Assembly (NCBI RefSeq): GCF_003418935.1
Contig: NZ_QVMT01000019.1
Location: 20,493-67,522, forward strand
Length of the DNA stretch: 47,030 nt
DNA from: Emticicia sp. C21
GTDB lineage: Bacteria; Bacteroidota; Bacteroidia; Cytophagales; Spirosomataceae
Reading direction: 5' to 3'
A model generated the notes under the pieces. It saw only the letters and a program-made list of their open reading frames with translations, was not told the origin of the DNA and did no database searches. Shown one piece after another: positions 1-47,030 of this stretch; position 1 is the stretch's first letter, and the number at the start of each line of letters is the position of its first letter. The position numbers and the translations under genes are program-made.

Positions 1-993
1 TCCTTTCCCGAATACAAAGGCATCCCCCTCAATAATAAACGTAAGTTCATTTTCTCCTTTTTTCATATCCAGCACAATACAGTTTTCATAATTATTCAGT
101 CGATCCAATTTGTACTTGGCATAATTAAAGACTTCTTTTCCATTCAGAAAAATCTGTAGTTTACCTGTAAAATCGAAATATAATAATTGCGGTTTATCTG
201 CTTCTGCATTAACAGTTCTTTTAGCAAAGACTGTTCCGTTAGGATATTCGAAATAGCGTTTCAGATTCACCATCTCATCATTTTTCTGGTTGATTTTATT
301 CCAGGTTTTCATCTTTTTCACATCTGGATACTCATATGTTTTATCACGCGGCAATTGCTCAGAGATACTCCAGTCAGTTAATGCCTTCGGAATTTCCTGA
401 ATGTACACATTAGCAAAGTAGGCTTCGCCAAACATACTTCTCAATAAAATATTACCACTATCAGTATCAGTGTCCAGAAGCGTCAGCGTCATATCTGCTT
501 CTTTTTTATTGTTCACAAATACACGCATGATTTTATTTCTGACTTCAATAGCGGCATGAAACCATTCCATTGCCGCAATATCCGTCTTAGCTTCATGAAT
601 TGGGTAATGATACAATACCCAGCTTAGGCCACCATTATAGATAGGAATATACTGAATGGCTTCTTGTGTACCACCATAGCCAGGTCTGAAATACAAAAAC
701 TGGTAGTTTTGTTCGTTTTTTACATGAAAGCCAACCCCTGCCATCACTTTTGCAGCTACATCAAACTCGATTCTGAAATCCTGATAGTTTTTATTTTTAT
801 TGATAACTATTGCCTCTTTTTTACCGTCCAATTTTACACAGACTTTTTCTTTGTATGTTTGTTCTGTCAAAGTAACAGGTTCATTGTTTTCAGAAAAAGC
901 CTGCCAGTCTTTGAGGGTATTTTGTGCTACGAGGTTAAAAGAAAAAAGGGTTAGCGAGCTGATAATAAATGATTTGATTTTGCGCATTTTCAT
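1..993 (-). CDS. secreted protein with lectin/LamG-like (DUF1080-type) fold, 3' end outside window
   Basis: The frame is open from an ATG at 993 to the window edge (331 codons, no stop), so the C-terminus is missing. The first about 23 residues (MKMRKIKSFIISSLTLF..., ending near LVAQ) look like a Sec signal peptide. The next about 190 residues have the pattern of a concanavalin-like jelly roll: DFRIEFDV, GVGFHVKN, a YLYFRPGYGGTQEA-like segment, and W-F-H-A-A-I-E-V followed by VFVNNKKEADMTL. A second beta-rich part with 'LQIFLNGKEVFNY' follows. Family knowledge suggests a carbohydrate-binding or DUF1080/LamG-like role in the periplasm or outside the cell; no catalytic residues can be assigned. 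It is transcribed away from the membrane regulator at 1120, and the two share a 126-bp divergent spacer. Confidence 0.75.
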   Translation of the reverse strand, partial: MKMRKIKSFIISSLTLFSFNLVAQNTLKDWQAFSENNEPVTLTEQTYKEKVCVKLDGKKEAIVINKNKNYQDFRIEFDVAAKVMAGVGFHVKNEQNYQFLYFRPGYGGTQEAIQYIPIYNGGLSWVLYHYPIHEAKTDIAAMEWFHAAIEVRNKIMRVFVNNKKEADMTLTLLDTDTDSGNILLRSMFGEAYFANVYIQEIPKALTDWSISEQLPRDKTYEYPDVKKMKTWNKINQKNDEMVNLKRYFEYPNGTVFAKRTVNAEADKPQLLYFDFTGKLQIFLNGKEVFNYAKYKLDRLNNYENCIVLDMKKGENELTFIIEGDAFVFGKG

Positions 994-1077
994 AATAAAT
1001 TGATTAAATTTTGAGTAATAATTTTTATGCTGCAAGATGATAGGCTTCGCTAAAAATTATGGTTACAATATTGAATT

Positions 1078-1095
1078 GTTTTACAACTGTTTTAC
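1078..1095. promoter_or_regulatory. direct repeat in divergent promoter region, possible operator
   Basis: GTTTTAC occurs twice (1078-1084 and 1089-1095) with an 11-bp period, close to one helical turn. The repeats lie 25 bp upstream of the HTH regulator start and between two divergent genes. Such a repeat could be a binding site for the regulator itself, but the sequence is AT-rich and chance is possible. Confidence 0.25.
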
Positions 1096-1119
1096 GATTA
1101 TTTTGATAAAAGCCTGGAT

Positions 1120-2391
1120 ATGAGCGATATAAACGCATTAGATGAAGAACTCTTAGAAACGCTAAAAAAGGAAGTAGCACAAAAAGCAGGACTTGGCCGG
1201 GTTGAAAACTGGACACAGAAAGACTATGAGTTTCTGATATTTTTTATTGAGGAGAAATCAGGCGTAAAGATCAGTCTTACTACAATTAAGCGCATCTGGC
1301 GTAATGAGTATAACCGGCTGCCTCATATCGCTACTTTAGACGCCCTTAGCCAGATTGCTCATAACAAAGATTGGCTATCTTTAAAATTAGAATCTACAAG
1401 ATTAGTCGATGAAAAAAATTCGGTTCATCCAGCCAAAAACAATCATAATGATTCCAGTCAATTCATTGGAAAGCTAAAGCAGAATTTTACCTATGCATGG
1501 ATAATAGCAGGAGTGGCATTAATTTTATCTGTTGGATTCTTTGCTTTTAAAGACAGACTTCTAAAAAAACAGGCTAATCTTTCTGCCATTCAGTTTTCAG
1601 CCAAAACATCGGTTAATAATTCAGTACCCAATACAGTAGTTTTTACTTATAATGTAGATTCGGTAGATGCCAGAAAATTCTATATTCAACAATCATGGGA
1701 TAGAAGACGGAGAGTTGAGGTAGATAAGAGTAACCATCAATTAACAGATATTTATTATCTACCGGGTTATTATATGGCAAAGTTAATAGCAGATGATTCT
1801 ACCATCAGAGAAATTCCGGTGCATATTAAAACTAACGATTGGGTAGTTGCCGCACATCAGAATACGATTGAGAATAAAATACTCCCAACACAAGAATGGC
1901 TCCCAGGTGGTATTGTTGGTGTGGGGAAAGAGGTTTTAATCAACAATAAAATTGAGGTAACAGAACCCTTTATGCTTACTTTTCATAATAGCAGGGATTT
2001 TGAAATTGATGGCAATAACTTTGAATTCTCTTCTGATATTAAAATGGATTCAACAGGCATTGTTTGCCCTGCAGCAGCCTTACTTATCAAAGGCAAACAT
2101 GAGTATATGTATATTAATCTCGGAGCAAAAGGCTGCGAAAGCGAAATTAAAATGAGTATCGCCGAAAGAAAGTTCGATGGTAAAAATATGGATTTAACCA
2201 CCTTTGGCACACAAATATATACCTGGCAGAATGTCAGGGTTACCAATAAAAATCAAGCGATAAGCATTGAGTTGAACGGCAAAGAAATATTTAAAACCAC
2301 TTATACCAAACCCTTGGGCGAATTGAAAGAAGTAGGCTTCATTTTTAAAGGTAACGGCATTATCAAACAAACTAAAGTCGATAAACTTTAA
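1120..2391 (+). CDS. membrane-tethered HTH regulator with PKD-like and lectin-like extracytoplasmic domains
   Basis: 423 aa. Residues 1-95 form an all-helical, HTH-type cytoplasmic domain (KISLTTIKRIWRNEYNRLPHI, then LDALSQIAH), resembling the DNA-binding domain common in Cytophagales one-component regulators. One hydrophobic segment (about 125-146, WIIAGVALILSVGFFAF) crosses the membrane. Residues about 165-250 look PKD-like (PNTVVFTYNVDS, FYIQQSWD, DIYYLPGYYMAKLI). Residues about 260-423 look like a concanavalin/LamG lectin (FNFEFSSDIK-type strand, WQNVRVTNKNQAISIELNGK, VGFIFKGNG). The inferred role is ToxR/CadC-like: an outer ligand, plausibly a glycan, is sensed and transcription is controlled from the membrane. 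The divergent lectin-fold gene is the obvious target. Specific ligand and DNA site are unknown. ATG start; the ORF ends before a convergent metalloprotease gene. Confidence 0.75.
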   Translation: MSDINALDEELLETLKKEVAQKAGLGRVENWTQKDYEFLIFFIEEKSGVKISLTTIKRIWRNEYNRLPHIATLDALSQIAHNKDWLSLKLESTRLVDEKNSVHPAKNNHNDSSQFIGKLKQNFTYAWIIAGVALILSVGFFAFKDRLLKKQANLSAIQFSAKTSVNNSVPNTVVFTYNVDSVDARKFYIQQSWDRRRRVEVDKSNHQLTDIYYLPGYYMAKLIADDSTIREIPVHIKTNDWVVAAHQNTIENKILPTQEWLPGGIVGVGKEVLINNKIEVTEPFMLTFHNSRDFEIDGNNFEFSSDIKMDSTGIVCPAAALLIKGKHEYMYINLGAKGCESEIKMSIAERKFDGKNMDLTTFGTQIYTWQNVRVTNKNQAISIELNGKEIFKTTYTKPLGELKEVGFIFKGNGIIKQTKVDKL

Positions 2392-2420
2392 TCCCTGTTA
2401 ACTACAGAACAAGTTAATTA

Positions 2421-2463
2421 TTCGCTAATTCACTGCAGCGGCGGCCGCTCAATCACTAACTAA
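2421..2463 (-). repeat. dispersed intergenic repeat, copy A (GC-core)
   Basis: Read on the minus strand it is TTAGTGATTGAGCGGCCG, then CCGCTGCAGTGAATTAGCG. The GC-rich core is at 2430-2450 and is one base longer than the other copies because of an extra base in the right half. It lies between convergent genes and overlaps the stop codon of the metalloprotease at 2460. Copies B (15443-15493), C (20990-21035) and D (31857-31901) share the core and the TTAGTGA/AATTAGTGA flanks. Confidence 0.7.
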
Positions 2464-4715
2464 TTACACCCCCCCGTTTCGGCTTTAAATATTGTTCCTT
2501 TTTCTGCCTTAAAGCCTGGTGATAAATTGATAGCTGCTGATTGATAAGTTGCCATTGTACCTGTCCCATCAATTTGGTTCTTAGCATTTATTGTTCCTCC
2601 TACAGCTAATGCCTGTATAGTCTGCCCACCAGCAACAATATTATTTACAGGATTATAAAGAGAAAGAATTGTCGGACAATTACCTTCAATGTTTATTAAG
2701 TAATCTTCTGTTTCGCCTGATACATAGTTTCCACAAGGAGCTAAAGGTTTGTCATCCATAGTAAGCATTATCCTCATACGGGTATATTTCTGTGCAACAA
2801 CTGTATCAGGAATAGTAAATGAGCCTGAGATTGGGGCATCATTCGTTGAATCCTGCGTAATAAAGACTCTGTCTGTCGTTTCAAAAATTCCATTTTTATT
2901 AAAATCTATCCAGATAGATGCATGCACAAAAGGCCCTCCTACACTACCGGGATGAATAACAAAATTTTGTACTTGCCCTTTAGTAAAAGTACGGATAGGT
3001 GTAAAATTAAATACTTGTTGTCCTGCTGGAAGACATTGATAGTCCAGACTAAAGAAAACATTATTAAATTCAACAGCAATCATCTTAATTGGCCAGTTTT
3101 CACAAGGATAAGTATAAGTTGTCTTACAATACTCAACTGGTGGTTGATTATTTGTAGTAAAGTTGGAATTAGTAAAAACTGAGCAATCGACCTTTACGCG
3201 CCAATCGTATGAAGTATTTGCTATAAGGCCTGTGATAATAAGGCCCTCTTTTTTAGTCGTTTTAGTTATCCAGGTACTTGACGAAGTGGGTTTGTACTCA
3301 ACCACATAATCACCCTCACCAACCGGATGAGCCCATAAAAGATGTGCAGTATTTCTATATATATTAATAGCCGTCAGATCAACAACAGGTTTTGTATTAC
3401 CCATGCAAGCCTGTACCTTTCTTCTTATCAGATTACCGGGCAAGACCCCAAAACCATTATACAAATTAAAACTACCGCCTCCTATATCACAATAACTCAT
3501 GATAGTTCCCCCCAATTCTGGAAATGGGTTCAAACCACAAGACCCTCCGTTTTGTGGCCCACTCTCAACTGTCCAGCAATTATCAAGAGCACCACAAGGC
3601 CATAGACAACTATTTGTGTGTGGGGAACCTAAATTATGCCCTAGCTCATGAGCAATCACCTTAACGGCCCTGGAATACGTAGGTACTTCTACTACTGTAT
3701 CACCTACACCCGTAGCTACTGACCAACCTTTACTACACAATACATCGATTGCACCCATGCCCCCTCCAAAAGGTTTGCTTGACAATAAGTGAGCGATATG
3801 CCCATTAAAATTTCCACCTAAAGTATCAGTTAAATAAGCGCCAAAGGCATGGTAAAGTTGGTAAAAGTTAACTGTATAGGGTGACATAAAAGGCTCATCC
3901 TTATCCCAGATTTTGAGTTCAGAAATCTGCATATCTATCCATTCCCGGTCATATAAGACTATCACTTGCGCAAATAAATGAGTGACAAAATTAGTGGCTG
4001 TCACCATACTCGAATCCTGGTCTTTAAATATCTGGTAGTCGGCTTCCAGATGAATCAGTACCGGATTACAGGCTTGCGCACTATCGCGGACAGGAGCAGT
4101 ACTACAGGAACCCGCATCGGCCACTTGTCTGATTTTTTCTTCACTTACCCCACAATCCAAAGGCTTCTTGTTTAGCAGGTCTTTATCATTGTACAATATA
4201 TAATTTTCAGATTTTCTGATTTTACCTAAAACATGATTGCCATCTTTATTGGAGATAAAGCCACTTACTTCTCCATCGCTGATGCTAATGGCTACCAGAG
4301 AATTCGGGTCACCTTTAATAATACCCTTATAATGAGTAGATTTAACAAAAGGCACTTCTTTATTGGCAGCATTGAGTAATCGAAACTTCGGACCGTATAT
4401 ATTAATCGGAATTAATTCTAGTTCAAAAGCTCTTCCGTTAGAAGAGGGAACAGCCAGATTCAGAAACGGAACTTGTTTTTGTGCTAATCTGGCTAATTCA
4501 GTTTTATTTACTGAAAACTCTATGGCTGAACTGTTGGCAGCCAAACCCAAACTGGTTCTTCGAAGAGATGATTTAGGCGAATAAAAAAGTTTCGAAGATT
4601 TTAATAGAGTTGATTGTTTTTTTGCATCGTTAACCTCTTCATATATTTTATGTTGTGCATGGCTGCAAAAAACAAGTAATAAAAAACCTATCAGTAAATA
4701 TCCTGTTTTTTTCAT
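2460..4715 (-). CDS. secreted reprolysin-like zinc metalloprotease, paralog 1
   Basis: 751 aa. A signal peptide (MKKTGYLLIGFLLLVFCSHA) is followed by a propeptide-like region to about residue 215. The catalytic domain holds the metzincin zinc site HELGHNLGSPH and a Met-turn GTIMSYCD, as in M12-type reprolysins. Next come a fibronectin type III-like domain (TAINIYRNTAHLLWAHP..., ITGLIANTSYDWRVKV), a GEVED-type domain (IWIDFNKNGIFE, CGNYVSGETEDYLINI), and a C-terminal module of the coat-hanger stack type (INLSPGFKAEKGTIFKAETG). It should act outside the cell on proteins. It is a tandem duplicate of the gene at 4836-7085, roughly three-quarters identical by eye. The CSTAPVC motif before the catalytic domain of its paralog reads CSTAPVR here (codon 4086-4088). 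Confidence 0.9.
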   Translation of the reverse strand: MKKTGYLLIGFLLLVFCSHAQHKIYEEVNDAKKQSTLLKSSKLFYSPKSSLRRTSLGLAANSSAIEFSVNKTELARLAQKQVPFLNLAVPSSNGRAFELELIPINIYGPKFRLLNAANKEVPFVKSTHYKGIIKGDPNSLVAISISDGEVSGFISNKDGNHVLGKIRKSENYILYNDKDLLNKKPLDCGVSEEKIRQVADAGSCSTAPVRDSAQACNPVLIHLEADYQIFKDQDSSMVTATNFVTHLFAQVIVLYDREWIDMQISELKIWDKDEPFMSPYTVNFYQLYHAFGAYLTDTLGGNFNGHIAHLLSSKPFGGGMGAIDVLCSKGWSVATGVGDTVVEVPTYSRAVKVIAHELGHNLGSPHTNSCLWPCGALDNCWTVESGPQNGGSCGLNPFPELGGTIMSYCDIGGGSFNLYNGFGVLPGNLIRRKVQACMGNTKPVVDLTAINIYRNTAHLLWAHPVGEGDYVVEYKPTSSSTWITKTTKKEGLIITGLIANTSYDWRVKVDCSVFTNSNFTTNNQPPVEYCKTTYTYPCENWPIKMIAVEFNNVFFSLDYQCLPAGQQVFNFTPIRTFTKGQVQNFVIHPGSVGGPFVHASIWIDFNKNGIFETTDRVFITQDSTNDAPISGSFTIPDTVVAQKYTRMRIMLTMDDKPLAPCGNYVSGETEDYLINIEGNCPTILSLYNPVNNIVAGGQTIQALAVGGTINAKNQIDGTGTMATYQSAAINLSPGFKAEKGTIFKAETGGCN

Positions 4716-4835
4716 AATAATAGGTTGTTAATAAATGAATTAATACATTCAATCAATGCTCAATAATAACAATAATCCATTTAAGCAATAGGTAGAAGTG
4801 GTACTGTGTATTAATAATCAGGTAACCCCTGAATA

Positions 4836-7085
4836 TTAATTACAACCACCTGTCTCTGCTTTAAATATTGTACCCTTCTCAGCTTTAAATCCGGGTATCA
4901 GATTAATAATACCTGATTGATAGCTAGCCGTTGTTCCTGTACCCTCTATATGATTGGCAGCATTGATACTGCCTCCTGTTGCAAATATTTGTATCAACTG
5001 TTCGCCGGCTACAATATCATTAAATGGGTGAGTAAGGTTTAGCGTTTGCTGGCAATTACCAGTTATATTAATCATATAATCTTCTGTTTCGCCTGCAACG
5101 TAAGTACCACAGGAAGCTGATGCCATTTCGTCCCTGGTCAAAATTACTCTCATACGGGTATATGACTGAGTAACAACTGTATCAGGTATTATAAATGACC
5201 CGGAAATTGGCGCTCCAGGCACTAAAGTCGGTGTCATAAAAACTCTATCCTGCGTTTCAAAAATACCATTCTTATTAAAATCTATCCAGATAGAGACACT
5301 GATATTAGGATCTCCTCCATGACCAGGATGAATAGTAAAATTTTGTAGCTGTCCCTTACTAAAATTACGAATTGGTTTAAAATAAAATTTTTGTCCTCCC
5401 GAGGGTGGGCACTCTGACATCAATGTAAAAAAAACGTTATTAAAACTAACTGTCTGAATTTTTATATGCCAGGTTTCACATGGATAAGTATAATTTACCT
5501 TGCAATATTCAACCGGAGGTTGGTTATTGGTTGTAAAAGTAGAAGTGGTAAAAACAGAGCAGTCAACCTTTACACGCCAGTTATATGCAGTATTTGCCTG
5601 GAGTCCTGTAATTATAAGCCCTTCCTCGGTCGTTGTTTTACTTATCCATGTATTAGATGAAGCAGGCTTATACTCGACTGTATAATCACCCTCTCCTACC
5701 GGATGCTCCCATAAAAGATGTGCTGTATTTCTATATACATTAATAGCCGTAAGATTGACTGTAGGCCTTGTATTACCCAAACAAGCCTGTACCCTTTTTC
5801 TTATCATATTACCAGGCAAGATTCCAAAACCATTATACAGATTAATACTGGCTCCTCCTATATCGCAATAACTCATGATAGTGCCTCTGACTTCAGGAAA
5901 TGGGCTTAAACCACAAGTCCCGCCGGTGGGTCCGCGCTCAATTGTCCAGCAATTATCAAGTGCACCACAAGGCCAATAGCAACTATTCGTGTGCCTTGAA
6001 CCCAGATTGTGCCCTATTTCATGTGTAATCACTTTGACAGGTCTTGAATAATCTGGTAATTCTACTACTGTATTTCCTACTTCTGTAGTTATAGACCATC
6101 CTTTACTGCATAATACATCTATTCCTCCCATACCCCCACCTAAAGGCTTACCTGACAATAAGTGGGCAATTTGCCCATTAAAATTCCCCCCTAAACTGTC
6201 AGTTAAATATTGACCAAAAGCATGATATACTTGTTGAAATGTAGCAGTCCATGGAGTCATAAAAGGCTCAGGCCTATTCCATACTTTAAGCTCCGAAATC
6301 TCCACGGCTATCAATTCACGATCATATAAAACTACTACCTGTGCAAATAAATGTGTGACAAAATTAGTTGCTGATACCATGCTCGAATCCTGATCTTTAA
6401 ATATCTGGTAGTCGGCTTCTAAATGAATTTGTACTGGATTACAGGCTTCGAACTCCTCACAGACAGGAGCGGTACTACAAGAATTATTAACATCAGCTAC
6501 CTGGCTGATACTTTCTTCACTGACACCACACTTATACTTAGCGTTTTGAAGCAGGTCTTTGTCGTTATATAATATGTAATTTTCCGATTTCTTAACTTTA
6601 CCTAAAACATAATTGCCGTCTTTATTGGAAATAAAGCCACTTATCTCTCCCTTACTGATACTTATAGCTACTAAGGAATTCTGATCTCCTTTAATAATAC
6701 CCTTATAATGTGTAGATTTAATAAAGGGCACCTCCTGATTTGCGGCATTGAGTAATCTGAACTGTGGACCATATATATTAACGGGAATTAATTCTAACTC
6801 AAAAGCATTTCCTATATAAGAAGGAATAACCAGATTTAAAAAGGGAACTTGTTTTTGTGATAGTTTAGCTAATTCAGTTTTATTTATTGAAAACTCTATG
6901 GCCGAATTGTTTGCTACAAATCTATTTTGTCTGACAGAGGCCGCAGCAGAGTAAAAAAGTGTAGAAGATTTTAATGGAGCCAATTGTTTTTTTGCCAAGC
7001 TAACTTCTTTATAAATTTTATGTTGTGCGTGACTGCAAAAAACAAATACTAAAAAGCTTATCAATAAAGACCCTGTCTTTTTCAT
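4836..7085 (-). CDS. secreted reprolysin-like zinc metalloprotease, paralog 2
   Basis: 749 aa with the same order as its neighbour: signal peptide (MKKTGSLLISFLVFVFCSHA), propeptide, metzincin site HEIGHNLGSRH with Met-turn GTIMSYCD, fibronectin III-like domain, GEVED-type domain (SIWIDFNKNGIFETQDRVF, GETEDYMINI), and coat-hanger C-terminus (INLIPGFKAEKGTIFKAE). Both zinc sites look intact, so both copies should be active. The similarity continues into the 5' untranslated DNA: both have TTAATTCATTTATT, then AACAACCTA, just before the ATG, so the duplication included the leader and perhaps the promoter. The 120-bp gap to the downstream copy has no clear terminator, so co-transcription is possible. 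Substrate is unknown. Confidence 0.9.
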   Translation of the reverse strand: MKKTGSLLISFLVFVFCSHAQHKIYKEVSLAKKQLAPLKSSTLFYSAAASVRQNRFVANNSAIEFSINKTELAKLSQKQVPFLNLVIPSYIGNAFELELIPVNIYGPQFRLLNAANQEVPFIKSTHYKGIIKGDQNSLVAISISKGEISGFISNKDGNYVLGKVKKSENYILYNDKDLLQNAKYKCGVSEESISQVADVNNSCSTAPVCEEFEACNPVQIHLEADYQIFKDQDSSMVSATNFVTHLFAQVVVLYDRELIAVEISELKVWNRPEPFMTPWTATFQQVYHAFGQYLTDSLGGNFNGQIAHLLSGKPLGGGMGGIDVLCSKGWSITTEVGNTVVELPDYSRPVKVITHEIGHNLGSRHTNSCYWPCGALDNCWTIERGPTGGTCGLSPFPEVRGTIMSYCDIGGASINLYNGFGILPGNMIRKRVQACLGNTRPTVNLTAINVYRNTAHLLWEHPVGEGDYTVEYKPASSNTWISKTTTEEGLIITGLQANTAYNWRVKVDCSVFTTSTFTTNNQPPVEYCKVNYTYPCETWHIKIQTVSFNNVFFTLMSECPPSGGQKFYFKPIRNFSKGQLQNFTIHPGHGGDPNISVSIWIDFNKNGIFETQDRVFMTPTLVPGAPISGSFIIPDTVVTQSYTRMRVILTRDEMASASCGTYVAGETEDYMINITGNCQQTLNLTHPFNDIVAGEQLIQIFATGGSINAANHIEGTGTTASYQSGIINLIPGFKAEKGTIFKAETGGCN

Positions 7086-7364
7086 TAAAATTAGGTTGTT
7101 AAATAAATGAATTAAAATAATAATACATTCACTAATGGATTCATCGTTAAGAACAAGTCACCTGAACTATACGCAGAAGAAATACTGTGGGAAATAATAG
7201 CCTAAGAAATTACAGTACTAAGAAACCGCTTATTTTACTATGTGCTGCACTTAAAACACTTTAAATCACTAAGTTATGACATATCATCTATTCTTTCAAC
7301 TATTCATCAAAATATTATTTTAGGGTATTTATTTTATTCTGATTTTTGAAATTTTTACTTACCT

Positions 7365-8243
7365 ATGATATATATACCTACCCCAGAGGAATTCAGTTAT
7401 AAAGAGTTACTTAAGTTCTTATCGCGTAATGAAAAAGAGTGCCTGCATAGCATTATAGACGATGTCATATTTAAGGTTTTAGAGATTGATAACGAATTAG
7501 TTTTATTCTCAATCTCGTTTAATAATGGGCTAGTAGCTACTATTCATACTGATAATCAATCGCAGGTTATTCAAGAGAAAGTCAGAACTTATATTGAAGA
7601 TTGGTTTGATTTAACAGCAGATTTGAAAGCATTTTATGATATAGCTCAACAAGACCTAATCTTATTCCAGCTTTGCCAGAAATATCATGGGCTTAGAATG
7701 GTTGGTATGCCAAATCTTTTTGAGTCACTGGTATGGTCGGTTATCGGGCAGCAGATTAACCTCAATTTTGCTTATTCCTTAAAACAACGCCTGGTGCATA
7801 CCTTTGGCAAAAGCTTTACCTTTCAGGGCGAAACTTTCTACGCTTTACCAACCCCGGAAACCCTGGCAGGTTTACAGATTGAAGATTTTCAACCCTATCA
7901 ATTCAGCAGAGGGAAAGCACAATACATTATCAATATTTCCAAAGCATTTGTAGAAGGTATTTTGTCGCAACAAAAACTGGCTTTGCTCAGCTATGACGAA
8001 ATCAAGAAACAATTGGTAGCTATTAAAGGCATAGGTAACTGGACAGCCAACTACTCGATGATGAAGAGTCTGAAAAGTTATGATGCCTTTCCCGTAGAAG
8101 ATGTGGGGTTACACAATGCCGTAAAAACGCAATATGGTCTGGCAGGTAAGCCAAGCATTGCCGAGCTACACCAGATGTCAGCTAACTGGTCTGGTTGGCG
8201 TGGATACGCTACTTTTTACTTCTGGCATTCATTATTGGGATAA
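7365..8243 (+). CDS. DNA-3-methyladenine glycosylase, AlkA-like (HhH-GPD)
   Basis: 292 aa. The C-terminal half has the helix-hairpin-helix LVAIKGIGNWTANY followed by a GPD-type loop FPVEDVGLHNAVK, whose aspartate is the expected catalytic residue of this superfamily. The segment LFESLVWSVIGQQINLNFAYSL matches the start of the glycosylase core. The N-terminal about 100 residues correspond to the AlkA N-terminal beta domain; there is no Ada-type domain. Predicted role: removing alkylated purines in base excision repair in the cytoplasm. It stands alone, convergent with lon. Its stop codon lies inside the T-tract of the lon terminator. Confidence 0.88.
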   Translation: MIYIPTPEEFSYKELLKFLSRNEKECLHSIIDDVIFKVLEIDNELVLFSISFNNGLVATIHTDNQSQVIQEKVRTYIEDWFDLTADLKAFYDIAQQDLILFQLCQKYHGLRMVGMPNLFESLVWSVIGQQINLNFAYSLKQRLVHTFGKSFTFQGETFYALPTPETLAGLQIEDFQPYQFSRGKAQYIINISKAFVEGILSQQKLALLSYDEIKKQLVAIKGIGNWTANYSMMKSLKSYDAFPVEDVGLHNAVKTQYGLAGKPSIAELHQMSANWSGWRGYATFYFWHSLLG

Positions 8244-8273
8244 AAAAATAGCAGATGCCCAACACATCTGCTA
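8242..8273 (-). terminator. intrinsic terminator of lon
   Basis: Perfect 9-bp stem TAGCAGATG (8249-8257) / CATCTGCTA (8265-8273) with loop CCCAACA. On the minus strand it is followed by seven T (8248-8242), so it terminates lon, whose stop is 48 bp upstream. The T-tract overlaps the TAA of the convergent glycosylase gene. Confidence 0.85.
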
Positions 8274-8320
8274 TCGCACTAAATTATATTCTCAACGGTT
8301 TAATTACAAAATTGAAATAT

Positions 8321-10807
8321 CTATACTAATTCAACAGGTTGAATTTCTTTCTTTTCTTCTGGGAATATGAAATTCATTGCTTTTTCTACTTTTTCAGGCA
8401 GTAAAGCTATATCTAATACTTCCTGCACATAATCTACATAATGGAAAGTCAAACCCTCGGTATAAGCTGCTCCTATTTCTTCAACATCCTTACGGTTTTT
8501 ATAGCATATCACAATTTCTTTGATACCTGCACGCTTAGCAGCCAGAATTTTCTCCTTTATTCCACCTACTGGTAATACTTTGCCTCTTAGCGTAATTTCA
8601 CCTGTCATAGCCAGATTTGGTTTCAGTTTTCTTTGGGTGAAAATAGAAGCCATTGAGGTAACCATGGTGATACCTGCAGATGGGCCATCTTTTGGAACAG
8701 CCCCTTGCGGCACGTGTACGTGCAAATCATAATTCTGGAAGATTCGATAGTCTATCCCAATTTCCTCAGCATGAGATTTCAGATAAGATAAGGCAGTTAC
8801 TGCCGATTCTTTCATCACATCTCCTAATTGTCCTGAGAGCGTTAATTGTCCCCTACCGCGGCTTAGGCTTGATTCAATGAATAGAATGTCTCCTCCTACC
8901 GATGTCCAGGCTAAACCTGTTACTACACCAGCCGTTTCGTTACCCTCATATAAATCATGATCAAATATGGGAGCACCTAACATTTTTTCTACGTGGTCTG
9001 CTTTCACTAGTTTAGGATACTCTTCCTGCATGGCAATAGCCTTAGCTATTTTTCTTACCAGCGTACCTATCTGTTGTTCCAGACGTCTCACACCTGATTC
9101 TCTGGTATATCCCTCAACCACTTTCTGAATAGCTTTATCATCTATTTTTAAATCTTTTACCTTGATACCATGTTGTTCCAATTGCTTAGGTACGAGGTGT
9201 TTCTTGGCAATTTCGATTTTCTCTTCTACTGTATAACCCGAAATCTCAATAATTTCCATTCTGTCTCGCAATGGTGGCTGAATGGTATCTAAGGAGTTGG
9301 CTGTTGCAATGAACAAAATCTTAGAGAGGTCATAATCAACCTCCAAATAATTATCCTTAAATGATGAATTTTGTTCAGGGTCTAATACCTCTAGCAAGGC
9401 AGACGAAGGGTCGCCACGAAAATCACGTGACACTTTATCGATTTCATCTAGTACAAATACAGGGTTCGATGCCTTAGCTTTTTGCAGGTTTTGAATCACC
9501 TTTCCGGGCATAGCACCGATATATGTTTTTCTATGTCCACGTATCTCAGCTTCATCATGTAAGCCACCTAAAGCCATACGCACATAATTACGACCCAATG
9601 ATTTAGCAATAGATTTACCTAACGAGGTTTTTCCTACACCCGGAGGTCCATATAAACATAGAATAGGCGCTTTCATATCACTCCGCAATTTCAATACGGC
9701 CAGATACTCAATGATACGCTCTTTTACTTTATCCAGACCTGAATGGTCAGCATCTAATATTTTCTTCGCACGTTTCAGGTCGAAATTATCCTTGGTATAT
9801 TCATTCCACGGAAGTTCTATCATGGTTTCAGCATAGGTAAGCGAAACGCCATACTCAGGTGCCATTGAGTTCATTCTAAGAATCTTGTTCAATTCCTTAT
9901 TAAAATGCTCATTGGCTTCTTTGCCCCACTTCTTTTTCGCTCCTTTAGCTCTTAATTTTTCAACTTCCTGGTCTGGGGTTTCAAGACCCAGTTCTTCCTG
10001 TAATACCTTTATTTGCTGACGCAGATAGTATTCTCTTTGTTGCTGGTCTATGTCAAGGCTGGCTTTGCTTTGAATATCACGTTTGATTTCTAATACCTGA
10101 ATCTCTTTCATCATGTGTTCAAGCAATTTATGTGCTTGTTCACTCCCATCAAAAGTCTCTAACAACAATTGTTTTTCGCTGATTTCAATGTTCAGATTAG
10201 AAGACAAGAAGTGTGTCAGAAAGCTCGGACTATCAATATTACTGATAGCCATCTGCGCATCTTTCGGAATATCAGGGTTCAGATTCAGAATCTTGTAAGC
10301 AGCCTCTTTCAGACTTTGAATCAAAGCCTTTACTTCTTTCTTACGAACACTCGGAAAATTATCAGGAATATATTTCACCGAAGCAGTTAAATGCGGTTCT
10401 GTCTGATTATACTGTAATATTTCAAAACGACGACGCCCCTGAATAATAACCGTTACGTTACCATCAGGTAATACAATCATTTTTAAAATAGTGGCAATTG
10501 TACCCACTTTATATAAATCTTCCGGAGTCGGCTCATTAGGGGTGTGGCGTATCTGTGCTACCACACCGATAGTTTTATCGGTACGATAAGCCTTTTTAAC
10601 CATTTTGATGAATTTTGCTCGGGTAACCGTAACAGGTATAACAATACCGGGGAACAAAACAGTGTTTCTTAAGGAAAGAAGTGCCAGGTCAGTTGGCAAA
10701 TTATTTTCATTTTCCATCACTTCATCAGGTGAAGCGATTTCAATCATTTCTACGTTTTCTACGTCTTGGCGTGCCATTACTAGGCTAGAGATTAGTTCAC
10801 GATTCAT
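8321..10807 (-). CDS. lon: ATP-dependent protease Lon
   Basis: About 828 aa from the ATG at 10807 (MNRELISSLVMARQ). A TTG three codons upstream would also open the frame but lies in a promoter-like box. Domains: Lon N-terminal substrate-binding domain (about 35-240, starting LALLSLRNTVLFPG), a helical region (QQREYYLRQQIKVLQEELG), an AAA+ module with Walker A GPPGVGKTS (about 387-395) and Walker B VFVLDEIDK, and the C-terminal protease domain with the catalytic serine in KDGPSAGITM and lysine in IKEKILAAKRAG. It is full length for the family. It degrades misfolded and regulatory proteins in the cytoplasm. It is monocistronic, with its own terminator. Confidence 0.97.
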   Translation of the reverse strand: MNRELISSLVMARQDVENVEMIEIASPDEVMENENNLPTDLALLSLRNTVLFPGIVIPVTVTRAKFIKMVKKAYRTDKTIGVVAQIRHTPNEPTPEDLYKVGTIATILKMIVLPDGNVTVIIQGRRRFEILQYNQTEPHLTASVKYIPDNFPSVRKKEVKALIQSLKEAAYKILNLNPDIPKDAQMAISNIDSPSFLTHFLSSNLNIEISEKQLLLETFDGSEQAHKLLEHMMKEIQVLEIKRDIQSKASLDIDQQQREYYLRQQIKVLQEELGLETPDQEVEKLRAKGAKKKWGKEANEHFNKELNKILRMNSMAPEYGVSLTYAETMIELPWNEYTKDNFDLKRAKKILDADHSGLDKVKERIIEYLAVLKLRSDMKAPILCLYGPPGVGKTSLGKSIAKSLGRNYVRMALGGLHDEAEIRGHRKTYIGAMPGKVIQNLQKAKASNPVFVLDEIDKVSRDFRGDPSSALLEVLDPEQNSSFKDNYLEVDYDLSKILFIATANSLDTIQPPLRDRMEIIEISGYTVEEKIEIAKKHLVPKQLEQHGIKVKDLKIDDKAIQKVVEGYTRESGVRRLEQQIGTLVRKIAKAIAMQEEYPKLVKADHVEKMLGAPIFDHDLYEGNETAGVVTGLAWTSVGGDILFIESSLSRGRGQLTLSGQLGDVMKESAVTALSYLKSHAEEIGIDYRIFQNYDLHVHVPQGAVPKDGPSAGITMVTSMASIFTQRKLKPNLAMTGEITLRGKVLPVGGIKEKILAAKRAGIKEIVICYKNRKDVEEIGAAYTEGLTFHYVDYVQEVLDIALLPEKVEKAMNFIFPEEKKEIQPVELV

Positions 10808-11151
10808 GTACCACAAATTTAGATTCGTCTATACGATTTCTTTTATACAAAGAAACCTTTTACTATACAGCAAATATTGATTATTATAAAAAAACTAATC
10901 CCTCTGAATACTTTCAAATGGCTGATAATAGTTAAAATATATCTGCCAGATTGTCAGAGTGAAAGTACAAAACGTTTTTAATAATAAAAAAAAATATTCG
11001 TTTTTTTTATAGCTCAAACCTGATGCCAAGCCAGGCAGTATGGCATTGTGGCAGGCAAATCCATTAAATCTTCTCGGGTTTCAAAAACCTTGCAGGATTA
11101 TTGGCAATTTTTGATTTATTTTGACTTCTATTCTGACAAAATTGTAAACTC
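10808..11151. other. 344-bp divergent spacer between lon and the GH3 fusion gene
   Basis: AT-rich and non-coding in all frames that I checked. It holds the lon upstream region, an A/T-only hairpin (about 10984-11010: A-tract, TATTCG, T-tract), and a GC-richer patch at about 11030-11065 in which TGCCA and TGGCA repeat in both orientations and could fold. No clear promoter consensus was found for the gene at 11152. Confidence 0.5.
10814..10821 (-). promoter_or_regulatory. possible -7 box of lon (TAAATTTG)
   Basis: On the minus strand TAAATTTG fits the Bacteroidota -7 consensus TAnnTTTG and ends 7 bp before the lon ATG, which would give an almost leaderless mRNA. A TTTG (10851-10848) sits 26 bp further upstream, wider than the usual spacing, so support is weak. 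Confidence 0.3.
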
Positions 11152-14100
11152 ATGAAAAAAGTATTGTTGCTCGTTTTCTTACTTATCAGCACCTTATCCT
11201 CATTTGCACAAAAAACTCCAGACTTTCTTACTAACTATAACCAACGTTGGGTAGATTCTGTTTTCAATACCCTTACATTAGAAGAAAAAATTGGTCAGCT
11301 ATTGATGCCCCGTGGGAATACCTCGGGACAAGGATATAATTTTGATAAGCTCAAAAAATGGGTGCAAGAATATAAACTGGGCGGGCTGGTATTTTTTGCA
11401 GGCCAGCCAACCACACAAGCCCGAATTGTGAATGAGCTACAAAAAATGTCTAAAGTACCTATGCTGATAGGTATGGATCTGGAATGGGGCTTAGCTATGC
11501 GTCTGGACAGTACTGTGCGTTTTCCTTATCAGATGACTCTGGGTGCTATGCGTGGCAGAGAGTCAGACATCAGAGAAATGGGCATTGAAATTGGCCGCCA
11601 ATGCCGTAGAATGGGTGTGCATATTAATTATGCACCTGTGGTAGATGTCAACAATAATCCGAATAACCCGGTTATCAACTTCCGCTCTTTTGGTGAAAAT
11701 AAATATGATGTAGCTGGTAAAGCCTTAGCTTATATGACGGGAATGAATAGCGAACGCATTCTTACTTCTGCCAAACACTTCCCGGGTCATGGTGATACAG
11801 GTGTAGACTCACATTACGACTTACCGCTAATTGCCCACGATAAAAAACGTCTGAATGATATTGAGTTATATCCGTACAAGACTTTGATTAATAGTGGTTT
11901 GAGTGGGATAATGACCGCCCATTTAAGTATTCCTGCACTAGACTCAACCAAAAATTTAGCCTCTACCCTATCAAAAAATATAGTGACAGACTTACTGCGC
12001 AAAGATTTGAGTTTTAAAGGATTAGTATTTACCGATGCAATGGATATGCAGGGGGCAGTAAAATACTTCCCGAATGGCCAAGCCAATGTGAAAGCCATTT
12101 TGTCAGGTAATGATGTACTGGAAACTTTTGAAGATGTACCTGCTGCGATAGACGCTATTAAAAAAGCGATTGAGAATAAGGAAATTTCAATGGAAGAGAT
12201 TGATTTCAGAGTGAAAAGAATCTTGATGGCAAAATCATGGGTAGGTCTTGACCATTACAAACCGATTCAGATTGAAAACCTGATTAAAGATTTGAATACC
12301 ACTAATTCTGATGTATTAAACCGCCAGTTTGCAGAGGCTTCTGTTACTTTGGTGAAAAATGAGGACGGTATTCTACCTGTAAAAGACCTAACCAAAAAAA
12401 TTGCCGTAGTATCCATAGATGCCAGCCAGCAAACAGTTTTCCAGAAAATGGCAGCGAATTATACGGCTGTTGATAATTTCCTGATTCCTGCGAATGCCGC
12501 TGATTCAACTATTAACAGAGTGGTGGAACAAACTAAGAATTATGATTTGATAGTGGTTGGTGTACATCTGAATAATATTCGTCCGGCAGCAAAATATGGA
12601 GTGACCGATGCCAACAAAAAAGCAGTAAAAGCATTCACCAATACTGGCAAAGCCGTAGTTACTTTATTCGGCAACCCTTATGCCCTGGATAAATTTGAAG
12701 AATTAGAAAAAGCGAAAGCGATTGTGATGGCTTATCAACTGACCAATTACATGGAAGATGCTTCGGCACAGGCCATTTTCGGAGCTATTCCGTTCGTAGG
12801 CAAGTTGCCTGTTACGGTCAATGAGCGTTATCCTTTAGAGCTGAGCATTCAAACCAAGGCGATAGGCCGACTGGCTTATGGTGTACCCGAAATGGTAGGT
12901 TTGAACAGCGAAGTCTTTAATGCTAAAATGGACTCGGTAGTGAATTTAGGTCTGAGAGAAAAAGCCTATCCAGGTGCGGTATTGGAAGTAGCCAAAGAGG
13001 GTCGTGTGATTTATCATAAAGCCTTTGGGTATCATACCTATGAAGCAGCCAAAGCAGGTGGAAATAACCTTAATGATTTAGTGTTACGCGCAGATAATAA
13101 GAATGATGTAATGGACGAGAAAGTAAAAAATACTAGCTCTAACTTAGTATTGAGTGCTCCAACGAATACTATATCAAACGGAAAGGTAAAACTCACTGAC
13201 TTATACGATTTAGCCTCGGTAACGAAAGTAAGTACGTCTTTACTGGCTGTTATGCAATTAATGAGCGTTGGCAAGTTTGATTTAGACAAAACGTTTAAAG
13301 ATTATTATGTCGAGTTTTATAATTCAAACAAGGCTAACTTACGATTCCGAGATATGCTCACGCATAAATCCGGCTTAAAGGCCTGGATCCCTTTCTGGAT
13401 GGACGCTATTGATTCGGTGAAGAGTGTTAGAAATAGCCCAGTGTTTAAAGAGAAGTATGCGCAAAAATATAAGAAGAAGTTTTTGATGGGTAAGAAGAAA
13501 TACAATGCTATGCTCATGAAAGCTATTAAAGAAGATAAAAATTTATGGAAAGAGACTCTCTCTTCTAATACCTTAGTATTGAAGAAGAATACACTTTCTA
13601 ATAAACAATCAGCCGAATATCCTGTCCAAGTAAGTGATAGCTTATGGTTGCATAAAGATTGGAGGGAAAAGATTTTCCAGGCCATTGAAGATTCTCCTGT
13701 AAAACTTGAGCAAGGCTATGTATACAGCGATTTGCATTATTATACCTACCCTACTTTTATGCCTCGCATCACAGGTGTACCTTGGGAAGAATATCTGAAA
13801 CAAACCTACAAACAATTAGGCGCCAATTCGCTTACTTATAATCCGTTGCGCTTCTATCCTAAATCGCAGATAGTACCAACAGAAAGAGATACTTTATTCA
13901 GAAAAACTTTGATTCATGGCCGTGTGCATGACGAAGGTGCTGGTATGTTGGATGGTATTTCAGGTCATGCAGGTTTGTTTGGGAATGCAAATGACTTAAT
14001 GAAACTCATGCAGATGTACCTGCAAAAAGGTAGCTATGGTGGCACACAATTCGTCAAACCAGAGGTGATTGAAGAAAGCACCAAATATCAATTCCCTGAA

Positions 14101-14355
14101 CTGAAAAATCGCAGGGCCATCGCCTTTGATAAAATAGATTTCAATCCGAAAGTAGCCAATGGCCCTACCTTGGCTACACCTGAAAGCTATGGCCATTCAG
14201 GTTTTACAGGTACGTTCGTATGGGTTGACCCTAAGTATAACTTTGCTTATGTATTCTTATCGAACCGAGTGTATCCGACCCGCGATAATGTAAAAATCAG
14301 TACTTTAAATATCAGAACAGCTATCGGCGACGAAATTTATAAAATAGTGAAGTGA
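11152..14355 (+). CDS. GH3 beta-N-acetylglucosaminidase fused to serine hydrolase (beta-lactamase fold)
   Basis: 1067 aa with a signal peptide (MKKVLLLVFLLISTLSSFAQ). The GH3 N-terminal domain (about 30-370) carries the NagZ-type motif KHFPGHGDTGVDSH from K208 and the nucleophile segment VFTDAMD (D295). A GH3 C-terminal-like alpha/beta domain follows (about 385-570). Residues about 590-1060 are a class C beta-lactamase/penicillin-binding-like domain: SxxK as SVTK (S689, K692), a YSD in the YxN position, and a HDEGAGMLDGISGHAGLF segment. Proteins with this two-enzyme layout are common in Bacteroidota and are thought to act on peptidoglycan fragments in the periplasm, one domain on GlcNAc linkages and the other on a peptide or ester. 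Substrates are inferred. It is followed at 51 bp by a hydrolase gene on the same strand. Confidence 0.9.
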   Translation: MKKVLLLVFLLISTLSSFAQKTPDFLTNYNQRWVDSVFNTLTLEEKIGQLLMPRGNTSGQGYNFDKLKKWVQEYKLGGLVFFAGQPTTQARIVNELQKMSKVPMLIGMDLEWGLAMRLDSTVRFPYQMTLGAMRGRESDIREMGIEIGRQCRRMGVHINYAPVVDVNNNPNNPVINFRSFGENKYDVAGKALAYMTGMNSERILTSAKHFPGHGDTGVDSHYDLPLIAHDKKRLNDIELYPYKTLINSGLSGIMTAHLSIPALDSTKNLASTLSKNIVTDLLRKDLSFKGLVFTDAMDMQGAVKYFPNGQANVKAILSGNDVLETFEDVPAAIDAIKKAIENKEISMEEIDFRVKRILMAKSWVGLDHYKPIQIENLIKDLNTTNSDVLNRQFAEASVTLVKNEDGILPVKDLTKKIAVVSIDASQQTVFQKMAANYTAVDNFLIPANAADSTINRVVEQTKNYDLIVVGVHLNNIRPAAKYGVTDANKKAVKAFTNTGKAVVTLFGNPYALDKFEELEKAKAIVMAYQLTNYMEDASAQAIFGAIPFVGKLPVTVNERYPLELSIQTKAIGRLAYGVPEMVGLNSEVFNAKMDSVVNLGLREKAYPGAVLEVAKEGRVIYHKAFGYHTYEAAKAGGNNLNDLVLRADNKNDVMDEKVKNTSSNLVLSAPTNTISNGKVKLTDLYDLASVTKVSTSLLAVMQLMSVGKFDLDKTFKDYYVEFYNSNKANLRFRDMLTHKSGLKAWIPFWMDAIDSVKSVRNSPVFKEKYAQKYKKKFLMGKKKYNAMLMKAIKEDKNLWKETLSSNTLVLKKNTLSNKQSAEYPVQVSDSLWLHKDWREKIFQAIEDSPVKLEQGYVYSDLHYYTYPTFMPRITGVPWEEYLKQTYKQLGANSLTYNPLRFYPKSQIVPTERDTLFRKTLIHGRVHDEGAGMLDGISGHAGLFGNANDLMKLMQMYLQKGSYGGTQFVKPEVIEESTKYQFPELKNRRAIAFDKIDFNPKVANGPTLATPESYGHSGFTGTFVWVDPKYNFAYVFLSNRVYPTRDNVKISTLNIRTAIGDEIYKIVK

Positions 14356-14406
14356 TAAGGCAGACCTTACTTTAGAGCTATACGTAAGGGATTATTTCTT
14401 AGAAAA

Positions 14407-15219
14407 ATGCAATATCTTAAATATAGGAAATTTGCCGATGTAGAGCTCTTCCGATTTGGTTATGCTCCTATCGGCAAGCCCTGGTTTAATGTGTACTGTT
14501 TTATTGTAGATAATGTATTAATTGATACCGCACAGGCACATTGCCAGGAAAAAGTGAGTGCCACTTTTCAGGGCAAAAACATTGAAAAGATTTTGCTGAC
14601 GCATTTCCATGAAGATCATTCCGGAAATGTAACCAGTCTGGCGCACGCGCATCAGGCTGAGGTATTTGCTCACCCGCTTACACAAGAGAAAGTAAAGCAG
14701 GGTTTTGATTTATATTTGTATGAAAAGGTACTGTTCGGACAGGTAAAGCCTTATACCAAACAGATACACGATTTTCCGGTAATTATTGAGACTCCACACC
14801 ATAAACTATTGCCCATTTATACACCCGGGCATGCTGACGATCATACCATTTTCTTAGAACCAGACAAAGGCTGGCTTTTTTCGGGCGATTTATTTGTAGG
14901 CATAAGAATCAGGATATTCAGAAAAGGGGAGAAATTCTGGCAACAGGTAGAATCTTTTAAAAAGGTGCTTCAATATGATTTTGATGTGCTTTTTTGCGGG
15001 CATCACCCCAGATTAAAGGACGGGAAGCAGCAATTACAAGCCAAATTGCAGTACTTTGAAGACTTTGGTGGCAATGTAAGGAATCTGCATCAAAAAGGAC
15101 TTTCAGTCAAAGAAATCATTAAAGCTATGCATTTGCGCGAAAATCATCTGGTAAGAATCCTGGTATCAAATGATGTTTCCGTGAGATATATGGTGGAGGC
15201 GGCAATAGCCATTGAGTGA
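14407..15219 (+). CDS. MBL-fold metallo-hydrolase
   Basis: 270 aa, no signal peptide. The metallo-beta-lactamase motif is LTHFHEDHSGN (H66, H68, D70, H71), with later ligands in PGHADDH, the aspartate of FSGDLFVG, and FCGHHPR. The C-terminal about 60 residues are helical (VKEIIKAMHLRENHLVRILVSNDVS), like the C-terminal domain of glyoxalase II-like or LACTB2-like hydrolases. It probably hydrolyses a thioester or related ester in the cytoplasm; the substrate cannot be read from sequence. It may be co-transcribed with the GH3 fusion upstream. A long inverted repeat follows its stop. Confidence 0.85.
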   Translation: MQYLKYRKFADVELFRFGYAPIGKPWFNVYCFIVDNVLIDTAQAHCQEKVSATFQGKNIEKILLTHFHEDHSGNVTSLAHAHQAEVFAHPLTQEKVKQGFDLYLYEKVLFGQVKPYTKQIHDFPVIIETPHHKLLPIYTPGHADDHTIFLEPDKGWLFSGDLFVGIRIRIFRKGEKFWQQVESFKKVLQYDFDVLFCGHHPRLKDGKQQLQAKLQYFEDFGGNVRNLHQKGLSVKEIIKAMHLRENHLVRILVSNDVSVRYMVEAAIAIE

Positions 15220-15250
15220 TTTTTCTTATTTAGTGATTTAGTGAATGAGC

Positions 15251-15432
15251 GATTGGGTGATTATTGTCTTAAACTTTGATTTAGCTGATTTAATGATTTC
15301 GCTGATGATTATTGACGAATCATATTTCACGTTTTCAAATCAATTATCTCAATTTCTCAAAAATAATAAACCAAAATCAGTTTAATCATATCAATCAGCT
15401 AAATCAAAGTTAAAGACAATAATCATCAAATC
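15251..15432. repeat. long imperfect inverted repeat
   Basis: Arms 15259-15289 and 15394-15424 (31 nt: GATTATTGTCTTAAACTTTG, then ATTTAGCTGAT) are complementary with a single mismatch. Pairing continues outward with scattered mismatches to about 15225 and 15465 through GTGA/TCAC-type tracts. The centre (15290-15393) is AT-rich and non-coding. It has no transposase; the symmetry suggests a MITE-like or REP-composite element, or a very large RNA hairpin 3' of the hydrolase gene. It abuts repeat copy B. Confidence 0.75.
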
Positions 15433-15442
15433 AGGTAAATCC

Positions 15443-15493
15443 ATTAATCACTAATTCACCGTGCGACGGCCGCTCAATCATCCATTCACTAAA
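15443..15493 (-). repeat. dispersed intergenic repeat, copy B (GC-core)
   Basis: The minus-strand core is GAGCGGCCGTCGCACGGTGA (15475-15456), flanked by ATTTAGTGAATGGATGATT on one side and ATTAGTGATTAAT on the other. It differs from copy C at two core positions. It sits at the outer right end of the long inverted repeat, 37 bp upstream of the next ATG. Confidence 0.75.
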
Positions 15494-15530
15494 TAAATAT
15501 TGCAACCTGTAAACTTAATCATCAAAAAAC

Positions 15531-16430
15531 ATGAATCGTAGAAATTTTGTACACACTACGGGCTTAACATTGGGTGCCCTCACTTTATCAAGCAAAGAAT
15601 TATTGGCCAATCTATTTGCGCAAGACCCTTTTAAATTGAAAGATTTGCGTGGCGGCGTGGGCGTTTTTACTGAAAGAGGCGGTACTATTGCCTACTTAAT
15701 TACTCCTTCAGGTATTGCTGTAGTAGACTCACAATTCCCTGAGCAATCTACTCACCTGATTGGCGAATTAAAAAAGAAGTCTGATAAGCCTATTCAATTA
15801 CTCATCAATACCCACCACCATGGCGACCACTCTGGCGGTAATATCTCTTTTAAAGGCATTGTAGAACAGGTAGTTGCACATGCAAACTCATTGAAAAACC
15901 AGAAGGTAGTTGCAGAAAAAAATAAAACCGAAGACAAACAACTGTACCCTGACATGACTTTTACCGATACCTGGAAGCAAAAGGTTGGTAAAGAGACTAT
16001 TAAGGCACATTATTTTGGTGCAGGCCATACCAATGGCGATAGCTTAATCCATTTTGAAAACGCCAATATCGTGCATATGGGTGATTTGCTTTTCAATCGT
16101 CGCTATCCATTTGTTGATCGTTCGGCAGGTGCTTCTGTAAAAAACTGGATTACGGTATTGGATAAAGCATTAAAAACTTTCGATAACCAGACCCTATTTG
16201 TATTCGGTCACGCCTTTGACCCTGAGAAAATAACAGGGAATAAAGACGATATCAAGGTGTTTCAGGATTACCTTTCTAAACTATGGAATTTTGTGGAGGC
16301 AGAGGTAAAAGCGGGTAAATCAAAAGATGAAATCCTAAAGATAGCAGCCATTCCTGGCGTAACAGAAATGCAGGGAGATGGTATCCAGAGAAGCATACAA
16401 GCCACTTATGAAGAGATAACAGGGGCATAG
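15531..16430 (+). CDS. exported MBL-fold metallo-hydrolase with Tat-like signal
   Basis: 299 aa. The N-terminus MNRRNFVHTTGLTLGALTL is a twin-arginine-type signal (RRNF plus a hydrophobic stretch), which predicts a folded, metal-loaded periplasmic enzyme. The metal site is NTHHHGDHSGGN (H95, H97, D99, H100), with further ligands in GAGHTNGD and IVHMGDLLFNRRYPF and a final histidine in FVFGHA. The C-terminal helices (DYLSKLWNFVEAEVKAGKS) are typical of secreted MBL-fold proteins near subclass B or quinoprotein-relay families. The substrate is unknown. It forms a probable single-gene unit between the repeat region and the ilv leader. Confidence 0.85.
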   Translation: MNRRNFVHTTGLTLGALTLSSKELLANLFAQDPFKLKDLRGGVGVFTERGGTIAYLITPSGIAVVDSQFPEQSTHLIGELKKKSDKPIQLLINTHHHGDHSGGNISFKGIVEQVVAHANSLKNQKVVAEKNKTEDKQLYPDMTFTDTWKQKVGKETIKAHYFGAGHTNGDSLIHFENANIVHMGDLLFNRRYPFVDRSAGASVKNWITVLDKALKTFDNQTLFVFGHAFDPEKITGNKDDIKVFQDYLSKLWNFVEAEVKAGKSKDEILKIAAIPGVTEMQGDGIQRSIQATYEEITGA

Positions 16431-16507
16431 AAGATTCTTAGAATTAACACAAAGAAACCTTAGAAAAGTACAAAAAAGTATGATTTTCAAAATTTTATTC
16501 TAAAAAA

Positions 16508-16540
16508 TTTGGTTTTAAAAAATGGTTTCGCTTACATTTG
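16508..16540 (+). promoter_or_regulatory. ilv operon promoter
   Basis: TTTG (16508-16511), a 21-bp spacer, then TACATTTG (16533-16540), an exact fit to the Bacteroidota TTTG/TAnnTTTG promoter. Transcription should begin near 16545, about 45 bp before the leader peptide. The identical arrangement (TTTG-N21-TACATTTG) precedes the ftsL-like gene. Confidence 0.7.
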
Positions 16541-16550
16541 TATAGAAATG

Positions 16551-16573
16551 ATTCGCATTTAGCGAATATTCGC
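16551..16573 (+). promoter_or_regulatory. overlapping palindromes at the start of the ilv leader RNA
   Basis: ATTCGC (16551), GCGAAT (16562) and ATTCGC (16568) form two overlapping inverted repeats, one of them the perfect palindrome GCGAATATTCGC (16562-16573). They lie just after the predicted start site. They could be an operator or a 5' hairpin that pauses polymerase; neither can be decided from sequence. Confidence 0.4.
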
Positions 16574-16591
16574 AAATAGAGAAATTTATTC

Positions 16592-16645
16592 ATGAGCCAA
16601 AATAAAGTCATTATCGTGCCAATTATTCTCCTGCTAAACAAGTAG
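16592..16645 (+). CDS. ilv operon leader peptide (17 aa, Val/Ile/Leu-rich)
   Basis: The ORF encodes MSQNKVIIVPIILLLNK and stops at TAG 16643-16645. Nine of 17 codons specify branched-chain amino acids (V, I, I, V, I, I, L, L, L), all in one run broken only by proline. It lies between the ilv promoter and a transcription terminator, 106 bp upstream of ilvD. These are the hallmarks of a leader peptide whose translation speed reports charged tRNA-Val/Ile/Leu. The stop codon directly abuts the antiterminator strand (16646-16655), so a ribosome that finishes the peptide covers that strand, whereas one stalled on Val or Ile codons leaves it free. I found it by reading the gap, since it is far too short for a usual ORF cutoff. 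Confidence 0.8.
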   Translation: MSQNKVIIVPIILLLNK

Positions 16646-16685
16646 GTGAAGAAGGACGCGCGAACATAGCTTAGGCCTTCTTCAC
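16646..16685 (+). promoter_or_regulatory. antiterminator stem of the ilv attenuator
   Basis: GTGAAGAAGG (16646-16655) is perfectly complementary to CCTTCTTCAC (16676-16685) over 10 bp, with a 20-nt loop. The right strand is also the left strand of the terminator, so the two structures exclude each other. Strand 16646-16655 and the terminator's right strand GTGGAGAAGG (16689-16698) differ at one base, as expected for competing partners of one sequence. Confidence 0.75.
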
Positions 16686-16705
16686 AGAGTGGAGAAGGTT
16701 TTTTT
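16676..16705 (+). terminator. attenuator terminator upstream of ilvD
   Basis: CCTTCTTCAC (16676-16685) pairs with GTGGAGAAGG (16689-16698) over 10 bp with one G-U pair and a short AGA loop, and is followed by seven T (16699-16705). It lies 46 bp before the ilvD ATG and after the leader peptide, so it would end transcription when branched-chain amino acids are plentiful. Confidence 0.85.
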
Positions 16706-16751
16706 ATGAAAAAATATTATTTACGACTTAAATACAACAGCAATAATCACA

Positions 16752-18431
16752 ATGACCGCTCTTAACAAATTCAGCCGAACACTTACGCAAGAAGTAACAA
16801 ATCCTGCTGCCCAAGCCATGCTTTATGCCATTGGCCTGACAGAAGAAGATATGGCAAAGCCACAAATTGGTATCGCCAGCACAGGTTATGAAGGAAATCC
16901 TTGTAATATCCATCTGAATGGTCTTTCAGTACATGTAAAAAAAGGTGTTCAGGAAAATGATATGGTGGGGCTGATTTTTAATACTATCGGGGTATCTGAT
17001 GGGATGACCAACGGAAACGATGGGATGAGTTATTCGTTGCCAAGCCGCGATATTATCGCAGATTCGATTGAAGATGTGGTTTCGGCGCAGTGGTACGACG
17101 GTGTAATTACCGTAGTAGGTTGTGATAAAAATATGCCGGGTGCTATGATGGCTATTGCTCGCCTGAATCGCCCAGCTATATTAGTATATGGAGGTACAGT
17201 AAAATCAGGACATTATCATGGACAGAAATTAGATATTGTTTCAGCTTTTGAAGCACTAGGTAAAAAGTTTGCCAATAATATTTCTGACGAAGATTATAAA
17301 GGAGTCATACAAAACTCAATTCCGGGTCAGGGAGCTTGTGGTGGTATGTACACTGCTAATACGATGGCTTCTTCTATTGAAGCTATGGGCATGAGCTTAC
17401 CCAACAGCTCTTCTTACCCTGCGACACACGAAGGCAAAAAAGCTGAATGCGTGGCTATAGGAGCAGCCATGAAAAACCTGTTAGAAAAACAGATTCTACC
17501 CCGCGACATCATGACCCGCAAGGCTTTCGAAAATGCGATGACTGTTGTAATAGCGTTAGGAGGTTCTACTAATGCCGTATTGCATTATATAGCTATTGCT
17601 TCTTCTGCAGGTATACAATTTACTTTGGATGATATTCAGGCTATTTCAGACCGTACACCATTATTAGGTGACCTGAAACCATCGGGTAAATACTATATGG
17701 AAGATATATTGGCCATAGGTGGAGTACCGGCAGTAATGAAATATCTATTGAAAGTTGGCTTGATTCATGGCGATTGCATGACAATTACGGGTAAAACTGT
17801 TGCTGAAAACCTTGAAGAAGTTGTTGATTTAGATTTCAGCACACAAAATATGATTAGGCCTATCTCTGACCCGATTAAAGCAACAGGTCACCTACAGATT
17901 CTATACGGTAATCTGGCTGAAAAAGGGGCAGTAGCCAAAATCACCGGAAAAGAAGGTGAACGATTTGAAGGTATTGCCAAAGTATGTGAGCGTGAAGAAG
18001 AAGTAATTGAATTTTTGAGTAAAGGTGAAATCAAACCCGGCCATGTATTGGTAATTCGAAATGAAGGGCCTAAAGGCGGACCAGGAATGCCTGAAATGCT
18101 AAAACCAACTTCAGCAGTAATGGGTGCAGGCTTGGGCAATTCAGTCGCTATGATTACGGATGGTCGTTTCTCAGGAGGTACACATGGTTTTGTAGTAGGT
18201 CACGTAACACCGGAAGCTTTCGATGGTGGTACAATTGCACTGGTTAAAGACGGCGATAAAATTACAATTGATGCAGTTGATAACAAACTGATTCTCCATG
18301 TATCTGACGAAGAATTAGCAGCCCGCAGAGCAGCATGGCAACCGAAAGAGTCGCCATTTACGAGAGGAGTATTAAGAAAATATATCAAGAATGTAAGTTC
18401 AGCCAGCGAAGGTTGCGTAACGGACTTATAA
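16752..18431 (+). CDS. ilvD: dihydroxy-acid dehydratase
   Basis: 559 aa, full length. It converts 2,3-dihydroxy-isovalerate and 2,3-dihydroxy-3-methylvalerate to the 2-keto acids, the third common step of valine and isoleucine synthesis. Family motifs are present: [13 protein letters not shown] and [15 protein letters not shown], each with an iron-sulfur cluster cysteine, followed by [11 protein letters not shown], and the C-terminal [19 protein letters not shown]-type segment ([10 protein letters not shown]). It is the first structural gene of the operon, directly behind the leader-peptide attenuator, and 10 bp upstream of the methyltransferase gene. Expression should follow branched-chain aminoacyl-tRNA levels. 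Confidence 0.96.
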
Positions 18432-18441
18432 CCAATAATCT

Positions 18442-19173
18442 ATGGACAATTTTATAAAGAAATTTGCCCGGAAGTACTTAAATATGGAGGTTCGTCGCTT
18501 CAATGTCATGAACTCTCCTTTTGCCTTAATCAAACATTTATTGGAATCACATAAGGTTGATTTATTGCTTGATGTAGGCGGATTTATCGGGACTTATGGC
18601 GAAGAGGCGAGAGAAATGGGGTATAAAGGCGAAATCGTATCCTTTGAACCGATTAAAGCCAGTTTTGAACAACTTAAAGCCAAAGCAGATAAAGACCCTA
18701 AGTGGATTTGCCATAATATAGGTTTCGGCACAAAAAGTGAAGAATTGGCTATCAATATTGCCGGAAATTTTGCCAGTAGTTCGTTGCTAGGTATGCACAA
18801 AAATCATACAGATTTAGCACCAGACACTGCTTATCAGGCAACCGAGACGATACAGATTAAACGATTAGATGAGGTAATTACACCCAAAATAGCTGAACAA
18901 TATCAATCGATATACTTAAAAATTGATGTACAAGGCTATGAATTGAATGTATTGGCAGGTGCTACTGCTCTATTGCCATATATTAAGGTGATTCAGGCTG
19001 AGATTTCATTTGTGCCTTTATATGAACAAGGCCCTTTATATAACGAGGTAATCAGCAAATTAGATGAATTAGGTTTTGAACTATTTACGATTCTACCCGA
19101 ACTGAAAGACCCTAAAAATGGACGATTGATGCAGGGAGAAGGAATCTTCGTAAAAAAGAAAAACCATAAATAA
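18442..19173 (+). CDS. FkbM-family SAM-dependent methyltransferase inside the ilv operon
   Basis: 243 aa. The SAM-binding fold is visible: LLLDVGGFIGTYGEEAREMGYKGEIVSFEPI (motif I with acidic end), then WICHNIGFGTKSEELAINI, and the FkbM-type LKIDVQGYELNVLAGA followed by IKVIQAEISFVPLYE. FkbM-type enzymes O-methylate sugars, peptides or small molecules; the substrate here is unknown. It lies 10 bp after ilvD and 42 bp before ilvB on the same strand with no terminator between, so it is probably expressed with the ilv genes. I know of no required methylation in the pathway, so it is either a hitchhiker or a side function. Confidence 0.88.
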   Translation: MDNFIKKFARKYLNMEVRRFNVMNSPFALIKHLLESHKVDLLLDVGGFIGTYGEEAREMGYKGEIVSFEPIKASFEQLKAKADKDPKWICHNIGFGTKSEELAINIAGNFASSSLLGMHKNHTDLAPDTAYQATETIQIKRLDEVITPKIAEQYQSIYLKIDVQGYELNVLAGATALLPYIKVIQAEISFVPLYEQGPLYNEVISKLDELGFELFTILPELKDPKNGRLMQGEGIFVKKKNHK

Positions 19174-19215
19174 CGGACTTACAACAATCAATGATACTTT
19201 AAAAACCATTCTGAC

Positions 19216-20976
19216 ATGGGAAATTTATTAGAAGTGGAAGCCAAACAAGAAACGTTTTCTATCAATCTTGAGCAGCCTCAAAAGAAAGATTTTCTTACAG
19301 GAGCCCAGGCAATGATGGAGTGTTTGTTAGCCGAAGGAGTAGAAACCATTTTTGGTTATCCCGGTGGCGCTATCATGCCAACTTATGATGCCCTTTATGA
19401 TTATATTGACCGACTGAATCATATTCTGGTTCGTCATGAGCAAGGAGCAGGGCATGCCGCACAAGGCTACGCACGTGTCAGTGGAAAAACAGGGATTTGT
19501 CTGGTAACTTCCGGCCCTGGAGGTACTAACCTTATTACACCTATTGCAGATGCTATCATTGATTGTACCCCATTGGTTTGTATTGTAGGTCAGGTTAAGT
19601 CAACATTGCTAGGTACAGATGCTTTTCAGGAAACGGATATGATTGGCGTTACTACGCCAGTTTGTAAATGGAATTACCAGATTACGAGTCCTGATGAAGT
19701 ACCTGAAATCATGGCTAAGGCCTTTTATATTGCCCAAAGCGGAAAGCCAGGTCCTGTAGTAATTGATTTTACCCGTGATGCACAGGCAAGCAAAATGACT
19801 GAGAAATTTGAATATAAGAAAGTTAATAAACTGGTTACTTATCGTCCGCGTATTGTTCCTAAACAAGAGCAGATAGAAAAAGCTGCCGAGTTGATAAGCA
19901 AAGCTAAACGTCCTTATATATTATTTGGACATGGCGTATTGATTGCCGATGCCATGCAGGAACTATTAGAATTTGTTGAAAAAACTGATATTCCTTGCGC
20001 AAGTACCTTATTAGGGCTTTCAGCTATGCCAATTGATCACCCGAATTATATGGGTTGGCTGGGTATGCATGGCATGTATGCACCTAATGTAATGACCGAC
20101 CAATGTGACGTGCTAATTGCGATTGGTATGCGTTTCGATGACCGTGTAACGGGTGATTCTTCCAAATTTGCCAAGCAAGCCAGGATTGTTCATATAGAAA
20201 TTGACCCTTCTGAAATTGAAAAAATCAAGAAGACCGAAGCACCTGTAGTGGGCGATGCGAAAGAAGCCTTGAAAATGTTGATGCCTCTGGTAAACAAAGG
20301 TGACTTCACAGGGTGGAAAAACGAATTCAGAAAACTGGATTTGAAAGAACATCAGAAAGTAACGCTTCGTGATTTGAAAGGAGAAGGCAAAATCAAAATG
20401 GCTGAAGTAGTAGCGATGCTTTCGGATAAAACTAATGGTGAAGCTTGTATTGTAGTTGACGTTGGTCAACACCAGATGGTGACTGCTCGTTATTATCAGT
20501 TCCGTAAGCCACACTCTTATATTGCCTCGGGTGGTTTAGGTACCATGGGTTTTGCGATTCCGGCTTCGTTTGGGGCTAAGATGGGAGCACCTGACCGGGA
20601 GGTGGTAGGTATTATTGGTGACGGTTGTTTCCAGATGACGATTCAGGAGTTAGGCACTATTGCACAGAGTGGTCTCGCAGTGAAAATGATCATTCTGAAT
20701 AATAACTATCTGGGTATGGTTCGCCAGTGGCAACAATTATTCTTCGATAACCGCTATTCGTTTGTAGAGCTAAAGAACCCTGATTTCATTACTATTGCTA
20801 AAGGTTTTGGTATTGAAGGACATACGTGCGAAGAACGTGAGAACTTAAGCGATTCATTAGATAGAATGCTCAAGTCTGACAAAGCCTATCTTTTAGAAGT
20901 ATTAGTAGAAAAAGAAGAAAACGTATTCCCAATGGTTCCAGCAGGAACAAGTGTAGCGGAGATACGCTTGGAATAA
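19216..20976 (+). CDS. ilvB: acetolactate synthase large (catalytic) subunit
   Basis: 586 aa. It condenses pyruvate with pyruvate or 2-ketobutyrate using thiamine diphosphate, the first common step for Val, Leu and Ile. The TPP-activating glutamate is in LVRHEQGAGHAAQGYAR; the metal/TPP motif is IIGDGCFQMTIQELGT... ending NNNYLGMVRQWQ. The N-terminal about 30 residues before FLTGAQAMMECL are an extension of no clear function. It should pair with the ilvN product, but the two genes are separated by 120 bp that hold a GC-core repeat and a stem-loop. Confidence 0.96.
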   Translation: MGNLLEVEAKQETFSINLEQPQKKDFLTGAQAMMECLLAEGVETIFGYPGGAIMPTYDALYDYIDRLNHILVRHEQGAGHAAQGYARVSGKTGICLVTSGPGGTNLITPIADAIIDCTPLVCIVGQVKSTLLGTDAFQETDMIGVTTPVCKWNYQITSPDEVPEIMAKAFYIAQSGKPGPVVIDFTRDAQASKMTEKFEYKKVNKLVTYRPRIVPKQEQIEKAAELISKAKRPYILFGHGVLIADAMQELLEFVEKTDIPCASTLLGLSAMPIDHPNYMGWLGMHGMYAPNVMTDQCDVLIAIGMRFDDRVTGDSSKFAKQARIVHIEIDPSEIEKIKKTEAPVVGDAKEALKMLMPLVNKGDFTGWKNEFRKLDLKEHQKVTLRDLKGEGKIKMAEVVAMLSDKTNGEACIVVDVGQHQMVTARYYQFRKPHSYIASGGLGTMGFAIPASFGAKMGAPDREVVGIIGDGCFQMTIQELGTIAQSGLAVKMIILNNNYLGMVRQWQQLFFDNRYSFVELKNPDFITIAKGFGIEGHTCEERENLSDSLDRMLKSDKAYLLEVLVEKEENVFPMVPAGTSVAEIRLE

Positions 20977-21060
20977 TTGAGTGATTGAGCGATTTAGTGA
21001 ATGAGCGGCCGACGCCCGGTGATTATTCTAAATCATTCATTCACTAAATCAATCACTCAA
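20977..21060 (+). repeat. dispersed repeat copy C in a stem-loop between ilvB and ilvN
   Basis: The left arm 20977-21004 (TTGAGTGATTGA-GCGA-TTTAGTGAATGA) pairs with 21037-21060 (TCATTCACTAAATCAATCACTCAA) over 24 bp with one 4-nt bulge. The loop carries the GC core GAGCGGCCGACGCCCGGTGA (21003-21022), overlapping the arm end. It begins at the last bases of ilvB and lies inside an operon, so it would be transcribed. It could affect RNA decay or polymerase passage and hence the IlvB:IlvN ratio. Confidence 0.75.
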
Positions 21061-21096
21061 TCACTAATTCTCTCAATCACTCAATAGACAATTTTC

Positions 21097-21636
21097 ATGA
21101 CAACATACACTATTTGCGTATTTACCGAAAATAGCATCGGATTACTCAACAAAATCACAATCATATTTACCAGGCGAAGAATCAATATTGAGTCTTTGAC
21201 CGTCTCGGAAACTGAAAGAAAAGGCATCTCTCGTTTTACCATTGTAATTAAACACGATAAGAGAGAAGAAGTAGAAAAACTAGTTCGCCAGATTCGGAAA
21301 GTTGTCGAAGTATTAGCTGTTTTCGGTTATCTTAACGAAGACATCGTTTACAACGAAATTGCTCTATTCAAAATTTCAACTCCTATTGAAGGCAAGGTAA
21401 TCGATGTAGAAAATATCAATAAAGTGCATAAAGCATGGGTAGTTTATTGGGGGCTTGACTATGTGGTTATTGAAAAAACAGGTACTGAAAGAGAGATTTT
21501 CGACTTTTTCAAGTACATCAAGCCGCATGGTATCATTGAGTTCGTTCGCTCAGGCAGAGTAGCCGTTGGTAAAACGCCACAAGGTCTGATAGAATATCTA
21601 CCTGAGGAAATTGCTGAATGGGAGTATTATTTATAG
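21097..21636 (+). CDS. ilvN: acetolactate synthase small (regulatory) subunit
   Basis: 179 aa. An N-terminal ACT domain (TICVFTENSIGLLNKITIIF, RRRINIESLTVS, ISRFTIVI) is followed by the conserved C-terminal ALS small-subunit domain (about 80-160), ending FVRSGRVAVGKTPQG. It binds valine and confers feedback inhibition on the IlvB subunit, and raises its activity. ATG start; it is preceded by a tract of repeated TCAATCACT and followed 42 bp later by ilvC. Confidence 0.93.
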   Translation: MTTYTICVFTENSIGLLNKITIIFTRRRINIESLTVSETERKGISRFTIVIKHDKREEVEKLVRQIRKVVEVLAVFGYLNEDIVYNEIALFKISTPIEGKVIDVENINKVHKAWVVYWGLDYVVIEKTGTEREIFDFFKYIKPHGIIEFVRSGRVAVGKTPQGLIEYLPEEIAEWEYYL

Positions 21637-21678
21637 TTGAATCATTTTTTTCGCATAAACACAAAACAAAACAATAAA

Positions 21679-22722
21679 ATGGCAAAGTTAAATTTTGGCG
21701 GTGTTGAAGAAGAAGTAGTAACCCGCGAAGAGTACCCTCTCGAAAAAGCAAGAGAGTTTTTGGGAAAACAAACCATCGCTGTGATTGGCTACGGTGTACA
21801 GGGTCCTGGTCAGGCAATGAACATGCGTGACAACGGATTCAATGTAATTGTTGGACAACGTCCTGGCAAAACCTACGACAAAGCAGTAGCTGATGGTTGG
21901 GTACCGGGCAAAACACTTTTCAACATTGAAGATGCATTGAAAAAAGGTACTATTATTTGTTTCCTTTTGTCTGATGCAGCTCAAATCGCTTTGTGGCCAA
22001 CTGTTAAAAAATACCTTAAAAAAGGTAAAACTTTGTATTTCTCACACGGTTTCGGTATTACTTATAGCAAAAAAACTGGTATCAAACCTCCTAAAACTGT
22101 AGACGTAGTATTAGTTGCACCAAAAGGTTCTGGTACTTCTCTTCGTCGTTTGTTCGTAGAGGGTAAAGGCTTAAACTCAAGTTTTGCAGTGTATCAGGAT
22201 GCTTCAGGCCATGCACGTGAAACAGCTATCGCTATGGGTATCGGTGTAGGTTCAGGGTACTTGTTCGAAACTGATTTCTACCGTGAAGTAACTTCTGACC
22301 TTACAGGCGAAAGAGGTACTTTGATGGGTGCTATTCAGGGTATTTTTGCTGCTCAATACGAAGTATTACGCGAAAACGGTCACTCTCCATCAGAAGCTTT
22401 CAACGAAACTGTAGAAGAGTTAACACAATCGTTGATGCCATTAGTAGCAGAAAACGGTATGGACTGGATGTATGCTAACTGTTCTACTACTGCTCAACGC
22501 GGTGCGCTAGACTGGTGGAAACCTTTCCATGATGCAACTAAACCGGTATTCAAGAAATTATATCAAAGCGTAAAATCACAAAAAGAAGCTGCGCAATCTA
22601 TCTCTCGTAACTCTCAACCAGATTACCGCGAGAAATTAGAAGTTGAATTAGCCGAATTACGTGAATCAGAAATGTGGCAGGCAGGTGCAACTGTACGTAG
22701 CTTGAGACCAGAAAGAAACTAA
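21679..22722 (+). CDS. ilvC: ketol-acid reductoisomerase
   Basis: 347 aa from the ATG at 21679 (MAKLNFGGVEEEVV). A TTG 42 bp upstream is in frame but adds residues the family lacks. The dinucleotide-binding motif is AVIGYGVQGPGQAMNMRDNG and the C-terminal knotted helical domain carries the metal ligands around SDLTGERGTLMGA and ETVEELTQS. The length is that of the short class I enzyme. It isomerises and reduces acetolactate or acetohydroxybutyrate with NADPH, the second step of the pathway. It is the last gene before a strong terminator. Confidence 0.96.
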   Translation: MAKLNFGGVEEEVVTREEYPLEKAREFLGKQTIAVIGYGVQGPGQAMNMRDNGFNVIVGQRPGKTYDKAVADGWVPGKTLFNIEDALKKGTIICFLLSDAAQIALWPTVKKYLKKGKTLYFSHGFGITYSKKTGIKPPKTVDVVLVAPKGSGTSLRRLFVEGKGLNSSFAVYQDASGHARETAIAMGIGVGSGYLFETDFYREVTSDLTGERGTLMGAIQGIFAAQYEVLRENGHSPSEAFNETVEELTQSLMPLVAENGMDWMYANCSTTAQRGALDWWKPFHDATKPVFKKLYQSVKSQKEAAQSISRNSQPDYREKLEVELAELRESEMWQAGATVRSLRPERN

Positions 22723-22749
22723 TTTTTCGTTTAATAAGAATACATGTGG

Positions 22750-22788
22750 AATGAGTAGGTAAAAAATACCTACTCATTTTATTTTTTA
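22750..22788 (+). terminator. strong intrinsic terminator after ilvC
   Basis: A perfect 12-bp stem AATGAGTAGGTA (22750-22761) / TACCTACTCATT (22767-22778) with an A5 loop, followed by TTATTTTTTA. It ends the ilvD-fkbM-ilvBNC unit and separates ilvA from it. Confidence 0.9.
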
Positions 22789-22789
22789 T

Positions 22790-22797
22790 TACATTTG
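22790..22797 (+). promoter_or_regulatory. -7 box probably serving ilvA
   Basis: TACATTTG, the same octamer as in the ilv operon promoter, directly after the ilvC terminator and 78 bp before the ilvA ATG. No TTTG at the normal distance was seen (that position is the terminator T-tract). A small GCAC...GTGC inverted repeat lies at about 22810-22823. Confidence 0.45.
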
Positions 22798-22875
22798 GCA
22801 AAAATTCTTGCACGTAAATGTGCGTTACCTGTTAGTTTACTATCAATTAAAATCGGTTAAACCATCATTTAACCA

Positions 22876-24162
22876 ATGACCACCATCAACAAAACCGTGT
22901 CAGAAAAACCATTAATCTTTCCGGATATCGACAATATGTATGTCGCAGCAGAAAGGCTTGAAGACGTAGCTACACATACGCCATTAATGCACAATCTGAA
23001 TCTTTCAGAGCGCTATGGAGCTGATATTTACCTTAAACGCGAAGATTTACAGGTAGTGCGTTCTTATAAAATCAGAGGAGCCTACAACAAAATGGCTAGC
23101 CTCTCAACAGAGCAGTTAGCTAAAGGAGTGGTGTGCGCCAGTGCAGGGAACCATGCGCAGGGCCTAGCTTATGCTTGCAAAAAAATGGGTGTAACAGGCA
23201 CTATTTTTATGCCTACTACCACGCCCGCACAGAAAATAAAACAAGTGGGTATGTTCGGTAAGGAGTTTGTGAAGATTGAATTAGTGGGCGATACTTACGA
23301 TGACGCTTATTTTGCAGCTAAAGCTTTCTGCGAGCAACAGGATGCTACCTTTATTCACCCGTTTGATGATTTACAGGTAATTGAAGGACAAGGCACAGTA
23401 GGGCTCGAAATCTTTAAAGACTCAAACTTCAAAATAGATTATCTCATTTTTGCGATAGGCGGCGGTGGTTTAGCCTCAGGCGTTTCCACTGTTTTCAAAC
23501 AATTATCACCTAAGACTAAATTGGTAGCGGTTGAGCCATTGGGTTCGCCGACAATGAAAAAGTCTTTGGAAACAGGCCACGTAGTAACTTTAGACGAAAT
23601 CAATAAGTTTGTGGATGGAGCAGCAGTGAAACGTGCCGGAGATTTAACTTTTGAAGTCTGTAAACAAAATCTTAATCACGATATTCTTTTAATTCCGGAA
23701 GGAAAGGTATGCACTACTATTCTGGAATTATATAATGAGGAAGCCATTGTAGCCGAGCCTGCAGGTGCTTTATCGGTCTCTGCTTTAGAATTTCTGAAAG
23801 ATGAAATCAAGGGTAAAAACGTAGTCTGCATCATAGGTGGTGGGAATAATGATATTACGCGCACCGAAGAAATCAAAGAACGTTCTTTATTATATGAGGG
23901 ACTGAAACATTACTTCATTATCCGTTTTCCACAACGTGCCGGAGCATTTAAGGAGTTCTTGAATGATGTTTTAGGACCTACTGATGATATTGTACTTTTT
24001 GAATATAACAAAAAGACATCTCGTGAACGTGGCCCTGCTTTAGTGGGAATTGAGTTAAAAAATAAAGCCGATTATCAGCCGCTGGTTCAGCGAATGAAAG
24101 ACCATAATATCCAGTTTGAATACATTAATAAAAAACCCGATTTATTTGAGTTTTTAGTATAA
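22876..24162 (+). CDS. ilvA: threonine ammonia-lyase (biosynthetic threonine dehydratase)
   Basis: 428 aa. The PLP lysine is in VVRSYKIRGAYNKM (K65, in SYKIRGAY), with serine/threonine-dehydratase motifs CASAGNHAQGLAYACK and the glycine loop FAIGGGGLASG. A C-terminal ACT-like regulatory domain of about 80 residues (HYFIIRFPQRAGAFKEFL) follows, shorter than the two-domain E. coli enzyme. It makes 2-ketobutyrate, the isoleucine-specific precursor that IlvBN uses. It has its own transcription signals behind the ilvC terminator, so it may be regulated apart from ilvDBNC, or reached only by read-through. Confidence 0.94.
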   Translation: MTTINKTVSEKPLIFPDIDNMYVAAERLEDVATHTPLMHNLNLSERYGADIYLKREDLQVVRSYKIRGAYNKMASLSTEQLAKGVVCASAGNHAQGLAYACKKMGVTGTIFMPTTTPAQKIKQVGMFGKEFVKIELVGDTYDDAYFAAKAFCEQQDATFIHPFDDLQVIEGQGTVGLEIFKDSNFKIDYLIFAIGGGGLASGVSTVFKQLSPKTKLVAVEPLGSPTMKKSLETGHVVTLDEINKFVDGAAVKRAGDLTFEVCKQNLNHDILLIPEGKVCTTILELYNEEAIVAEPAGALSVSALEFLKDEIKGKNVVCIIGGGNNDITRTEEIKERSLLYEGLKHYFIIRFPQRAGAFKEFLNDVLGPTDDIVLFEYNKKTSRERGPALVGIELKNKADYQPLVQRMKDHNIQFEYINKKPDLFEFLV

Positions 24163-24190
24163 TACCCCTTTAAACAGGTTCATAGTGTAG

Positions 24191-24218
24191 GACGGAACAT
24201 TATTCCGTCTTACCTTTG
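24191..24218 (+). promoter_or_regulatory. hairpin plus -7 box between ilvA and the membrane protein gene
   Basis: GACGGAA (24191-24197) pairs with TTCCGTC (24203-24209) around loop CATTA; directly after it lies TACCTTTG (24211-24218), which fits TAnnTTTG and is 25 bp before the next ATG. The hairpin may terminate ilvA (its T-tract is poor) and the box may start the downstream cluster. Confidence 0.45.
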
Positions 24219-24243
24219 CAATTCAAGAAGCCCTTATTATTTA

Positions 24244-26280
24244 ATGTATTGGATATTCCTGCTACTCTTTTTACTCTTCATCTGGCAAATCCACCGAAAT
24301 GCAGCTTACATTTCTGAAAGCCTGAGCGATTATGGTCTCAAATGGTTTCTTGGTCTGGTTTCTTGTATCATTCCAACCGGGTTTCTATTGTCTAAATTAA
24401 ACCTGATTAATCAGCCTGTTTATTGGGGTGCTTCGGTCAATGTGATAGCGACTTTATTTCATGTTCTTTTCCGACAGATTGCTAATAATCACCATTTTCA
24501 TTTAAAGACGGGTTTTCAGGGCTTACAAAATAAATTCATAGCTAATTGGCAAAATCAGCCTGTTCTCAATAAGATTTCGTTAGGTATTCTTTTCTTAGGT
24601 GTATTTATCACAGCTACGCTAAATCTGATTATCTCGTTTGTTACCTTTCCGAACGAGTGGGATAGCATGACGGGTCACCTGGTAAAATGTGCCTATTACC
24701 TACAAAATGGCAATATGAATCGCCTGCAAGGCACTACCTGGACAATTGATTTTTACCCGAATTCATTGCCCACTTTACAGATGTTCTTTTATCATGTATT
24801 GGGTGAAAAAGGATTTAAGGTAATTCATTATCTGTCTTATTGGGCTTTTGCTTTATCAAGCTATGGTATTGCATATAAAATCTCTAAAAATTTTATCGCT
24901 TCGCTTTTTGTCGGGCTTATCACGCTTTTGTTGCCAACGGCTTTGGTGCAGGCTACTACTACCGAAACAGATATAGTATTAAGCGCTTATCTGGGTATTC
25001 TGGCTTATACTTTATTTTCGTTCAAACAAAAACCTACGCCACTTAATATTATCCTGATCGCCTTAATATCAGGCGTTTGGATTGGGCACAAGATTACCTT
25101 TTTATTGATTGCTCCGGCGGCTTTTGTCGTAGCTATCTATACTGTTTTAAGGAAAAAAGAATTTTATAAAAATATCAATCTCGCTATTAGTAGCTTCATG
25201 ATTAGCATTGCTATATATGTACTACCAACAGGCTATATCGGCAATATAAAAGAAGTAGGAAAATTCACTTTAGGCAGTCTTTCAGCGCCACCGATGGTGA
25301 TGAAATGGCATGGGGTTGAAGAGTTTACAGGAAAAGAAAAAATAAAGAATATTGCTCTTAATGTTGGACGTTATTCATCCGATTTCTTAAATCTTGATGG
25401 TATCCGTAGCACAGAAGTTGGTAAAAAACTCAATGACGCTTTCAGATATATACCTGATAAACTTTTAGGCAGTTTAAATATGGAAGGAAGTAAATTTACA
25501 GTGGTGTCTTCTTTCTCATTCGACCATCCTATTCGTTTTTACGTTGAAAGGCCTTATTGGGGTATTATCAGTTTTGGAATGGTATTTCCTGTTACTCTGA
25601 TACTCTTCTACCATTTTATCAGGAATTATCGGACAACTAATGCTACTCAAAAAAGTATGTTAATATTGCTACTGGCAGCTTTATTACATTTCCTCTCATT
25701 GAGTTATTCAGCACCTTATGACCCTATCAAAGCGCGATATTTCCTCAATATGGCTGTTTGGTGTATGCCTATATTGGTTTCACTTTACATTTTATCTGAA
25801 AAACATAAAATATGGCAATACTGGCAATTGCTTTGCTGTTTAATTGTAAGTGTTTCGGCGTTTTGCAGTATTTCGTTTACGCGTGTTCACCCAATATTTG
25901 CTCAAAAGAACATCTTCAATATGTCGCGCATGGAACAAATCACCCTTGCTCGTCCTGACATTTATGAGGCTTATCAAAAGTTTGATGAAATGGTTCCGAA
26001 AAATGCGATTGTTGCTTTGGGTACACAACAAGAGCATGAAGATTTTGAATATCCGCTTTGGGGGGCAGGATTTAAGCGCCGATTGATTCCTATACATCCA
26101 TTCCGGAGCAGGGTAAAACCTATTCCTGCCGAAGCTGAATATTTGTTCTATTCTAAGGGCGTCCTCCCCTATCAAGAAGGAGATATTGCTTTGGGACTAG
26201 GTGATGCACATAAAGATACCCCAGTAGAAGAAAGCGCCTTCTTCTTACGCAAATTGAATCCTCAAACTGTAAAAAAATAA
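24244..26280 (+). CDS. polytopic membrane protein, GT-C/family 39-like glycosyltransferase
   Basis: 678 aa with about 11 or more hydrophobic segments spread from residue 1 to about 550, and a C-terminal soluble part (about 560-678). After the third membrane segment the loop NEWDSMTGHLVKCAYYLQNG holds an acidic pair in the place where GT-C enzymes keep their catalytic carboxylate. LLPTALVQATTTETDIVLSAYLG resembles the membrane core of dolichyl/undecaprenyl-sugar transferases. Predicted role: moving a sugar from a lipid carrier to a glycan or protein at the outer face of the inner membrane. The match is by pattern only. It leads a run of closely spaced genes (6 bp to wbqC-like, 12 bp to the acyltransferase). 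Confidence 0.6.
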   Translation: MYWIFLLLFLLFIWQIHRNAAYISESLSDYGLKWFLGLVSCIIPTGFLLSKLNLINQPVYWGASVNVIATLFHVLFRQIANNHHFHLKTGFQGLQNKFIANWQNQPVLNKISLGILFLGVFITATLNLIISFVTFPNEWDSMTGHLVKCAYYLQNGNMNRLQGTTWTIDFYPNSLPTLQMFFYHVLGEKGFKVIHYLSYWAFALSSYGIAYKISKNFIASLFVGLITLLLPTALVQATTTETDIVLSAYLGILAYTLFSFKQKPTPLNIILIALISGVWIGHKITFLLIAPAAFVVAIYTVLRKKEFYKNINLAISSFMISIAIYVLPTGYIGNIKEVGKFTLGSLSAPPMVMKWHGVEEFTGKEKIKNIALNVGRYSSDFLNLDGIRSTEVGKKLNDAFRYIPDKLLGSLNMEGSKFTVVSSFSFDHPIRFYVERPYWGIISFGMVFPVTLILFYHFIRNYRTTNATQKSMLILLLAALLHFLSLSYSAPYDPIKARYFLNMAVWCMPILVSLYILSEKHKIWQYWQLLCCLIVSVSAFCSISFTRVHPIFAQKNIFNMSRMEQITLARPDIYEAYQKFDEMVPKNAIVALGTQQEHEDFEYPLWGAGFKRRLIPIHPFRSRVKPIPAEAEYLFYSKGVLPYQEGDIALGLGDAHKDTPVEESAFFLRKLNPQTVKK

Positions 26281-26286
26281 TAAATT

Positions 26287-26985
26287 ATGACTATCGGAAT
26301 CATGCAACCATACATTTTTCCCTATGTTGGTTATTTTCAACTAATCAATGCAGTGGATAAATTTATAGTTTATGATGATGTAGCCTACATCAATAAAGGC
26401 TGGATTAACAGGAATAATATTCTAATTAGCGGAAAAGCTTCTATGTTCACGCTCCCTCTAATCAGTGCCAGTCAGAACCGATTAATCAGAGATATTGAAG
26501 TAGATAATCTTGAAGCATGGAGTAAAAAGTTTTTTAAAACAATTGAACAATCTTATAAGAAAGCCCCTTTTTATCAGGAGACTCTGACGATTCTCACACA
26601 GGTTTTTCAATCAAACCCTGCTAATATAGGAGATCTTTGTACGACAAGCTTAAAAGCTACCTGCCAGTATTTAGGTATTGATACCGAATTTGTTGATAGT
26701 TCAACAATTTATAACAATCAACATCTGAAAGCACAGGAGCGCATTTTAGATATTTGTCTGCAGGAAAAAGCAGACCATTATATAAATCCCATCGGCGGAA
26801 TGGCTATCTATGATAAACAACTTTTTGCCGATAATAAAATCTTACTTAATTTTATCAAATCGAAACCTGTTCAATACAAGCAATTCAACAATGAATTTGT
26901 ACCATGGCTTTCGATGATTGACCTATTAATGTTTTGCCCGGTTGCGGCAATTCATGTATATTTAAAAGAGTTTGAATTGGTTTAA
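26287..26985 (+). CDS. WbqC-family protein
   Basis: 232 aa, recognised from the N-terminal signature MTIGIMQPYIFPYVGYFQL and YDDVAYINKGWINRN, with IDTEFVDSST and HYINPIGGMAIYD further on. WbqC-like proteins are found in O-antigen and glycan gene clusters; the reaction is not established, and acyl or amino-sugar transfer has been suggested. The gene follows the GT-C-like gene by 6 bp and precedes the acyltransferase by 12 bp, which supports a shared glycan task. Confidence 0.88.
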   Translation: MTIGIMQPYIFPYVGYFQLINAVDKFIVYDDVAYINKGWINRNNILISGKASMFTLPLISASQNRLIRDIEVDNLEAWSKKFFKTIEQSYKKAPFYQETLTILTQVFQSNPANIGDLCTTSLKATCQYLGIDTEFVDSSTIYNNQHLKAQERILDICLQEKADHYINPIGGMAIYDKQLFADNKILLNFIKSKPVQYKQFNNEFVPWLSMIDLLMFCPVAAIHVYLKEFELV

Positions 26986-26997
26986 ACAAAAATCCCA

Positions 26998-27663
26998 ATG
27001 GCAAAAGTAGTAGTTTTCGGTACTGAATTAGTGGCAGAATTAGCCCATTATTACCTCACGAATGACTCGGAGCATGAGATTGTAGCATTCACAAAAAACA
27101 GAGCATATATCAAGGAAGGCGAAACTTCATTCTGTGGCATACAATTGGTAGCCTTTGAAGATGTCCTCGAACTTTTTCCTCCAGCAGAATATAAATTTTT
27201 TGCCCCATTGAGTGAGCGCAAGATGAACCAGATTAGGGCAAAAGTATATGGCGAAATCAAGGAGTTGGGTTATGATTGCATTTCTTACATCAGTTCAAAA
27301 GCTACCGTTTTAACCGACCAGATTGGCGAAAACTGTTTTATTCTAGAAGATAATACGATTCAGCCATTTGTAAAAATCGGCAATAATGTTGTATTATGGA
27401 GTGGTAACCATATCGGGCATCATGGCGAAATAAAAGATCATGTATACTTTACTTCTCATGTAGTGCTATCAGGCCGTTGTGTAGTAGGTGAGTATTCTTT
27501 CTTTGGTGTGAATGCTACTATCCGCGATGGCTGCACTTTAGGAGAAGGCACGTTAATTGCTATGGGAGCCAACCTTACCAAGACTAAAACCGAGCCCTGG
27601 AGCATCTGGAAAGGGAATCCGGCCGTAAAATCTGATGTTTCCAGTAAGGATATTAATTTGTAG
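26998..27663 (+). CDS. PglD/NeuD-type sugar O- or N-acyltransferase
   Basis: 221 aa. The N-terminal about 95 residues are a Rossmann-like PglD_N domain (MAKVVVFGTELVAELAHYYL). The rest is a left-handed beta helix of hexapeptide repeats (IGENCFILEDNTIQPFVKIGNNVVLWSGNHIGHHGEI, split by coil turns), with a probable catalytic histidine in GHHGEIKDH. Such enzymes acetylate amino sugars or sialic acid-like sugars for surface glycans or glycoproteins, using acetyl-CoA in the cytoplasm. It is the last gene of the three-gene unit, with a terminator 17 bp downstream. Confidence 0.85.
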   Translation: MAKVVVFGTELVAELAHYYLTNDSEHEIVAFTKNRAYIKEGETSFCGIQLVAFEDVLELFPPAEYKFFAPLSERKMNQIRAKVYGEIKELGYDCISYISSKATVLTDQIGENCFILEDNTIQPFVKIGNNVVLWSGNHIGHHGEIKDHVYFTSHVVLSGRCVVGEYSFFGVNATIRDGCTLGEGTLIAMGANLTKTKTEPWSIWKGNPAVKSDVSSKDINL

Positions 27664-27680
27664 GAATATCTAATTAAGTA

Positions 27681-27705
27681 AGAGAGGAAATCCTCTCTTT
27701 TTTTA
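27681..27705 (+). terminator. intrinsic terminator
   Basis: AGAGAGG (27681-27687) / CCTCTCT (27692-27698) with loop AAAT, followed by T7 (27699-27705). It ends the GT-C/wbqC/acyltransferase unit. Confidence 0.85.
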
Positions 27706-27807
27706 TAATTCTATCATTTACTGTATAGAATGAAATCTGGCTATTATTAACTTATTAAATAAACTCTGGTTGTTAAATTCAAAGAACTTATTCTCAAATA
27801 AACAAAT

Positions 27808-28215
27808 ATGAGAATCATTAGTATATTACTATTAATAATAGCTTTCCAAAGTTGTGTTCCAAGTTTCGACTCAACTGAGAAAGACAGATTATATTTAAAA
27901 GAAATAAATGACTCAAAAATAAAATTAGAATGGTTCTTTTACTCTACTATATCTACTACTACACCTGATTACATCTTACTTACTAAAAAAAATAGTGATA
28001 ATATAAATATAGATACTATATGTGTAGCAAACAATGTAGCAGATTTAAGCTTAAATGGAAATGAAATTTTAATCGGATTTAGCGGCACGCCTCAAAGATA
28101 TACAGAAACAATTAAACTTCCCGAAACCGTATTGGGTTATAAGGTGGTTATAGATACTACCCAATTTTTTGATAGGATGAAGCCAAGAAAGACTTATCAA
28201 AAGGTTAATGATTAG
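27808..28215 (+). CDS. small lipoprotein of unknown function
   Basis: 135 aa. The N-terminus MRIISILLLIIAFQSCVPSF has a lipoprotein signal with lipobox FQSC, so the protein should be anchored in a membrane by Cys15. The rest is beta-rich (IKLEWFFYSTIS, YILLTKKN, LNGNEILIGFSG) with no motif I recognise. The DNA is more AT-rich than the neighbouring genes (many ATA, AAT, TTA codons), which may point to a different origin. It stands alone between a terminator and a gene remnant. Confidence 0.6.
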   Translation: MRIISILLLIIAFQSCVPSFDSTEKDRLYLKEINDSKIKLEWFFYSTISTTTPDYILLTKKNSDNINIDTICVANNVADLSLNGNEILIGFSGTPQRYTETIKLPETVLGYKVVIDTTQFFDRMKPRKTYQKVND

Positions 28216-28273
28216 TGTAGAATATAAAACAAGTTAAGCAAATAGATAAAATTAATTAACACTACTAACATAA

Positions 28274-28444
28274 AGCCTTATAAAGACACATATCATTTAT
28301 AGATTAAACTTTATAAACTTTGATGGAAACATAAGTTCTTTTAAAACAATAGAGTACCAGAGTATTGATATAGAGAATGTAAGAGAACAAAGCCCGCCTG
28401 TAGAATATAGCTTTTTCCTATGGTTTTTTCAGCAAAAATCTTGA
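28274..28444 (+). pseudogene. remnant of a secreted protein C-terminus
   Basis: An open frame of 56 codons without any start codon runs from a stop at 28271 to TGA at 28442-28444. It encodes IIYRLNFINFDGNISSFKTI followed by EYQSIDIENVREQS and ends LWFFQQKS. The YRLxxxxFDGxxSxxKT pattern resembles the 'YRLKQVDxDGKxxYSK' segment that precedes the sorting domain in many type IX-secreted Bacteroidota proteins. No ATG or upstream domain remains, so it is best read as a decayed 3' end. Confidence 0.4.
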
Positions 28445-28478
28445 ACTTTGACGCTTTAACATAGATATAGACCAAATA

Positions 28479-29366
28479 ATGACGCAATTTTTTGACCAAT
28501 TGATTTGCCCTAAAACCAGAACTAAATTGGTTCTATCGGCCGACGGCAAAACTCTTCATAATACCTCTCAGGAAGAACCCATCTCTTATGATATAAACAA
28601 CATTGTAGATTTAGTTTATCCAAAAGAATTGTTCGAGCAAGACCGTAAGGAACAGGTAGCTTATAACGATGCGCACTTGCGCTACGATCGTGGAGTATCG
28701 TGGGTATTTGAGTCTCTACATGCCAACGAAGCTGCTACACGCAAAACCATGATTGGGATGTTGAAGCTAAAACCGGGTATGAAGGTATTAGAAGTAGGTG
28801 CGGGCACAGGAAAAGATTCAGCTTATATTATTGAGAAAGTTACCCCAGGTGGTCATGCCGTATTATCTGATTTATCACCTGCGATGTTGGGTCATGCGAA
28901 AGAGAAATTTGCGGATAAGAAAGATGTAACGATAGATTATTTCATTGGTAATGGTGCTTATTTACCATTTGAAGACAATTATTTCGATGCTGTTTTCCAT
29001 TTCGGTGGTATCAATACGTTTTCAGAAAGAGCTAAAGCTTTTGAAGAGTTTAACCGTGTGGTAAAAGTGGGCGGCAGAGTAGTAGTTGGAGACGAAAGTG
29101 TAGGCGCTTGGCTAAGAGACCAGAAAACCTATCAGATATTGATGGATGCCAACCCCATGTTTGCCGACCAGGTGCCTTTGCAGGATTTACCTAAAAACAT
29201 AAAAGATGTAAAACTGCAATGGATTTTTGGTAACGGTTATTATGTATTAGAATTTAAGAAAACTAAAAAGGCTCCTACGGTGAATGTTAATTTGCAGATT
29301 CCAGGGAAAGACTTTAAGGATAATTGGAGAATACGTGCGGAACGCAACCGTAAGGCTAAGAAATAA
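28479..29366 (+). CDS. class I SAM-dependent methyltransferase with Trm112-like N-terminus
   Basis: 295 aa. Residues 1-45 (LICPKTRTKLVLSADGKTL, then DINNIVDLVYP) resemble a Trm112-type small domain without its zinc cysteines. The methyltransferase core has motif I KVLEVGAGTGKDSAYI, acidic end VLSDLSPAML, and a later DNYFDAVFHFGGINTFSER and FNRVVKVGGRVVVGDE, as in UbiE/methyltransferase-11 proteins. The substrate is unknown. Its TAA overlaps the ATG of the mntA-like gene (TAATG), so translation may be coupled, although the next pair looks like a toxin-antitoxin module. Confidence 0.85.
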   Translation: MTQFFDQLICPKTRTKLVLSADGKTLHNTSQEEPISYDINNIVDLVYPKELFEQDRKEQVAYNDAHLRYDRGVSWVFESLHANEAATRKTMIGMLKLKPGMKVLEVGAGTGKDSAYIIEKVTPGGHAVLSDLSPAMLGHAKEKFADKKDVTIDYFIGNGAYLPFEDNYFDAVFHFGGINTFSERAKAFEEFNRVVKVGGRVVVGDESVGAWLRDQKTYQILMDANPMFADQVPLQDLPKNIKDVKLQWIFGNGYYVLEFKKTKKAPTVNVNLQIPGKDFKDNWRIRAERNRKAKK

Positions 29367-29656
29367 TGAATAAGAGAACTATTAATATTATCCAAAACTA
29401 TTTTCGTAATAAACCAGTACGAAAGGCGTACATTTTTGGTTCTTATGCCAGAAATGAACAAACAAAAAATAGTGACCTGGATATATTGGTAGATATTGAT
29501 TCAAGTGAGAATGTAAGTCTTTTTGAATTTGGACGAATGCTTGAAGACTTAAAAGAGTTGCTTAAAGTTGATATTGATTTTGTAGCAGAAGATGGAATCT
29601 CAAAACATATCAGACCTTTTATTGAGAAAGATAAAGTACTAATTTATGAAAGGTAG
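29366..29656 (+). CDS. MntA-type minimal nucleotidyltransferase antitoxin
   Basis: 96 aa. The nucleotidyltransferase signature is FGSYARNEQTKNSDLDILVD: GS at residues 25-26 and metal-binding aspartates 37 and 39 of the DxD, with a third acidic residue in VDIDFV. In HepT/MntA systems this enzyme adds AMP units to a tyrosine of the HEPN toxin and so silences it. It overlaps the partner gene by 11 bp, the usual layout. The catalytic residues are intact, but the toxin is frameshifted, which would leave this antitoxin without an active partner. Confidence 0.85.
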   Translation: MNKRTINIIQNYFRNKPVRKAYIFGSYARNEQTKNSDLDILVDIDSSENVSLFEFGRMLEDLKELLKVDIDFVAEDGISKHIRPFIEKDKVLIYER

Positions 29657-29992
29657 ATTTGGAGATTTACAAAGAGCTCAACATATTCTTGAGGCTATTG
29701 AAGAAATAGAAAATTTCGTTGGAACTCTTACTTATGAAAACTTTGAATCCAATTCATTGTTCGTTCAGCCACGGAACGTCAATTAATTACAGTTGGGGAG
29801 GCTTCTTTACATTTATCCGAGGAAATCAAAGAGAAATACTATGAGATTGACTGGAGGGGTATAAAAGGTTTTAGAAATATAATGACACATGAGTATTTCG
29901 GTATTTCAGTTAAAATGGTTTGGGTGGTTGTAATTAACGAATTGCCTAAGCTTAAAAAAGTGGCCGAAAAGATAATAAAAGAACTTGAGTAG
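29646..29992 (+). pseudogene. HepT-type HEPN toxin, frameshifted
   Basis: The ATG at 29646 opens 46 codons (MKGRFGDLQRAQHILEAIEE, then NFESNSLF) that end in an out-of-frame TAA at 29784-29786. From 29762 another frame continues the same family: RSATERQLITVGEASLHLSE, then WRGIKGF, then RNIMTHEYFG, ending IIKELE at TAG 29990-29992. Adding one T at 29760-29762 restores a complete protein of about 115 aa. The HEPN RNase motif Rx4HxY (RNIMTHEY) is intact in the 3' part. This is a genuine inactivating mutation, a sequencing error, or (less likely) a recoding site. It lies 5 bp upstream of the beta-propeller gene. Confidence 0.85.
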
Positions 29993-29997
29993 AAAAT

Positions 29998-30945
29998 ATG
30001 AGCAATTCAGGAATTTGGCAAAAAAAAGGAGTAATTTATAAACCAGATGGAACCCTAGCACATAGCCGTTCACATGCACAGGTGCCTTATGCTTATAAAC
30101 ATAAAGATTTTTTAAGAGTATACTTTTCATCAAGAGATGACCAAGGACAATCTCGTCCGACATTTATTGATGTGGATTATGACGACCCGACTAAAATCCT
30201 TTATATACACGATACTTTCGTATTAGATTTAGGTGGGCCGGGGGAGTATGATGAAACGGGGGCCATGCCTTCATGGTTTGTACCGCAATCAAATGGAGAC
30301 ATCTGGTTGTATTATACAGGCTGGAACCGTACGCATAATTCTTACCGTCTGTCGATGGGCTTGTCCATTAGTACTGATGGGGGTATCACATTTAAGAAAA
30401 TGTTTCGTGGGCCTATTATGGACAGATCAATCCATAATCCTATCTGGGCAGCGCAGCCATCGGTGATGTATGTCAATGGTCGTTGGATGATGTGGTATAT
30501 TTCAGGTCAGAAATGTGAGTACATTCACGGGTATCCTGAACCGTATTACGATTGCCGCGTAGCCGTATCAGAAGATGGTATCAAGTGGGAACCAACCGGT
30601 GATGTGGCACTTCCATTTGATGATTTCTTGCATGCAGTCGGTCGCCCGAGCGTGTTTTTTGAAGATGGCATTTTCAAGATGTATTATTCGTATCGCCATA
30701 CCAGAGATTACCGTACAGACCGCAACCAGAGCTATCGTCTAGGTTATGCCGAATCGAAAGACGGTTTTAAATGGGAGCGTAAAGATAACTTGGTAGGTAT
30801 TCATAAATCTGATAATCCGAACGATTTTGATTACGAAATGATAGATTATGCCTATTGTTATGAACATAACGACAAAAAATATCTGTTATATAATGGCAAT
30901 GGGTTTGGAAGAGCAGGCTTTGGCTATGCTATTTTAGAGAAATAA
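29998..30945 (+). CDS. five-bladed beta-propeller, glycoside hydrolase 43/32-like
   Basis: 315 aa, no signal peptide. Repeated blade signatures of glycosidase-type propellers are present: RSHAQVPYAYKHKDFLRVYFSSRD, DIWLYYTGWNR, GLSISTDGGITF, WMMWYISGQ, AVSEDGIKWEPTG, FKMYYSYRH, LGYAESKDGFKWER, and GFGRAGFGYAIL. Proteins of this kind occur in surface-glycan and methyltransferase clusters and need not be hydrolases. A catalytic triad cannot be fixed by eye, though D/E residues at blade starts are conserved. The lack of an export signal suggests cytoplasmic action, perhaps on a nucleotide-linked or lipid-linked sugar. It begins 5 bp after the toxin remnant. Confidence 0.75.
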   Translation: MSNSGIWQKKGVIYKPDGTLAHSRSHAQVPYAYKHKDFLRVYFSSRDDQGQSRPTFIDVDYDDPTKILYIHDTFVLDLGGPGEYDETGAMPSWFVPQSNGDIWLYYTGWNRTHNSYRLSMGLSISTDGGITFKKMFRGPIMDRSIHNPIWAAQPSVMYVNGRWMMWYISGQKCEYIHGYPEPYYDCRVAVSEDGIKWEPTGDVALPFDDFLHAVGRPSVFFEDGIFKMYYSYRHTRDYRTDRNQSYRLGYAESKDGFKWERKDNLVGIHKSDNPNDFDYEMIDYAYCYEHNDKKYLLYNGNGFGRAGFGYAILEK

Positions 30946-30989
30946 AAGCATTCATGAGAAATATCATTTTTATGGAGTGCTTACAGCTT

Positions 30990-30997
30990 TAGTTTTG
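30990..30997 (+). promoter_or_regulatory. possible -7 box (TAGTTTTG)
   Basis: TAGTTTTG fits TAnnTTTG and lies 36 bp before the ATG of the dioxygenase-like gene. No -33 TTTG was seen, so support is modest. Confidence 0.35.
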
Positions 30998-31032
30998 CCC
31001 TATTATTTAATGTTTTGAATAGATTATAAGTT

Positions 31033-31848
31033 ATGGGAACAATGAAAGAACAATTCAATAAAGACGGTTATATTATTCTGAAAAATTTCTTTAGTAAAGA
31101 AGAAATCAATCAGATATACACCGAGGCGCGTAAACTTTTTGCTCTGCAAATTGAGAGAGTATTGGGCAAGACTGTGGATATTGACAACAAAGACGAATTT
31201 GAGCAGGCAATGTTTGATTTGTTCGAGGCTGATTTCGATACCTTTGTCAGTACAGGTAAACAAGCACAGCACTTGATATCACTACACCGTTTAGGTACAG
31301 AACCTAAATTGATTAACTTATTAAAGTCGTTAGGTTATGATTTCCCGATGATTGGCGTGCGTCCTTCTATGCAGTTCAATAGCCGCCACTTGTCAAAAGG
31401 TGGTAGCCACTGGAAATTAGGCGCTCATCAGGACTGGCGTACAGGTCAGGGTTCATTAGATAGTATCGTGATGTGGTTCCCAATGGTAGATTGCGGTGAA
31501 GCCTTGGGTTCGTTACAAATTTTACCTGCCAGCCACAAAGATGGATTGATGAAAGCTGATACTTCAGGCTATTTAGGGAGTATTCAGGAAGATTTGCCTG
31601 AAGATGCCTTTATTCAGACTGAATTTGAGGTGGGTGACTTACTGGTTTTCTCAGCATTCCTGGTACATCGTTCAGGTGATAATGTCACAAAGAATATTCG
31701 TTGGTCTATTCAGTTGCGTTACAACAATATGGCTGAGCAAACCTTCCAGGAAAGAGGCTTCCCGATGCCTTATATTTACAAACCTGAAGCTGACCTTGTA
31801 ACGCCGGATTTCCCTCAGAAACAACAATTGGAAGCGGTTTTTTCGTAA
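31033..31848 (+). CDS. phytanoyl-CoA dioxygenase (PhyH) family protein
   Basis: 271 aa. The Fe(II)/2-oxoglutarate fold is indicated by GAHQDWRTGQGS (H and D of the HxD iron motif), MWFPMVDCGEALGSLQILPASHKDG, and EVGDLLVFSAFLVHRSGDN with the distal histidine and IRWSIQLRYN with an arginine suited to bind 2-oxoglutarate. PhyH-family enzymes hydroxylate lipids, sugars or natural products; the substrate is unknown. Context (WbqC, acyltransferase, methyltransferase, propeller) suggests modification of a glycan or a secondary metabolite. Repeat copy D begins right after the stop codon. Confidence 0.88.
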   Translation: MGTMKEQFNKDGYIILKNFFSKEEINQIYTEARKLFALQIERVLGKTVDIDNKDEFEQAMFDLFEADFDTFVSTGKQAQHLISLHRLGTEPKLINLLKSLGYDFPMIGVRPSMQFNSRHLSKGGSHWKLGAHQDWRTGQGSLDSIVMWFPMVDCGEALGSLQILPASHKDGLMKADTSGYLGSIQEDLPEDAFIQTEFEVGDLLVFSAFLVHRSGDNVTKNIRWSIQLRYNNMAEQTFQERGFPMPYIYKPEADLVTPDFPQKQQLEAVFS

Positions 31849-31856
31849 AAATTAGT

Positions 31857-31901
31857 GAATTAGTGATTGAGCCTACGCGGCCCGGTGTTTAGTGAATAAA
31901 T
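31857..31901 (+). repeat. dispersed intergenic repeat, copy D (divergent GC-core)
   Basis: TTAGTGATTGAGCCTACG, then CGGCCCGGTGTTTAGTGAATA. The core 31869-31888 keeps GAGC, CGCGGCC-like and CCGGTG parts at the same spacing as copies B and C, but differs in the middle. It lies 3' of the dioxygenase gene in a 308-bp spacer that also holds a terminator and the ftsL promoter. Confidence 0.55.
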
Positions 31902-31996
31902 ATTTAATTATCAATGCATTAAAGTAAAACATTCACTCTTAAGCTCATATTAAACTAAGTATTGAATAAATTAACGAAGTTAATAAGAATACCTCA

Positions 31997-32031
31997 AAAA
32001 AATCGTTCTTTCCATAAGGGCGATTTTTTTG
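31997..32031. terminator. bidirectional-type terminator
   Basis: AAAAAAATCGTTCTT (31997-32011) pairs with AAGGGCGATTTTTTT (32017-32031) over 15 positions with two G-U pairs and loop TCCAT. A-tract and T-tract are on both sides. It ends the dioxygenase transcript and shields the ftsL promoter. Confidence 0.85.
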
Positions 32032-32079
32032 TTTCAAGATGATTGAGTGGCATTAAATTTACAAAAAAATTGCGGGACT

Positions 32080-32112
32080 TTTGAGGGAATTAGGAGATAA
32101 TTCATACATTTG
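32080..32112 (+). promoter_or_regulatory. promoter of ftsL-like/ftsI unit
   Basis: TTTG (32080-32083), a 21-bp spacer, then TACATTTG (32105-32112): the same elements and spacing as the ilv operon promoter. The predicted start is about 40 bp before the ATG at 32157. Confidence 0.65.
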
Positions 32113-32156
32113 TTTTACAATCGTGCTTTAATAATAAACATAAAACATCTATCGGA

Positions 32157-32543
32157 ATGGCTACAAATACTTTCCGCCACCGTTCTGCACCTGCTGTGCC
32201 CAAGGCGCCCAAAAAGGCCGGGCTTTTTGAACGCATCAACACATGGCTTTCTAATCGATTTAATTTAGGTGATTCTCTCCCTACCGAAACGCTCAAACGC
32301 ATTGTCTGGTTAGGTGTTCTTTGTATCTTCTACATTTATATTCAGCATAGTTACGAAGGGTTTATCAAAAAAATTGATAAGTCTCGTAATGATCTGGAAG
32401 AAAGACGTGCAGAATATATCTCGCAGAAATCGCGCTATATGTTTGCCAGTAAACAATCTGAAATTGCTAAAAAGCTGACAGACAAAGGGCTGGAAGAAAA
32501 CATTACCCCTCCTAATAAAATAGTCGTGAAAGAAAAAGAATAA
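32157..32543 (+). CDS. FtsL-like cell division protein
   Basis: 128 aa bitopic protein: a basic cytoplasmic N-terminus (RHRSAPAVPKAPKKAG), one membrane segment (about 46-64, IVWLGVLCIFYIYIQHSY), then a periplasmic coiled-coil-like part (KIDKSRNDLEERRAEYISQK). Size, topology and position 30 bp before ftsI fit the FtsL-like proteins of Bacteroidota. It should help recruit FtsI/FtsW at the septum. Here the pair stands apart from mraZ, mraW and the mur genes that usually surround it. Confidence 0.75.
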   Translation: MATNTFRHRSAPAVPKAPKKAGLFERINTWLSNRFNLGDSLPTETLKRIVWLGVLCIFYIYIQHSYEGFIKKIDKSRNDLEERRAEYISQKSRYMFASKQSEIAKKLTDKGLEENITPPNKIVVKEKE

Positions 32544-32573
32544 GTCCTAAAATCCAGCAAATTTTATATAATC

Positions 32574-34670
32574 ATGTCAGCGAAGCCCTCTATCCGTGAA
32601 GAAATTCAATGGCGAGCCAAACTTACCTTTGGTTTGATATTTCTGATAGGCTCTCTTATAGCTGCACAGATATTTGTTGTGCAGGTATTCCAGAAAAAGA
32701 AATGGATGAATAAGGTTGCGAAAGTACAGCGCAAACCTATGCAAATAAAAGCAACCCGTGGCAATATTTATGCGGCCGACGGTAGTAGCTTATTGGCTAC
32801 CTCGGTGCCTCGTTATCGGGCTGGTTTAGATGTAACCAGAGCTAAAACCAAATATTTTGATAAACACATAGACTCGTTATCTGCGCTACTATCCGACTTC
32901 TTTCAGGATCGATCGGCTAATCAATACAAAGAAATGATTCTGAATGCCCGAAAAAGCAGAAAAGTAAAATTTGTAGCCTTTGGCGACCGACTGGTTGATT
33001 TTCAGGAAATGGAACAAATTAAAAACTTTCCGTTTTTCCGTGAGGGAAAGATGAAAGGGGGTGGTAAGTTTGAGCAACTCAATCGTCGGGTTATGCCTTT
33101 CGATGATATGGCTTTGCGTTCTATCGGAAAGTTAGATAGGGATACCCAAACTAAAGGAGACTTTGGTATTGAATTCAGTTTCAATAATTATCTGGCTGGA
33201 AAAGACGGTGTAGGACTTTTCCAACGCCTAGCTGGAGGTGTCTGGAAACCTGTGGAAGATACACCGGAGGTTCGTCCGGAAGCAGGCCAGGACGTAGTAA
33301 CCACGATTGATGTTAACTTTCAAGATATTGTTGAAAGCTCTCTGCGTAATCAGGTAATCAGCACCAATGCCAAGTATGGCTCTGCTATTGTGATGGAAGT
33401 GGCTACAGGCCAGATTAAAGCCATTACCAATCTTTCGCGCAGAACTAAAAATGGTGAGACGTACTATACAGAAGACTTTAATTATGCAGTAAAAGGAGGT
33501 ACTGACCCGGGCTCTACCTTTAAGCTGGCAAGTATGGTGGCTATATTGGAGAAAAGCAAATTAGGCTTAGATTCTCCTGCTGCCTTTTGTGGTGGATCTA
33601 TCATGCATAATAATATAGAAATGAAATGTTCGGAAAGCCATGGGAACCAAACCTTGAGGCAGGTATTCGAGCACTCATGTAATGTAGGTATTTATGCCTT
33701 GGTTAAAGAGCATTTCGGGTTTTCGAGAGCCGATAACTTTGTTACTTACCTAAGCAATTTCAAATTAGATAAGCCTGTCGGTTTTCAATTGAGAGGAGAA
33801 ACTGATCCTATTATTAAAACTGGAAAAAGCTCCACCTTTAGCTCAACTACCGTACCCTGGATGTCGATAGGCTATGAGACACGTCTGACACCTTTGCAGA
33901 TGCTTACTTTCTATAACGCTATTGCCAATGGCGGGCACTGGGTACAACCTTTTATTGTAAAAGAAATACGCGAAGCCGATAGAGTGATAGAAAAATTTGA
34001 AGGACGCAAAGAAGACGGACAGATATGCTCCGACCGTACTATTAAGTTAGTTCACGAAATGATGAAAGGTGTAGTTGAAAATGGTACCGCTAAAAATATC
34101 AATACAGGTTTTTGCAAGGTAGCCGGAAAAACGGGCACCTCTCAGAAAAGAGAAAACGGTTATGTACAAGGGCAATATTATACAGCTTTTATGGGCTTCT
34201 TCCCTGCTGACAATCCAAAGTATAGTTGTGCGGTTATTATCGACGAACCGCAAGGATCAAATCTTTATGCGCGCGATGTAGCCGCTCCAGTTTTCCGTAC
34301 CATTGCTGACAAGGTATTTGCTTACGATGTAGCCATACATCCTGCTAAAAACAAAAACAGCAATGTGCAGAAAATTGAAACGCATGAGCAAAGCGGTTAT
34401 GCCGAAGATTTCAGGTCTGTAAGTGAAGCTTTAGGCTTGCAGAATGTACCGAGCAATGCCGGTTGGGCAAAAGCAGTGAGGAATGGCAACAGTATAGCCT
34501 GGCGTAAAGTGAATGATAATACCGATATGCCTAATGTAGAGGGCATGACGTTGCGAGATGCGATATATTTGTTGGAGAATAAAGGCTACAAAGTAAAGTA
34601 TTCGGGTATAGGGAAAGTGGCTGATGTTGCTTTACAGGATACGAAGACGGTTTCTTTAACACTTCAATAA
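32574..34670 (+). CDS. ftsI: septal peptidoglycan transpeptidase (PBP3, FtsI) with PASTA domain
   Basis: 698 aa. One N-terminal membrane anchor (about 15-37, FGLIFLIGSLIAAQIFVVQVF) is followed by the class B PBP dimerisation domain and the transpeptidase domain: SxxK as GSTFKLAS, SxN as SCNVG, and KTG as KTGTSQ. A C-terminal PASTA domain (MPNVEGMTLRDAIYLLENKG, then KVKYSGIGKV) is present. It cross-links septal peptidoglycan during division and is the target of beta-lactams. It is last in its unit and ends at a terminator shared with the convergent flavoprotein gene. Confidence 0.95.
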   Translation: MSAKPSIREEIQWRAKLTFGLIFLIGSLIAAQIFVVQVFQKKKWMNKVAKVQRKPMQIKATRGNIYAADGSSLLATSVPRYRAGLDVTRAKTKYFDKHIDSLSALLSDFFQDRSANQYKEMILNARKSRKVKFVAFGDRLVDFQEMEQIKNFPFFREGKMKGGGKFEQLNRRVMPFDDMALRSIGKLDRDTQTKGDFGIEFSFNNYLAGKDGVGLFQRLAGGVWKPVEDTPEVRPEAGQDVVTTIDVNFQDIVESSLRNQVISTNAKYGSAIVMEVATGQIKAITNLSRRTKNGETYYTEDFNYAVKGGTDPGSTFKLASMVAILEKSKLGLDSPAAFCGGSIMHNNIEMKCSESHGNQTLRQVFEHSCNVGIYALVKEHFGFSRADNFVTYLSNFKLDKPVGFQLRGETDPIIKTGKSSTFSSTTVPWMSIGYETRLTPLQMLTFYNAIANGGHWVQPFIVKEIREADRVIEKFEGRKEDGQICSDRTIKLVHEMMKGVVENGTAKNINTGFCKVAGKTGTSQKRENGYVQGQYYTAFMGFFPADNPKYSCAVIIDEPQGSNLYARDVAAPVFRTIADKVFAYDVAIHPAKNKNSNVQKIETHEQSGYAEDFRSVSEALGLQNVPSNAGWAKAVRNGNSIAWRKVNDNTDMPNVEGMTLRDAIYLLENKGYKVKYSGIGKVADVALQDTKTVSLTLQ

Positions 34671-34672
34671 GT

Positions 34673-34707
34673 AAAAACCCCGCAATTAAACCAATTGTGG
34701 GGTTTTT
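34673..34707. terminator. bidirectional terminator between ftsI and ypdA-like gene
   Basis: AAAAACCCCGCAATT (34673-34687) pairs with AATTGTGGGGTTTTT (34693-34707), loop AAACC, with a G-U pair. It overlaps the last codons of the minus-strand gene and can serve both convergent genes. Confidence 0.9.
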
Positions 34708-35669
34708 AATATCTTCTGTACAATTTTCTCAGCGTGTACGCGTGAGTTTTCAATAAACAAGCTATGGGTATCCATACCGCCACAAATCACGCCTGCCAGA
34801 TACACATTCTTCATATTAGTTTCCATTGTATCATCATTATATTCCGGTTTCATAATTTCATCTGCTGATAAGTTAATACCTATCTTTTTCAGAAATGGCA
34901 GATTAGGCTGATAGCCTGTCATTGAAATTACCCAATCGTTTTCGATGGTTATAATGCCCTCAGGTGTTTGTATATCTACTTCGTTTTCTCGTATTTCTGC
35001 AATTTCAGCATTAAAAAACGCCTTGATAGACCCCTCTTTAATTCTATTCTCAATATCGGGTTTAGCCCAGTATTTTACCCGTCTGCCAACCTCACCTCCT
35101 CTGATAACCATCGTAACCTCAGCGCCTTTACGCCAGGTTTCCAAAGCGGCATCTACTGCCGAGTTATTGGCTCCTACTACCAATACCTTCTGAAAAGCAT
35201 AAAAATGCGGGTCTTTGTAATAGTGGGTTACATTTGGTAAATCTTCCCCATTTACTTTCAATTGCTGCGGAATATCATAAAAGCCTGATGCTATAATGAT
35301 ATGGTCGGTTTCATAGGTATTCTTTTTACTGATTACCTCATACCCTTCTGATTCCTTTGGCATTACCTGTAGTACTTCTTCAAAAAGCCTTACGTTCAGA
35401 TGTTTGTGGGCAGCAACTCTACGATAATACTCCAGCGCTTCGCTACGGGTAGGCTTGGCATTATTTGAAACGAAAGGTACCTCCCCTATCTCTAGCCGTT
35501 CAGAAGTACTGAAAAAAGTCATGTTAGCAGGATAATTATATAAAGAATTAACCAGACAACCTTTTTCTAAAATTACATACTTTAAGCCCGCTTTCTGGGC
35601 TTCCAGACCACACGCAAGCCCTATGGGGCCTCCGCCAATAATAATTACATCGTACTTTACTGAATTCAT
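34686..35669 (-). CDS. YpdA-family FAD-dependent disulfide reductase
   Basis: 327 aa from the ATG at 35669 (MNSVKYDVIIIGGGPIGLAC); in-frame upstream starts would place about 37 non-family residues before the FAD motif. FAD site GGGPIGLACGLEAQKAGL; NAD(P)H site VLVVGANNSAVDAALE; C-terminal FAD loop NVYLAGVICGGMDTHSLFIENSR. There is no CxxC, as is typical of YpdA proteins, which reduce bacillithiol disulfide in the Firmicutes. Cytophagales that make bacillithiol also carry them; whether this organism does cannot be told here. It is convergent with ftsI and divergent from rseP. Confidence 0.85.
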   Translation of the reverse strand: MNSVKYDVIIIGGGPIGLACGLEAQKAGLKYVILEKGCLVNSLYNYPANMTFFSTSERLEIGEVPFVSNNAKPTRSEALEYYRRVAAHKHLNVRLFEEVLQVMPKESEGYEVISKKNTYETDHIIIASGFYDIPQQLKVNGEDLPNVTHYYKDPHFYAFQKVLVVGANNSAVDAALETWRKGAEVTMVIRGGEVGRRVKYWAKPDIENRIKEGSIKAFFNAEIAEIRENEVDIQTPEGIITIENDWVISMTGYQPNLPFLKKIGINLSADEIMKPEYNDDTMETNMKNVYLAGVICGGMDTHSLFIENSRVHAEKIVQKILKTPQLV

Positions 35670-35906
35670 TGAGCTATTGAAATATGATACTCTTGATTTG
35701 TTAACAAACTTTTCGTCAAAAAACGTTCTTTTCATTAATAAGTATGCTAATTTTGAATGTATTTTCGTTAGTAGTGGCATAGATTATGCAGGCCGAAAGG
35801 TGGAATTAACGGAAATGGAACGAACACCCAGGTATTTACGTTTCAAGAGAGGATATTTTATGGCTAAATAACCTACATATTATCTTAAAATTTATTCAAT
35901 TTTCTA

Positions 35907-37241
35907 ATGGCAGTATTAACAATGATTGGGCAACTTTTGCTTGCCTTAACAATTCTGGTCGGGTTACATGAGTTTGGACACTTCATCTTTGCTCGTATCT
36001 TCGGTATTCGGGTAAATAAATTTTATATATTCTTCGACTTCCTCTTCCCTCTTCCTAATGTTTTGAATTTTGCCTTGTGGAAAAAGAAAGCAGGTGATAC
36101 AGAATACGGTTTAGGTTGGTTTCCACTAGGTGGTTATGTAGATATTGCAGGTATGATTGACGAAACCAAAGATGCTTCTCAGCTTGCATCCGAACCACAA
36201 CCTGATGAATTCCGTTCGAAACCAGCCTGGCAGCGTTTGTTTGTGATGTTGGGGGGTATTATTGTCAATATTATTCTGGGTGTGTTGATATTCTGGGGTG
36301 TGAAATTTGTATGGGGTGATGAATATTACTCAAAAGCTGAAGTAAACAAAGCAGGTATCTATGCCTATCCATTAGCGCAGGAAATCGGATTAAAAAGTGG
36401 AGACAAAGTTTTAAAGGTGAATGGTGCAGATTATGGCGACTTTGGTGAAGTGCGTGCAGCTTTAATGCAGGAAAATACTGAATTTACGATTGAAAGAAAT
36501 GGAGAAATCAAACAAATACCTGTTCCTAACGATTTAATTGACAAAGTAGCTACTAAAGTTCCTTTTATTGAACCGATTATGCCTTTTAAAGTAGGAGAAG
36601 TAACTAAAGACTCCCCTGCTGAGAAAGCCGGATTGAAAGAAGGCGATAAAATCGTTAAAATTGATAGCACACCTGTAGTCTACTTCCAACAGTTTCAGAC
36701 TGAATTGGAAAAATTCAAAAATAAAAAAGTTGAATTATTGGTTGAAAGAGGCGGTCAGCAAGTGAAGCTCTATCCGGTTGTTACAAAAGAATCTAAATTG
36801 GGTTTCAGAGCACAATCAGAATTAATTTCAAGCACGCAAAAATACAATTTCGGAGAAGCTTTTGGTGTAGGTGCTAAAGAAGCATTATCGGTTATTCCTA
36901 ATCAGATAAAAGGCTTCGGACGTATCTTTAAAGGACATATATCTGCCGGTAATGCTGTAAGTGGCCCGGTAGGTTTAGCACAATGGTTTGGTAGCTATTG
37001 GGATTGGGAAAGATTCTGGGGATTAACAGGTCTGCTTTCAATGGGTCTGGCCTTTATGAATGCTTTGCCGATTCCGGCATTAGACGGTGGGCACGTAGTA
37101 GTTTTATTGTATGAAATGATTACACGCCGCAAACCTTCTGAGAAATTTATGGAACGTACCCAACAAGTAGGTACTTTTATTTTATTGACACTCATGGTAT
37201 TAGTACTCTTTAACGATACTTTCAAGGCATTGTTTAAATAA
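35907..37241 (+). CDS. rseP: site-2 intramembrane zinc protease RseP
   Basis: 444 aa. The active site HEFGH (H21, E22, H25) lies in the first membrane segment; the third metal ligand is in NALPIPALDGGHVV near the C-terminus, within a membrane segment. Two PDZ-like domains lie between (about 140-205 and 215-300: AQEIGLKSGDKVLKVNG and PAEKAGLKEGDKIVKID). It cleaves membrane-anchored anti-sigma factors after a first cut, in the sigma-E type stress response; in Bacteroidota it could also act on FecR-like anti-sigma factors. A TAATTTTG box at 35748-35755 might be its promoter. It ends at a clear terminator. Confidence 0.94.
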   Translation: MAVLTMIGQLLLALTILVGLHEFGHFIFARIFGIRVNKFYIFFDFLFPLPNVLNFALWKKKAGDTEYGLGWFPLGGYVDIAGMIDETKDASQLASEPQPDEFRSKPAWQRLFVMLGGIIVNIILGVLIFWGVKFVWGDEYYSKAEVNKAGIYAYPLAQEIGLKSGDKVLKVNGADYGDFGEVRAALMQENTEFTIERNGEIKQIPVPNDLIDKVATKVPFIEPIMPFKVGEVTKDSPAEKAGLKEGDKIVKIDSTPVVYFQQFQTELEKFKNKKVELLVERGGQQVKLYPVVTKESKLGFRAQSELISSTQKYNFGEAFGVGAKEALSVIPNQIKGFGRIFKGHISAGNAVSGPVGLAQWFGSYWDWERFWGLTGLLSMGLAFMNALPIPALDGGHVVVLLYEMITRRKPSEKFMERTQQVGTFILLTLMVLVLFNDTFKALFK

Positions 37242-37250
37242 TTCATTTGG

Positions 37251-37282
37251 TCGGGGTAGAATAGCTATGCGTTCTACCCCGA
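37251..37282 (+). terminator. intrinsic terminator after rseP
   Basis: TCGGGGTAGAA (37251-37261) / TTCTACCCCGA (37272-37282): perfect 11-bp stem, 10-nt loop, followed by TTCTTTATATTTT. Confidence 0.8.
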
Positions 37283-37301
37283 TTCTTTATATTTTGCCAG
37301 C

Positions 37302-37823
37302 ATGCACTTATTACACTTCATACTCTCTCTTACACTTCTTATTTTCCCGTTGCATCCTCAAAAAACCGAAAATAAGACAACATTACATGCTTTTCATACC
37401 TCTCTTACCGAAATACAGTATAATCCGAAGGAGAAATCTCTTGAAATAACCATTCGTCTTTTTACTGATGATCTGGAAAATGCACTCACTAAAATCAACA
37501 ATGGACAAAAAGTAATGATTGGTGGCAAAAATGATAATAGTGATGCGGTATTGAGTAAATATATCCAACAACATTTTGCTATTATTACCCCTCAAAAACA
37601 GAAAAAAACGATTAACTATCTGGGCAAAGAGATAGAAGGCGATGCCACCTGGGTATATGTGGAGATACCTGAAAGCCAGATTGTAAAAGATCACATTCTC
37701 TACAATGACCTGATGCAGGAAATGTTTGATGACCAAACCAATCTGGTAAATTTCTTCTATGCAGGTAGTAAAAAGACCTTTCTTTTTAATTCAAAAGTGA
37801 AGAGTACTGCTATTGAGTTTTGA
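37302..37823 (+). CDS. DUF6702-type secreted protein
   Basis: 173 aa. A signal peptide (MHLLHFILSLTLLIFPLHPQ) precedes a small beta domain: LHAFHTSLTEIQYNPKEKSL, then EITIRLFTDDLENALTK and a C-terminal LYNDLMQEMFDDQTNLVNFF. This is the pattern of the Bacteroidota-specific DUF6702 family, often found near membrane-protein genes such as peptidases; its function is not known. ATG start 20 bp after the rseP terminator; a shorter GTG/ATG start is unlikely because the signal peptide begins here. Confidence 0.75.
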   Translation: MHLLHFILSLTLLIFPLHPQKTENKTTLHAFHTSLTEIQYNPKEKSLEITIRLFTDDLENALTKINNGQKVMIGGKNDNSDAVLSKYIQQHFAIITPQKQKKTINYLGKEIEGDATWVYVEIPESQIVKDHILYNDLMQEMFDDQTNLVNFFYAGSKKTFLFNSKVKSTAIEF

Positions 37824-37879
37824 TTTTTCGGGTAGAGTTTAATACCTTTAAGGATTCAACCTTATCTGTATTACTGAAT

Positions 37880-38779
37880 ATGAAAAACACACTTCTGGCC
37901 TTTATTCTAACGGCTTTTTGTATTGCTGCGCAAGCACAAAAAAATGACCCTAAAAAAGAAGAATGGCAACAGCTCTTTAATGGCAAAGACCTGACAGGCT
38001 GGGATATTAAAATAGCCGGACAAGAACTAAACGATAACTACAAAAACACTTTCCGTGTCAAAGATGGCATTCTGCAAATTGCTTATGATGAGTATCAGGA
38101 ATTCGACGGAAAATTCGGCCATCTCTACTATAACCAGCCTTTTTCTTATTATAAACTACGCTTTACTTATCGCTTTGTAGGCAACCAAACCAAAGGTGGG
38201 GCCTCATGGAATGTCAGAAATAGTGGTGTGATGCTTCACTCACAATCTGCTGCCAGTTTATCAAAAGGGCAGGATTTCCCGGTTTCATTAGAATTGCAGA
38301 TGTTGGGTGGTTTGGGTAAAGGCGAACGCCATACGGCTAATCTTTGCACCCCAGGTACACAGGTATATATCAATGGTAAACTCAATACCAATCATTGCAT
38401 TGATTCGTGGTCGAAAACCTATGATGGTAACCAATGGGTAACTATAGAAGCCCTCGTTTTGGGAGATTCATTAATCCAACATTTAATAGATAACAAAGTA
38501 GTTTTTGCTTTTGAAAAGCCACAAGTGGGCGGTGGATTTGTAGGCAAGGATTATGGGTTTAAAGAGGCACATATAGATGATGCCGCTGCACAGGAATGGA
38601 TAAAGAAAGATAGTACACCCTTAGGAGAAGGTTATATAGCTCTTCAAGCCGAAAGCCATCCGATTGAGTTTAAGGATATAGAATTGCTGAACCTGAAAGG
38701 TTGCATGGACCCCAAAGCACTTAATTTTAAATCATACTATATGAAAGCTGATAATACTTTGTGTAAGTATAAGAAGTAA
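37880..38779 (+). CDS. secreted DUF1080 (3-keto-disaccharide hydrolase-like) protein
   Basis: 299 aa from the ATG at 37880 (signal peptide MKNTLLAFILTAFCIAAQAQ); the frame opens upstream but without a signal-like start. The DUF1080 fold is clear: WQQLFNGKDLTGWDIK at the start, LYYNQPFSYYKLRFTYRF, GASWNVRNSGVMLHSQ, QDFPVSLELQML, VTIEALVLGDS and a closing GYIALQAESHPIEFKDIELL. Members act on 3-keto sugars or bind glycans. The tail LKGCMDPKALNFKSYYMKAD resembles a single copy of the GCxDPxAxNYxxxA repeat of extracellular proteins. It lies convergent to susD and may share its carbohydrate substrate. Confidence 0.9.
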   Translation: MKNTLLAFILTAFCIAAQAQKNDPKKEEWQQLFNGKDLTGWDIKIAGQELNDNYKNTFRVKDGILQIAYDEYQEFDGKFGHLYYNQPFSYYKLRFTYRFVGNQTKGGASWNVRNSGVMLHSQSAASLSKGQDFPVSLELQMLGGLGKGERHTANLCTPGTQVYINGKLNTNHCIDSWSKTYDGNQWVTIEALVLGDSLIQHLIDNKVVFAFEKPQVGGGFVGKDYGFKEAHIDDAAAQEWIKKDSTPLGEGYIALQAESHPIEFKDIELLNLKGCMDPKALNFKSYYMKADNTLCKYKK

Positions 38780-38898
38780 GTTTTGGGTAGGAATATAAAC
38801 TTCTTCTCGGTTCATGTGTTCACACAGGTTTTATCCATTATTTGTCCATAGATAATTCTTTTACGAGATTACTCTCAGAAGAAACGTTTAAATGCTAA

Positions 38899-38931
38899 AA
38901 AAAATAATCCTGATTATCAGGATTATTTTTT
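38899..38931. terminator. bidirectional terminator between the DUF1080 gene and susCD
   Basis: AAAAAATAATCCTGA (38899-38913) pairs perfectly with TCAGGATTATTTTTT (38917-38931), loop TTA. A- and T-tracts on both sides allow use by both convergent units. Confidence 0.9.
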
Positions 38932-38987
38932 GACTTTAAAACATATGAAATTTGACTACTGAAGGTCCTCTATCTCCTCTGGTTATA

Positions 38988-39031
38988 CCCGTGCCACCCC
39001 CTTTTACGGACTAGTATAGGGGTGACACGGG
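38988..39031 (-). other. GC-rich hairpin in the 3' untranslated region of susCD
   Basis: On the minus strand CCCGTGTCACCCC (39031-39019) pairs with GGGGTGGCACGGG (39000-38988) over 13 bp, with one T-G pair, around an 18-nt AT-rich loop. On the plus strand that pair would be a C-A mismatch, so the structure favours the susCD transcript. It starts 11 bp after the susD stop and has no T-tract, so it may stabilise the mRNA end rather than terminate. Confidence 0.6.
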
Positions 39032-39041
39032 GTTGGAAGGC

Positions 39042-40811
39042 TTACCACCCAGGATTCTGACCTAACTTAGGATTGGTAATCAGGTCACCTGCTGGAATTG
39101 GGTATAAATAGTTTTTATCTAAGAATTTTCTTGGAATATTGTTCAACCATGTCAATTCTCCTGAATCTCCGTTGGATAATAGTTGAGGATTGGCTTTGCC
39201 AGCCACAACCGGTGCAACCTCTACATAGGTAACGCCTGCTACTCTGTTCGCTGGTAATGTTTTGTAGAAAGCTACATCCAGGATTCCATCTTCGTTCAAA
39301 TCCATCGGTTTATCCAATTCAGGCACATACATACCGTTCCATTCCATTTGCATCAACTCTCCCCTTTTCCATCTTATAATATCATCGAAGCGGAAACCCT
39401 CTAAGCAAAGTTCGATACCTCTTTCACGACGTACTTCTAAAATGGTAGGGTCAGAGATATTCGGGAAGTATTTCTCTTGCAGATATGGGTCTACTACAGT
39501 TGGTTTTGAATTCAGACCGCCTGTAATACCTGCTCTTTTTCTTAAAGCACCGATAGTTGCAGCCCAGTCAGCATCAGTCAATGTACCCAATTCGGCTTTG
39601 GCTTCGGCATATGCCAATAGTACTTCGGCATAGCGGAAAATCGTAATTGAATTGATGTTCAAATCGCGGGTATCGTAATATACATCATCCATCGCCCATT
39701 TGATTGGCATATAACCTGTATAAGTATAAGAGAATACCGGAGGCGCAGGAACCAATGCACCAGTACTGATTCTTTTATAATCACCCGAACGGATGGTTTG
39801 TTGTAATCTTTTATCACGTCCTTTCACCTCATCTTTAAACAACATGGTTTTGTAATCAGGATTATTGGTAAAAGGGGTACCATCAATATTCAGATAAGTA
39901 TTGATGAATGTGCGGATGAAACTGGCTTTATCGCCATAAGTACCACTTGTCCAATACCAGTTAGCGTCGTTCAAGGTATTCAATGCTAAATCACAAACAG
40001 CTGAAAGCATTACCTCAGTAGCGACAGGCGCAGGATTCTGAAACACAGTACGGTACGATTTGTCTGTTCCTGCACCATCGTATAGTTTATATCCTCCTTT
40101 GTCCATTACTTCCTTAGCGGCTGTAGCTGCCTGATTCAATAGATTAGCAGCCGAACCTGTCAAGCCTAAATTAGTATGGTATTTTCTGAAAGTACCTTCA
40201 TGTAAGGCTACTCTTGCCTTAAAAGCATAAGCCACATATTTTGTTACCAGACTTCGGGTACCCTCGCTTGTAGCTGTAATGTTCTGACAAGCATAGTCAA
40301 GGTCGGCCAGTACCGAGTCCATTACCATCACACGTGAATCACGGCCTTTATAAAGCAGTTCAGTATCTGTAACTTCTAATGGTTTGCCAATCCAAGGCAC
40401 ATCGCCAAATCTTTTTACTTTAGCAAAATAAAAATAGGCTCTGAAGAACTTGGCAATACCCAGATAGTTTTTTCTGACTGCCAGAGGCACTTTAGGGTCG
40501 GTACAGTTGGCAATAAAATAATTGATATTACGCAAATCGCCCCAGCTCCAATCGGTGCTTACCTGTGCGCTATAATTGCCTTCAGTAATAAATGGAGGTG
40601 TGTCTTTACGTGCCAGGTAGTCAGACATCGCATCGGCTCTGTGCAGGTTTCTACCATTAAACATTGTGTAAAACGAGTTGGTATAGAGAATCAAACCGCT
40701 TTCGTTTGAAAAAATCGGACCCTTTGAGGTAGTTGCCTGTGGTAATTCTTCCAGGTCACAACTGCTAATCAGAACCGCAAAAAACAGGAAATAAATATAT
40801 TTAAGTTTCAT
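39042..40811 (-). CDS. SusD-family outer membrane nutrient-binding lipoprotein
   Basis: 589 aa from the ATG at 40811 (MKLKYIYFLFFAVLISSC); an upstream in-frame start overlaps susC and lacks a signal. Lipobox ISSC with acidic residues right after the cysteine (CDLEEL), matching the surface-export signal of Bacteroidota lipoproteins. SusD/RagB features: GLILYTNSFYTMFNGRN, LGIAKFFRAYFYFAKVKRFGDVPWI, YAEVLLAYAEAKAELG, LRKRAGI and RRERGIELCLEGFRFDDIIRWKRGE, and the C-terminal KFLDKNYLYPIPAGDLITNPKLGQNPGW pattern (here in two parts). It forms a lid on the SusC channel and binds the substrate, usually an oligosaccharide. Gap to susC 13 bp. Confidence 0.96.
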   Translation of the reverse strand: MKLKYIYFLFFAVLISSCDLEELPQATTSKGPIFSNESGLILYTNSFYTMFNGRNLHRADAMSDYLARKDTPPFITEGNYSAQVSTDWSWGDLRNINYFIANCTDPKVPLAVRKNYLGIAKFFRAYFYFAKVKRFGDVPWIGKPLEVTDTELLYKGRDSRVMVMDSVLADLDYACQNITATSEGTRSLVTKYVAYAFKARVALHEGTFRKYHTNLGLTGSAANLLNQAATAAKEVMDKGGYKLYDGAGTDKSYRTVFQNPAPVATEVMLSAVCDLALNTLNDANWYWTSGTYGDKASFIRTFINTYLNIDGTPFTNNPDYKTMLFKDEVKGRDKRLQQTIRSGDYKRISTGALVPAPPVFSYTYTGYMPIKWAMDDVYYDTRDLNINSITIFRYAEVLLAYAEAKAELGTLTDADWAATIGALRKRAGITGGLNSKPTVVDPYLQEKYFPNISDPTILEVRRERGIELCLEGFRFDDIIRWKRGELMQMEWNGMYVPELDKPMDLNEDGILDVAFYKTLPANRVAGVTYVEVAPVVAGKANPQLLSNGDSGELTWLNNIPRKFLDKNYLYPIPAGDLITNPKLGQNPGW

Positions 40812-40824
40812 AATGTATTCAGAT

Positions 40825-43800
40825 TTAGAATGTAATAGATAAACCAACTGTCACACTTTTCATTAACGGATAATTATAACCATCGCCTGAGTTGCCATTC
40901 GGGTTAAACACCTGATCAGAGGCTACTGCATTTTCTACATCTATATCTCTGGTAATTTTATGTAATGGTGAGAATGTGAAGAGGTTTTCTGCTGAAACAA
41001 ATACTCTTGCGCCAGATGCACCAATTTTCGACATAACTGTTCTTGGCAGATTATACCCTACCTGAATATTTTTCAAACGGGCATAAGCTACATTCTGTAA
41101 GTATTTAGTTTGAGCAGCCACCAGTGTACCGTTGGCATTACTTGCAATCCGCGATACGTATCTTGGGAAGTACGCATCTTGATTATCTTCTTTCCAGATG
41201 TTGCCTATCTGGCTTTTAGGAATACCTCCGTATGGACGGTTGTACTGTCCCCAGAAAAGACTTGCTTCTGAGCTTGGGTACCAGTCTTGTTTGCCTACAC
41301 CTTGCACAAATGCCGAGAAGAAGAAGTTGTTCCAGTCAGCCCCTAACATTACACCATAGGTATATCTTGGGGTTGAATTACCGATGATTGATCTGTCACC
41401 CGGATTCGATACGCGGCTTGTCCCATTATCAATTTTTCCGTCTCCATTTACGTCTTTGAATTTAATATCGCCCGGAAACCACAAGCCACTTGAAGCTGTT
41501 CTGAAAATGGCCTGACTGGCACTGTTTTTCACATCTTCTGCCGATTTGAAGAATCCCTCAGTGGTATATCCCCAGATTTCACCTACGGTCTGGCCTTCGT
41601 AATAATCGCTTAATTGTTTTTCAGGGTTATTGTATTTGGTAACCGTTGCGGTGTAATCGGCCAATGTCAATCGTATATCATAATTGAACGGTTTGGCTCC
41701 TACCGAAAACTTATCCCTATAAGAGAGCATCATTTCCCATCCTGTGGTTTTCAAATCGGCATAGTTACCTTTAGGTGCGGTTGCGCCGAATACTGCCGGA
41801 AGTGTCAGCCCCACCGTAAACATATCAGTAGTGGTTCTAATATAGGCATCTCCCACAAAATTCAGACGGTTACCCAGCATTGAAAAGTCTAAACCGATAT
41901 TTTTGGTCGTAGCCGTTTCCCAAGTCAAGCCTTCAGGTAAAACTGTCGGGTTTCTGGTAATCTGTGGTCTTTGCCCTGCCAGAATAACTGATGATTGCGA
42001 AATACTAAATTGCTCTAAATAAGAATAGGATTTGATATTACCATTTCCTAAAGAACCATAAGAAGCGCGGACCTTCAGGTCAGAGATTATTTGTTCAGGT
42101 ACTTTCCAGAACGATTCTCTTGAAAGTCTCCAGCCTAAGGATACTGACGGGAAGAAAGCATAGCGTTGATTGGCAGGGAATTTAGACGAGCCATCATAAC
42201 GGCCATTCACCTCAACCAGATAGCGGTCTTTGAAAGAGTAGTTCAATCTTGAGAAACCTCCCATAATCTTCCATCTTTCCCAATCGCCCTGTGTAGTAAT
42301 GGCCTGACCTAATGCCAAACTGATATCATTGGCATCTTCAAAGATAAGCCCATTACGTTGCGTTGTCAGCCTTTTATAGGTTGACTGTTCGTAGTTATAA
42401 CCCACCATGAATTTCAGGTAGTGGTTGTCTTTAAATGTATTCTCATATTCAGTATAGAAATTGGTGGTCATGTAGGTTGTTTCTCTATAGACATTGCTCA
42501 GATAATTGGTAGTTGTACCTACATAAGCTATTACCCCCGGTCTGATACTGTATGGAATAGGAACGGCCTTGGTTCTATCGTTGTTGTCGGTATTCTGAAT
42601 TGTGAAGTCTCCCTTGATTCTGAACTTATCCTTGAAGAAGTTAGTGGTAAATCCGGCGGTATTTCTGAACACTTTCTTGTTGTTATCAATACCGTTTTTG
42701 CCATAGTAAAAATCACCCACAGTATAGGCAGCTGAAGCGGTGAGCGTGCCATCAGGATTTAGTAGCGGTGATAATGGGTGGCCTTCGTCTGCGATATTCC
42801 GCCAGATACCACCACCTTCACCTACGTTGAGTGGATTATGGTATTTCATATCAGAATACTGCGACATATTAGTAATTTTCAACCAAGGGTATAGCTGGAT
42901 AGAACCTTTACCTGTGAAGTTGAACACACTATAATCGTCTGAATTGTAGCGGAATAAACCATCCTGCCCGAAGTAACGACCTGTGAGCAAAAAGCTGGCT
43001 TTATCGCTGCTACCCGAAATGCTCAGGTTATGCTCTTTCGAGTTAGTCATGTCTTTATAAAGCAAGTCGTAGTAAGCAGTATTACCAAAATAAACATACT
43101 CGCCTGTGGCGGGGTCAATTTCTACTTCATTGGTGATACCCGCATCTTTTCTACGTTTGATTTCTGTCAGATAGGCCTGTGAGAATTTTAGGGTTTTATT
43201 GGCATTTTGTGGAAAAGTGCCTCCGAAATTCACAAAAGACTCGGCAAACATTGATGCCCATGTATAACCATCGGTCACCAGATCAGGCTTAGCAATAGGT
43301 GATTTGAACGAGTAATTGGTTGAATAAGTAACGCTTGTTTTGCCTGCTGATGGATTTTTGGTAGTAATCAATACCACTCCGAATACCCCTCTCGCACCAT
43401 AGATAGAAGCAGAAGCGGCATCTTTTAACAAAGTAATGCTGGCAATATCACTTGGATTTAGCAAGCTTGGATCACCCTCTACGTTATCAATGAGTACAAG
43501 TGCATTACCCCCCTGCCCGATTGAGGTAGTACCTCTGATATTGAAAGCAGGCGCCTGATTAGGCTTTCCATCACCCATTCTTACGTTCAGATTAGGCATT
43601 ACCCCTTGCAAACCCTGATTAACGTTCGTTACAGGGCGGTTTTCAAATACTTCGCCTGTTACCTGATCAACAGCACCGGTCAGGTTGGCTTTCTTTTGTG
43701 AGCCATATCCTACCACTATTACTTCAGATAAAACCTTTGTATCGGTTTTAAGTACCACATTCAAAGTGGTCTGGTTTCCCACTTCTATTTCCTGTGGGCT

Positions 43801-44406
43801 ATAACCCACAAAAGAAAAAACCAGTACAGAACTGCTATTAGGTACATCAATTTTAAATTTTCCATCGCCGTCGGTACTTGTTCCTTTGCTGGTTCCTTTC
43901 AAGGTAACACTTACACCCGGTATACCACTGCCTGCATCGTCTTTTACTGTTCCGGTTATGGTCTGGTCAATGGGCATCAGGGCTACTTTTTCATCGTCTG
44001 CCGTTGCCGGATTGGTTTCGAGCCGAAACGAGCTTTTATCGGTGGTGGCTGGGCTCAGAATAATCTGCCCGCCTATGATTTTATAAGAGATTTGCTGTGG
44101 TTTTAAAAGCACATCTAAAACCTCCGACAGTTTCTTATCATTGATATTTACCGAAACTTTGCGATCAACCTGTATGGCTTTAGAATTATACACAAACTTG
44201 GCTTCGGTCTGCTGCTCAATCTGGCTGAGTATCGTCCGAAGTTTCTTGTCTTCGACCTTTAAAGATACCGACTTATTGAGCATCTCCTGAGCCTTCGTAT
44301 CAAAGGCAAAAGCCCCTCCCATAAAGAGGATTGCTATCGTAAGCTGTAAAAGAGAGATTTTCATAATAGCCAGTAGGGTTTGACTAAATAGTTGAGGTTT
44401 TTTCAT
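40825..44406 (-). CDS. SusC/RagA-family TonB-linked outer membrane transporter with STN domain
   Basis: 1193 aa from the ATG at 44406 (MKKPQLFSQTLLAIMKIS). Order: signal peptide (to about AFAFDTKA), secretin/TonB N-terminal STN domain (about 45-125, VSLKVEDKKLRTILSQIEQQ, then VSVNINDKKLSEVLDVLL), carboxypeptidase-like regulatory domain (ITGTVKDDAGSGIPGVSVTL), TonB box region and plug (VIVVGYGSQKKANLTGAVDQ), then a 22-stranded barrel. The STN domain indicates signalling to a FecR anti-sigma factor, which is encoded next door. It imports a substrate captured by the SusD-like partner. No glycoside hydrolase is encoded beside it. Its 5' region carries an antisense RNA. Confidence 0.96.
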   Translation of the reverse strand: MKKPQLFSQTLLAIMKISLLQLTIAILFMGGAFAFDTKAQEMLNKSVSLKVEDKKLRTILSQIEQQTEAKFVYNSKAIQVDRKVSVNINDKKLSEVLDVLLKPQQISYKIIGGQIILSPATTDKSSFRLETNPATADDEKVALMPIDQTITGTVKDDAGSGIPGVSVTLKGTSKGTSTDGDGKFKIDVPNSSSVLVFSFVGYSPQEIEVGNQTTLNVVLKTDTKVLSEVIVVGYGSQKKANLTGAVDQVTGEVFENRPVTNVNQGLQGVMPNLNVRMGDGKPNQAPAFNIRGTTSIGQGGNALVLIDNVEGDPSLLNPSDIASITLLKDAASASIYGARGVFGVVLITTKNPSAGKTSVTYSTNYSFKSPIAKPDLVTDGYTWASMFAESFVNFGGTFPQNANKTLKFSQAYLTEIKRRKDAGITNEVEIDPATGEYVYFGNTAYYDLLYKDMTNSKEHNLSISGSSDKASFLLTGRYFGQDGLFRYNSDDYSVFNFTGKGSIQLYPWLKITNMSQYSDMKYHNPLNVGEGGGIWRNIADEGHPLSPLLNPDGTLTASAAYTVGDFYYGKNGIDNNKKVFRNTAGFTTNFFKDKFRIKGDFTIQNTDNNDRTKAVPIPYSIRPGVIAYVGTTTNYLSNVYRETTYMTTNFYTEYENTFKDNHYLKFMVGYNYEQSTYKRLTTQRNGLIFEDANDISLALGQAITTQGDWERWKIMGGFSRLNYSFKDRYLVEVNGRYDGSSKFPANQRYAFFPSVSLGWRLSRESFWKVPEQIISDLKVRASYGSLGNGNIKSYSYLEQFSISQSSVILAGQRPQITRNPTVLPEGLTWETATTKNIGLDFSMLGNRLNFVGDAYIRTTTDMFTVGLTLPAVFGATAPKGNYADLKTTGWEMMLSYRDKFSVGAKPFNYDIRLTLADYTATVTKYNNPEKQLSDYYEGQTVGEIWGYTTEGFFKSAEDVKNSASQAIFRTASSGLWFPGDIKFKDVNGDGKIDNGTSRVSNPGDRSIIGNSTPRYTYGVMLGADWNNFFFSAFVQGVGKQDWYPSSEASLFWGQYNRPYGGIPKSQIGNIWKEDNQDAYFPRYVSRIASNANGTLVAAQTKYLQNVAYARLKNIQVGYNLPRTVMSKIGASGARVFVSAENLFTFSPLHKITRDIDVENAVASDQVFNPNGNSGDGYNYPLMKSVTVGLSITF

Positions 44407-44413
44407 ACTTTTG
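44379..44413 (+). promoter_or_regulatory. plus-strand promoter for the antisense RNA
   Basis: TTTG (44379-44382), a 23-bp spacer, then TACTTTTG (44406-44413), fitting TTTG/TAnnTTTG. It overlaps the susC start region on the opposite strand and points away from susC into its leader. Spacing is at the upper limit described for Bacteroidota. Confidence 0.5.
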
Positions 44414-44418
44414 ATTGT

Positions 44419-44536
44419 TTTGTTAAGTTTTCGAACGATTTGGCAAAACACTCCTTCTACTAGAATTGGCTCGCAACCAATTCAGAAGGGATTCCATAAA
44501 AGCCGGCAATGCTCGCAACATTGCTGGTTTTTTGTT
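44419..44536 (+). ncRNA. predicted antisense small RNA of the susC leader
   Basis: Between a plus-strand promoter and a plus-strand terminator lie about 118 nt without coding capacity. Hairpin 1 is CCTTCT (44453-44458), a 4-nt bulge, GAATTGG (44463-44469), loop CTCGCAA, CCAATTC (44477-44483), AGAAGG (44484-44489): 13 bp in all. Hairpin 2 is the terminator with stem CCGGCAATG (44503-44511), loop CTCGCAA and CATTGCTGG (44519-44527), then TTTTTTGTTTTT. The two loops are identical although the stems differ. The loop contains CUCG, a YUNR U-turn as in loops of known antisense RNAs. The RNA is complementary to the whole susC leader. Cis-antisense RNAs near susC are known in Bacteroides (DonS type). 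End points are approximate. Confidence 0.5.
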
Positions 44537-44539
44537 TTT
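44503..44539 (+). terminator. plus-strand intrinsic terminator upstream of susC
   Basis: CCGGCAATG / CATTGCTGG, 9 bp with one G-U pair that exists only in the plus-strand RNA, loop CTCGCAA, then TTTTTT-G-TTTTT (44528-44539). No plus-strand gene ends nearby, so it needs a non-coding or antisense transcript to explain it. Confidence 0.7.
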
Positions 44540-44544
44540 CAAGG

Positions 44545-44552
44545 CAAAATTA
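44545..44552 (-). promoter_or_regulatory. possible susC promoter -7 box (TAATTTTG)
   Basis: On the minus strand TAATTTTG fits TAnnTTTG and would start an mRNA near 44539 with a leader of about 133 nt. No -33 TTTG was seen. If the ECF sigma factor drives susC, another motif may be used. Confidence 0.35.
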
Positions 44553-44673
44553 GGACTTGCAGAAAAGATCAGGTCATCATATTGGTTTATGTTTTGGTTA
44601 AGGTTTTATAGATAATAGGTAACTAAATTAATCTTTGTTGTTTCTGTAGAAACGAACTGCACCAGATAAAATC

Positions 44674-45714
44674 TCATTGACACCCCTTCCCACTCAACAG
44701 AATCGTGGTGCCTTTTACTTCATAGCTCGCACCTATGGCGGCACAGATAATGTCTAATTTGGTATAGAGAGTCTGGTGTGTAATATCGGCAGTAAGGAGA
44801 CAGTTATTAATGGCTTCGTTTTCAACTAAAATATCTACACCATAGGCTTCACGAAGTTTGCTCAATACAGCCAGCACAGGCGTATCGTCGAACTCAAAAA
44901 AGACCCTGGTGTCTTGTATTTTAGGCGTCTGAATAATAGGATTCTTAACGATATTGGTAACAAAGAGGTTACTTTCGGCAAAAAAAGTAACCTTGTGATT
45001 TGGGGTTAGTACCACCCCATTGGTTTGATTATCTTTGTTGATATTGTGGTTTTCTTCTTCATAAACCGATACTCTGCCGGATACCACCTCTACTTCTATT
45101 TTCTTTACCCCATCAATGTTTTTCACATAGAAACTCGTACCTAATACTTTGGTAGTAACATTGCCGGTATAGACAAAAAATGGCTTTGTGGGATTTTTCT
45201 GTACCTCAAAAAAGCCCTCACCTTTTAAATAAACCTCCCGGTTAGCCTCACTAAACTTCTCCGGATAATGCAATTTGCTATGGGGTTGGAGTGTGACAGC
45301 GCTTCCATCTTCCAGGACAATTTTCATAGCCTGATTCGAGTTATTGGTTTTCTCAATCAACCCTTTCAGCCCGGCAGACTGATTAATAGATACAGACTCA
45401 TCTGTTCTGTTTTTCAGATAAAAAGCTAAGGTTATTCCGAAAATCAATAGAATAGAGGCGGCTATTTTTGTAAGAATACTGGTATTTTGGAAAATGCTGA
45501 ATGTTCTTTGCACTTGTGCTTCCGGCATCAGGTCACCTTTGGTATGTTTTCTTATTTTTTGCCATAATTGCTCTTCCAACTCCGCAGCATTCCACTCGAC
45601 ATCAGGCATATCGTCTAATAACTCATACCATTGCTCTACTACCTTTTGTTCGGCAGTAGTACATTGTCCGTGCAGGTATTTATTCAATAGTAGTGCAAAA
45701 GATTGGCGGTTCAT
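44674..45714 (-). CDS. FecR-family anti-sigma factor / sensor
   Basis: 346 aa from the ATG at 45714 (MNRQSFALLLNKYLHGQCTT); the longer in-frame start adds residues with no family match. The N-terminal cytoplasmic part binds the sigma factor; one membrane segment (about 97-115, ILTKIAASILLIFGITLAFYL) follows; the periplasmic part has the FecR domain (VLEDGSAVTLQPHSKLHYPE, REVYLKGEGFFEVQKNPTKP, VLGTSFYVKN, VEVVSGRVSVYE) and a C-terminal STN-like tail (DTPVLAVLSKLREAYGVDIL). It should receive the signal from the STN domain of the SusC protein and release the sigma factor. It lies 129 bp after the sigma gene. Confidence 0.94.
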   Translation of the reverse strand: MNRQSFALLLNKYLHGQCTTAEQKVVEQWYELLDDMPDVEWNAAELEEQLWQKIRKHTKGDLMPEAQVQRTFSIFQNTSILTKIAASILLIFGITLAFYLKNRTDESVSINQSAGLKGLIEKTNNSNQAMKIVLEDGSAVTLQPHSKLHYPEKFSEANREVYLKGEGFFEVQKNPTKPFFVYTGNVTTKVLGTSFYVKNIDGVKKIEVEVVSGRVSVYEEENHNINKDNQTNGVVLTPNHKVTFFAESNLFVTNIVKNPIIQTPKIQDTRVFFEFDDTPVLAVLSKLREAYGVDILVENEAINNCLLTADITHQTLYTKLDIICAAIGASYEVKGTTILLSGKGCQ

Positions 45715-45843
45715 GATTAACAGGTGGTTTTGTGTATAAGTCAAACAAGAAGCCTGTAACCGCAAATAATTTTAATATTTCTTTGAAAGTTTATATAAAA
45801 ATGGTGATTTTTATAAATTTTCTTTAAATAGTTCAATTAAATT

Positions 45844-46437
45844 TTACTCATAAAAATAATGTAGAAAACGAAGATAAGCCAAAAATGAAAGAGTCATAAA
45901 TTCTTTAAGATATACCCGCAAAATCCTCATGCCTTGCGTAATATGGTACTCGACCGTTCGTTCCGGAATAGAGAGTAGTTCTGAAATCTCTTTGACCGAT
46001 TTGTATTCCAGACGGTTCAGCGTAAATATCTGGCGGGTCTTTTCGGGTAGTTTTTCAATGCTTTTTTCTATGGCTACAGATAGTTCATTAAAGGCAATTG
46101 ATTCATCGACAGTTTCTGAAAGTTCGCTTTTATTAGCGGCGTATTCCATAAATTTATCCTGCAATATCTGCCGCCTGATATGATTGATAATAAGATATTT
46201 AAGTGAGGCATTCAGGTATGCTTCCAGATTATCAATGGCTATCTTATCTCGCTTTTCCCATAAGCTGATAAATAAATCCTGTAAGAGTTCTTCGGCTATC
46301 TGTTTTGAATGAATTTTGAACTGGGTAGTTCGGAGCAGTTTACTAAAATATCGCCTATAAATTTCCTCAAACGCACCCTCGTCTCCCACCAAAAGGAGCT
46401 TCACAAGAAGTTCATCGCTGAGTAATTTATATTCCAT
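45844..46437 (-). CDS. ECF (FecI-like) sigma factor
   Basis: 197 aa. Region 2 is ALFEEIYRRYFSKLLRTTQF-like (GAFEEIYRRYFSKLLRTT) to DLFISLWEKRDKI and YLNASLKYLIINHIRRQ; region 4 is LPEKTRQIFTLNRLEYKSVK followed by EISELLSIPERTVEYHITQG. It resembles the Bacteroidota-specific RNA polymerase sigma-70 subfamily paired with FecR and SusC. It should drive susCD after release from FecR. An A/T-only 9-bp hairpin (45794-45815) lies between this gene and fecR and might reduce read-through. Confidence 0.94.
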   Translation of the reverse strand: MEYKLLSDELLVKLLLVGDEGAFEEIYRRYFSKLLRTTQFKIHSKQIAEELLQDLFISLWEKRDKIAIDNLEAYLNASLKYLIINHIRRQILQDKFMEYAANKSELSETVDESIAFNELSVAIEKSIEKLPEKTRQIFTLNRLEYKSVKEISELLSIPERTVEYHITQGMRILRVYLKEFMTLSFLAYLRFLHYFYE

Positions 46438-46455
46438 AGGTTAGAGAATGATATA

Positions 46456-46463
46456 CAAATGTA
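46456..46463 (-). promoter_or_regulatory. -7 box of the ECF sigma/FecR unit (TACATTTG)
   Basis: Minus-strand TACATTTG, the same octamer as before ilvD, ilvA and ftsL, ends 18 bp before the sigma-factor ATG. No well-spaced -33 TTTG was seen. Confidence 0.45.
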
Positions 46464-46657
46464 TACTAATCCATCGAAACAACATAATCATTATACAACC
46501 ACATCCCAACAGTCTGATTATATCAAAAACTACCCTAAACACTTTGAAAACACAAGCTTAAGTCTGAAATTCAAGGAGCATCTGGGTAGATCGCCCATTC
46601 TGGGACACCTGGTCGGGACGCCTATTCTTAGATAAGAATCCACAAACCACTATTGCC

Positions 46658-46975
46658 ATGAAAGAAGAGAAAAAGAAAGTCAGGACAGATAACAGAAGCC
46701 TAACTGACTATGTATCTGAATATGGCCATCAAGTCTACAACTACTGTTTTTCAGGGAGAGCCCATAAGACCCTCTCCTGTTTTTTTGGTATCTTTTACTA
46801 TCATAAAGAAATGGAAAAAGAAGTATTCAGGAGCAGCGAAAGCGTATTTAAAAAAGCTATTGGCTATACTTACCGGCAGGTAGTTTCCGGGTCTATTAAA
46901 GTTCCAACCACTCAAGCAGCAGTGGAAAAGGTTACCAATATGTGCACTGCCCCCAAAAAGTTAGACACATCTTGA
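46658..46975 (+). CDS. uncertain ORF truncated by an IS end
   Basis: 105 codons that read into the terminal repeat of the IS element (the last about 12 residues, CTAPKKLDTS, come from it), so any real protein is cut at about residue 94. It matches no family I recognise. A terminator-like hairpin (46752-46779, stem CAGG-AGAG/CTCTCCTG with a 1-nt bulge, then T7) lies inside, which argues against the upstream half being coding. The true start may be the in-frame ATG at 46811 (MEKEVFRSSESVFKKAIGYT), 25 bp after the T-tract. Confidence 0.3.
   Translation: MKEEKKKVRTDNRSLTDYVSEYGHQVYNYCFSGRAHKTLSCFFGIFYYHKEMEKEVFRSSESVFKKAIGYTYRQVVSGSIKVPTTQAAVEKVTNMCTAPKKLDTS
46752..46786 (+). terminator. terminator-like hairpin
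   Basis: CAGGGAGAG (46752-46760) pairs with CTCTCCTG (46772-46779) with one bulged G, followed by seven T (46780-46786). No convincing plus-strand gene ends before it. It may belong to the leader of the interrupted gene or be chance. Confidence 0.45.
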
Positions 46976-47030
46976 GGGTATTTGTATGAGAAAGAGAAAC
47001 AAATATACTTATGAGTTTAAGCTTCACTGT
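46941..47030 (+). mobile_element. left end of an IS3-family insertion sequence (partial)
   Basis: Starting near 46941, TGTGCACTGCCCCCAAAAAG followed by TTAGACA resembles the terminal inverted repeat of IS3-family elements (TG..., CCCC, AAAAAGTTAGACA), and a transposase OrfA start follows 45 bp on. The element runs beyond the window, so the other end and target duplication cannot be seen. The exact first base (46941 or 46943) is uncertain. Confidence 0.75.
46986..47030 (+). CDS. IS3-family transposase OrfA, N-terminal fragment
   Basis: Fifteen codons to the window edge: MRKRNKYTYEFKLHC. The pattern RKxKYTxEFK is typical of the N-terminus of IS3-family OrfA proteins, whose HTH follows directly. 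With the terminal repeat 45 bp upstream this supports an IS3-type element. Nothing can be said about completeness. Confidence 0.65.
   Translation, partial: MRKRNKYTYEFKLHC

Follow-up and report, generated by a model that had tools for sequence, protein, structure and literature searches.

A predicted DonS-like antisense RNA opposite a susC leader of Emticicia shows one loop sequence on two unlike hairpins, a twin-loop design that recurs beyond chance in related loci

DonS, whose founding description is reportedly that of Cao et al. in 2016, lies in an ECF sigma/anti-sigma factor neighbourhood, and plasmid copy-control RNAs are U-turn kissing antisense RNAs. To our knowledge, there is no rule among U-turn kissing antisense RNAs that two loops of one RNA match. 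DonS is a member of a family of antisense RNAs of 78-128 nt that lower susC expression, and B. thetaiotaomicron has ten more RNAs with DonS-like orientation, of which Northern blots confirmed five (PMC7366714). Such RNAs and their susC genes show correlation as well as anticorrelation, according to a figure legend (PMC10994844). Antisense RNAs have been described in a flavobacterium, in a report that cites 15 such loci for B. fragilis (PMC9723704). The FopS sRNAs, comprising 14 paralogs with a common 5' seed and several targets, also repress Bacteroides susC mRNAs (PMC11697453). Loop-loop contacts with U-turn loops, a terminator loop included, are described for SR4/bsrG and SR5/bsrE (PMC7430163).

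The locus analysed here resembles that of DonS in gene content and orientation. It lies in a 47,030-nt stretch of the genome of Emticicia sp. C21 (the window; contig NZ_QVMT01000019.1, positions 20,493 to 67,522) and carries on the minus strand a FecI-like ECF sigma factor gene (45844-46437; Pfam Sigma70_r2 and Sigma70_r4_2), a FecR-like anti-sigma factor gene (44674-45765; FecR and FecR_C), the target gene encoding an STN-domain SusC-like TonB-dependent receptor (40825-44406; STN, CarbopepD_reg_2, Plug and barrel) and a SusD-like lipoprotein gene (39042-40847; SusD_RagB). The susC start codon is the ATG at 44404-44406, and the encoded protein is 93% identical to SusC of Emticicia sp. BO119 (locus L003). 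A 3-keto-disaccharide hydrolase-like gene identified by Pfam at 37820-38779 is convergent with the susD gene. Opposite the susC leader of this FecI/FecR locus, the plus strand very probably encodes a DonS-like antisense RNA, as judged from its sequence and that of related leaders. Like DonS-type RNAs, the predicted RNA has its own terminator and a Bacteroidota-type -7 box, is associated with an ECF/anti-sigma locus and, measured between its predicted start and its terminator, has a length of about 118-120 nt, within the 78-128 nt range. Unlike DonS, it and its relatives, in the window's family and in other families of the class, are known from sequence alone, and it possesses twin identical loops, which are absent from the available part of the DonS description (PMC7366714). 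By analogy with SR4/bsrG and SR5/bsrE, it would be a small structured antisense RNA that starts pairing at complementary loops, its target being, unlike theirs, a chromosomal nutrient-uptake gene. In contrast to FopS and GibS, a single cis-antisense RNA is predicted here, with a loop that differs between loci. The antisense RNA is of a known, DonS-like kind; no description of the recurrent twin-loop design was found in the literature searched: the accessible portions of work on identical loops, U-turn loops and susC antisense RNAs contain no twin loops, as the initial annotation had surmised in calling the design possibly new, and work beyond that searched may exist.

The predicted RNA contains three hairpins, two of which display the same seven-nucleotide loop. 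It extends from about 44420 to about 44537 on the plus strand and covers about -14 to -131 relative to the susC ATG, so that its earlier description as complementary to the whole susC leader was inexact. The 5' hairpin (44416-44450; GTTTTG...CAAAAC), not named in the initial annotation, is located at the predicted RNA start (about 44420) and contains a U-G pair on the antisense strand where the sense strand would have C-A. The middle hairpin, M (44452-44490), is composed of a closing stem (44452-44458/44484-44490) and an inner stem (44463-44469/44477-44483) that presents the loop CTCGCAA at 44470-44476. The terminator hairpin, T (44499-44538), presents the same loop at 44512-44518 on a stem (44499-44511/44519-44531) dissimilar to those of M and ends in a T-rich tail. 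As previously noted, the T stem is fully paired in plus-strand RNA only, with G-U there and A-C on the sense strand. The 7-mer CTCGCAA itself is not rare, occurring four times in the window against 3.35 expected; its position in two hairpin loops is the unusual part. Folding of 44420-44540 yields a minimum free energy of -37.6 for the plus strand (z -4.34; 1 of 200 shuffles equally good) and -29.4 for the minus strand (z -1.81; 13 of 200 shuffles equally good). Rfam 15 gave no above-threshold match in the window or in ten related loci, and four matches under the gathering threshold, the best with E 0.15, within 44300-44680. The covariance model R1, built from T and its relatives, scores T at 42.7 bits. 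Over 28 loci whose hairpins were chosen for pairing, T covariation comprises 66 cells with 10 of 10 pairs changed on both sides (0 of 500 shuffles). These 28 of 42 segments, also used for R1, exclude all 12 segments with six-nucleotide loops and the seven-nucleotide L285 and L289. Read as a sense-strand terminator, the T hairpin scores weakly with R1 (minus strand 44492-44531, 26.7 bits) and may serve both directions at the window.

The proposed antisense promoter overlaps the susC start codon. It consists of TTTG at 44379-44382, a spacer of 23 nt and the -7 box TACTTTTG at 44406-44413 on the plus strand (44379-44413 overall). The Bacteroidota -7 consensus is TAnnTTTG, and the Bacteroides promoter consensus has a spacer shorter than the 23 nt found here, making the -33 spacing at the window non-canonical. 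Of 127 leaders with an antisense hairpin, 95 have the motif CATAnnTTT, in which the -7 box is fused to the start codon, close to the susC start (2.4 in shuffles); of 44 leaders lacking such a hairpin, 13 have it (1.3 in shuffles). This conservation count covers the -7 box alone, the -33 element (TTTG at N23) being proposed.

Sequence comparison among relatives favours the plus strand as the selected strand. When a transition alters one arm of a stem, one strand is left with a G-U pair and its complement with an A-C mismatch, and wobble pairs therefore reveal which strand is read. The comparison comprised 107 STN-susC leaders of the window's family, taken from the best-scoring matches listed and including the contig-end loci L075 and L076, of which 93 remained after removal of near-copies. 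A strand-blind finder without preference for the side of the T-tail located a main inverted repeat in 71 of the 93. In these stems, G-U wobbles occur 104 times on the antisense strand and 22 times on the sense strand, with 51 loci favouring antisense, 3 favouring sense and 17 ties. Of these 71 repeats, 67 have the T-rich tail on the antisense side and one has it on the sense side; tail counts from the finder of the second-set, pooled and similar-leader tests described below are biased because that finder prefers an antisense T-tail. Terminators were found on the antisense strand of 69 and the sense strand of 3 of the 107 leaders (0 of 107 shuffled leaders), at 49 and 0 of 78 leaders of a second set, likewise best-scoring matches listed, and at 30 and 2 of 69 leaders from other families of the class among the matches listed, where some loci encode TonB receptors shorter than SusC. 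The antisense RNA is more stable than its complement in 119 of 127 leaders and, with T removed, in 116 of 127. The wobble asymmetry and the recurrence of the -7 box lend comparative support to the annotated plus-strand RNA of about 118 nt, and leader position, length and ECF/anti-sigma locus to its suggested likeness to DonS.

Further copies of the predicted RNA are present in the same genome. A search with R1 returned 13 matches at E up to 10, the best four of which are antisense and located before STN-susC genes, the window included; among the STN matches of SusC length listed for the genome, five in number, one (C32:204247) had no R1 match. Antisense terminators at the further STN-susC genes L030, L031 and L040, identified by eye and with R1, carry the loops TTTCAA, CTGGTAC and CCGGAAT. 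The fifth match (G000:C5:79043-79081; L002, L329) is an orphan antisense copy with a -7 box, a 5' hairpin and a terminator loop TTGCAG that precedes an esterase-like gene, as judged by eye. What would be the susC start codon here meets a stop after seven codons, and the usual target of this antisense RNA thus seems to be gone.

Exact twin loops recur beyond chance in the window's family. Across 81 loci of this family, 10 of the 54 with seven-nucleotide loops contain a further copy of the T loop within the same RNA (permutation mean 0.95; 0 of 2000 permutations reach 10), as do 7 of the 27 with six-nucleotide loops (permutation mean 2.39; P 0.001). Fifteen of these 17 exact copies form precisely the loop of a hairpin and are flanked by 3 pairs or more, against a background of 6.9%. 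A later test on a second set, for which the hairpin finder had been modified slightly, showed twin loops in 7 of 56 loci (permutation mean 0.58, maximum 4 of 2000); the 78 leaders of this set represent other loci of five genomes already used in the first set, that is, new loci but not new genomes, with eight already collected loci dropped. Pooling, which includes this second set, gave 185 leaders, 171 after de-duplication and 127 with a hairpin. The T loop is identical to the loop of a second hairpin in 20 of the 127 (permutation mean 1.82, maximum 7 of 3000), and these 20 loci carry 14 distinct loop sequences. When only mutually dissimilar leaders were considered, twins remained in 14 of 101 (mean 1.11, maximum 6) and in 9 of 61 (mean 0.66, maximum 4 of 3000). 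The initial annotation had seen two hairpins both showing CTCGCAA and suggested selection on the loop; folding confirms the pair, which was if anything understated, and the repetition of the design in many dissimilar leaders supports the suggestion. One of 127 leaders has an inverted copy in a hairpin loop, against 0.60 by permutation. Thirteen of the 20 twins are identical up to the loop edge and no further on either side; in 6 the identity extends by one base on each side, and in one by one and two bases.

The equality of the loops is neither universal nor strict. No exact twin in a hairpin loop is present in 107 of 127 leaders, and two loci carry near-twins whose loops differ at one base (L162, with CTGCAAA in T but GTGCAAA in M; L126, with CTGCAAT in T but CTGGAAT in M), which indicates that loop equality is not strict. 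A search for one-mismatch twins requiring stems of at least 4 found 0 against 3.8 by permutation, a filter that misses both L162 and L126, and allowing one mismatch in six-nucleotide loops gave 14 of 27, not clearly above the 11.8 of the comparison. Among the 107 loci without a twin, the longest common stretch is 4 in 25 loci (17.3 by permutation), 5 in 3 (3.22), 6 in 3 (0.86) and 7 in 1 (0.1). In other families, twins occur in 3 of 28 loci, one with CGTCAA and two with CGCCAA, all in genome G228 (permutation mean 0.55, maximum 3 of 3000); they are only suggestive, since permutation can reach a count of 3. Locus L275 shows its T loop TTACCAG three times in one antisense RNA, T itself counted.

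Loop sequences are kept together in close orthologs and vary widely between loci. Among Emticicia orthologs, L003 and L026 have CTCGCAA in both loops while L017 and L027 have CTCGTAA in both; the orthologs carry either form twice, so that the one change appears in both loops. In the M stem, two-sided pair changes are visible by eye at the third pair from the loop in L026 and at the second pair in L027, and some outer pairs are broken in both. Runella orthologs (L004, L005, L006, L010, L020, L021 and L023) have unequal loops in 7 of 7 cases, as assessed by eye. Conservation of the loops at orthologous loci, named in the initial annotation as a check, thus holds within Emticicia, where both loops are kept or changed together, and fails in Runella, where none of seven has equal loops. 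Between similar leaders, the T loop can also be inverted, as in the Runella loci L004 and L005 (TTGCGAC) versus L006 (GTCGCAA) and in L073 (CTCGTAA) versus L082, L084 and L095 (TTACGAG). Among 57 pairs of similar leaders, the loop is the same in 27, substituted in 25, changed in length in 1 and inverted in 4. Three of the inverted pairs include L073, and the fourth (L119/L123) involves a hairpin other than the terminator, the finder having picked in both loci a different hairpin from the one previously called. T-loop inversions consequently represent few events, in loci without twins, and both orthology and inversion were judged by leader similarity and by eye, not by trees. Inverted loops between similar leaders point to a small natural inversion process at these palindromes.

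The T-loop letters vary by locus, with 64 distinct sequences among 65 loci of five genomes, counted within each, and a FopS-like common recognition sequence among the copies of one genome was not found. Identical T-loop pairs make up 1 of 392 pairs within genomes and 14 of 1688 between genomes, raw small counts that lie in the expected direction. Among 54 T loops of seven nucleotides, 51 have U at position 2 and 51 have A at position 6, which gives a U at position 2 whichever strand forms the loop. U-turn loops carry U at this position, and YUNR defines the U-turn recognition loop. Both window loops contain CUCG, which conforms to YUNR. YUNR-type loops on either strand are present in 78 of 126 loci, a modest excess over 62 for column shuffles (maximum 74 of 500).

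In the mechanism we favour, the plus strand would produce a DonS-like cis-antisense RNA of about 120 nt with three hairpins, its transcription beginning at the promoter with the -7 box over the susC start codon and stopping at the RNA's own terminator. By extension from DonS, the RNA would pair with the susC leader and lower SusC expression. First contact would be made by kissing between the six- or seven-base antisense loops and complementary loops folded in the leader, and the twin loops, present here and in about one in six relatives examined, would offer two interchangeable contact points for one partner sequence, an arrangement that should make recognition faster or more stable. The match between the two loops is probably purposeful and serves to recognise susC's own message. 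The likeliest partner is the complementary loop within the same leader, because an inversion leaves sense-antisense pairing intact, whereas a protein or a third RNA would lose its site. The advantage of equal loops is not obvious, since two different loops would give more specificity. As a whole, the explanation of a DonS-like kissing cis-antisense RNA with equal loops as two contact points seems to us rather likely to be correct.

Several other explanations for the equal loops were considered. In a cross-register arrangement, the strong antisense T would kiss the M' loop of the mRNA, and M would have to copy the loop of T because A-C mismatches weaken T' in the mRNA. The energies fit, since over the 20 twin loci the mean for T is -18.1 kcal/mol on the antisense strand versus -12.1 on the sense strand and that for M -5.9 versus -4.6, as does the restriction of identity mostly to the loop; T', however, still folds on the sense strand, where it is stronger than M', and most loci do without a twin, so that we consider such docking possible but doubtful. 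The equal loops could also be a by-product of copying between DNA hairpins instead of selection. The loop inversions demonstrate that these palindromes rearrange, and the 20 exact twins outnumber one-mismatch hairpin pairs (0 with the filter, two by eye), but the copies are direct and hardly ever inverted (20 versus 1), and little homology would be available to guide copying because the stems differ and identity halts at the loop edge in 13 of 20. We regard copying as unlikely.

Binding of both loops to a second RNA or an RNA-binding protein, raised in the initial annotation, would suit two identical loops as two sites for one partner, and the Bacteroides FopS sRNAs do act on several susC mRNAs (PMC11697453). 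This is nevertheless quite unlikely given that loop letters vary by locus, that loops are inverted between similar leaders and that TTGCGAG, for which a genome scan had been proposed, is not enriched (159+166 occurrences against 237+251 for the reversed control). A function of the sense strand, as attenuator or riboswitch of the susC leader, would agree with the hairpins also formed by that strand and with the weak minus-strand match of T'. It appears very unlikely in view of the scarcity of sense terminators in the two sets (3 of 107 and 0 of 78) and of the G-U asymmetry and folding energies, which favour the antisense strand. Finally, the repeated 7-mer might be a direct-repeat DNA site for a regulator or an ECF sigma factor. 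While the window copies are indeed direct repeats 42 bp apart, the spacing varies from 35 to 65 bp over the 17 exact copies, of which 15 sit in stem-flanked loops, and we find this reading highly improbable.

Kissing between the twin antisense loops and the leader of the same susC gene, the reading we prefer, bears on bacteria that possess many near-copies of one uptake system, with up to 64 STN-type matches per genome, many with their own predicted cis-antisense RNA. At stake is how such antisense RNAs find only their own mRNA. A broader and more tentative possibility is that each uptake locus has an antisense RNA whose six- or seven-letter loop serves as a private address, often shown twice on unrelated stems, and that this two-point kissing lock keeps dozens of parallel susC systems from cross-silencing, as a general recognition code of Bacteroidota nutrient regulation. 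If the proposed mechanism is true, the loop would be an address, often doubled, a rule testable by a seven-base swap, and these loci would provide ready-made orthogonal RNA switches. Twin loops on unlike stems would also constitute a natural signature by which sequence analysis on its own may spot functional antisense RNAs.
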